NCBI GenBank assembly: GCA_903914615.1 | Contig: CAIWPS010000453.1 | Coordinates: forward strand, 1-34,464 | Length of the DNA stretch: 34,464 nucleotides | Reading direction: 5' to 3' | Source of the DNA: an uncultured beta proteobacterium | GTDB lineage: Bacteria > Pseudomonadota > Gammaproteobacteria > Burkholderiales > Burkholderiaceae_C | Part shown: positions 1 to 34,464 of the stretch, piece by piece | Layout of the letters: the number at the start of each line of letters is the position of its first letter | Position numbering within the stretch: position 1 is the first letter of the stretch | Notes under the pieces: model-generated | The model's input: the letters and a program-made list of their open reading frames with translations, nothing else | The model's database searches: none | What the model was told of the DNA's origin: nothing | Made by a program: the position numbers and the translations under genes

Positions 1-1
1 A

Positions 2-775
2 TCATCGATGCCGCTCCCGTGGCAGCGCAGCCAGCGCCCTACGAACGGTTCCCGACCGAATGGCTGGAACGCAAGATCGCAGAAGGCCCAGACGTTGACA
101 TCGGGGCAGCGCAGCCAGCGCCCGAAGTGCCGAGCGTGCCGTTTGGCTACGTGGTCGATTTGCACGAGCCGGCTGGCCATCCTGAAAGCCGCCTGCCGCT
201 GGGCCTGGCGCAAGCACGGCCTGTGCGAGAGCGCCCCGACCACGCGCATGCAGATGCCGGCCGTGCGCAACGAGCGCCACGTCTACGCCACCCGGCGCCA
301 GATGCTGACGCTGGCCCGCGCGGCGGACCGGCACGATGTGCGGGTGCTGATCCGCACAGCCTTCTACACCGGCATGCGCCTGGGCGAGCTGATGCGGGTG
401 GAGATCTTCGGCGGCGCGCTGCACCTGGCCGACACCAAGAACGGCGAGCGCCGCTCGATCCCGGCCCACAGGGCGATCCAGACTTGCCTGCGCTACCTGC
501 CGCTCACCGCCGGCAAGCGAACGCTGCAGGCTGGCTTCCTGCGCGCGCGACGCGCGGTAGGCCTGGACCACATCCGCATCCACGATCTGCGGCACAGCGC
601 GGCCAGCGAAATGATCAACGCCGACGTCGACCTGTTCACCGTCGGCGCCGTCCTGGGGCACAAGGACCCGCGCTCGACGCAGCGCTACGCCCACTTGAAG
701 CACGAGACGCTGGCGGACGCGGTGGGCAAGATTGGCCGGAAAGATCCGCACAAGGACCACCCGAAGGCGGCTTGA
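2..775 (+). CDS. int: Tyrosine recombinase (phage integrase), C-terminal part, 5' end unresolved
   Basis: Site-specific recombinase for phage integration and excision. The catalytic domain is clear from about position 170 on: first Arg in TGMRLGEL, then HDLRHSAAS (H-x-x-R), then LGHKDPRSTQRYAHL (second His and the nucleophile Tyr). It ends at TGA 773-775, about 40 bp from a tRNA-Ser 3' half, the usual place for an integrase next to its att site. The first ~150 bases in this frame read as an Arg/Ser-rich peptide unlike an integrase N-terminus, while frame 1 over the same bases looks more protein-like. A real start is therefore not identifiable: the gene may begin outside the window, be frameshifted, or be truncated. 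A 19-bp direct repeat (21-39 and 105-123) lies in this doubtful part. The catalytic assignment is firm; the 5' boundary is not. Confidence 0.8.
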   Translation, partial: SSMPLPWQRSQRPTNGSRPNGWNARSQKAQTLTSGQRSQRPKCRACRLATWSICTSRLAILKAACRWAWRKHGLCESAPTTRMQMPAVRNERHVYATRRQMLTLARAADRHDVRVLIRTAFYTGMRLGELMRVEIFGGALHLADTKNGERRSIPAHRAIQTCLRYLPLTAGKRTLQAGFLRARRAVGLDHIRIHDLRHSAASEMINADVDLFTVGAVLGHKDPRSTQRYAHLKHETLADAVGKIGRKDPHKDHPKAA

Positions 776-811
776 ACGTTAGTGGCTACTACCTGTGCAG
801 CGCGGCGTTGT

Positions 812-871
<60 letters not shown>

Positions 872-977
872 TGCGGTGTGCGCGCCGCGCGCCCGGTGCG
901 CTACCCAGGCGGGAAGCCGCGCATGCCGGGCATGAGGCGCTTCGAACGCCCTATTTCTGCCCGAAATCCCCGCACAC
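872..977. other. Non-coding gap between att core and spanin genes
   Basis: No supported gene. It contains GC-rich inverted repeats (for example GGCGCTTCGAACGCC near 933-947 and CATGCCGGGCATG near 921-933). These could be integrase or excisionase arm sites, or a weak transcription end for the leftward late operon. No T-run follows on the minus strand, so I do not call a terminator. Confidence 0.4.
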
Positions 978-1484
978 TCAGCCGCCCAGCTTGCCCTTCA
1001 GTTCGAACGTCACCGGCGTCAGGGCATCGTAAGAGCGCTCGCAGAGCTCGCCGGCGGTGAGGGCGTCTTCGGCTGCGTCACGATACTGTTGAGCAGCGTC
1101 GACCACCCGGCTGAACAGGTCGGCTGGCAGATCGAGGGCCGATGCTGCCGGGCTTGCTCCGACAGCGCTGGCACCGCGGCTGGCGGCGAGGGCGGCGGCG
1201 TAGGTGCGGCGCAGCCGGTCAGTAGCAGCGCGAGCACCAGCGCCGTCCGCGCGCGCCGCGGCGAGTTGTTTGGCTGCGGCATCGAGGGCCTCCGTCTGGG
1301 TCTGGGTTGCCTGCTGAAACTGCTTGAGCGCCGCGGCTTGGGTCGCCTGGGCTTGGGCTTGGCACTGCGTCTTTGCCGCAGCCGCTCCGATCGACCGCTC
1401 CGCGCTGCGCAGCTCCAGCGCGCCGATGCCGAGCGCCGCGAACAGCAGCGCGACGGCGATCAGCTTGAACTCGGCGGGGATCAC
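978..1484 (-). CDS. Rz: Rz-like inner-membrane spanin (i-spanin)
   Basis: A 168-aa protein with a short N-terminus, one transmembrane segment (about residues 7-25, LIAVALLFAALGIGALEL) and a long Ala/Gln-rich helical periplasmic part: the N-in/C-out layout of Rz-type i-spanins. Spanin pairs fuse inner and outer membranes at the end of lysis. The decisive support is a second ORF, shifted +1 and nested inside this gene, that encodes a proline-rich lipoprotein (Rz1). The start ATG overlaps the stop of the upstream membrane protein gene (ATGA at 1484-1481), so the two are translationally coupled. It is the last gene of the leftward late operon before the att core. Confidence 0.85.
   Translation of the reverse strand: MIPAEFKLIAVALLFAALGIGALELRSAERSIGAAAAKTQCQAQAQATQAAALKQFQQATQTQTEALDAAAKQLAAARADGAGARAATDRLRRTYAAALAASRGASAVGASPAASALDLPADLFSRVVDAAQQYRDAAEDALTAGELCERSYDALTPVTFELKGKLGG
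1019..1282 (-). CDS. Rz1: Rz1-like outer-membrane lipoprotein spanin (o-spanin), nested in Rz
   Basis: An 87-aa ORF wholly inside Rz in the +1 frame, as in lambda. It has a basic N-terminus (SPRRAR), a hydrophobic stretch (ALVLALLL) and a lipobox LTGC with Cys24 as the lipidated residue, followed at once by a proline-rich segment (APTPPPSPP), the hallmark of Rz1. A GGAGG ribosome binding site lies six bases upstream of the ATG and fixes the start. The mature lipoprotein would be about 64 residues and should pair with the Rz periplasmic domain to span the envelope. Annotation pipelines often miss such nested genes. Confidence 0.85.
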   Translation of the reverse strand: MPQPNNSPRRARTALVLALLLTGCAAPTPPPSPPAAVPALSEQARQHRPSICQPTCSAGWSTLLNSIVTQPKTPSPPASSASALTMP

Positions 1485-1744
1485 GCCGTCATCGCAGCGA
1501 TGGTCGCCTTCATGCTGGCGAAGCGCGTCTCGGCCGCCGCGATCTCCGCGGCCAGCGCCACGGCCTGCTGCTTCTTGGCGGCGATCGTCTGCACCAGCAG
1601 GGTGACGTCGTCGACCGCCACCGCCTCCAGCGCCTTCTCCACGGCGACTTCCGCCTTGGGCTTGAGCCGCACGAAGGCGACGACGGCGCCGATGACGGCC
1701 GCGGTGATGAGGGCGACGATGGCGTACTGAACGAAGGGTTCCAT
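1481..1744 (-). CDS. Small membrane protein of the lysis cassette (holin candidate)
   Basis: An 87-aa protein with one N-terminal transmembrane segment (about residues 5-25, VQYAIVALITAAVIGAVVAFV), followed by a charged, Ala/Glu/Lys-rich predicted coiled coil. The start has an AAAGGA site. The stop overlaps the Rz start (ATGA). It could be a holin or another small lysis-associated membrane protein; nothing in the sequence decides between them, and there are other single-TM candidates at 3035-3259 and 3996-4286. Confidence 0.65.
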   Translation of the reverse strand: MEPFVQYAIVALITAAVIGAVVAFVRLKPKAEVAVEKALEAVAVDDVTLLVQTIAAKKQQAVALAAEIAAAETRFASMKATIAAMTA

Positions 1745-1757
1745 GGTGTGTGTCCTT

Positions 1758-2087
1758 TCAGGGGTAGGCGGCGAGCACGTTGTTGGCCTTGATGTAGTCC
1801 GACGTGGAAATCAGCTCGGACACGACGGCCAGCGCGCGGGCGATGTCGCCCAGCACCGCGCCGCAGGAGTGCCCCGGCTGCAGGGAATCGAGCCAGTTGG
1901 CCAGCTCGATAAATTTCAGGTCAGCCGCTGACAGCGGCTCGACGCCGCGCATTTGCTTGACCAGCGCCACGCCGGCGCGGGCGCTCAGGGTGATGTCGTC
2001 GCCGCCACCGGTGACCGCGCTGGAGGTATCGTCGATGCCGATCAGGACCGCCTTGGCGTAGATCTCGGCTGCGGAGATGATGCTCAT
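1758..2087 (-). CDS. Conserved-looking hypothetical protein between endolysin and membrane protein
   Basis: A 109-aa protein, not recognised. The start MSIISAAEIYAK at 2087 is chosen because GGAGG lies eight bases upstream and the ATG overlaps the endolysin stop (ATGA at 2087-2084); the frame is open further upstream, but that part would lie inside the endolysin gene and reads as Arg/Gly-rich shadow. Composition is that of a soluble, mostly helical protein, with no transmembrane segment, signal peptide or known motif visible. Its place inside a coupled endolysin-spanin cluster suggests late expression, but lysis function is not shown. Confidence 0.65.
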   Translation of the reverse strand: MSIISAAEIYAKAVLIGIDDTSSAVTGGGDDITLSARAGVALVKQMRGVEPLSAADLKFIELANWLDSLQPGHSCGAVLGDIARALAVVSELISTSDYIKANNVLAAYP

Positions 2088-2665
2088 GGTGTCGTTGCCT
2101 CCAGTCCGCCGGCCGCGCCGAGCTGGGCGCATGCGGCCTCCCAAAGGGCCTGACGGTGCGTCAGGCCGTTCAAGCCGCCGTTAATGCGGCGGGTGATGGT
2201 TTCGAAGTCGCTGTCGTCGGCTAGGTCGTTCAGGCCGTGCCGGAACCAGAACCAGGCCGCGGACATCGAGGCCCAGTCCGGCTGCGCGAGGGTGTCCGGC
2301 AGCCATTCGAAGTCCGGCACGCCCTGCTGCGTGGCGCGCAGGCCGTCGCGCGCGGCGCGGTAGTTCGCGCGGCCGGTGATCTGGATCAGGCCGCGGCCCC
2401 GGAAGTTGTAACCGTCGCCCGGCTGCAGGTTGCCGAGGTCCTCCCTGCCCTGGTAGCCGGCCTGCGCCGGCGTCGGGCCCCAGATCTCGGTGACGAACGC
2501 CAGGCCGCCGGACTCGTGCCCGATCTGCGCCAGGAAGCACGCCATGCGCTCCGGGTTGTTGATCTCGAACGCGTCCGCCGCGGCACCGATCGGGCGCAGC
2601 CACATCGTGGCCCGGGTGAGCGTGGCGCCGGTGCACGCGGCGAGCTGGTCAACGTTCAAGTCCAC
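2084..2665 (-). CDS. Endolysin, glycoside hydrolase family 19 (chitinase-like)
   Basis: A 193-aa single-domain enzyme of the GH19 type used by many phages to cut peptidoglycan. The catalytic signature is visible: FLAQIGHESGGL with general acid Glu51 and a second Glu in VTEIW (residue 60), then YNFRGRGLIQITGRANY (about 86-102), typical of the substrate cleft, and an ITRRINGGLNG segment near the C-terminus. There is no signal peptide or transmembrane anchor, so export should need a holin. The start is GTG at 2665, overlapping the preceding small ORF by 17 bases. It lies in the lysis cassette and is coupled to the next gene by ATGA. Confidence 0.9.
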   Translation of the reverse strand: MDLNVDQLAACTGATLTRATMWLRPIGAAADAFEINNPERMACFLAQIGHESGGLAFVTEIWGPTPAQAGYQGREDLGNLQPGDGYNFRGRGLIQITGRANYRAARDGLRATQQGVPDFEWLPDTLAQPDWASMSAAWFWFRHGLNDLADDSDFETITRRINGGLNGLTHRQALWEAACAQLGAAGGLEATTP

Positions 2666-2837
2666 AGTCCACCGTCCTGTTCCAAGGGTCGCGCTCGATC
2701 TGCCGCCGGATGGCCTCGACCGTCCCGCCCAGCTGTTCCAGCCGCCGACGCAGCACCTGCGCGCGCTCCGCGTGCGTGTTGCTGGGGTAGACCAGCGGCC
2801 AGGAGACCTGCCACAGCTCGGGCAGCGGCTCGTCCAT
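2649..2837 (-). CDS. Small hypothetical protein upstream of endolysin
   Basis: A 62-aa charged protein (MDEPLPELWQ... ending ...NRTVDCGLER), not recognised. The middle is predicted helical and Arg-rich (RAQVLRRRLEQLGG). It starts three bases after the stop of the preceding secreted peptide gene and overlaps the endolysin start by 17 bases, so it fits tightly in the lysis operon. The compact spacing and codon use support a real gene; function is unknown. Confidence 0.55.
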   Translation of the reverse strand: MDEPLPELWQVSWPLVYPSNTHAERAQVLRRRLEQLGGTVEAIRRQIERDPWNRTVDCGLER

Positions 2838-2840
2838 CGG

Positions 2841-3038
2841 TCATGTCGGATGCCGGCACTTGGCCGCTCCGAGGCCTTCCACGTAGCCGTCGCGCCGGGC
2901 GTGTTCCAGCATCAGCTCGATCGCGTGGACGGTGAAGGTGTAGCAGCCGCCGCCGGCCGCGCAGACTTCGTCCTGGGTCGGCTGGATGTTGGCGTGCGGC
3001 GTGGCCAGCAGGGCGATCGACAACAGGGCGGCTTTCAT
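2841..3038 (-). CDS. Small protein with signal peptide in the lysis cassette
   Basis: A 65-aa protein starting MKAALLSIALLATPHA, a short cleavable-looking signal peptide. The mature part has three Cys (VCAAGGGCY and KCRHP). The start overlaps the stop of the upstream membrane protein (ATGA at 3038-3035). The longer open frame upstream is rejected as Arg/Gly-rich shadow of that neighbour. A small exported, Cys-containing protein beside the endolysin could be periplasmic or a lysis accessory; I do not recognise the family. Confidence 0.6.
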   Translation of the reverse strand: MKAALLSIALLATPHANIQPTQDEVCAAGGGCYTFTVHAIELMLEHARRDGYVEGLGAAKCRHPT

Positions 3039-3259
3039 TGGCCGGGCTCCGTCGACTTCTTGGCCCAGATCGCCGCGGAGTGCGCGCCGACGACCGCTGC
3101 AACCGACGTGCCGTAGGCCACCAAGTCCAGGGACCCGGCGTGCCACCAGTTGGCCGCGGCGAATGCGTGCAGGCCGACGATGGACGCGGCCCACGACCAG
3201 CGGCCGATGTCCTGGGTCGAGTTGTCCTTGCCGGACAGAAGCTGCGTCAGGATGCTCAT
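3035..3259 (-). CDS. Small membrane protein (holin candidate)
   Basis: A 74-aa protein beginning MSILTQLLSG with hydrophobic segments around residues 22-38 (WAASIVGLHAFAAANWW) and 45-65 (LDLVAYGTSVAAVVGAHSAAIW), ending in a charged tail (AKKSTEPGQ). Two potential membrane spans, small size and a charged C-terminus in a cluster just before the endolysin make this the best holin candidate of the three small membrane proteins here, by context only. The start overlaps the upstream stop (ATGA at 3259-3256) and its own stop overlaps the next start. Confidence 0.65.
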   Translation of the reverse strand: MSILTQLLSGKDNSTQDIGRWSWAASIVGLHAFAAANWWHAGSLDLVAYGTSVAAVVGAHSAAIWAKKSTEPGQ

Positions 3260-3999
3260 GCTTGCACCACCAGTCCGGGGATGGTCACGACCTGGCCGGC
3301 CGTGCCGTTGTTGATCGGAGTGAGCTGGACGCTGAAGACTTGGCCGGCGGAGCTCGCCGGGACGGGAACCACGCCGGTGGCGGGGCCCAAGCCGGACAAG
3401 CTCGTCTGCAGCGCGCCGTTCAGGAACGTGGCCACGGTGTAGGACGTCGACGCGGGCACCGTGTCCCCGAAGTCGATGGTGATCGTCTGGCCCTCGGTCG
3501 GAGTGCCGACAAACCCCGGCTGCACGGCGCCGCCCGCGGCGTAGCTCGGCGGCCCAGCGGGGGCGGGTGACGGTGCTGGCGCGGGCGAAGGGGCAGAAGC
3601 CGCGGTGGGCACCCACAGTTGCACTTCCTTGGCCACGCCGGGCGCGGGGTCGACCGTTCCGAACGTTGAAAGCTGCGCGCTGTACATGCCCGCAGACAGG
3701 GTTTTCTGCAGCCATGTCGTGCCGGTACCGAACTGGCACAAGGCCGGAGCTTGAGCGGCGGTGATCGTGAACGTCTGGTGCGCTCCGTTGTACGGCGTCA
3801 CCCACTCCTGCGCGAGCGTTGTCCACGTGCCGGACGGAGCTGGTGCCGGAGCGGGCGCGGGGGAAGGCGCAGGCGCCGGTGCTGGTGCAGGAGCCGGGGG
3901 CGCCGTCTGCGCGGCGATGAACGCCTGCAAGGCTGCGACCGAGTTCTGCATGCCCTCCAGGATCTGGCTCAGTGTCGGCGTCGGGTTGGATGCGCTCAT
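3256..3999 (-). CDS. Modular Ala-Pro-linker protein, probable virion-associated or adhesin-like
   Basis: A 247-aa protein with an N-terminal helical stretch (about 8-31, LSQILEGMQNSVAALQAFIAA), a long Ala-Pro/Ser-Pro linker (32-57), a beta-rich domain (58-131), a second Ala-Pro linker (134-151) and a second beta-rich domain (152-247). The start is ATG at 3999, with ATGA overlap to the previous gene; upstream sequence in frame is shadow. The protein at 19948-20517 has the same layout: helix, Ala-Pro linker, beta domain. Extended Pro-rich linkers between beta domains suggest a surface-displayed binding protein, possibly tail- or capsid-associated, but no known family is recognised. Confidence 0.65.
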   Translation of the reverse strand: MSASNPTPTLSQILEGMQNSVAALQAFIAAQTAPPAPAPAPAPAPSPAPAPAPAPSGTWTTLAQEWVTPYNGAHQTFTITAAQAPALCQFGTGTTWLQKTLSAGMYSAQLSTFGTVDPAPGVAKEVQLWVPTAASAPSPAPAPSPAPAGPPSYAAGGAVQPGFVGTPTEGQTITIDFGDTVPASTSYTVATFLNGALQTSLSGLGPATGVVPVPASSAGQVFSVQLTPINNGTAGQVVTIPGLVVQA

Positions 4000-4286
4000 G
4001 GTTTCCAGCCGTGCTTGGTGAAGTAGTCCGAGGCCATCGCCCAGAGCAGCGTGCCGGCGCCCGCGATCAGCGCCCACAGCAGGCCGGCCATCGTCTTGCT
4101 GATCACGGCTCGGCGGAACTCGTAGGACTGCGCCTCGCGCTTGATGGCCATCTGCACCCATTGGTGCTCTTCTTCGGTGAGCAACGGCGCCGGGCGCGAT
4201 TCCATGGATCCCTGCAGCTCGGTGACGCGGTCCGACAGATGGCCGAGGGCGTCGAAGATCGCCTGGGTTTCTTGGTTGAGTCCCAT
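3996..4286 (-). CDS. Small coiled-coil protein with one C-terminal membrane segment
   Basis: A 96-aa protein: helical N-terminal half (QETQAIFDALGHLSDRVTELQGSM, likely coiled coil), a charged middle (LTEEEHQWVQMAIKREAQ) and one transmembrane segment near the C-terminus (about 70-86, MAGLLWALIAGAGTLLWAM), then a basic end (TKHGWKP). It follows the tailspike gene closely and is coupled to the next gene by ATGA. A holin or antiholin role is possible from position and topology; this is inference only. Confidence 0.65.
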   Translation of the reverse strand: MGLNQETQAIFDALGHLSDRVTELQGSMESRPAPLLTEEEHQWVQMAIKREAQSYEFRRAVISKTMAGLLWALIAGAGTLLWAMASDYFTKHGWKP

Positions 4287-4299
4287 GTCAATCCTCGCC

Positions 4300-6189
4300 T
4301 CAGTTCGGCACGTCCGCCGGCGTGCGGGAGCGCTCGACCCAGTTCGTCCCATCGTACTGGAACGTGATTGTCCGGCTGTACGTGTTGGCGGGCTGGGTCC
4401 AAGTCGCCATCTTGAAAGCCGACCCCCACGTTGCAGTTCCCAGCGCGCCGCCGGACGTGTTGCGAATCGTGTAGGTCAACCATTGACCTGTAACCATGTT
4501 GGTTGGGTTGCTGATCGTGAACGCGGTGGCATTCGTTGCTGTGATGACGAACGTCTGCCCGATGAGCGTGTTGGTTGCCATCGTCGCGGAGTACGTGATG
4601 TTGTAGACCCCGGTATTGGTCGCGTGCGTGATGCCGTTGATGTCGTAGTACAGCCCCCCCAACGTCGCATTCGTTGCGTAGAAGGGGTATAGCGTCCCGT
4701 TGATGGTCGTGTCGTAGAACGTCTGCGTGGTTGAGGTCGATGTGAATAGATTGAACCAGCAGTGTTCGACGACCGAAGACGCGCCCCCACTGATCGCAGA
4801 ATTGCTTGTTCCCTTCACATTGCGCATCGTCACTTGACGAATCGCTCCAATGTTGTGATCCGTGCTGCTGCCGTTGAAGTAGTGCAGGCAATCCTGCAGC
4901 GTGAGCGACAGTGCAGGGTTGGTCGCTACCGTGAAACCTTGGCCTTGATTGACTTCAAACCAGCAGTTGTAGAAACCGATCTCGGCGTAATTCGGAGTCA
5001 GTTCATTGCCGCAATCGTTCTGGATGATCACGTCGCCGGACGTTGCGTTTCCAGAAGTCCCGTTGCGTTCGATGTCGGTGCCGTAGACGTTGAACCAGTT
5101 GGAGCCGCCAATGTCGAATCCGTAGCCCGCAGCGCCAGAAGTGGCCGCCGTGGTATTGCCGTTGTAGACGATTGATCCGCCCTTAAAGTTGATCGAGTTG
5201 CACCACAGGCCGCTCACTTCCCGGCTCTTGTAGCCGGTGTTATTGCCTGTGATGTCGCACTCGTTCACATCAAACAATAGGCACGAGACGTTGTTGAACC
5301 CGACAGACGCGCCGCCCATGTTCATGCGGGTCAGCGTAAACCGGGCAAGCGAGTTCATCTGCAATGCCGGGCCGTTCCAACCGTTGCCGACAATGGAAAA
5401 GTCCGAGAATTCGGAGTGGATGTTTTGAGGCGTTCCAGCAACGGCAGCCGTCAAGTTCAACACCGGGTTGGCGTCGGTCCCGGTCTTCTTGAGCTGCGTT
5501 GTGTACTTGCCCTGCCCCCGAATGTTGATCGGGTAGTTCTCGCCGGTTCCAAGCGTGCCGGAATAGGTAAACGCCAGGGTCGATACGTTGAACACGCCGG
5601 CTGGCAAGATCAGCGTTCCGCCAGTTGGAGCGAGAAAGGTGATTGCCGCCAGTAACATTGGCGCGTTATCTGGTTGCGATGTGGCTACGCCAAACTGGGC
5701 CGCATTGATAATGTTGGACGCCACCACCAAATGCCAGCGGCCAAAATTGGAGTCGATGATGACCGTGCCGCCGTTGTCAGCGCTTGTGCCGTCCGTTGGA
5801 ATGTAGACATAGGCGCCAGATCCTCCGTCACCGGAGGTGTAGTAGCCTTCCGTCGTGACGATTGCTGGGCTTGTCAAATGGGACAACGATCTCAGCGCGG
5901 CGATGTTGGAAATGATGCCGACACCAGTTGCGATGAGCGCGGTCAGTTGCTCAACGGTCGCAACGTCCGTTCCGGCGATGCCATTGGCTACCTCGGTGAG
6001 ACGAAAGCCACCAAACGGAATGTTGGCCGAGACGGTCGAGGTTCCATTGGACGTGATGCACTGGGACAGCCCGTTGGCAATATCGTTGGCGTCCGCGTCC
6101 ATGCGGCTGGCCGTGATGTTGATGCCCGCCAAGGCATCGGCCACCCAGGAGTAAGCCCGGCTGAAGACGCCGCTGCTGTTGAAAGGCAT
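4300..6189 (-). CDS. Tailspike / tail fibre protein with beta-helix
   Basis: A 629-aa receptor-binding protein. The N-terminus (MPFNSSGVFSRAYSWVADALAG, then DANDIANGLSQCIT) matches a widespread phage tail-fibre head-binding motif. The rest is Asn/Thr/Ser/Gly-rich with many short beta-like repeats (for example DFSIVGNG, ITGNNTGY, GFYNCWFEVNQGQG), the pattern of a right-handed parallel beta-helix as in tailspikes that bind or cleave host polysaccharide. GC content is visibly lower than in neighbours, common for exchanged receptor-binding genes. A minus-strand terminator sits just upstream (6204-6227), so expression relies on read-through, antitermination or an unseen promoter. No catalytic residues can be assigned by eye. 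Confidence 0.85.
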   Translation of the reverse strand: MPFNSSGVFSRAYSWVADALAGINITASRMDADANDIANGLSQCITSNGTSTVSANIPFGGFRLTEVANGIAGTDVATVEQLTALIATGVGIISNIAALRSLSHLTSPAIVTTEGYYTSGDGGSGAYVYIPTDGTSADNGGTVIIDSNFGRWHLVVASNIINAAQFGVATSQPDNAPMLLAAITFLAPTGGTLILPAGVFNVSTLAFTYSGTLGTGENYPINIRGQGKYTTQLKKTGTDANPVLNLTAAVAGTPQNIHSEFSDFSIVGNGWNGPALQMNSLARFTLTRMNMGGASVGFNNVSCLLFDVNECDITGNNTGYKSREVSGLWCNSINFKGGSIVYNGNTTAATSGAAGYGFDIGGSNWFNVYGTDIERNGTSGNATSGDVIIQNDCGNELTPNYAEIGFYNCWFEVNQGQGFTVATNPALSLTLQDCLHYFNGSSTDHNIGAIRQVTMRNVKGTSNSAISGGASSVVEHCWFNLFTSTSTTQTFYDTTINGTLYPFYATNATLGGLYYDINGITHATNTGVYNITYSATMATNTLIGQTFVITATNATAFTISNPTNMVTGQWLTYTIRNTSGGALGTATWGSAFKMATWTQPANTYSRTITFQYDGTNWVERSRTPADVPN

Positions 6190-6203
6190 ACACTTGTCCC
6201 ATG

Positions 6204-6227
6204 AAAAAGCCGCCTCGGTGGGCGGCT
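6204..6227 (-). terminator. Rho-independent terminator before the tailspike gene
   Basis: On the minus strand: AGCCGCC, six-base loop, GGCGGCT, then TTTT. It lies downstream of the ejection-protein genes and 15 bases upstream of the tailspike start, so it should lower tailspike expression unless polymerase is modified by an antiterminator. Confidence 0.75.
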
Positions 6228-6242
6228 GTTGAAAGGCTGAAC

Positions 6243-6467
6243 ATGGCTGACTGGGGCCGATTCTTTGGCACCGCCATCGTCGTGGGCTTCATCGGCCCAG
6301 CGTTCTGGCTGAGCGTCAAAGTCTTGGAGAACTGGCTGCAGCGCAAGGGTTTCCCCTTGGCTGGATTCGATCTACTGTCCTGGCGACACTGGCGCGAGCG
6401 CGTTCTGCACCGCCGACCCGGTGGGCCCAAGCAAGAAGCCAGAGCGCTGGGCCCCTTGCGAAAGTAG
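6243..6467 (+). CDS. Opposite-strand small membrane protein (possible moron)
   Basis: A 74-aa ORF on +, against the direction of the surrounding late operon. It starts MADWGRFFGTAIV, has one strong transmembrane segment (about 6-28, including VVGFIGPAFWLSVKVL) and a basic C-terminal tail. ATG 6243 is preferred over ATG 6201 because GAAAGG precedes it by seven bases and because the upstream start falls in a terminator hairpin. Third codon positions are strongly G/C, as in real genes here. Its last ~96 bases overlap the end of the convergent ejection-protein gene. An isolated inverted gene by a terminator fits a moron or lysogenic conversion gene; function unknown. Confidence 0.5.
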   Translation: MADWGRFFGTAIVVGFIGPAFWLSVKVLENWLQRKGFPLAGFDLLSWRHWRERVLHRRPGGPKQEARALGPLRK

Positions 6468-8126
6468 CTGCCGGGCCAGCGGGCTGCCGGCCATGAACGA
6501 CGGCGCAGCCTGTTGCATGAGGGCAGCGCCGGACGTCGGATTCAGCAGCGCGTCAGCGAGCTGTGATTGCAGATCGCTCTCGGCGCCGTGGTACAGCCAA
6601 TCCAGGGCTTTGCCGCCGGCCTTGGTCACGAGCCCCATCGCGCTGGGCATGCCCGACTGATTGGCGATGTTCTGCATCGCTATGTTCTGAGCCGTGGTTG
6701 AGTTGGGCCCGGCGCCGAGTTTGGCCGCGTTCACTCCACGCGCCAGGTCGCCGGCCACGCCGTTGAGCGCGTCCATCTGCGCCGGCTCCATCGTGTTTTC
6801 CCAGGTCGCGCCTGGGAATCCCGTGGCGCGCGCCGGCAAGCCCTCGTCGGCCAGCGCTGCGCCGTACTGCTGCGCCTTTTCCCCGATCAGCTGCCCGTGG
6901 TCGACCAGCGACGGCAGCACCTTGGCGCGCAGCGCCTGCCCGATCTGCATCTGATTGATTGGCCGGCTCATGTCGGCATAGAGACTGTTGGCAGCGCCGT
7001 AGAGCGGGCTGATCTGCTCCAGCCCGGCGTTGTACTGGCCGGCCAGGTCCTTCAGCGCGTCGGCCATTGCCGGGTTTTGCTCGGCGTCGGCCATGCCGCT
7101 CAGCGACGTCTTGGCCCAATGCAGGCCGTTGACAACGTTGCTGTTGTCCATCGGCTGACCCTTGATCGTGGCGATCGTCTGGGCATCCCGGAGGGCTTTT
7201 TCTGGCATGCGCGCTTGCATGGCCGAGATGTTCGCCTGCGCCTCGGGCGTGAACACGGACGGATCCGGGCCCACCCGGTTGGCGTAGGCGTAGTTGCCGT
7301 CGGAAATCTGCCTGCGCATGGCCAGCGCGTCGGAAAGCGCCTCCGGCGTGTTGGACACGCTCTCTATCGCGTTCTTACGCGCCAGTGTCTGCTCGAGCCC
7401 ACGCTGGGTGAACGGCGCCGGATTGACAGCGGCAGACGACCGCTCGAGCGCAGCAACGCCGCCGTTTTGCGCCACTTGGGCCGCAGTCGGGAACGATCCG
7501 GGAACCAGCGGCGCCGCACTGGCCAAGCGGCTGGCCACGCTTGCCGCGTCGTCGCCCGAAACCCGATTCAGCAATCGACCAACAATCGCCTGCTGGCCGG
7601 CCGATCGGAACGGCTCGGCCGCGGCCCATGCCGTCTTTGCTGCGGCGCCGGCCAGAGGCATCGACGCGCCCGCGAGGGCGTTCCAGCCGGCGTTCGTCGC
7701 CCGGTCGGACGCCGAGCCGTACTCGAGCGCCGACGGCAGCGCGCCAGCGATGGCCATGCGGGCGACGTTTCCGCCCAGGGTCGCCGCGCCACCGGCCGGG
7801 ATGACCATCGACGGCACAGATTCACCGACGCCGGTGGCAAATGGGTGCAGCGCCTTGAGTTTGGCGTACTGCTCGTCATCGTCTGCGGCGCTTTGCTGCA
7901 GCGCGGCCTGGGCGGTGTGGTTGCCGGTCAGGCCGTAGTAGACCTGCTGCATGCCCCTGCCGATGCGATCGAACGTGCGGCCGGCGCCGATCAAGCCAGA
8001 CTGCAGAATGCCCGGGTCGTCGATCTGCGCGCGCTCGAGCGGCGTGTGCGGCGTCCGATCCCAGGCCGAGCCAGCTGGCGCAGTCTGCCCTGGCGCTACG
8101 GGCGTTGCGTCCCAAGCGCTTGCCAT
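6372..8126 (-). CDS. Large internal virion / ejection protein
   Basis: A protein of about 584 aa, Ala/Gly/Gln-rich and mostly helical, with a segment near residues 100-165 rich in Ala and small residues (VPSMVIPAGGAATLGGNVARMAIAGA) that could insert in membranes. It lies between the tail-tube/stabilisation genes and the tailspike, where short-tailed phages place the proteins ejected into the host with DNA (like P22 gp7/gp16/gp20 or T7 gp14-16). The start is ambiguous between GTG 8129 and ATG 8126; ATG is preferred, overlapping the upstream stop (TGATG). The role is assigned from position, size and composition rather than a motif. Confidence 0.7.
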   Translation of the reverse strand: MASAWDATPVAPGQTAPAGSAWDRTPHTPLERAQIDDPGILQSGLIGAGRTFDRIGRGMQQVYYGLTGNHTAQAALQQSAADDDEQYAKLKALHPFATGVGESVPSMVIPAGGAATLGGNVARMAIAGALPSALEYGSASDRATNAGWNALAGASMPLAGAAAKTAWAAAEPFRSAGQQAIVGRLLNRVSGDDAASVASRLASAAPLVPGSFPTAAQVAQNGGVAALERSSAAVNPAPFTQRGLEQTLARKNAIESVSNTPEALSDALAMRRQISDGNYAYANRVGPDPSVFTPEAQANISAMQARMPEKALRDAQTIATIKGQPMDNSNVVNGLHWAKTSLSGMADAEQNPAMADALKDLAGQYNAGLEQISPLYGAANSLYADMSRPINQMQIGQALRAKVLPSLVDHGQLIGEKAQQYGAALADEGLPARATGFPGATWENTMEPAQMDALNGVAGDLARGVNAAKLGAGPNSTTAQNIAMQNIANQSGMPSAMGLVTKAGGKALDWLYHGAESDLQSQLADALLNPTSGAALMQQAAPSFMAGSPLARQLLSQGAQRSGFLLGPTGSAVQNALAPVSPGQ

Positions 8127-10204
8127 CACTGCACCCAGCCGGCGGCGTGGGCCGCGTTGTACTTGGCGCCGAACTCATCGCGCGCGCCGGCCGGCATCTG
8201 GCTCTTGAACCGCTGCTGGTCGTCCGGCGACATGCGGTTGAACTCGAAGATCTTCTGCATCGCCGGGTACTGTTTTGTCCAGGCCTGCTGCGCGTTGTAG
8301 GCCGCGTTCGGGTCTCCGGCCTGGCGCAGGCGCTGGTACTCCTGCCCGATGACCTGGTTGGCGGCAGGCACCGCGTCGACCTGGGACAGCACGTAGCGGA
8401 TGGCTGCCTCCAGCGGCTTGCCAGTCATGGTTTCGGCGTTCGGCTGCCCGTGCATGAACTGGTCGAAGCGCGCGTCGGTCGTGGCGTTGCCCGAAGCCGA
8501 CGCATTCAGCGCGGCCGCGTTCGCCAGGAACTTGCGCAGCGTGGTGTAGTTCTCCATCTGATCCTGCGCCACTGGCAGGTTCAAGTTTTTCAGCAAGCCG
8601 GCCATGTCAAACGCGCTGGCAGTGCCAGGGCCGCTCTTGGTGCCTTGGAGCGAAACCAGGGCCTTCTCCAGTCCGCTGCGCACCTGTTGCGCTTGCTGGG
8701 CCTGCTGCGGCAGCGCCGCCAGCGTCGTGCCGGCCGCGGTGTTGATGGCTGAATCTGACGAACCGGCGCGAAGGTCTGGGCCCGAGCGAACTTGAGTCGC
8801 AGAGGGCGCAAGGTTTTGCGGAACGCTGCCCACGGTTGGCAACACTGGGCCTTTCCCGGCCTTCAGCGACGCAATGGACGCAACAAGCTGGTCGCGTTGC
8901 GCTCCCGGCGGCGTGGTGGCGAGCTCGTCCTCCGCGATCTTCAGCGCTGCAGCGTCCCGTGCGGCTTGCTGGATCGGCGGGTTCAATGCGTTGAGACCCG
9001 CCCGCGTGGCTGCGACTTGTGGGTTGGACGGCAATTGCGGCGCAGATGGCGGAACGCCTCCCGGCGGAGGCGGATTGCCGAACAGGTCGAACCCGTAGCC
9101 CGTGTCCAGCAATCCCTTCCCGTTTGGCACGTTCTGGTAGATCTGGCCCGCAGCACCGCCTTGCGCCTTGGCGCGCGCGATGTCCTGCGTCGTCTGGACC
9201 GCGCCCGGCAGCGTCGTGACTCCGGTCGGCATCGTCTGGCCCAGCGCGTTGGTTGAGAACGTCGGCGTCTGGTTGGCTTCCACGTCCGGGTTGAACGCGA
9301 TCGGCGCGTGGTTGCCGGTGCCGGCCAGGGCGAGCTCGCCCTTCTTGAGCAGCTGCATCGGCACGTTGTTGGCTTTCGCAATCGCGGCCTGAATCTCCTG
9401 CGCCTGCGGCGATCCAGGCGGCAACTGGGAGAGCTGGTACTGCAGCGTCGTCAGTTCGTTGCCGCGGCCCTCGAGCGCAGCCTTCCGGTTCGTCGCCGCG
9501 CCGATCGCCGCGGGATCCGCGCCGGTGGCCAGCCAGTTCTTCTGATCCGGCGTCAGCTCCAGATTCTTGCCGGCCGCGTTCGTGTACGCATCGACCTGGG
9601 CCTTGGCCGCAGGATTGCCACTGGCTGCGGCAAACAGCAGCGTCGGGGGCAGCCCGCTGGGGTTCATCGCCGTCGGCGCGACTGCGCCGGGGCCTGTGTA
9701 GCGCCAGCCCTGCGGTCCGGCCAGCGGGGCCTGCGGTCCTTGCGGCGCGGCCGCTGGTTGGCCCTGCAGCGCTTGCGCCAGCCGCTGCGCGTTCGACACG
9801 GTCGGGCCGACGCTCCCAGTTGCGGCGCCAGCGCCGAGGGCCTGGGTTGCCGCCGACGGCTGCGCGGGCTGGATGGTCGGCCCCTGGGCCGGCGCGCCGC
9901 CGCCGTACTGCGCCATTGCGGCCTGTGCGCCTTGGGACATCAGATCCGCCTGCCCCTGTTGCGCCTGGTTGCCTTCGTATCCACCCAGGGCGGCGGCCAG
10001 CATCTTGCTCATGCCCTGCAGCGGCGAGATCTTGCCCTTCGGGTCGTAGCTGATCGGCGCAATCCCCTGCTGCATCAGCTCCTGCGCCAGCGCCTGCTGG
10101 CGGCTGACGTGCAGCATCTGAGAGACGAAGTCGGAGTTGGTCGCGACCCCAGGGTTGGCCATCGGATTGAGCAGACCCCCCATGGGGTTGGCGGATGCGG
10201 TCAT
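8126..10204 (-). CDS. Large internal virion / ejection protein
   Basis: A 692-aa protein with a Gln/Ala/Pro-rich N-terminal third (QGPTIQPAQPSAATQALG, QPAAAPQGPQAPLAGPQG), a central part with short helices (NELTTLQYQLSQLPPGSPQAQEI) and a more ordered C-terminal region (about 540-690) with charged helices. There is no signal peptide. Position beside another large Ala-rich protein and upstream of the tailspike suggests an ejected core protein. Coupled to the following gene by TGATG. No known domain is recognised, so the call rests on synteny with short-tailed phages. Confidence 0.7.
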   Translation of the reverse strand: MTASANPMGGLLNPMANPGVATNSDFVSQMLHVSRQQALAQELMQQGIAPISYDPKGKISPLQGMSKMLAAALGGYEGNQAQQGQADLMSQGAQAAMAQYGGGAPAQGPTIQPAQPSAATQALGAGAATGSVGPTVSNAQRLAQALQGQPAAAPQGPQAPLAGPQGWRYTGPGAVAPTAMNPSGLPPTLLFAAASGNPAAKAQVDAYTNAAGKNLELTPDQKNWLATGADPAAIGAATNRKAALEGRGNELTTLQYQLSQLPPGSPQAQEIQAAIAKANNVPMQLLKKGELALAGTGNHAPIAFNPDVEANQTPTFSTNALGQTMPTGVTTLPGAVQTTQDIARAKAQGGAAGQIYQNVPNGKGLLDTGYGFDLFGNPPPPGGVPPSAPQLPSNPQVAATRAGLNALNPPIQQAARDAAALKIAEDELATTPPGAQRDQLVASIASLKAGKGPVLPTVGSVPQNLAPSATQVRSGPDLRAGSSDSAINTAAGTTLAALPQQAQQAQQVRSGLEKALVSLQGTKSGPGTASAFDMAGLLKNLNLPVAQDQMENYTTLRKFLANAAALNASASGNATTDARFDQFMHGQPNAETMTGKPLEAAIRYVLSQVDAVPAANQVIGQEYQRLRQAGDPNAAYNAQQAWTKQYPAMQKIFEFNRMSPDDQQRFKSQMPAGARDEFGAKYNAAHAAGWVQ

Positions 10205-10206
10205 GT

Positions 10207-10533
10207 TCAGCCAGTCGGGTATTGGGACGGGTCAGCCTGCGGCATCAGGCCTTGCGGCGGCTGTTGCGGCGCGGGCTGTTGCTGGAGCTGCTGCAGCGCC
10301 TGCAGCTGCGGAAGGTTCGGGTTCTGCTGCTGGGGCTGCGGCTTCATCAGTTGCCCGGTGAGGTAGCCATTGAACAGCGACGCGGCCCCATTTGCCGGCG
10401 CCCAGCTCCCGCGCTGGTTGATGCCCTGCTGCTGGTTCTGCATCAGCGCAAGCGCCAGGCGCTGCTGGGGCGTTAGGTTCGGGTTGGACATCATCGGCGC
10501 CTGCGCGGTGCCGGGGAGTTGTGCGATCGACAT
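10207..10533 (-). CDS. Small Gln/Pro-rich virion-block protein
   Basis: A 108-aa protein, very rich in Gln and Pro (PQPQQQNPNLPQLQALQQLQQQ), with a short helical N-terminal part (LTPQQRLALALMQNQQQ). AAAGGA lies seven bases upstream of the ATG. It is packed between two ejection-protein candidates with only a few bases to the next gene, so it is probably made with them and may be a small ejected or assembly protein. Not recognised as a family. Confidence 0.6.
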   Translation of the reverse strand: MSIAQLPGTAQAPMMSNPNLTPQQRLALALMQNQQQGINQRGSWAPANGAASLFNGYLTGQLMKPQPQQQNPNLPQLQALQQLQQQPAPQQPPQGLMPQADPSQYPTG

Positions 10534-10548
10534 CGTGCGTCCTTTGAA

Positions 10549-11409
10549 TCAAGCCAGCGCCAGGAGCGCCGCATCCCCTGCGCCGCCGGCGGCCGCTCCA
10601 CCAGCTGCAGCGCCCCCAGCCCCCGCTGCCGCGCTCCCCGCGCCGCTCAGACCGTAGGCCGTCAGCGCAGCGCCACCTAGGCCGTACAGGCCCTGCATGT
10701 TGTTGTTGTAGCTCGCGAGGTTCGATGCGTAGGCGCTCTGCGCCGTGTTCGCGTAGGTGTTGTTTTGACCGTAGGCCGAGAAGTTGGGACCCTGCGGCGC
10801 CGCGTAGCTTCCCAAGGACTCAAGCTGGCTGATCGGCAGGTTGCTCTCCTGCACGCCCTGGCCGAACAGCTGGCCCTCGCCGGTCAGCCCGGTCGCATAG
10901 GACTGGTTGTACGCCTCCTGCTCCTGCTGCCCCTGGTTGTTGCTCAGCAGCTTTTCCGCGTTCGCGTAGGCCGTCGGGTCGGACTCTTGCGTGATGCCCT
11001 GCTGCGCCAGCGAGTCGTTGAGCTGCCCGGTCTGCTGTTGGAACTGCGGCTGCAGGTAGCCCATGGCACCGCCAAACGCCGCCTGCTGCTGCTGGCCGAA
11101 CTCGGCGCCCAGATTGGTCGGGTTCAGCGCTGGATTGCCGGTCGCGGCGTTGTTCATCACCTCGTTGCCGAGGTAATCCGCCGCGGTTCCGGCCTCCTGT
11201 TGCCCCTGCACCTGTTGGCCATACAGCTGTTGCTGCTGGGGCGAGAGCGTCGTATTGGCGCTGTAGATGGGCGTGCCGTCGGGATTGGTGCCGGTCTGCT
11301 GATACTGCAGGCTTCCATAGGGTCCGGTCTGATTAACCGCCCCCGACTCCATCGTCGCCGTTGCCGACGCCGACGGGCTTGGAACGCTTGCGCCGCTGCT
11401 TTTTCCCAT
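10549..11409 (-). CDS. Gln-rich internal virion protein with Gly/Ala C-terminus
   Basis: A 286-aa protein. The N-terminal two thirds are Gln/Asn/Gly/Tyr-rich (LSPQQQQLYGQQVQGQQEAG), with helices, and the end (about 235-286) is an almost pure Gly/Ala/Leu stretch that could insert in a membrane. T7 gp14-like and P22-like ejected proteins have similar low-complexity amphipathic sequence and position. It starts just after the GNAT gene, one base past its stop. Probable ejection protein by context and composition; no motif proves it. Confidence 0.65.
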   Translation of the reverse strand: MGKSSGASVPSPSASATATMESGAVNQTGPYGSLQYQQTGTNPDGTPIYSANTTLSPQQQQLYGQQVQGQQEAGTAADYLGNEVMNNAATGNPALNPTNLGAEFGQQQQAAFGGAMGYLQPQFQQQTGQLNDSLAQQGITQESDPTAYANAEKLLSNNQGQQEQEAYNQSYATGLTGEGQLFGQGVQESNLPISQLESLGSYAAPQGPNFSAYGQNNTYANTAQSAYASNLASYNNNMQGLYGLGGAALTAYGLSGAGSAAAGAGGAAAGGAAAGGAGDAALLALA

Positions 11410-11410
11410 G

Positions 11411-11818
11411 TCAGTTCACCCAGCGGCACTGCTGCCGCGTCATCGTGTAGAGGAGCAGGTCCCCGAGCTTGTTGGCGTCCTTGATCGTCGCCTCGAGGTA
11501 GAACCCAAGGTGCTCGTCGAACTTGCGCGCGTCGGCGTTCTTGGAGTCCACCGGCCCGATGATCTTGTGCACGCCGAGCTGGTTGAACGGATAGCCGAAG
11601 GCCGCTTGCAGGAACTCGCGCGTCAGCCACCATTCGCCGGACGCGGCGACGTGCATACAGATCGAGCGGCCGAGGTAGTTGTCGAACACGACGCCCGCGA
11701 TCAGCTCGCCGTTCTTCTCCAGGCCAATGGCGTTGTCGCCGGCCTGCCACGTCCCGCCCAGGCGCTCGCAGACCCACGGCCCCACCCGGTCGGGCTCGTC
11801 CCACACCACGCGCCTCAC
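11411..11818 (-). CDS. GNAT-fold protein in the tail/ejection block
   Basis: A 135-aa protein starting at GTG 11818 (MRRVVWDEPDRV), which overlaps the preceding stop as GTGA. The pattern fits the GCN5-related N-acetyltransferase fold: beta strands in AIGLEKNGELIAGVVFDNY, a helix ending in a Gly-rich turn, and the typical C-terminal KIIGPVDSKNADARKFDEHLGFYLEATI, similar to the acetyl-CoA-binding 'N..a...y.klGF' motif. GNAT-like proteins of this size occur among podophage tail genes and are sometimes internal virion proteins without proven enzyme activity. The classic Q/R-x-x-G-x-G/A loop is not obvious, so it may be a structural relative. Confidence 0.7.
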   Translation of the reverse strand: MRRVVWDEPDRVGPWVCERLGGTWQAGDNAIGLEKNGELIAGVVFDNYLGRSICMHVAASGEWWLTREFLQAAFGYPFNQLGVHKIIGPVDSKNADARKFDEHLGFYLEATIKDANKLGDLLLYTMTRQQCRWVN

Positions 11819-13581
11819 AGCGGGCCCCCGGTCGTGAAGGCCACATCCGTCGCCTGCCAGCTGATGGCGGCGCCGGCCACCGAGAACGCGATCGCGCACG
11901 ACCCGGCGTAGCCGACGGATCCGACTCCGAACCAGTTTTTGTAGATGCGGTTCACCGAAGACCAGGGAGAGCCCCACCTAGAGCCCCAGGGGGTGTAGCC
12001 GCCGGTCACGAAGTTGAACTGGTTGACAGGCACCGTCGTGTCGTAGTCGACGTTGATCTGGAACGCCGGCCGGATCGGCCCGTTGCTCTGCATCACCGGC
12101 CGCGCCAGCGTGAAGTGCTTGCTGTCGTGGTTGTTGAAATAGCTCGGCGCCTGAACCGCCGAACAGTGGATGGGCTGCCCATTGTCGCTCGTGCCGGTGT
12201 CGACCTGGGCCACCATGCCCTGCGTGCCCATGAAAAGCGCGTCCCCCATCAGCGCGAAGCAATTGGCCGCCCAGCCAGTGAAGATGCACCAGGCGCCGGT
12301 GATGGTGTTCATCACGTACTGATAGGCCCCGCTCGGCGCCGGCACGTTCAAGATGATCTTGTTTCCCAGCGGCGAGAGAATCGGCTGCCAGCCCTGGTAA
12401 CCGGAGTAGGCCGCGGCGTCGTTGTTGATCAGGTTCTGGATCTTGTCGGTGAGCGCGATCTCGCGCTGCGACCGGTCGGACAGCATTGCCTTGGACAGCG
12501 GCACGAGGCCGTCCACCGTGATCACGCACACGTCGGAGCCGACCTTGACGCAACACCGGTGGCCCACGGGGCGGCCGACACGGAAGTTGCCGACCTGATA
12601 CCAGCTCGACGCATAGGTCGGGTCGTTGCCCTGGTAGACCAGCACTTCGCCTTCGCTGGTCAGGAAGCACGCCATCTGCGTCATGCCACTGGTCGTTTCG
12701 ACCGTCCACGTCGCCATGGCCACAAGATAGCCGCCGAGCAGGGTTTGCGTCGACAAGTCCAGCATGGTCGCCGCGCCGCCGACGCTCAGCAGCGGCAGGA
12801 ACCAGACTTGCATGCTGTTCTTGACGATGAAGAACAGGCGCCCCATGAAGGCGTTGACGTTGATGAACGTCGACGTCGACACGCCGGTGATCGACGGTGC
12901 ATAGGTGTAGCTGCCGATCCCGGTCATCGTGCCGCCAGGGAACGACACGACGGTGTAGGAAAACCGGTACGCATCCACCACCGTGATCGGCACGTTCGAA
13001 ACGTTGTAGCCGCTCGGCACGGCCCCGCTCACCGTGACCGTCTGGCCGGTCGCCAATCCGTGCGGATACACGTCGGTGATGGTCACCGTTGTCCCGATCG
13101 CGCTTCCCGCCAGTATCGTCCCGCCCGTGCCGTTCCCGACCGACTCCCACCCCTGGCCGTTGTAGGCCAGCATCGGGTCGATGCCGTTGACCATGACGAG
13201 ATATTGCGATCCGCCGGCGCCGAAGTTGACGAACTGCCACCAGTTGCTGGACAGGCCCGATACGACAGCGGCGCCCGCGCTACCCTGGCTTGTCGCGTCG
13301 TAGATCGAGCCACCACAGGCGGCAAAGAGCTTGCGCGTCCCACTGGCCGGCGAATACGCGGCGACGGTCTGCACCGGGCCGGCCAGTCCGACCAGCCACG
13401 GCACATAGCCGTTGCGCGCGGTGACGTAGCTCGGCGTCGGGAACAGGTTGTTCATCACGATCGCGTCGGTTTCCGGCATGGCCGCGATTGAGTCGCGCGC
13501 GTTCAGGCCGCCGACAGGCGCAGGAACGCTCCCGATCTGCGCCGTTTGCTGGCGGCTCGGGGGGCGCGTGCTAGGAATCAC
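11815..13581 (-). CDS. Tail tubular protein B-like / DNA-stabilisation virion protein
   Basis: A protein of about 588 aa, beta-rich, Gly/Ser/Thr-rich, immediately downstream of the adaptor gene. This size and place match the tail nozzle or packaged-DNA stabilisation proteins of short-tailed phages (T7 gp12-like, P22 gp10-like). The N-terminal region (VPAPVGGLNARDSIAAMPETDAIVMNN) is typical of this group in podophages: 'GGlN..ds...m....A....N..P'. An inserted module at about 163-212 (HGLATGQTVTVSG ... ITVVD) is shared with the decoration protein at 15625-16551. The start is uncertain: TTG 13599 lacks a ribosome site; GTG 13581 is preferred. Confidence 0.75.
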   Translation of the reverse strand: MIPSTRPPSRQQTAQIGSVPAPVGGLNARDSIAAMPETDAIVMNNLFPTPSYVTARNGYVPWLVGLAGPVQTVAAYSPASGTRKLFAACGGSIYDATSQGSAGAAVVSGLSSNWWQFVNFGAGGSQYLVMVNGIDPMLAYNGQGWESVGNGTGGTILAGSAIGTTVTITDVYPHGLATGQTVTVSGAVPSGYNVSNVPITVVDAYRFSYTVVSFPGGTMTGIGSYTYAPSITGVSTSTFINVNAFMGRLFFIVKNSMQVWFLPLLSVGGAATMLDLSTQTLLGGYLVAMATWTVETTSGMTQMACFLTSEGEVLVYQGNDPTYASSWYQVGNFRVGRPVGHRCCVKVGSDVCVITVDGLVPLSKAMLSDRSQREIALTDKIQNLINNDAAAYSGYQGWQPILSPLGNKIILNVPAPSGAYQYVMNTITGAWCIFTGWAANCFALMGDALFMGTQGMVAQVDTGTSDNGQPIHCSAVQAPSYFNNHDSKHFTLARPVMQSNGPIRPAFQINVDYDTTVPVNQFNFVTGGYTPWGSRWGSPWSSVNRIYKNWFGVGSVGYAGSCAIAFSVAGAAISWQATDVAFTTGGPL

Positions 13582-14536
13582 CTGGGCTGCCCGTTCCAAA
13601 GCCGGTGTCGGGGATCTGGCTGGAACTCAGCCATGCAATGTCCGGCGTCGAGATGTCCATGCGCAGCGTGCGCGACGTAGTGCCATGGCCCAGTTCGCGC
13701 GCGACCGCGCGGGTGTAGGTCTCGTACTCCTGCGAGTAGTCCAGCCCCTTGGCCCGCTTCCAGCGCCACTGCAGCCCGAGGATCATCAGATCATCTTCGA
13801 GCAGGTAAGTGTCGGTGTCGCTGGTGAAGTACTGCGCCGGCGTCGTGCCGCCGGTCATGCACCAGTTCACCGAGTAGTACTCAAACACCAGCAGATTGCT
13901 GTCGTAGGGAATCGGGTCCAGGTAGAACAGCCCGTTCATGATCCGATAGCGCCGGCGCGGCCCGGTCGGGCTCAGGCCGGACTTCAGCACCTGCCACTCC
14001 TGCGGCGTCAGCGGCCCGAAGATCTGCCAGCGGTAGCCGCGGTCCCACATGGTGCCCGGGATCATGAAGTCGTAGTCGGTCGGCAGTGCGTAGGACTGTT
14101 CACCGAACGCCATCGACACGCCGCTGGAGGTGCTGGTCGCCGGGTTGTTCACCGTGATGACGCTGCCGGCCACATGCGTGATGGTCGTGGGATATGCCCA
14201 GGCCGTGGCGTTTGAGCCGCCGCTCGAGCAGATGACCCAGCCCACCTGTGGCGCCTGGGTCGGCGGCGTGCCGATGTTGATCGTGTAGCTGCCGGACGTG
14301 TAGCTGCAGTTCGGAATGATGCCGGTCGACTGCACGTTGAACGTGTACTCGGCGCGCAGCTCCTGCCAGCCGCCGGCCGGGCCCGCGGCCTTGCTGCACT
14401 CCTTGCCTTCGCGGTTCGCGAGCGCCAGGAACTGCACGGCATTGGTGTCTGCGGTCGACACGGTCGACGCAGGCGCGGGCAGGCCGAGCTCCGCGCACGC
14501 CGCGGACACCATTTGCAGGAGCGTCAGCTTGACCAC
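13571..14536 (-). CDS. Head-tail adaptor (gp4 / tail tubular A-like)
   Basis: A 321-aa protein with the usual adaptor opening (MVKLTLLQMVSAACAELGLPAP), where helix 1 is followed by '..A..ELGlp.p', then FLALANREGKE and the later YALPTDYDFMIPGTMWDRGYRW segment common in T7 gp11/P22 gp4-type connectors. The C-terminal half contains DTYLLEDDLMILGLQWRWKRAKGLDY, also typical. It should form the dodecameric ring below the portal. A beta-rich insertion (about 65-135) is longer than in small adaptors. Starts at GTG with GAAGG eight bases upstream. Confidence in role is high by motif and order. Confidence 0.8.
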   Translation of the reverse strand: MVKLTLLQMVSAACAELGLPAPASTVSTADTNAVQFLALANREGKECSKAAGPAGGWQELRAEYTFNVQSTGIIPNCSYTSGSYTINIGTPPTQAPQVGWVICSSGGSNATAWAYPTTITHVAGSVITVNNPATSTSSGVSMAFGEQSYALPTDYDFMIPGTMWDRGYRWQIFGPLTPQEWQVLKSGLSPTGPRRRYRIMNGLFYLDPIPYDSNLLVFEYYSVNWCMTGGTTPAQYFTSDTDTYLLEDDLMILGLQWRWKRAKGLDYSQEYETYTRAVARELGHGTTSRTLRMDISTPDIAWLSSSQIPDTGFGTGSPGDS

Positions 14537-14547
14537 CGATCAGGCCT

Positions 14548-14928
14548 TCAGGACGATGCCATCGCGTACATCTGGCCGCCGCCCACGCTGCGGAAGAACG
14601 TGGACTTGCCGGCGGTCACGCTGAAGCCGACGTTGGTTCCGAGCGCGTTGATCTGGCCGCCGATCGGCGGGTAGACCAGGCACGCATTGGCGCCCTGATT
14701 GCTCACGAAGACATCGTCGCCCGGGCCGAAGCCGGCGTTATTGGTCGACAGGATGATGCCGGCGCCGGACGCGCAGGTCGTGACGACGACGTTGTCGCCG
14801 TAGACCAGCGTCGCACCGGTCTGCGTGGTGCCCGCGGCGGTGACGCCGAGCTGCACGTCGCCGACGATTTGCTGCGCGGCAGCCGGCGCCAGGCCGACCC
14901 CCAGGAGTTTTGCTGCACGAGTTCCCAT
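14548..14928 (-). CDS. Small beta-rich virion-block protein (possible stabilising or decoration protein)
   Basis: A 126-aa protein rich in Gly, Val, Thr and Ala with alternating beta-like sequence (VYGDNVVVTTCASGAGIILS, FVSNQGANACLVYPPIGGQINA). AAGG lies six bases before the ATG. It sits between a coiled-coil head protein and the adaptor. Small jelly-roll or beta-sandwich proteins at this place can be head-completion or cement proteins, but I do not recognise the family and the role is inferred only from composition and neighbours. Confidence 0.6.
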   Translation of the reverse strand: MGTRAAKLLGVGLAPAAAQQIVGDVQLGVTAAGTTQTGATLVYGDNVVVTTCASGAGIILSTNNAGFGPGDDVFVSNQGANACLVYPPIGGQINALGTNVGFSVTAGKSTFFRSVGGGQMYAMASS

Positions 14929-14929
14929 T

Positions 14930-15538
14930 TCACGCCTTGCTTTCTGCCGCGTTGCGGCGTTTGGTTTTGACTTCCGCCAGCTCCTTAACCTGCTCCATGA
15001 GCCGGTCGACGTCGAGCCGCAGCGATTGGTTCTCGGACTTCAGGCGCAGCACTTCGGAGCCGTCCGTCGCGTTTTTCAGCCACGCCTGCGCCTTGACCTG
15101 CATCTCGCGCGCGCCCATCCACGTCAGGGCGTGGTCCGGCACTTCGGCCAGCTGCTCGACGGTGTGGATGTTCATGCTCTTCAGGCCCAGTGCCTGACTC
15201 TTGGTCAGCACGGCCCATTCGGTCACCGGCATGCCGGAGTTGACCTGCACCGACTGGTTCTTGAAGGCCTCGTACTGCGTGGGCCAGCGCTGCGGGTCGG
15301 TGGGCGCGCCGCCGTCCGCCTTGAGCTTAGCCGGCCGCTTGACCTCGGTTGAGCGATTGCCGGGGAAGATGATGTGGATGAAGACCACGTCGTCGAAAAC
15401 GGGGTGCCCGGCTTGTTCCGACTTGAAGGGAGACTCCACTGGTTCGGTGAAGAACGTGACGTACAGACCCTTGTCGTCGCCATGTTGGACACGGAGCGAA
15501 TTGCCGCTCTTGACCACTTGCGCACTTGCCAGTTCCAT
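14930..15538 (-). CDS. Phage protein with helix-rich C-terminus, head block
   Basis: A 202-aa protein found by pattern in several phage head regions: a mixed N-terminal part (YVTFFTEPVESPFKSEQAGHPVFDDVVFIHIIFPGNRSTEV), then QYEAFKNQ...GMPVTEWAVLTKSQALGLKSMNIHTVEQLAEVPD, then a coiled coil (EVLRLKSENQSLRLDVDRLMEQVKELAEVK). The 'yeafk..G.p...w..l...q...L....i.TVeqLA' pattern recurs in many phages without a clear function. It follows a terminator (15564-15591), so it may be made less than the capsid genes. Confidence 0.7.
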   Translation of the reverse strand: MELASAQVVKSGNSLRVQHGDDKGLYVTFFTEPVESPFKSEQAGHPVFDDVVFIHIIFPGNRSTEVKRPAKLKADGGAPTDPQRWPTQYEAFKNQSVQVNSGMPVTEWAVLTKSQALGLKSMNIHTVEQLAEVPDHALTWMGAREMQVKAQAWLKNATDGSEVLRLKSENQSLRLDVDRLMEQVKELAEVKTKRRNAAESKA

Positions 15539-15563
15539 TCAGGATTTCCTTCCCAGGGGTTGT

Positions 15564-15591
15564 AAAAAGGCCCCGGGGGTGAGCCGGGGCC
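15564..15591 (-). terminator. Rho-independent terminator after the capsid/decoration genes
   Basis: Minus strand: GGCCCCGG stem, seven-base loop, CCGGGGCC, then TTTTT. It follows the decoration-protein stop (15625) and precedes the next late gene, and so bounds the scaffold-capsid-decoration unit on its downstream side. Confidence 0.85.
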
Positions 15592-15624
15592 GGAAGCGGC
15601 CCGAAGGCCGCGGAGGAGACACAC

Positions 15625-16551
15625 TCAGGTGATGGCAGCCTGCGCGTTCGGGAACGTGCCCCAGGCGATCGCGAAGTTCGCCGGCAGCGTGATCGTGCCG
15701 GACGAGCCGGATCCGAACACCGCAGCAAGCGCGCTGGCGAATTGCAGCCCGCACGCCTGCTTTGACGCAACCACCGTCTGCGACACCACGCCGGTCGTGG
15801 CCCAATAGGCTTGGCTGCCGATGGCCGGAGCGCCGGAAGCCGTCACAGCCATCGCGCCGCTGACCTGGAACCAGCCGTACTGACCCGAGAACGGGTTGGC
15901 CGGCGCCGAGCTGGTCGTCAGCGCGAGCGGGTTGCCGAGCGACACGCCGAGCGCCAGACCGCTGTTGGCGGTGCCGGCCCAGGGCTTGGCCTGCAGGATC
16001 AGGTTGCCGAACGTGTCGGTGGCGTGCACGAACTGGCAGACCATCCCGGCGCCGATGCCCGGCACGTAGGTGCCCTGCACGGTGCTGGACGTGGTCGGCA
16101 CCGCCGGATTCGCCTTCAGGGTGTTGGCGATCAGCGGGTTGTTCGGATTCCAGCGCTGATCCCACACGTAGTTCAGGTTCAGCGTGAAGGTCGTGCCGCT
16201 CGGAACGGTGGCGATCTGCCAGATGCCGTTGTAGGCCGCCGGCGTGAAGCCCGCGAGCTGCACCGGCTGGCCGACCACCAGGCCGTGGGCCGAGCCGGTC
16301 GTCACGGTTGCCACACCCGCCGCCACCGTCACGCTCGACACGGTCTGAGCCGTGATCGGCGCGACCTGCGCGAACAGGAACTGGCCGCCGCCGAAGACCG
16401 GATCGACGCCGTCCACCAGCATCGACGGGTAGCTCGCGCGTCCGTATTTGCCCGAGCTGGTTCCCACCAGCGAGTAGGGGCCGCCGCCTGCATTGTCTGG
16501 CAGGTACAGATCGACCGAGCCCAACAGGCCGTCTTGAGTCACATAAGCCAT
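15625..16551 (-). CDS. Capsid decoration/cement protein candidate
   Basis: A 308-aa Gly/Ala/Thr/Val-rich beta protein directly after the major capsid gene, with AAGGA seven bases before the ATG. No enzyme motif, signal peptide or TM segment. Residues 72-128 form an insert module (VTTGSAHGLVVGQPVQLAG ... IATVPSGTTFTL) also seen in the tail protein at 11815-13581; the rest (from about 145) reads as a separate beta domain with GMVCQFVHATDTFGN. Genes in this position often encode capsid cement or stabilising proteins, as in BPP-1-like phages. That role is inferred; the shared module suggests an added Ig-like surface domain. Confidence 0.7.
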   Translation of the reverse strand: MAYVTQDGLLGSVDLYLPDNAGGGPYSLVGTSSGKYGRASYPSMLVDGVDPVFGGGQFLFAQVAPITAQTVSSVTVAAGVATVTTGSAHGLVVGQPVQLAGFTPAAYNGIWQIATVPSGTTFTLNLNYVWDQRWNPNNPLIANTLKANPAVPTTSSTVQGTYVPGIGAGMVCQFVHATDTFGNLILQAKPWAGTANSGLALGVSLGNPLALTTSSAPANPFSGQYGWFQVSGAMAVTASGAPAIGSQAYWATTGVVSQTVVASKQACGLQFASALAAVFGSGSSGTITLPANFAIAWGTFPNAQAAIT

Positions 16552-16578
16552 GATTTTTCCTTGAAAGTTGGGTGTCGA

Positions 16579-18351
16579 TCAGGCGACGAGCGCGCCCTGC
16601 AGGAAGGCGTTGCTCAGCGTCAGGTTGCCGGCGAAGCCGATGAGCTTGACCATTGCGTCCTGGTTCACCGCGTACCGGTCGTCACCGATCGGCACGAAGT
16701 TGCGGGCCGCGGCCGGGCGGAAATAGATGAAGTCGGTGTTCAGGAAGAACATCGAGTTCGTCGGGCTGCCGCCGCCGTATCCCCCGTCCAGCACCACGTC
16801 TGCCGACATGTACTTGATGGCGTCGAAGCCGATCATTGCCTTGTCTTCCGACGCGATGCGCTGGATGGCCTGCAACGATTCCAGGTACAGCCGGTAGAAG
16901 TTGTTGTCGGCCACGATCAGGTCCGGGCGATCGGCGCCGCGAACCTGTTGGACCCACAGCCGGTTCATGTAGGATTGAATGTTGGCCGTCGTGACCGCCG
17001 CGCCGCCGTTGTTCAGGCCGGAGAAAACCTGATTGCGCCAGAACGACCACGCGCTGCGGTCGATGCCGCCGATGATGCCGCTGGTTGGGCTCGAAGACAC
17101 GAGGATCTGCAGGCCGCCGATCTGACGCCCACCGTCCGCGGTGCCGTCGCTGTAGCAGTCCAGCGCGATGTTGTTCACCAGCGTGCGCTCGGCGTTGCCG
17201 ATGCGCGACTCGAGCAGGTCGATGATGCGCTCTTCGCCGGCGTTCTGGATTTGCTCCAGGCCGCTGATGGAGACCGCGACCGCCGCCTGGGCGTAGTTGA
17301 ACTCCGCCGCGGTGAAGACGTCGCTCGGCGCGATGTCCAGCATTTCGTAGCCGGAATAGCGCTTGAACGTGCCGTTCTCGGCGTATTCCATCTCTTGAAC
17401 GATGGTGCGACCGCCGCTGACGGGCTTGACCTTGCCTTTGGACTTCAGGCGCCGCAGGAGGGCGTTGTTCTTGGACCTATTCTTTCAGGGCTTGCGCCCG
17501 TCGTCCTCGGCTCTTTATCCGAGGCTCCTGCAGCTTGCTATTCGTCTGCAGAGGAGACTATCTCATCAGCCAGTGCGCTGCTTCGCTTTCGATGCAATCC
17601 CGCCAAGCCGCGCCGCCTCGAGCGTCGGGCGCTGGCCCAATGCTCTCTTCGTGGCGCTGATCTTCGCTCCGTGCCCTTTGGGCTTTCCCAGCTGCGCTTG
17701 CCTTCGCGCCTCGTTCGCTTCTGGCGTCTGAGGGCGCGGCACTGCAGCTGATGCTGCGATGCCTTTTCGGATCGCTGCCGGGATCGGAGCAAAGCTCACT
17801 TGGTGTTCGTTGTAGAGCGCTGCCTGATGCTGCTGCATCCAGGCTAGTTCTCTTACGCGTTTGTCGACCACCGTGGCGTCGTCTGCCAAGTGCTCAAGCT
17901 CGATGGACTCAAAAGCGGATTCGCCGTCTCGCTTCCAGTCTGACTGCAGCTTGGTGCACAGATGCTTGCCCTGGTTCAGCAGGCAGCGATGCTCTCGCAT
18001 ACGCTTGGCCAACTTCCCCTTGGTACATCCGATGTAGACAAACCCGCTCGCTTTGTGGCGGATTGCATAGATCGCTGGCATTCGGAATTCTCCTCTTTGC
18101 AGCACTGACTGTCGGGCGCTCGTGGGCGGGTTATTGTTTCCTCACCGCCTAGTCGTTACGCCTTCGTTGCCCCTGGGCCTTTCAGCTTACATGCAACGCT
18201 TGGCTCGGTGTTGCCATCGCAGGTTTTCACCGAGTTCACCCGATTTTACAACGTCTGAAAGTTAAACGTTGTCTGCCACTTTGCCGGTGCGATTGCGGAG
18301 CGTGGTGGTCACGATTTCCGTCATCGCCGACGATGGGTTGATCAGAGACAT
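16579..18351 (-). CDS. Major capsid protein, gene split by a group I intron (exons 18351-18265 and 17475-16579)
   Basis: Exon 1 (29 codons) begins MSLINPSSAMTEIVTTTLRN with GAAGGAA before the ATG and ends ...KVADNV. Exon 2 begins SKNNALLRRLKSKGK and runs 298 codons to TGA at 16579. Unspliced, exon 1 meets TAA at the first intron codon and exon 2 has no start before Met at 17391, in mid-domain. Joined, they give 327 aa with the expected conserved capsid N-terminus (NRTGKVADNV|SKNNALL, GGRTIVQEMEYAENG, YSGYEMLDI), matching HK97-fold coat proteins of podophages in length. It follows the scaffold gene and precedes the decoration gene. Automatic annotation would probably call only the truncated 270-aa exon 2 ORF from 17391. 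Confidence 0.92.
17476..18264 (-). mobile_element. Group I self-splicing intron in the major capsid gene
   Basis: A 789-nt intron. P1: exon end ACAACGTT(T) (18272-18264) pairs over nine bases with the internal guide AGACGTTGT (18256-18248), with the diagnostic U:G pair at the 5' splice site after 18265. The Q-like element GGCAACACCGAGCCAA (about 18215-18200) resembles the tRNA-Leu-type intron core. The R element has ACGACTAG (around 18150) and S has GAUGAGAUAGUC (17567-17556); GACTA/TAGTC form P7. After S come hairpins CCTCGG/CCGAGG and GGGC-GCAA-GCCC (a GNRA loop). The intron ends in G at 17476. The homing endonuclease ORF lies between R and S, in P8. Splicing itself is predicted, not shown. 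Confidence 0.92.
17566..18081 (-). CDS. GIY-YIG homing endonuclease (intron-encoded)
   Basis: A 171-aa protein that would cut intronless capsid alleles to spread the intron. The GIY-YIG domain is N-terminal: AIYAI (3-7), FVYIG (14-18), catalytic Arg27 and His31 in KRMREH, and a candidate Glu78 followed by LYN (89-91). The C-terminal part has GKPKGHGAKISATKRALG (132-149), similar to the NUMOD3 DNA-binding repeat of such enzymes. The start is ATG 18081, with GGAG eight bases upstream; a longer frame start (18105) lacks a site. The stop codon overlaps the intron S element, so the ORF is fitted exactly into P8. No inactivating change is visible. Confidence 0.92.
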   Translation of the reverse strand: MPAIYAIRHKASGFVYIGCTKGKLAKRMREHRCLLNQGKHLCTKLQSDWKRDGESAFESIELEHLADDATVVDKRVRELAWMQQHQAALYNEHQVSFAPIPAAIRKGIAASAAVPRPQTPEANEARRQAQLGKPKGHGAKISATKRALGQRPTLEAARLGGIASKAKQRTG

Positions 18352-18382
18352 GATTGGATTCCTTCAATGAATGGGTGGTGGC

Positions 18383-19519
18383 TCACTCGCGATTCATCAC
18401 TTCGCGATAGGTCGTGCGGATGTCGTCTGCGAGAGAACCGTGCGAGCTTGGCGCCGTCAGGCTTGCGCCACCGGTGGGTGAGCCCACCAGGGTCGAACCT
18501 GCGGCGCGAGCCCGCGTCGCTCTTGCCCGGGCATCGGCCTGCCGTTGCTGGTCTTGCGACTGCAGCAACAGGGGTCGGATCTCGGGGTGTGACCAGCACG
18601 CCGCGTCGTAGGCTTCCTGCAGACCCAACGTCTTGCCCTGTGCGTCGGCAGCCTGGATGAGCAAGCCCATCTGATGCCGGACGTTGGCGAAGTAGATGTT
18701 CTTCGGGTCTGAGGCGAAGCCCTCGATCGTTTGTGCGATCTGTGCTTCTTGCTCTCGAGCGATTTGGGCATCGCCCTGCGACAGTCGCTGCTGGAGTTGC
18801 TGCACCGTTTGGGTCAATGCAGCCACTTGCGGGTCGACTTGTCGCTGGGGCGTCTGCTGTCCACCGCTCAGTTTCTGGAAAATCCGTTGGGGGTTCACCC
18901 CGTATTGCTGAAGGATGCCGATCACGGCGTTTTCCTTCTGGTCCGTCGTGCCGGCCCGCAGCGTGTAGGCCGTCTGCAGCAGCGCGTCCACGGCCTTGAC
19001 CGGGTCGCTGCCCTCCGACTTGATCATTGCGAGATAGGGCTGCACCGTCGATTCGAACGTTTTGCCCAGCACGCGGTGCTCGTCGTGCTTGGTGAAGCCC
19101 TTGTGCACGTCCGCCTCGCGCCGCGCGATCTCGGCCTGGATGTCGGGGTCCAGCGATGCGAACTTCGCCTTGGCCGCCGGCGACCAGGTGTCCGGCGGCC
19201 GGATGGCCGCGGGCGCGGTGGCTGCGTTCGTCGCGGTATTCTCGGCCTGCTGGCCAGCGCGCGCAGCGTCCTGCTGAGCGCCGCTCCTGGGCTGCTGCTC
19301 GACCGGCGCGCCGTCGGCGCTTGTGTCCGGACCCCTGGCCGCCTTCTCCGCGCGGGGCGCGACTTGTTCCTTGTTCGCCGCGAAGCGCCCCGCCTCGTCG
19401 CGGGCCCGGTCGTTGACTTCCTTGAACGCGGATGCAACTGCGCCGCGCACGTCATCGCTGGAGGATTCGACTGGGGCTTCCAGTTCGACGTCACTCTCGA
19501 TCACTGCGTTGTCAGACAT
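18383..19519 (-). CDS. Capsid scaffolding protein
   Basis: A 378-aa acidic, Gln/Ala-rich protein with a disordered-looking N-terminus (MSDNAVIESDVELEAPVESS), a Pro/Gln stretch, and long helices: AAKAKFASLDPDIQAEIARREADVHKG and the coiled-coil AALTQTVQQLQQRLSQGDAQIAREQEAQI. It ends in the short charged helix LADDIRTTYREVMNRE, which probably contacts the coat protein. Composition, length and location just before the capsid gene are those of podophage scaffolds; the 'f..ldp..q..i..R..d...G..k' segment is common in this family. GGAG lies eight bases before the ATG, and a terminator (19544-19560) lies upstream. Confidence 0.85.
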   Translation of the reverse strand: MSDNAVIESDVELEAPVESSSDDVRGAVASAFKEVNDRARDEAGRFAANKEQVAPRAEKAARGPDTSADGAPVEQQPRSGAQQDAARAGQQAENTATNAATAPAAIRPPDTWSPAAKAKFASLDPDIQAEIARREADVHKGFTKHDEHRVLGKTFESTVQPYLAMIKSEGSDPVKAVDALLQTAYTLRAGTTDQKENAVIGILQQYGVNPQRIFQKLSGGQQTPQRQVDPQVAALTQTVQQLQQRLSQGDAQIAREQEAQIAQTIEGFASDPKNIYFANVRHQMGLLIQAADAQGKTLGLQEAYDAACWSHPEIRPLLLQSQDQQRQADARARATRARAAGSTLVGSPTGGASLTAPSSHGSLADDIRTTYREVMNRE

Positions 19520-19538
19520 TCAAAAAGCTCCAGACATG

Positions 19539-19560
19539 AAAAAGGGCCCACAAGGGGCCC
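19539..19560 (-). terminator. Rho-independent terminator upstream of the scaffold gene
   Basis: Minus strand: GGGCCC, five-base loop, GGGCCC, then TTTTTC. It lies between the zinc-ribbon gene (ends 19581) and the scaffold start (19519). With the terminator at 15564-15591 it brackets the scaffold-capsid-decoration unit, which suggests separate control of that unit or read-through by modified polymerase. Confidence 0.8.
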
Positions 19561-19580
19561 GGCTGCGGGTTTATGGATGG

Positions 19581-19940
19581 TCAGGCGGTGTGCTTGGGCA
19601 ACACTTCCTTGACCGCCTGCGCCAACTCGGCGCGCACGTTGAAATCGCCATGGATCTCGCGCTTCTTCATGTTGGGCATCTCGTTGCCGAGCTCGACGTA
19701 GCCGTTGCGTTTTAGGTAGTCGCGGTGCTTGGACCTGCTGGTGATCATCGGTGCGTCACCGGTGGCCACGTCGACGCCCATGGCCTGGTAGGGCTGAATG
19801 TCGGCAATGACCATCGGAGCGCAGACCTTGCGGCGCATCACGCCGTGGCACTGCGGCAAATCAGCGTCGATGCGCGCCACGCTGCGGAAGATGTCCTGCT
19901 CTGCGCCGCATTCGTCGCAGAGCATGGTGTAGAGCGGCAT
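19581..19940 (-). CDS. Zinc-ribbon protein of FmdB-like type
   Basis: A 119-aa protein. The start MPLYTMLCDECGAEQDIF matches FmdB-type zinc ribbons ('MPlY.y.C..Cg.e.e'). The first pair is CDEC; the second half (QCHGVMRRKVCAP) has two further Cys with different spacing, so zinc binding is likely but not certain. A charged helical C-terminus follows. Such proteins occur in several phage head blocks between portal and scaffold; the role is unknown (regulator or structural accessory). Confidence 0.7.
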   Translation of the reverse strand: MPLYTMLCDECGAEQDIFRSVARIDADLPQCHGVMRRKVCAPMVIADIQPYQAMGVDVATGDAPMITSRSKHRDYLKRNGYVELGNEMPNMKKREIHGDFNVRAELAQAVKEVLPKHTA

Positions 19941-19947
19941 GATTGAT

Positions 19948-20517
19948 TCAGGAGAATGCCGCGGTCTGCACGTACCAGACGTTGGACGCCAACCCGGTCT
20001 GGTCCTGCAGGCCGAACTTCATGATCGGCTGTCCCGTCACGCCGACTGCTGTCAGCGGGATGATGTACGTGCCCCACTGGCCGACGACAGGCGCCGGGCC
20101 GTAGGCGCTGATATCGATTCCAGGCTGGATCAGCACGTCGCCGGCCGTGTAGAACGACAGGCTCCATTTCTGATTCGCCTGCGTCGGCTGGAGCACCAGC
20201 GTGATGTGCGTCAGACCTGCCGTGTTGAATGTCTCATTCGGCGCGTACGGGAGCCAGCATCCCCACGCGCCGGTCACGGTGAACGTCAGGTTGGGCGGCG
20301 CGTAGTTGGGCGTGCCGGCGAACGACCAGTCCCCAGCCCAGTTGAACTTGCCGCTGCCGTAGACCACGTTGGTGGACGGCGCAGGAGCTGGCGCAGGGCT
20401 CGGCGCTGGGGTTGGCGCCGGAGCAGGACTGGGCGCGGCCGCTTGCAGCGCCGCAAGCGCGTCCGTGAGAGCCGACTGCAGGGCTGTGAGCGTGGCGATC
20501 GATGTCTGAATGGTCAT
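19948..20517 (-). CDS. Virion-block protein with helix, Ala-Pro linker and beta domain
   Basis: A 189-aa protein: N-terminal helix (MTIQTSIATLTALQSALTDA), Ala-Pro/Ser-Pro/Thr-Pro linker (28-48), then a single beta-rich domain with many aromatics (WAGDWSFAGTPNY, GAWGCWLPYAPNE, KWSLSFYTAGDV, VGQWGTYIIPLTAVG), resembling a carbohydrate-binding beta-sandwich. The start has AAAGGA before the ATG. The layout repeats that of 3256-3999. Between portal and scaffold, a surface decoration protein that helps the virion bind glycans is a reasonable guess; no family is proven. Confidence 0.65.
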   Translation of the reverse strand: MTIQTSIATLTALQSALTDALAALQAAAPSPAPAPTPAPSPAPAPAPSTNVVYGSGKFNWAGDWSFAGTPNYAPPNLTFTVTGAWGCWLPYAPNETFNTAGLTHITLVLQPTQANQKWSLSFYTAGDVLIQPGIDISAYGPAPVVGQWGTYIIPLTAVGVTGQPIMKFGLQDQTGLASNVWYVQTAAFS

Positions 20518-20526
20518 GATCCTTTG

Positions 20527-20787
20527 TCATCCCAAAAGCAAAAGTAGAGTCTCTTCATCGTCGTCTTCCAAGGCACCCGGCTCAATCTCGACGGCGCCTG
20601 CGACTTCAACGGATTTCTCGACCGGGGCGCTTTTCGGCGCCTTCGGCGAGACGATTTCCTCGATCTGCTCGCGCAACGAGCGCGCATCTGCAGCTTTCTC
20701 GCGCGCCAGCTCGGCCAGGGCGGCCTGGCGCTGCTTCAGCTGCGTCATCGCGTTCGTACGATGGGTCAACGAATATTGAATGGCCAC
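20527..20787 (-). CDS. Small acidic helical protein after the portal gene
   Basis: An 86-aa protein with a helical, Arg/Lys/Ala-rich N-terminal half (MTQLKQRQAALAELAREKAADARSLREQIEEI from residue 14) and an acidic C-terminus (EPGALEDDDEETLLLLLG). The start is GTG 20787, one base after the portal stop, with GGAG about eight bases upstream inside the end of the portal gene; ATG 20748 lacks a site. Not recognised; position fits a head-assembly accessory protein. Confidence 0.6.
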   Translation of the reverse strand: MAIQYSLTHRTNAMTQLKQRQAALAELAREKAADARSLREQIEEIVSPKAPKSAPVEKSVEVAGAVEIEPGALEDDDEETLLLLLG

Positions 20788-23469
20788 TTACTGGACTCCT
20801 ATGATCTTGCCGTCGAGGCCGCGCACCACGGACTTCGGGCGGCTCATGTTTTCGTTCATCGCGTCGATCGCGACCTTGAATTGCTCGACCGCTGCGGCCA
20901 CTGCGGCGCCGATGCCGTCGTCCTTCGGCGCAGCCGCTGCGCTCGATGCCTTGGCGCTTTCAATGGCCGCGCCAGCCTGATGCTTGGCGCCTTCCACGTT
21001 CGCCGCGGCTTGCGTCTGCGCGATGGCGTGGTCCGTGCTGGCCTTGAGAGCCGCCGTGTCGGCGTCCGTCTTGGCCGCGATCTGTGCGACAAGAATTTTG
21101 GTTTCTTGCTCGAGCTTGGTCTTCCACTCGTCAAACGCGCGCTGCGCATCGGACTCGCGTTGCTTGAACGCCATCTCCATCTGCGCCTTCTGCTGCTCCA
21201 ACGCCATCTGCTGCTGCTCGCGCCGCTCCTCGGCCGCGGCCTTGGCCTGATCGGCCTGCTGCTGCATCTGGACGCGGAACTGCTCCAGTTTCTCCTCGGA
21301 TGCGACCTTGGCCTGCTGCAACTGCATGTCGCCCTGCAGACGCGCCTGCTGCAGCTGCTGCTCGCCCTGAACTTTGATCATTTCCGGGTTCGGCTTGGGC
21401 TTCGGGTTCTGACCCATCTCGGCCAGCTGATCCATGGCTTCCTGGAACGCGCTCTCGGTGCTGCGGCCGACCTTGAACGAGCGCAGCACCAGCATGATCG
21501 TCTCGGCGATGCCCTTGGACAGCTGCGGCACCTCCTGCACGACCTGCATGGCGCCTTGGATCAACTCGTTCACCGTCTTGGCGAACTCCATCCGCGATTC
21601 CTGTTCCTGGCGCTCGTCCTGCAGGATGGTCGAGTCCGTCTCGATGTCGATCCTGAAATTGCGCGCCGGACGCGCTTTCAGGAGCGCATGCACATCCTCC
21701 CAGCTCGGCTGGCCCATCAGAGCCATTTGCGCCGGGTTTGGCGGCGGCGGCGGTGGGCCCAAGACCGTTGCAGGGTCGAACGGCGGCACGGGCGGCGTCT
21801 GGCCAGGTTGCAGGCCCGGCTGCGGCTGCTGGGCGTGCAACTGCTGCACTTCCTGCGCCGCTTGCTGGTGCTGCTGGACGATCTGCTGCGCGTGCTGCTG
21901 GTAGATCTTCAGATGCTGCGCTTGAACCTTCAGCGCGGCCTTCTCGGCGTTCGTCAGCAAGTGAACGCCGCTGAGTTCCTTGATACTGTCCAGCGCAAAC
22001 TGCCCGCAGACGATCTCGGCCGCGATGCGAATGGAGTCGCGCGCGAACACCTGAACCTCGCGCTGCATGTCCTTCAGGCGCACGCTCGCGTAGTTCGACT
22101 TGATCTTCTGCGCCGTCGCGGTCTCTTCCGGGTCGCTGGCCCCGCGGATCAGGTCGGACATGCCGCTGATCTCGTAGATGTCGGCTTTGACCTTGTCGCG
22201 CGCCTCATAGAGCTTGAGCAGCACTTCGGCCACCATGCTCACATCCAGCAGCTCGACGGCCCCCTTGAGGCCGCCCTTCTCCGCGAATGCGGCCCAGGAA
22301 TCCACAGGCACCAGCGTGTTCTCGTTGCCGGTGTTCAGCAGCTGCTGCAGCGCCTGGACGCTGCTGTCATAGACGCCGATCGCCTTTACCGCACGCGTCA
22401 GCATCGCAATGCGGTGGCTGAGCCGGTCCAATTCCTTGGCCTGGTCCTGCCACAGGATGTAGTCCGCGGTCGGGATGATCGACACGCTGCTGGTGGTGGC
22501 CTGCAGCGGCATCGGAATGGGCCAGAACCCATCCAGTTCGAGCGGGTCGTCCTGCACTTCGAGCACTTCCGAGTGCGACCGGTGCAGCCGGATCACGCGC
22601 TTGGTGCGCTTGTCCCAGATTTCGTAGATCTTGGTCTTGTTCAGCAGGTCCGCGCCCTCGGCGTCCTTGTCCAGGCCCTCGGGCTTCTGGTCGTAGGGCA
22701 GCTGGGCAGCAATCTCCTGCGTGAAGCGCTTCCTGACCTCGTGCCGGTCGAGGTACGCGCAGCGCCACACGGCGTCGCATTCCTCCCACGTTCGCGCCAC
22801 GGCGTGCCCGAAGTCGGTCCAGGGCACAAAGTCAAACTTGACCTCTTCGGAGTCGACCTCTTCGATGTCTTCCGGCTCGTCGCTGCTCAGCTCGGCGCCA
22901 TCGCGCTCGGTGCCAGTTTCCTTGTCGCCTTCTACGCGCGTGTTCGGCAGGTTCGGCTTGTCGGCGCTGGCGCCCTGATCCTCGGTCGACGGCACCTGGC
23001 CGCTGACCTTGCGGAAATGCGGCAGGTAGCGCACCCACAGCACGCCGCGGCCCGGCAACAAGCGGTCCAGCACGGCCTGGCGCACCGCTTCGCCAAAATT
23101 CTGCTGGCTTAGAACGTTGATGCAGCAACGCTCCAGCACTTCGCTGGCCGTCTTGCCTACCGGATCGTCGTCCTTGAACCGGCGCTCGATCTCAGGCGTC
23201 GGATCCTTGGCGTACAGCGCCGGCTTCAGCGTCTGAATGTTGCTCCAAAGCACGTTGAACGTCGTCGTCTTGGCGTTCTCGTCCTTCTTCTCAGCGGTGT
23301 AGCGCTCGATGATGCGCTTGCCGCGCTTCTCGAACTGCTGCGCCTTGCGCTCATAGCGGCCTATCTCTGCAGACCACTTGCGCTGGAGCTCGCCCTTGTC
23401 GAGCTCGAGTGGTGCGATCTTCGGGTCGACGCTGCCTGGATCGGCGATGCCGTCGAGAGCGTCTTGCAT
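20788..23469 (-). CDS. Portal protein
   Basis: An 893-aa portal that forms the dodecameric DNA gate at one capsid vertex. Clear portal sequence includes TTTFNVLWSNIQTLKPALYAKDPTPEIERRFKD (about 68-100), LLPGRGVLWVRYLP, DFVPWTDFGHAVARTWEECDAVW (about 213-235), the crown-side VPVDSWAAFAEKGG, and ISGMSDLIRGASDPEETATAQKIKSNYASVRLKDMQREVQVF (about 434-475). The C-terminal 250 residues are a very long Gln/Ala/Glu-rich coiled coil, like the helical barrel of P22-type portals. Length exceeds P22 gp1 (725 aa) mainly by this tail. It lies next to terL, with one small gene between. Confidence 0.93.
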   Translation of the reverse strand: MQDALDGIADPGSVDPKIAPLELDKGELQRKWSAEIGRYERKAQQFEKRGKRIIERYTAEKKDENAKTTTFNVLWSNIQTLKPALYAKDPTPEIERRFKDDDPVGKTASEVLERCCINVLSQQNFGEAVRQAVLDRLLPGRGVLWVRYLPHFRKVSGQVPSTEDQGASADKPNLPNTRVEGDKETGTERDGAELSSDEPEDIEEVDSEEVKFDFVPWTDFGHAVARTWEECDAVWRCAYLDRHEVRKRFTQEIAAQLPYDQKPEGLDKDAEGADLLNKTKIYEIWDKRTKRVIRLHRSHSEVLEVQDDPLELDGFWPIPMPLQATTSSVSIIPTADYILWQDQAKELDRLSHRIAMLTRAVKAIGVYDSSVQALQQLLNTGNENTLVPVDSWAAFAEKGGLKGAVELLDVSMVAEVLLKLYEARDKVKADIYEISGMSDLIRGASDPEETATAQKIKSNYASVRLKDMQREVQVFARDSIRIAAEIVCGQFALDSIKELSGVHLLTNAEKAALKVQAQHLKIYQQHAQQIVQQHQQAAQEVQQLHAQQPQPGLQPGQTPPVPPFDPATVLGPPPPPPNPAQMALMGQPSWEDVHALLKARPARNFRIDIETDSTILQDERQEQESRMEFAKTVNELIQGAMQVVQEVPQLSKGIAETIMLVLRSFKVGRSTESAFQEAMDQLAEMGQNPKPKPNPEMIKVQGEQQLQQARLQGDMQLQQAKVASEEKLEQFRVQMQQQADQAKAAAEERREQQQMALEQQKAQMEMAFKQRESDAQRAFDEWKTKLEQETKILVAQIAAKTDADTAALKASTDHAIAQTQAAANVEGAKHQAGAAIESAKASSAAAAPKDDGIGAAVAAAVEQFKVAIDAMNENMSRPKSVVRGLDGKIIGVQ

Positions 23470-23732
23470 CAGGCCCAGACCACAGAACCGGCAGCGGTCG
23501 TGAGCGCGACGTACAGCCCAGTCCCAAACGCGATCGGAATCCAGTTCCAGCCGGCGGCGATCGGAATGGCGCTCATGACCAGGCCGTTGGCGCCGATGCC
23601 GTCATAGATGTTCGCGGTGCCGGCGACCGATGCGTAGATGCCCAGCAGGCCGCCCTGCCCGGTCTTGATCTGCGCGGACGAGCCGGCAGTCATCACGGTG
23701 GCGCTGCCGATTTCCCAGTTGCCGATTGCCAT
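23469..23732 (-). CDS. Small beta-rich protein between terL and portal
   Basis: An 87-aa Gly/Ala/Ile-rich protein (MAIGNWEIGSATVMTAGSSAQIKTG...) with alternating hydrophobic pattern and no TM-type stretch long enough to be sure. Its ATG overlaps the terL stop, and its stop overlaps the portal ATG (TGATG), so it is part of the packaging operon. Not recognised; may be a small head or decoration protein. Confidence 0.6.
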   Translation of the reverse strand: MAIGNWEIGSATVMTAGSSAQIKTGQGGLLGIYASVAGTANIYDGIGANGLVMSAIPIAAGWNWIPIAFGTGLYVALTTAAGSVVWA

Positions 23733-25123
23733 CAGAATCCGTCGCTTTCTGTGTTTCTGTCCTGCTGACCCCAGGTCAGCTCATCGAACCGTGTTTCGTG
23801 CAAGAACTTCGGCCTCGGAGGCGGCGCCGGCGGTGCTGGCACCATCTCGAGCATCTGGCAGCCGTAGCTGAACGCATCGCCCGGATGGCTGGCCCAGTCG
23901 TGGACCGGCTCCTTGCTCATCGTGCGCGTCTCGGTGTCGTAGTCGAAGCGCCAGCTGGTCAGGCCGCTGATGCCTTCAAAGCATTCATCTTCATCGAACC
24001 AGCACTTGGCCACCACGCGCCGCGCGGCGTTAATGCGGTCCGCGATCTTGGTCTGCGGCACCACGCGCACATGGTCAGGACCGAAGCCCTTTAGGAACCG
24101 TTCCATCGGGCTGTGCTTGGTCCCAAAGGTCTTGTTGCGCGCGTCATGCGGCAGCCAGATCTTGTCCAGCCGCATGCCGCGCTTGGTCAGGTACGCCGTC
24201 AGATCCTCAATCCAGTCGTCGGCGTCCTTGCCCGACTCGCCCAGATAGCCCACCAGCCCGAAACCGTCGGCCCGCGGCTGCCAGATCCACCAGCTGGCGG
24301 TGTCCCTGAAGCCCAAGTCGCTGCTGATGCACACCGCAGCGCCTTCGGGGTCGAACAGCCCACCCTGCCTAATGCGTCCGTCGATACGCGCGCGGCCCAT
24401 CCAGCGGCCCAGGACAGCGCCGAGGATGGCAGCGTCGAAGCTGCACATGTACTCCTGGTCGAACATGGCCTGCCCCATGTCGTCACCGAAAGTCTCGATG
24501 TACCCGCTGCGCTCCTTCTGCAGCGCCTCCTTGCTGAACACGCCGGTGTCGACAGCGTTCAGCACCTGGGCAAACGCCGCAGGATCCTTGCGTGCCGCGG
24601 TCAGCGTGTCGAAGGCGTGGTTCTTGCCCCGCGGCGTCGTAATGAAGATCTGCCAGCCGTTGTTCTCGGCCAGGATCGGCCGGAGATACGCCCGCGCGGC
24701 CGGGTTGCTGATGGCCCACTCGCTGTAGACGATGCCCACGGGCGTCGCGCCGACCAGGCTGTTGAAGTTGTCCGATCCGACGACCTGCCAGCTACTGCCG
24801 TTCTTGAACCCGATCGACATGTCGTTCTCGCGGGTCCAGCTGCGCAGCTCGAGCGGGAACGCCTCATCGATCCGCCGCTTGCCGGTGTGCGGGTTGACCG
24901 CGCCCCAGATGGCCTTGCGGGCCTGACTGGCCTCGGGGAGCATGTGCCAGAAGTTGGCAACGCGCTCATGTGCAGCCACCGCAGTCCGATGCAGACAAAC
25001 TTCGTCCTTGCCGGAACGGCGATGCCAAATTAGCTCGGCATGCTTGCCGCCGCGCTCGAGGTAGTCCCATGCGGGACGCTGGTACGGTCTTGGCTGCCAT
25101 CCGTTGGGCAGCCGGATCCGCAT
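23732..25123 (-). CDS. terL: Terminase large subunit
   Basis: A 463-aa packaging motor. ATPase: Walker A HRRSGKDE (34-41), Walker B IVYSEW (131-136, catalytic Glu135), coupling motif FITTPRG (160-166). RNase H-like nuclease: ISSDLGF (Asp269), WLPHDARNK (Asp327) and ASHPGDAFSYG (Asp416), giving the three metal-binding acids. All key residues are present. It follows terS by three bases and precedes the portal. It belongs with large terminases of podophages; the packaging type (pac or cos) cannot be told from sequence alone. Confidence 0.95.
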   Translation of the reverse strand: MRIRLPNGWQPRPYQRPAWDYLERGGKHAELIWHRRSGKDEVCLHRTAVAAHERVANFWHMLPEASQARKAIWGAVNPHTGKRRIDEAFPLELRSWTRENDMSIGFKNGSSWQVVGSDNFNSLVGATPVGIVYSEWAISNPAARAYLRPILAENNGWQIFITTPRGKNHAFDTLTAARKDPAAFAQVLNAVDTGVFSKEALQKERSGYIETFGDDMGQAMFDQEYMCSFDAAILGAVLGRWMGRARIDGRIRQGGLFDPEGAAVCISSDLGFRDTASWWIWQPRADGFGLVGYLGESGKDADDWIEDLTAYLTKRGMRLDKIWLPHDARNKTFGTKHSPMERFLKGFGPDHVRVVPQTKIADRINAARRVVAKCWFDEDECFEGISGLTSWRFDYDTETRTMSKEPVHDWASHPGDAFSYGCQMLEMVPAPPAPPPRPKFLHETRFDELTWGQQDRNTESDGF

Positions 25124-25126
25124 CTC

Positions 25127-25564
25127 TCAGGGCTTGGTAGGGTCCGCGAACCGCACCAGCTCGACCGTCACGCTCCCGCTCACCGCCATGTCCAGCTTGT
25201 CACCGTACTTCTTCGGCGCCAGCTTGGACAGCAGCCACTTGCGGGAGTCGACGCGCAGTTTCGAGCGGGCCATCGCCTCCCCGTTCTCGACGTACCCGAC
25301 CGCATCCTCGCCGTGCCGCTCCATCCAGTCGTTCGTCGCGTTGTCGCTGATGTCGAGGATGTCTTCGGCCATCGCCTCCAGGCCGCAAGCACGCGCACGC
25401 GCGTATTGCTCCGCGAAGGCTGGGTGATGATCCAGCCACTTCATCACCGATGACAGCGCTGGCATCTGGTCGTCGCGGCAGACGCTGCGCAAACTCTCCC
25501 CATCCGCCAGCCGCGCGCAGATGCGCTCGGCCAGCGCGTTGCTGTAGGTGCTCTTTCGTCCCAT
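25127..25564 (-). CDS. terS: Terminase small subunit (Sf6 gp1-like)
   Basis: A 145-aa DNA-recognition subunit. The N-terminal HTH region (YSNALAERICARLADGESLRSVCRDDQMPALSSVMKWLDHHPAFAEQYARAR) is the classic Sf6 gp1-like pattern: 'IC..la.GeSLr.Ic....mP....v..WL.....F...YarAr'. The C-terminal LRVDSRKWLLSKLAPKKYGDK is also diagnostic. It stands directly before terL. It is the second gene after a terminator that separates the late from the early block. Confidence 0.93.
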   Translation of the reverse strand: MGRKSTYSNALAERICARLADGESLRSVCRDDQMPALSSVMKWLDHHPAFAEQYARARACGLEAMAEDILDISDNATNDWMERHGEDAVGYVENGEAMARSKLRVDSRKWLLSKLAPKKYGDKLDMAVSGSVTVELVRFADPTKP

Positions 25565-25611
25565 TGCATCGAATCATCCCTTGCGGGCTGGATTCCCGTT
25601 AGAACTGCGGC

Positions 25612-25827
25612 TTAGACGCCCAGCTTGGCGAACAGCGCCTCGAACCCGGTCTTGACCGTGCTCGCCTCCGTGGCCAGCAGCGGCTGCAGGAGGGTGGCGT
25701 GTTGCTTGAGGGTGTCGAGCTCGGCGGTCAGGCTGTTGAACTTGGACTCGTAGGCCGTGCGCTCTGCGGCGATGTCGCTTTCGAGCTTGGCCTGCGCAGT
25801 GGTCAGGAGTTCCTGAAGAGTGGACAT
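25612..25827 (-). CDS. Small coiled-coil protein, first late-block gene
   Basis: A 71-aa all-helical protein (MSTLQELLTTAQAKLESDIAAERTAYESKFNSLTAELDTL...), a likely coiled coil. The start at 25827 is preferred because GGAG precedes it and because the longer frame would start upstream of the terminator hairpin. It is the first ORF after that terminator, before terS. Not recognised. Confidence 0.6.
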   Translation of the reverse strand: MSTLQELLTTAQAKLESDIAAERTAYESKFNSLTAELDTLKQHATLLQPLLATEASTVKTGFEALFAKLGV

Positions 25828-25844
25828 TTGCAGCTCCAGAATGC

Positions 25845-25873
25845 AAAAACCCGCCGGGATTGCTCCGAGCGGG
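25845..25873 (-). terminator. Rho-independent terminator between early and late blocks
   Basis: Minus strand: CCCGC stem with inner CGG/CCG pairs and GCGGG, then TTTTTGC. It lies between the Q-like gene (ends 25934) and the first late ORF (starts 25827). This is where a Q-type antiterminator would have to act to let polymerase into the late genes. Confidence 0.8.
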
Positions 25874-25933
25874 CGAATTTTGAAGGCAACTTGGCCCCTT
25901 GGAATCACAGTGTGCACGATTCCAGAATCATCG

Positions 25934-26326
25934 TCAAGCCCGATCCATCACGCCGGCCGAACGCAGACGGACGACCAGCGCGGCGCGTGCCAGATCGATC
26001 ACGGCGCGCCGGTCGACGCGGTTCTCGGGAAGGCGCGGATTGATGAAGCACTCCCAGCCGGCGACGAGGTTGCGCGCTTCGGCGTGAATGGCCATGCGCC
26101 AGAACGCATTGAGCTGCTGCACCTGGAAATCGACCGTCTTCATCGTGCGCGATTCAAGATCGCTGTCCAACGCGCCGTTGGCATCGTCGTACTGCCGGCT
26201 GACCTGGTAGTCGCCGACCACGAGAGACTTTGGCGCAAAGCCGCGGGCGGCTGACGCCCTGCTGGCCCAGTGATGCCAGCGCGACAGGATGTCGTCGAGC
26301 TCGTCCTTGACGCTTGCTGCGGTCAT
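25934..26326 (-). CDS. Candidate Q-like late antiterminator / conserved phage protein
   Basis: A 130-aa protein that begins MTAASVKDELDDILSRWHHWASRASAARGF. The 'el..iL.rWh.W' start, the central DLESRTMKTVDFQVQQL, the EARNLVAGWECFINPRLPENR segment and the small C-terminal helix are typical of a protein often found beside RusA in temperate phages and compared with lambda Q-type antiterminators. No zinc-binding Cys cluster is seen. It is coupled to rusA by ATGA and stands directly upstream of a terminator and the late block. The Q function is inferred from position. Confidence 0.6.
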   Translation of the reverse strand: MTAASVKDELDDILSRWHHWASRASAARGFAPKSLVVGDYQVSRQYDDANGALDSDLESRTMKTVDFQVQQLNAFWRMAIHAEARNLVAGWECFINPRLPENRVDRRAVIDLARAALVVRLRSAGVMDRA

Positions 26327-26700
26327 GAGCATGTGGCCTCCAGGGCTTTGACGCGGATCTTTAGCATTCCGCCCAGCGTCGGAATGCGAACGATCTTGAG
26401 ACTGTCGATCTGGCTGTCGTCCGACCACAGGCCGGCGTGGGTGAGGCTGTCGAGGGTGGACTTGAGCATGTTGTCCAGGTCGCGGCGTCGCCTGTCGGGC
26501 ATCCAGGCGTCGATCTCGACGGCCAGGCGCTCCTCGGGCTTGAAGCGTTTCCAGCGCTGCACGAGGGCCTGTTCCTGGATCGCCTGGCGGTACTTGCGGC
26601 CAGCGGCGCTGATGAGCGAGCGGCCGGCTGCCGAGCCGCCGGACAGGTGGCGGTAGTAGGTGTTTGTGCTGGGTGGGAATGGGAGGACGATTTCGATCAT
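26323..26700 (-). CDS. rusA: Holliday junction resolvase RusA
   Basis: A 125-aa RusA-family endonuclease. Visible signature: N-terminal LPFPPSTNTYYRH, then RRRDLDNMLKSTLDSLTHAGLWSDDSQID (about 71-99). Asp74, Asp76, Lys80 and Asp95 correspond to the catalytic Asp70, Asp72, Lys76 and Asp91 of E. coli RusA. It resolves recombination or replication intermediates before packaging. Length fits the family (about 120 aa). Coupled by ATGA to both neighbours. Confidence 0.93.
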   Translation of the reverse strand: MIEIVLPFPPSTNTYYRHLSGGSAAGRSLISAAGRKYRQAIQEQALVQRWKRFKPEERLAVEIDAWMPDRRRRDLDNMLKSTLDSLTHAGLWSDDSQIDSLKIVRIPTLGGMLKIRVKALEATCS

Positions 26701-26846
26701 CTGCAGGCCCAGGCAATCGCGCGCAGCGGGAGTTTCAGCAGCCAGAAGAACGCACCCAGCAGCCCGACGCAGACCAGGCCGGCGCCAAAGCCGATCCAGA
26801 AGCCGCCCAGGAACAGGTCGTAGATCGGATTCAAGGGTTCTTTCAT
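26697..26846 (-). CDS. Small single-span membrane peptide
   Basis: A 49-aa peptide starting MKEPLNPIYDLFLGGFW, with one hydrophobic segment (about 13-37, LGGFWIGFGAGLVCVGLLGAFFWLL) and a basic end (RAIAWACR). ATGA overlaps link it to the winged-helix gene upstream and rusA downstream. The long frame upstream is shadow. Function unknown; small membrane peptides in early operons can affect host envelope or superinfection. Confidence 0.55.
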   Translation of the reverse strand: MKEPLNPIYDLFLGGFWIGFGAGLVCVGLLGAFFWLLKLPLRAIAWACR

Positions 26847-27094
26847 GTGGGGTCCTTCACTTCGACGGTGCGCGCCAGGTCGGTCAGGCGCACTTCCACG
26901 GTGATGAGGCCGCGCTTGACCATCGAATCCCGGATGCGTGAGGCCGTCTTGATGTCGCTCGACAACCGCGCCGCAGCCTCCCTGAAGGCCTTGGAATCCA
27001 TGGCCCCGCCGTTCGACTCGAGCAACCCAATCGCCCGGTCGATGGCGCTGCCCTCGTAGATCCAGCGCGCTGGTTTTCCTGGGGGTGAGCTCAT
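26843..27094 (-). CDS. Small winged-helix-like DNA-binding protein
   Basis: An 83-aa protein (MSSPPGKPARWIYEGSAIDRAIGLLESNGGAMDSKAFREAAARLSSD..., split here for length) with the order helix, helix, turn, recognition-like helix (IKTASRIRDSMVKRGLIT), then a beta hairpin (VEVRLTDLARTVEV): a plausible winged helix. Start 27094 is chosen because AGGAA precedes it; 27109 has no site. It lies just downstream of the inverted-repeat region, which it might bind. The fold is inferred by eye. Confidence 0.6.
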   Translation of the reverse strand: MSSPPGKPARWIYEGSAIDRAIGLLESNGGAMDSKAFREAAARLSSDIKTASRIRDSMVKRGLITVEVRLTDLARTVEVKDPT

Positions 27095-27228
27095 GGGTGT
27101 TCCTGCCATTGTTCAGGCCGCATTGGATCCAGCCAACGACCAAACTGAGTTATTGGAAAAAATCCTTCGGGCCCGCGAGAACCAAAAACAAAACGCTCTT
27201 TGACGGTAGAGAGCCGACTTCATTTTTC

Positions 27229-27363
27229 AAAACGGCACAACGGCACATCGCATAACGGCACGGCAATCGGCACGGCACAGTGCCGAATTGCCTTATGCGC
27301 GCGCGAGTGCCGTTTCTGTGCTTTGTGCCGTTTTTCGGCACACAAAACGTAGGTATTCGGCAC
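27229..27363. repeat. Iteron-like / large imperfect inverted-repeat region (possible origin)
   Basis: Ten hexamers in 135 bases: CGGCAC at 27233, 27241, 27256, 27268, 27273, 27336 and 27358, and its reverse GTGCCG at 27280, 27307 and 27325. They form an extended dyad centred near 27276: GCATAA (27250-27255) pairs with TTATGC (27293-27298), GGCAAT with ATTGCC, and CGGCAC (27268-27273) with GTGCCG (27280-27285). Outer copies AACGGCACAA and TTGTGCCGTT are also roughly mirror-placed. The region lies after the primase-helicase gene. The spacer 27110-27228 is AT-richer than the surroundings and holds no supported gene. An origin, a regulatory site or a strong RNA structure are all possible. Confidence 0.7.
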
Positions 27364-27372
27364 ATTCATGGG

Positions 27373-29283
27373 TCATTCCTTGACGATAAGAATGGGCATC
27401 ATCGAGCCCTGCTCGGTCCCGAAATCAATGCGCTTCTGGCTCAAAAGAGCGGCCTTGGCACGGTAGAACGTCATCTTCTTGGCGTGCATCTCCATGTCGG
27501 GAGGGAGCACCTTGTAGAACTCCAGGCGCCATTGCTTTTCGGTCAATCCAGTTTGTGCAACCGACAACAGCAAAGCGTCTTTGCCGCCTCGTCCGGCCCG
27601 TGCTTCCCGTTCTTTTGCCTCGACCAATTCAACGGCGTTGTTAATATGCCCGGCCGCCAGCGAAGTAATTGAATCTCCGTCTTCATCCTTCCCGAGATCC
27701 TGAACGGAAAGTAGAAACGACTGCTCATCGAATAACTCGCCGTCCTTCTGACGCTCGCACACGACGGTCGCAATCATTTCCTTCTCGTCGCGAAATACCC
27801 CGAACATGAAATCGACGTTGCCGACAATTGCGCTCGATCCCCGGGGACGCTCCGTCGCGCTGTGGCCGCTGTGATGAATGACCAGCACGGTGCAGGCCCA
27901 GAGCTGACGAAACCACGTCCCCAGCTCGCGAAAGTAGCGCGCGGTGTCGGTGCTGCTGTTCTCTTCGCCTTCGTCGGTCTGGCTCTTGGTGTCGATCACA
28001 ATCAGCGCCGGCTCCACGCCGATCGCGCGCGCAGCATCCACCACTTCGCTCGAGCGCGTCGACAACATCACGGCTGAGGGCAAGACGTAGAACGAGATCC
28101 CGCTCCACTTCAACCCCCTGGCCGCGTGCCAGGCGCGCACACGCCGCATGAGGCCAGTGCCCCCTTCCGCGGCTATGTAGATGACCGAACCGCGCTTTGT
28201 CTTCCTTCCCAGCCATTTCATGCCGTGGGCAATGTGCAGGGCCATGTCCAAAGCGACAAACGACTTAAACGTGCCAGGAGCGCCGAACATCACGCCGATG
28301 CTGTCGGAGGGAAGAACGTGCTTGACGGCCCAGCTGACGTTCTTGGATGCGGCGTCGAGCTGGGCCAAGCTCAGGATGCGCGATGCGGACTCCGCAGGCT
28401 GAGAAATCACCGGCGCACCGGTGTTCTTCCAGCCTTCCTTCTGCGCCATTGCGAAGAGGCTGTTCAAGCCAAGGCCTGAAAGGCCCTTGCGCTTGAAACT
28501 GCGCCAGACCCGCATCTGGTCCTGCGGGTCGTACTTCGAGCTCGTCTGGCTCCAGGTGTCCCACAAACTGAACCCGGCCTGGTTGGGCATCTCGTTGTGG
28601 ATGGCAGCACCCACAGCGACCCAGGTCTCGCGGTTGTGGCTGTTGATGTGCTGCAGCGCTTCCTGCGCGCTGGCCGCGCGCGCGGGGTCGATTGGGGGCG
28701 CTGGCGGCGCGATCGCCGTGGCCTTGGTGTGCGATCTGCCCAAGTCCCGGATCCACGTCGGCAGAGTGCTGGGCACGATTCCGTTCAGCGGGTCCGATTC
28801 CGACTCCCAGCCGTAGCGCTTGCCGCTTGGGTGCAGCGTAGGCTCGACCGCGATGTAGCCGTCGGCTTTGAGATCCACGCCGGGTCCGAGCGTTCCGGGC
28901 AGGCCTTCGACCAGCTGCGCGGCAAAAAGGCGATGCTCGCCGCCGCCGCCTGTAAGGGCCAGGACGTCGCTGACGATCGGGCCGTGGATTGCCTCGAGCT
29001 GGTCGATCGTGTCGATGCCGCCGTTGCGCGGGTCGATGTCAATGGCCACCAGCCCGCTGGCCTTGAGCGCAACGCCCACGCCGGCGTCCGGGTATTGCCG
29101 CCACCAGTTTGTGGCCGTCTGGGTGTCGTTCGTCGCGTCGTGAAAGCCGTTGCGCACCAGGCGGCCAAGGGGTTTCTTGGTGCCCGGGTCGAGTGGAAGC
29201 ACCCACCAGCCGAGACTGATGTAGCGGGCGGCAAAGCTGGCAGCGCTGCGCGCCTCGTTGATGTCCGTCACGTTGGATGACAT
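27373..29283 (-). CDS. Primase-helicase replication protein (Prim-Pol, PriCT, RepA-like ATPase)
   Basis: A protein of about 636 aa. N-terminal Prim-Pol domain: ARYISLGWWVLPLDPGTKKPL, VAIDIDPRNGG (metal-binding DxD), TGGGGEHRLFA and KADGYIAVEPTLHPSG. Middle PriCT-2-like part: EALQHINSHNRETWVAVGAAIHN ... MRVWRSF. C-terminal RepA/AAA_25 ATPase: Walker A GAPGTFKSF, Walker B ALIVIDTKS, sensor-like VLVIHHSGH and RGSSAIVGNVD. It should open and prime the phage origin. Start ATG 29283 (MSSNVTDINEARS) is preferred; ATG 29322 adds an Arg-rich stretch, and neither has a strong ribosome site. Complete with all motifs. Confidence 0.93.
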   Translation of the reverse strand: MSSNVTDINEARSAASFAARYISLGWWVLPLDPGTKKPLGRLVRNGFHDATNDTQTATNWWRQYPDAGVGVALKASGLVAIDIDPRNGGIDTIDQLEAIHGPIVSDVLALTGGGGEHRLFAAQLVEGLPGTLGPGVDLKADGYIAVEPTLHPSGKRYGWESESDPLNGIVPSTLPTWIRDLGRSHTKATAIAPPAPPIDPARAASAQEALQHINSHNRETWVAVGAAIHNEMPNQAGFSLWDTWSQTSSKYDPQDQMRVWRSFKRKGLSGLGLNSLFAMAQKEGWKNTGAPVISQPAESASRILSLAQLDAASKNVSWAVKHVLPSDSIGVMFGAPGTFKSFVALDMALHIAHGMKWLGRKTKRGSVIYIAAEGGTGLMRRVRAWHAARGLKWSGISFYVLPSAVMLSTRSSEVVDAARAIGVEPALIVIDTKSQTDEGEENSSTDTARYFRELGTWFRQLWACTVLVIHHSGHSATERPRGSSAIVGNVDFMFGVFRDEKEMIATVVCERQKDGELFDEQSFLLSVQDLGKDEDGDSITSLAAGHINNAVELVEAKEREARAGRGGKDALLLSVAQTGLTEKQWRLEFYKVLPPDMEMHAKKMTFYRAKAALLSQKRIDFGTEQGSMMPILIVKE

Positions 29284-29373
29284 GCGCTCAGTGCGATTGC
29301 GTACAGACCGCACCGACGGCATCAAGCCACGATGCGGCGGGGCGAGGCGTGGCGCCTGTGCAGAAAACGGCGC

Positions 29374-29679
29374 TCATTCCTCCTGCTCCCAAATCAGCTG
29401 CGGCGCTTTGCGCATCACGCGCTCGTGCGTCTGGGTGAGGAATGCGTAGGCCGCGGGGTCCACGCACTTGAATTCGCTGGGAACGACCTTGAGGCCGAGG
29501 TGCACGAGGAACAGCACGACCTCTTCCAGGCGCTCGGTCTTGATGCGGCTGACGGTGGAGTCGGACACGCCCATCGCGGTGGCCACTGAGCCGGCCTTCC
29601 CGGGTTCTTGCAGCCGGTGCAACGCAAGCTGCACGCCTTTTCGTGCCCTTTCAGCCGGGGCTGGCGAGACTGGCGCCAT
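29374..29679 (-). CDS. CII-like transcriptional activator
   Basis: A 101-aa regulator of the lambda CII family. The central HTH is GSVATAMGVSDSTVSRIKTERLEEVVLFLVHLGLKVVP, nearly the family consensus, followed by the short FKCVDPAAYAFL region. In lambda CII activates lysogeny promoters, including that of integrase. Start ATG 29679 (MAPVSPAP) overlaps the preceding Cro-like gene's end region (stop at 29681); AAGG lies nine bases upstream. It is the second gene of the leftward early transcript, the same order as cro-cII in lambda. Confidence 0.88.
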   Translation of the reverse strand: MAPVSPAPAERARKGVQLALHRLQEPGKAGSVATAMGVSDSTVSRIKTERLEEVVLFLVHLGLKVVPSEFKCVDPAAYAFLTQTHERVMRKAPQLIWEQEE

Positions 29680-29680
29680 G

Positions 29681-29881
29681 TCACGCAGCCTTCGATTCAG
29701 CAGCAAAGAGGTACTGATGCAGCGCGCGCACCTTGGAGTAGCCCGGATCGCTCTCGCGGTTCTTGATGCGCAGCACCGTGTCGTATGGGATGCCGCTGCC
29801 TTTGGCCACAGCGGGCAGGTCGCCGACGCGGTTCTGAAGCTCGGCGACGACCCTCTCTAGGAGGTCGAATTGAGTGTCCAT
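29681..29881 (-). CDS. Small HTH regulator (Cro/repressor-like), probably leaderless
   Basis: A 66-aa HTH protein: VGDLPAVAKGSGIPYDTVLRIKNRESDPGYSKVRALHQYL shows the Cro/XRE-type helix-turn-helix (helix 2 AVAKGSGI, recognition helix YDTVLRIKN). The promoter -10 TATGGT (29893-29888) puts the RNA start at about 29881, on the ATG itself, and no ribosome site precedes it, so the mRNA is probably leaderless, as for lambda cI from PRM. It likely binds the AGGCA-N4-TGCCT operators. No larger CI repressor is in the window; this could be the Cro or the only repressor. Confidence 0.8.
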   Translation of the reverse strand: MDTQFDLLERVVAELQNRVGDLPAVAKGSGIPYDTVLRIKNRESDPGYSKVRALHQYLFAAESKAA

Positions 29882-29887
29882 GCCGCA

Positions 29888-29931
29888 ACCATAGGCATAG
29901 TTGCCTCATATGTCAAGGCACATTTGCCTTG
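29888..29931 (-). promoter_or_regulatory. Leftward early promoter with two operators
   Basis: Minus strand: -35 TTGACA (29916-29911), 17-base spacer, -10 TATGGT (29893-29888). Operators: AGGCA-TAGT-TGCCT (29893-29906) overlaps the -10 and spacer; CAAGGCA-CATT-TGCCTTG (29914-29931) overlaps the -35. Their centres are 23 bp apart. A bound repressor would block polymerase directly. It drives the HTH gene, cII, and the replication genes. Confidence 0.85.
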
Positions 29932-30024
29932 CGCGCTTTGCTATCCAAGATCGGCAGCACCAAGGAAGCGCTGGAGGGCTTCCTGCGCGACGAAGGCAAC
30001 ACTGCCCCAGGGCGGCTCGATTGA
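29929..30024 (+). CDS. Micro-ORF overlapping the lipoprotein start
   Basis: A possible 31-aa peptide (TTG start; ALLSKIGSTKEALEGFLRDEGNTAP) with strong G/C third positions, suggesting true coding. Its stop overlaps the lipoprotein's TTG start (TTGA), which would allow coupling. No promoter or ribosome site is clear, and it abuts the leftward operators. It may be a remnant of a longer gene. Confidence 0.35.
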   Translation: MRALLSKIGSTKEALEGFLRDEGNTAPGRLD

Positions 30025-30350
30025 ACCGCGCCGCCTTTGCCGCCCTGGCAGCCGCAGCGTTGACGTCTTGCGCAACCGAGGCCAACTACCAGGCCAACGT
30101 CAAGAGCTTCATGGGCCTACCCGAACTGGCCCTGATTCGCGCCTGGGGTCCACCGTCAAGTTCCTACGAGACCGGCGGCTCCAGATTCCTCACCTACCAA
30201 TGGCGCGGCAACTCGTACGTGGTCGCAACAGGATCGCCGATCGTCCCGGCCGCCATCGTTGGCAAGTGGTGTGACACTACGTTCGAGTACCGCGCCGGCG
30301 TCGCCGTGAGCTGGCGCTATCAGGGCAACGGCTGCAAGTCCAAGGACTGA
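30021..30350 (+). CDS. Small lipoprotein between the two operator modules (superinfection-exclusion candidate)
   Basis: A 109-aa protein starting at TTG 30021: NRAAFAALAAAALTSC is a short signal peptide with lipobox LTSC (Cys17). The mature part has aromatic, beta-rich sequence (SFMGLPELALIRAWGPPSS, RFLTYQWRGNSY) and two later Cys (KWCDTTFEYR, GNGCKSKD) that may pair. Third codon positions are strongly G/C. No in-frame ATG or GTG exists nearby. In the immunity region and on its own transcript, a lipoprotein often is a lysogenic conversion or superinfection-exclusion factor; here that is inference from place and type. A + terminator follows at 30368. Confidence 0.65.
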   Translation: MNRAAFAALAAAALTSCATEANYQANVKSFMGLPELALIRAWGPPSSSYETGGSRFLTYQWRGNSYVVATGSPIVPAAIVGKWCDTTFEYRAGVAVSWRYQGNGCKSKD

Positions 30351-30365
30351 CGCGCCGCCCGAATT

Positions 30366-30387
30366 AGCCGCTGCGAGCGGGTTTTTT
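30366..30387 (+). terminator. Rho-independent terminator after the lipoprotein gene
   Basis: Plus strand: CCGCT, loop GCG, AGCGG, then GTTTTTT. It ends the lipoprotein transcript before the rightward promoter, so the two units are separate. Confidence 0.8.
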
Positions 30388-30405
30388 CACGTCCGTCGAA
30401 AAAAT

Positions 30406-30448
30406 AAGGCAAATCTGCCTTGACAAGATAGGCACAGATGCCTATTCT
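30406..30448 (+). promoter_or_regulatory. Rightward early promoter with two operators
   Basis: Plus strand: -35 TTGACA (30420-30425), 17-base spacer, -10 TATTCT (30443-30448). Operators: AAGGCA-AATC-TGCCTT (30406-30421) over the -35 edge and ATAGGCA-CAGA-TGCCTAT (30428-30445) over the spacer and -10, centres 23 bp apart. Aligned base for base with the leftward module, most of 43 positions agree, so one repressor should control both. Confidence 0.87.
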
Positions 30449-30491
30449 TGATCCCAAGCCGCGACTGTTTCGCGGCACCGGGAGCGAGGCG

Positions 30492-30629
30492 ATGAAGTTC
30501 TACATGCACCCCGAGGTTGCAGCGCGACTTCTCGTCCAGTCGAGGGCCTACCGGGCTTTCCGCCTCCTTGGCTGGGACCGATCCAACGCGCAAGAGATGG
30601 CGCGCGTTTACGTGGAGCTGATGGCATGA
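30492..30629 (+). CDS. Small first gene of the rightward early operon
   Basis: A 45-aa peptide (MKFYMHPEVAARLLVQSRAY...), helical and basic. ATG 30492 is chosen because the in-frame ATG 30438 lies inside the operator and upstream of the expected RNA start; GGGAGCGAGG precedes the chosen start. The stop overlaps the next start (ATGA). Not recognised. Confidence 0.6.
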   Translation: MKFYMHPEVAARLLVQSRAYRAFRLLGWDRSNAQEMARVYVELMA

Positions 30630-30730
30630 AGGTGCGCATCTGGCGAGTTGTCGACGTCCTTTTCGCCATTGCTCTGGGACTGGCCGCTTGCGCTCTGGCC
30701 TTGTCGTTCTTCGGGATCCTCAGGCCATGA
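30626..30730 (+). CDS. 34-aa single-span membrane microprotein
   Basis: Peptide MKVRIWRVVDVLFAIALG... with a transmembrane helix (about 8-29) and an end SFFGILRP. Short basic N-terminus, so N-in orientation is likely. ATGA overlaps at both ends tie it to its neighbours. Too short for family assignment. Confidence 0.5.
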   Translation: MKVRIWRVVDVLFAIALGLAACALALSFFGILRP

Positions 30731-30843
30731 AGCACCAGGTCACCCGCTTCCACGGCGCCATGAACCCCAAGCGGCGCTACTTCATCCCGCTGCGCGCGCC
30801 GTGGTGGGTTCGCGTCATCCGGGTCTTCTACCCCAAGTTCTAA
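30727..30843 (+). CDS. 38-aa basic microprotein
   Basis: Peptide MKHQVTRFHGAMNPKRRYF followed by IPLRAPWWVRVIRVFYPKF, rich in Arg, Lys and aromatics. Its start overlaps the preceding stop (ATGA). A basic aromatic peptide could bind nucleic acid or membranes; nothing more can be said. Third positions are mostly G/C. Confidence 0.45.
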   Translation: MKHQVTRFHGAMNPKRRYFIPLRAPWWVRVIRVFYPKF

Positions 30844-30891
30844 AGCCGGACAGTCGCCCCCGGCACACAGGGCGAACGGAGCACACACACC

Positions 30892-31302
30892 ATGAGCACG
30901 AACGTTGCACCAATCAGCAAGAGCGTCGATCCGCTGGCCGAGGCCATCGAGGACTATTTCTGGGCCAAGCGGGACGAGGACCTGGCCAAGGCCGGCCGCC
31001 TCGCCGCGGAGGAGCGCCTGGTTGCGCTGGTGCCGCCCAAGGAAGAGGGCTCGATGACCGTCGACGCGGGCGGCTACAAGCTCACGCTGACCGGGTCGCT
31101 TTCCTACAAGGCCGACTCCGTCGACGCGGTGCGCGCCGCCACGGCGCAGTGGCCCGCGGAGTTGATACCCCTCAAGACCAAGGTCGAGCTCGACGCGACC
31201 GGCTGCAAGTTCATCCGCGCCAACAGGCCCGACCTGTGGGTGCAGCTGGCCAAGGCCGTGACCGTCTCGCCCGCGAAGACCGCAGTGAAAGTGAGCGTGT
31301 GA
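30892..31302 (+). CDS. Hypothetical protein at the start of the recombination block
   Basis: A 136-aa protein: helical N-terminal half (DPLAEAIEDYFWAKRDEDLAKAGRLAAEERLVALV), then a beta-rich part (SMTVDAGGYKLTLTGSLSYKADSVDAV, KVELDATGCKFIRANRPDLW). It is not a known enzyme by eye. It stands one base upstream of the Sak4-like gene, and similar proteins commonly precede such ATPases in temperate phages, so it probably helps recombination or DNA protection. Confidence 0.7.
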   Translation: MSTNVAPISKSVDPLAEAIEDYFWAKRDEDLAKAGRLAAEERLVALVPPKEEGSMTVDAGGYKLTLTGSLSYKADSVDAVRAATAQWPAELIPLKTKVELDATGCKFIRANRPDLWVQLAKAVTVSPAKTAVKVSV

Positions 31303-31303
31303 C

Positions 31304-32065
31304 ATGGCGTTCGACTTGAAGTCCATCAAGCGCGGCCAGGACATCCGGCCGCCGCGCATCTTCGTGTTCGGCGTCGAAGGCATCGGCAAGTCTACGTTTG
31401 CCGCCGGCGCGCCGTCACCCATCTTCCTGCAGACCGAAGACGGGCAGGGCTCGCTCGACGTCGCGCGGTTTCCGATGATCGAGTCGGTCGACCAGATGCG
31501 CCAGGCGCTGGGAACGCTCTACACGGAAAGGCACGATTTCCAGACTGTGGTGCTCGATTCGGCCGACTGGCTGGAGACGATCATCGCCAACGAGGTCGAG
31601 CATACGCACGACGCCAAGGACTTGGCCTACGGCAAGGGTGCGCTGAAACAGGCCGAGATCTGGCGCGAGCTGCTGGGCGGCTTCAATGCGCTGCGCAACG
31701 AGCGCGACATGTCCGTCATCCTGATCGGCCACTGCCAAATAAAGCGGTTCGATTCGCCCGAGACGGAGCCCTATGACCGCTTCCAGCCCAAGTTGCAGGA
31801 GCGTTCCAACGCTCTGGTGCGTGAATGGGCCGACGCGGTGCTGTTTGCGAACTATCGGACGGTCGTCAAGAAGTCCGAAGTGGGGTTCAACAAGGAAGTC
31901 GCCCGCGGCATCACGACCGGCGAGCGGCTGTTGTTCACGGCCGAGAAGCCGGCGTACTTGGCCAAGAACCGATACGCATTTCCCGACTCGCTTCCGCTGT
32001 CCTGGGACGCAGTTTCCAACGCGATTGCAGGCCGCGTCTTGCCTGCCGACCAACTCGCCGCGTAA
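31304..32065 (+). CDS. Sak4-like RecA-fold recombinase ATPase (AAA_24)
   Basis: A 253-aa P-loop ATPase. Walker A GVEGIGKST (23-31), Walker B TVVLDSADWLE (Asp85), and a sensor-like VILIGHCQIKRFDSPETEPYDRFQPKL. This is the single-domain RecA-like layout of AAA_24/Sak4 phage proteins, which help anneal single strands together with an SSB. The next genes encode an SSB-like protein and a nuclease, the usual set. Confidence 0.88.
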   Translation: MAFDLKSIKRGQDIRPPRIFVFGVEGIGKSTFAAGAPSPIFLQTEDGQGSLDVARFPMIESVDQMRQALGTLYTERHDFQTVVLDSADWLETIIANEVEHTHDAKDLAYGKGALKQAEIWRELLGGFNALRNERDMSVILIGHCQIKRFDSPETEPYDRFQPKLQERSNALVREWADAVLFANYRTVVKKSEVGFNKEVARGITTGERLLFTAEKPAYLAKNRYAFPDSLPLSWDAVSNAIAGRVLPADQLAA

Positions 32066-32089
32066 GCGGACAACACAGAGGATTGAACC

Positions 32090-32596
32090 ATGTCTGACCT
32101 GACCACCATCTTGCCGGGCGGTTTCGACGCCACGGCCGTCGAGCCCCAGGAAAACCGCAGCAGCGAGCCCGTGCCTGCCGGTGTCTATGACGTTGAGATC
32201 ACGAGCGCCGAAGTCAAGGACGCGAAGTCTGGCAACGGCGTCCACTTGAAGCTGGAATACACGATCGTCGGCCCGACGCACGCGCGCCGGAAGATCTTCG
32301 GATACCTGAACCTGCGCCACACGAACAGCCAGGCCGAGCAGATCGGACAGTCGCAGCTGTCGAGCCTGTGCCGCGCCGTGGGCATTCCGAAATTGACCGA
32401 CAGCGACCAGCTGTTCCAGCGCATGCTGCGCATCAGCGTGAAGATCCGGCCGGCAGCCAACGGATATGAGGCGAGCAACGACGTGATCGGGTACGAGGCG
32501 ACCGGCACCGCACCGACGTTTGCGCCCAGCAAGCCCAGTGCGCCGGCACCCAGCGCGCCCGCGGCGAAGACACCCCCCTGGAAGCGGGCGGCCTGA
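32090..32596 (+). CDS. Single-stranded DNA-binding-like protein (DUF669 type)
   Basis: A 168-aa protein with an OB-like beta region (VPAGVYDVEITSAEVKDAKSGNGVHLKLEYTIVGPTHARRKIFGYLNLRH, given in part), followed by QIGQSQLSSLCRAVGI, the DUF669 pattern. A Pro/Ala/Ser linker leads to a C-terminal PPWKRAA tail that resembles an SSB-type interaction tip, but without the acidic end. In this family it coats ssDNA for the Sak4-like ATPase just upstream. Confidence 0.85.
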   Translation: MSDLTTILPGGFDATAVEPQENRSSEPVPAGVYDVEITSAEVKDAKSGNGVHLKLEYTIVGPTHARRKIFGYLNLRHTNSQAEQIGQSQLSSLCRAVGIPKLTDSDQLFQRMLRISVKIRPAANGYEASNDVIGYEATGTAPTFAPSKPSAPAPSAPAAKTPPWKRAA

Positions 32597-32599
32597 GTC

Positions 32600-33694
32600 A
32601 TGGCCAAGGTGCCTGCACCGCTCAACGCCACGGTGGATGCAATCTACCGCTGGCGTGAGCAAACGACGCCCGGGGGCCATCGTGAGCACCTGGGCGCGTC
32701 GATCATCGGCTACCCGTGCGATCGCAACTTGTGGCTGACGTTTCGCTGGGCCGAGACGGAGAAGTTCGAGGGCCGCGTTTTGAGGCTGTTCGATACCGGC
32801 AAGCGCGAGGAGTCCCGCATCTATGAAGAACTTCGTGGTATCGGTTGCGATGTTTTTGCTGACGATGGTGGCACTCAGTATCGCGTGTCTGCTTGTGGCG
32901 GTCACTTTGGCGGCTCGATGGATGGGGTGGTTTCAAAGCTGCCGGAAGCGCCCAAGACGCCGCACGTTTTAGAGGCCAAGACCCACGGCGCAAAGTCATT
33001 TGCCGACCTGCAGAAGAAAGGCGTCGAGAAAGCCAAGCCGATGCATTTCACGCAGATGCAGACCTATATGGGCTTGGCCGGCCTGGACCGCGCGCTGTAC
33101 TTTGCGGTTAACAAGGACACCGACGAGATCTACACCGAGCGCATCGAGCTGGACAAGGATGCGTTTGCCAAGATCATGGAGCGCGCCACTCGCATCATCA
33201 AGGCGACCGAGCCACCGCTGCGCTTGAGCGATGACCCGGCCTATTTCGAATGCAAGTGGTGCAAGTTTCATCCACAGTGCCACGGCGAGAAAGCGCCCGA
33301 AGTCAATTGCCGAACGTGCGCGCATTCGACGCCGCTTACGGATGGCGATGCCGGCGCGTGGGGGTGCGAGAAGTTCGGCTGCGGCCTGCCGGTGGAGAAC
33401 CAGCGGGCAGGGTGCTCCGACCATCGGTTCATTCCGATCTTGCTGGAGCGCCTGGGCAAGTTAGAAGGCATGGACGGCGATCTGGCGATCTACACGCGCG
33501 CCGACGGCAAGCAGTTCGCCAATGGCGATCCGCCGGACGGCTTCACGTCCGACGAGATCCGCGCGGTCAACGGCGCCTCGATGCTGGTCGATCGCCAAGT
33601 GCGCGAGTTGCGCGATGAGTTTTCTGGTGCGCGGATTGTCGAGACGAACGTCGCCACGGCGTTCGATGACCTCAAGGATGACATCCCATGGTGA
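32600..33694 (+). CDS. PD-(D/E)XK exonuclease, Cas4/AddB-like with Fe-S cluster and extra Cys-rich domain
   Basis: A 364-aa nuclease. PD-(D/E)XK core: GSMDG (Asp108), VLEAKTHG (Glu125, Lys127), QMQTYM (Gln152 motif). Fe-S type cysteines: Cys40 (GYPCDRNLW) and Cys218, Cys221, Cys227 (ECKWCKFHPQC), as in Cas4/AddB. A further Cys cluster (237, 240, 256, 261, 272; NCRTC ... WGCEKFGCG ... GC) looks like a zinc-binding insertion, followed by a C-terminal helical part. It should make ssDNA tails for the SSB/Sak4 pair. All predicted catalytic and cluster residues are present. Confidence 0.87.
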   Translation: MAKVPAPLNATVDAIYRWREQTTPGGHREHLGASIIGYPCDRNLWLTFRWAETEKFEGRVLRLFDTGKREESRIYEELRGIGCDVFADDGGTQYRVSACGGHFGGSMDGVVSKLPEAPKTPHVLEAKTHGAKSFADLQKKGVEKAKPMHFTQMQTYMGLAGLDRALYFAVNKDTDEIYTERIELDKDAFAKIMERATRIIKATEPPLRLSDDPAYFECKWCKFHPQCHGEKAPEVNCRTCAHSTPLTDGDAGAWGCEKFGCGLPVENQRAGCSDHRFIPILLERLGKLEGMDGDLAIYTRADGKQFANGDPPDGFTSDEIRAVNGASMLVDRQVRELRDEFSGARIVETNVATAFDDLKDDIPW

Positions 33695-33897
33695 CCGAAC
33701 CCCTCCCCTGGCACCGCCCCGCCGAGCAAATGCCGGACGTGGACCTGAGTGTGCTGCTGGTGCTGTCTGGCGAGCCTGAGTTGGAGATGGGCTGGTGGGA
33801 TGGCGAGAGCTGGCGGTCGTGCGTGAGCGGGGGCGAGGTGGTGGACGTTCTGTACTGGGCCGAGCCACAGGGGCCCGCACCGACAGCGGCAGCCTAA
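33688..33897 (+). CDS. DUF551-like small protein
   Basis: A 69-aa protein (MVTEPLPWHRPAEQMPDVDLSVLLVLS) with the DUF551 pattern: 'W......mP..d..Vl......g....gwwdg..W........v..V..WA..P'. Present in many phages; function unknown. Its start overlaps the nuclease end. Confidence 0.75.
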   Translation: MVTEPLPWHRPAEQMPDVDLSVLLVLSGEPELEMGWWDGESWRSCVSGGEVVDVLYWAEPQGPAPTAAA

Positions 33898-33913
33898 GTC
33901 TTAAGGAGACGAC

Positions 33914-34129
33914 ATGGACAACGGAATCAAGCACACCATTCTGGTGGCACTGAGCAACCACCGCGGAGACGATCTGGAGCGTGCGCGCATGGCGTTTCAG
34001 AGGTTCACGCAAAAGGAGATGGACCTACCCTACGGCCAGTCCGACGCTACGCCGCGGGAGATCCTGGCGGCCTACGAACAGCACCGGACTAGGGTCGATC
34101 TGGCCATTCAGACGGTCGAGGCGCTATGA
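33914..34129 (+). CDS. Small helical hypothetical protein
   Basis: A 71-aa protein (MDNGIKHTILVALSNHRGDDLERARMAFQRFTQKEMDLPYG...), helical, no motif. AAGGAG precedes the ATG by about five bases. The stop overlaps the next start (ATGA). Similar small helical proteins are common in early phage operons; role unknown. Confidence 0.65.
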   Translation: MDNGIKHTILVALSNHRGDDLERARMAFQRFTQKEMDLPYGQSDATPREILAAYEQHRTRVDLAIQTVEAL

Positions 34130-34353
34130 CAGACACACAGAGCAGCGAGCGCGAGGAGCGGGAGGCTTTCGAAGCATTCTTCCGTTCGCGCAACAGCAAG
34201 GGCGCTGAGTGGCGCGAGCGCATGTTTGATCGACGGCAGCAGGACGACACTTACGCTGACGATGCGGTGCAACGCCATTGGTGGACGTGGCAGAACTGCT
34301 GGCAAGCCGCCCGCTCCCGCCAGCAACCGAAACAACAGAGGAGAAAACCATGA
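34126..34353 (+). CDS. Small acidic/aromatic hypothetical protein
   Basis: A 75-aa protein with N-terminal EEREAFEAFFRS and the segment YADDAVQRHWWTWQNCWQAA, a pattern that recurs in small early proteins of many temperate phages ('re.fE.w.......Y....v...W..W..gw.A'). Function unknown. Coupled to both neighbours by ATGA. Confidence 0.7.
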   Translation: MTDTQSSEREEREAFEAFFRSRNSKGAEWRERMFDRRQQDDTYADDAVQRHWWTWQNCWQAARSRQQPKQQRRKP

Positions 34354-34464
34354 AACGAATTGACAAACTGACTCAAACGCAAACCGAGCAGATGGATGCT
34401 TGGGCAGACAAGTGGATTGAAATCGGACTGCGCACTGGGAAGGCTGATCGTCAGTTGTTTGAAG
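34350..34464 (+). CDS. Truncated ORF at the right edge
   Basis: First 38 codons: MKRIDKLTQTQTEQMDAW followed by ADKWIEIGLRTGKADRQLFE. GAGGAG precedes the ATG by six bases and the start overlaps the previous stop (ATGA). The opening recalls a family with 'I..LT.eQ......w...Wi.iGl.t..aDr', which I remember as DUF6745-like; the match is from memory and short. The rest lies outside. Confidence 0.6.
   Translation, partial: MKRIDKLTQTQTEQMDAWADKWIEIGLRTGKADRQLFE

Follow-up and report, generated by a model that had tools for sequence, protein, structure and literature searches.

How could a capsid protein be produced from a gene whose two parts lie 789 nt apart, and what kind of element separates them? 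The question is raised by a stretch of 34,464 nt (hereafter the window), on the reverse strand of which a 29-codon exon 1 (18351-18265 (-)), ending in the residues ADNV and with U at position -1, is followed beyond the insert (18264-17476 (-)) by an exon 2 of 298 codons plus stop (17475-16579 (-)). Exon 2 matches the major head protein family PHROG 9953 (E 1.4e-116) over profile positions 29-328 out of 329; because the match begins at position 29, the first 28 positions represent the part that exon 2 lacks. A previous reading of the DNA, made without database searches (the sequence-only reading), had proposed that this is the major capsid protein (MCP) gene and that the insert is a group I intron with a GIY-YIG endonuclease. 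The identity of the gene is supported by the PHROG match and by annotation in named phages, the MCP being annotated as a single continuous gene (major capsid or virion protein) in Bradyrhizobium ppBjS10J-1, Stenotrophomonas BUCT555 and Mx8.

Intron borders and intronless relatives

The insert lies between MCP codons 29 and 30, has a length divisible by three (789 nt), starts with an in-frame UAA and ends in G17476; seven in-frame stops fall within 17476-18363. From DNA alone the borders are ambiguous by 1 nt (T18264 equals T17475), and the rules of a U·G pair at the 5′ site and a final G resolve this ambiguity, fixing the borders at 18264 and 17476. Relatives with exon 2 were drawn from the best 80 of 335 viral contigs, 28 genome contigs and the three named phages, and in 109 of these 111 exon 1 adjoins exon 2 with a gap of 0: in 82 of 83 among the best 80 of 335 viral contigs and the three named phages (L003-L085), and in 27 of the 28 genome contigs (L087-L114), the latter judged by eye. 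One exception, L012, is a contig that begins at exon 2 and is therefore uninformative on the gap; the other, L087, carries the insert. The 109 intronless relatives are partly redundant, with 57 distinct 21-nt flanks and some contigs common to both collections. The nearest other relative among the best 80 of the 335 viral contigs (L006) has an exon 2 that is 94% identical to that of the window and is without an intron. These empty sites agree with the borders of exon 1, the 789-nt insert and exon 2 as first read, and homology to the intronless genes, together with the final-G rule, sets the position of the last intron base, also correctly read as G.

The exon base at -1 is T in all 26 intron carriers and in 11 of the 109 intronless relatives (best 80 of 335 viral contigs, 28 genome contigs and 3 named phages), a contrast that is partly built in because the 5′-site search, which supplied 24 of the 26 carrier rows, accepted a site only if base -1 was T and the intron opened with a stop codon. 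L157 and L178, which were placed by hand outside that search, likewise have T at -1. The T in the carriers either fits the requirement for a U·G pair or was brought in by homing.

Positions 13582-20475 (-) of the window recur in L087 (6,894 nt, 99.985% identical). One copy is binned with G000 and the other, L087, with an uncultured Caulobacterales, so that bin membership does not decide the host. Capsid relatives occur in Burkholderiales, Neisseriales, Methylococcales, Hyphomicrobiales and one Caulobacterales bin; given this spread over several orders and the near-identical stretch in the Caulobacterales bin, the Burkholderiales host proposed in the sequence-only reading is only one candidate. 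The MCP was found in one of 61 genomes searched, the window's own, and was absent from all 36 same-genus genomes searched; plasmid records gave no similar DNA. Elsewhere in the window, ARAGORN called a tRNA-Pro (agg) at 595-686 (-) that overlaps an ORF (8-775) which by eye looks integrase-like; the call is possibly spurious or possibly an attachment site.

The ribozyme core and its covariation

At the 5′ site, the exon strand of P1 (18265-18272 (-)) pairs with the internal guide sequence GACGUUGU (18248-18255 (-)), its final pair being U·G. A nine-base P1 with the U·G at the codon boundary had been proposed, and RNAfold returns 9 bp, made up of eight exon–guide pairs and a U-A pair. In all 24 script-derived rows, those with shifted sites among them, the guide is complementary to its own exon, and it has been altered together with the exon in L133, L152, L161 and L176. 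In the two hand-placed rows, both judged by eye, P1 has one mismatch in L157 and the guide of L178 fits.

The helices of the core were followed across homologous introns. P3 (18237-18243 with 18112-18118 (-)) is paired in 100% of cells, with four of seven pairs changed on both sides, and has been swapped as a block, from CGGG/CCCG to CCCC/GGGG and CUUU/AAAG. P6a (18193-18198 with 18165-18170 (-)) is also paired in 100% of cells, and five of its six pairs are doubly changed. P4 (18229-18234 with 18204-18209 (-)) is paired in 90.9% of cells; as aligned, one of its six pairs forms in L165 and three in L176. The P7.1 hairpin (18125-18149 (-)), which we looked at as a trait of group I subgroup IA (P7.1/P7.2), is present, with 99% of cells paired and gaps in 3 of 22 rows. 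The P9 hairpin (17528-17551 (-)) is paired in 81% of cells as drawn, one of the five drawn pairs being mostly unpaired, and P9.1 (17505-17524 (-)) in 99.2%. P7 (GACUA, 18150-18154, with UAGUC, 17556-17560 (-)), whose strands we take to be the R and S elements in the Q, R, S naming, is invariant, so covariation cannot test it.

Over the 22 rows of the 5′ domain, 97.8% of 584 cells are paired and 16 of 27 pairs are doubly changed, with a covariation of 0.485; shuffled alignments give 0.149 (none of 500 as high) and slid controls no more than 0.118. The 3′ domain (21 rows) is 90.8% paired, with a covariation of 0.685 against 0.182 in shuffles (0 of 500) and at most 0.117 when slid; its count of doubly changed pairs shows no excess over shuffles (123 of 500). 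P3, P4, P6a, P7.1, P9 and P9.1 co-vary in these 21-22 related introns. The two alignments (A3 and A4) leave out L158, L164, L174 and L181, which have a different core, the shortened L171 and the duplicates L159 and L180; A4 additionally leaves out L176.

The loop that holds the ORF is closed by P8 (18102-18111 with 17567-17576 (-), 10 bp). In 19 of 26 introns, with unrelated sequences, a script found P8 spaced 4 nt from the preceding P3 and 3 nt from the following S, and did not find it in this usual register in the other seven (L123, L152, L161, L166, L169, L172 and L175). In L152 and L175 the script took a later S anchor, and correction by eye would put both in register; shuffles match such helices in 41 of 200 (L152) and 68 of 200 (L175). 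The ORF does lie within the P8 loop, as first read. The accompanying statement that its stop overlaps S was loose: the stop (17568-17566) overlaps the P8 3′ strand and finishes 1 nt ahead of GAGATAGTC, and its overlap with S amounts to at most one base, depending on the chosen start of S. Eighteen of 26 introns have an ORF that reaches 2-12 nt into the P8 3′ strand.

An Rfam scan of the whole window at the gathering threshold gave zero matches. The Intron_gpI model (RF00028), suggested earlier as a check, matches at the intron at a permissive threshold, weakly and below its gathering score of 50 (24.1 bits, E 0.001, for a 1.1-kb stretch), that score being a detection threshold and not a defining trait of group I introns; the split DNA-polymerase gene of phage 13a also falls under it, with 37.9 bits. 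A snoRNA match at the permissive Rfam threshold was taken as chance. The entire 5′ domain folds with a z of -1.29.

A capsid-gene endonuclease and its leader

The ORF within the intron (18081-17566 (-), 171 aa plus stop) encodes a putative GIY-YIG homing endonuclease. It matches PF01541 with 36.9 bits (cut-off 22.6; E 4.6e-9), and the columns invariant in 26 endonucleases include Y5, Y16, G18, R27, H31, H40, E78 and N91, among which Y, Y, R, E and N are presumably the catalytic residues of the GIY-YIG domain. Against the PDB, the family profile matched I-TevI (1mk0, E 1.3e-14; 1ln0, E 7.2e-14) and no other structure at E up to 1. In the phage collection, ten records matched the endonuclease at E <= 1e-5, each with less than 60% identity; Phormidium phage Pf-WMP3 gave the best match (43.5% over 69 residues), in a gene without assigned function close to the terminase. 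Searched at E <= 1e-15 against 399 genomes of the order, the endonuclease profile matched two: the genome of the window and G640 (7.5e-16). The match to I-TevI, the empty sites and the covariation in homologous introns together bear out the proposal that the insert is a group I intron encoding a GIY-YIG protein, and the distribution of the ORF fits homing.

With the endonuclease as the query we found L086, a close relative that has an insert at the same site of a diverged capsid gene; further carriers came from pattern scans for P7-P3 and for the leader. Introns at the MCP gene account for 28 of 34 leader-pattern matches, with exon 2 identified on the same contig by tblastn or profile (in L174 by sequence reading only), and six matches lie outside MCP introns (L160, L162, L163, L168, L173 and L179). 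Among 26 non-redundant rows, the window included, the intron occupies the same codon boundary in 20 and a site at +3 nt in five (DNMS|RNN and similar). In L176 it lies 42 nt (14 codons) upstream, where the guide fits, and the usual site reads DNCM; this is a possible site shift. The MCPs of L130 and the window share 37% identity.

A scan for the endonuclease family, based on one C-terminal peptide pattern from capsid-resident members, gave 72 viral loci, with 41 of 113 stretches unconfirmed as relatives. In 71 of these loci the ORF is followed by MCP exon 2; at the 72nd, L190, capsid exon 1 lies before the ORF and the contig stops soon after it. Most loci sit at the window's codon and some are shifted by 3 or 42 nt; many are near copies, both scans together yielding 55 distinct ORF starts (one set aside). 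Within this collection and sensitivity, the endonuclease lineage occurs only in capsid genes.

A wider claim, that the ribozyme core class is itself restricted to capsid genes, was rejected, because tblastn matched MCP exon 2 in 17 of 40 contigs with the P7-P3 pattern and in none of the other 23. In L136, L138, L142, L145, L146 and L149 that pattern marks a recurring intron of another gene (exon ~RYDYSSSIREDLED). L158, L164, L174 and L181 share the leader, ORF and site and differ in the P4-P7 region, and their ORFs form one group (support 100/100), suggesting that the ORF module exchanged its ribozyme core or the core its ORF. A single shift event was considered for the +3 site; the ORF tree does not place the +3 introns in one group, yet a single origin remains compatible with it. 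Further breaks in the MCP gene were seen in L122, L144, L185, L189, L191, L212, L215, L221, L249 and L250, with up to three in L122, and on the contigs L122 and L144 such a break contains the P7-P3 pattern. The capsid gene gives the impression of a hot spot for introns.

Ahead of the ORF lies a leader hairpin, GGA-GAAU-UCC (18084-18093 (-)), which places 3 bp over the Shine-Dalgarno sequence 2 nt ahead of the AUG; in most rows the ORF start is preceded by AGAGGRGNATYCC(G/A)AATG. In the leader scan, which itself set the first pair as G-C and left R and Y free to mismatch, all 27 rows match (19 G-C, 8 A-U). The endonuclease scan required no leader, and all correctly placed rows among its 69 leaders, a count that includes the misplaced L247, can pair. 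Of 56 leaders, one (L247, whose start on the contig of L126 is misplaced) was set aside and L248 (3-nt loop) is out of register; in the 54 distinct leaders, the third pair is G-C in 39 and A-U in 15 and the first is G-C in 52 and U-A in two, with 0 mismatches. The third pair changed at least six times on the ORF tree. Among 398 genomes of the phylum, the leader pattern was found in one, the window's own. The paired changes in the hairpin suggest that translation of the ORF may be delayed in a T4-like manner.

The leader might instead act as DNA, as an operator to which the endonuclease binds (I-TevI represses through DNA binding; available parts of PMC2988022), or be just a strong ribosome site. 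Its outer bases also form a DNA palindrome, its sequence is strongly conserved, and the hairpin by itself is weak (-2 kcal/mol, z -0.87 in the window; z below -1 in one of five folded leaders). Yet the loops differ in sequence and length (GNAU, GAUU, GGUU, CGAA and GAA) while the helix is kept, a pattern that is more RNA-like; we favour a structure acting in the RNA and regard the operator or plain ribosome site as less likely.

Interpretation and comparison with known systems

We consider it very likely that the window carries a mobile group I intron in the MCP gene, with the proposed splicing, homing, capsid-bound lineage and leader hairpin; judged from its sequence, the intron is real and probably functional as a mobile element. 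From its structure and the empty sites, it would fold in the capsid transcript, undergo a guanosine-dependent cut after U18265 and leave the exons joined, which would restore a capsid protein of 327 residues. During mixed infection the endonuclease would be expected to cleave capsid genes that lack the intron, close to the ADNV|SKNNALL codons, and repair after the cut would copy the intron into them. From the distribution, a probable reason for the restriction of the lineage to the MCP gene is that its target encodes a conserved capsid stretch and so recurs in distant phages. The 3-bp hairpin probably slows translation of the ORF, as a larger structure does for I-TevI in T4.

The contig sits in a bacterial bin, as might be expected if the intron were degenerate and non-splicing and the capsid gene a broken one in a dead prophage. 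We think this improbable, given an intact ORF with catalytic-type residues, tested helices that are all complete in the window, open reading frames for MCP exon 2, the portal and both terminase ORFs, and an almost identical stretch in a second bin. That the insert is a multiple of three would also suit capsid parts joined in some other way, by an intein or by ribosome bypassing, or kept as two separate proteins. The seven in-frame stops exclude an intein, and we know of no ribosome bypass of this length; with one continuous annotated gene in three named phages and a group I core with covariation, the chance of any such arrangement appears negligible.

A tentative extension would treat the endonuclease and its leader hairpin as one unit adapted, in many different phages, to a single stretch of capsid codons. 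Such a unit would remain in the MCP gene while its ribozyme core is swapped and its precise site moves by 3 or 42 nt, and the hairpin would balance capsid splicing against endonuclease translation. If so, capsid output would hang on an RNA switch of the parasite. That splicing might serve as a control point for virion production, as the sequence-only reading suggested, is likewise speculative. Because capsid protein is needed in large amounts, an intron in its gene must be spliced out with high efficiency. In the collection searched, the endonuclease lineage is confined to capsid genes; it offers a natural series on how homing endonucleases choose essential sites, on how an intron can relocate with its guide changing to match, and on whether splicing outside T4 is shielded from translation by RNA structure. 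It also carries a warning for annotation, in that intron-split capsid genes are easily overlooked in viral metagenomes.

The intron is ordinary in kind, and unusual in keeping to one capsid site. The sequence-only reading had called a capsid-gene intron unusual, which holds only in part: such introns are already known from publications, to which the window adds a further case, and dozens of relatives lie at or near its site. No published account of this capsid-site family was found in the literature searched, including the available parts of PMC12363816, PMC10580990 and PMC8557907, with subscription journals mostly outside the search. The available text of PMC3706429 describes an 819-bp probable group I intron in the MCP gene of mycobacteriophage LittleE, with splicing established by RT-PCR and protein N-terminal sequence, and cites lactococcal phage Tuc2009 for a capsid-gene intron. 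The LittleE intron resembles that of the window in length, gene, a homing endonuclease ORF, the U before it and its final G, but its ORF is on the opposite strand and LAGLIDADG-like (HNH in the legend), and it belongs to another phage group; that text describes no multi-phage lineage at one site. Group I introns also occur in MCP genes of the Delta and Zeta groups of crAss-like phages (PMC7886860, available parts, where the window's site family is not described), which are a different phage group and, unlike the window, carry introns in several other core genes as well.

Similarity of another kind links the core to T7-like phages. The P3-P4 block (18198-18249 (-), 49-52 nt) shows 85.7-87.8% identity to introns in the DNA-polymerase genes of T7-like phages, across the 20 matches listed of 27 records; the intron of phage 13a has an HNH endonuclease in the DNA polymerase gene, whereas that of the window has a GIY-YIG endonuclease in the MCP gene. 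A functional parallel is the td intron of T4, in which, according to the available parts of PMC2988022, a structure over the I-TevI ribosome site delays translation and its loss lowers td splicing, an effect related to the end of the ORF being part of the intron structure. Both systems have an endonuclease of the GIY-YIG family, an ORF whose 3′ end lies in the structured core and RNA structure over the ribosome site; T4 differs in the gene (td) and in having a very stable structure tied to promoter choice, against the 3-bp hairpin here. The end of the window's ORF forms part of P8, and would thus parallel the place of the T4 ORF end in its intron.
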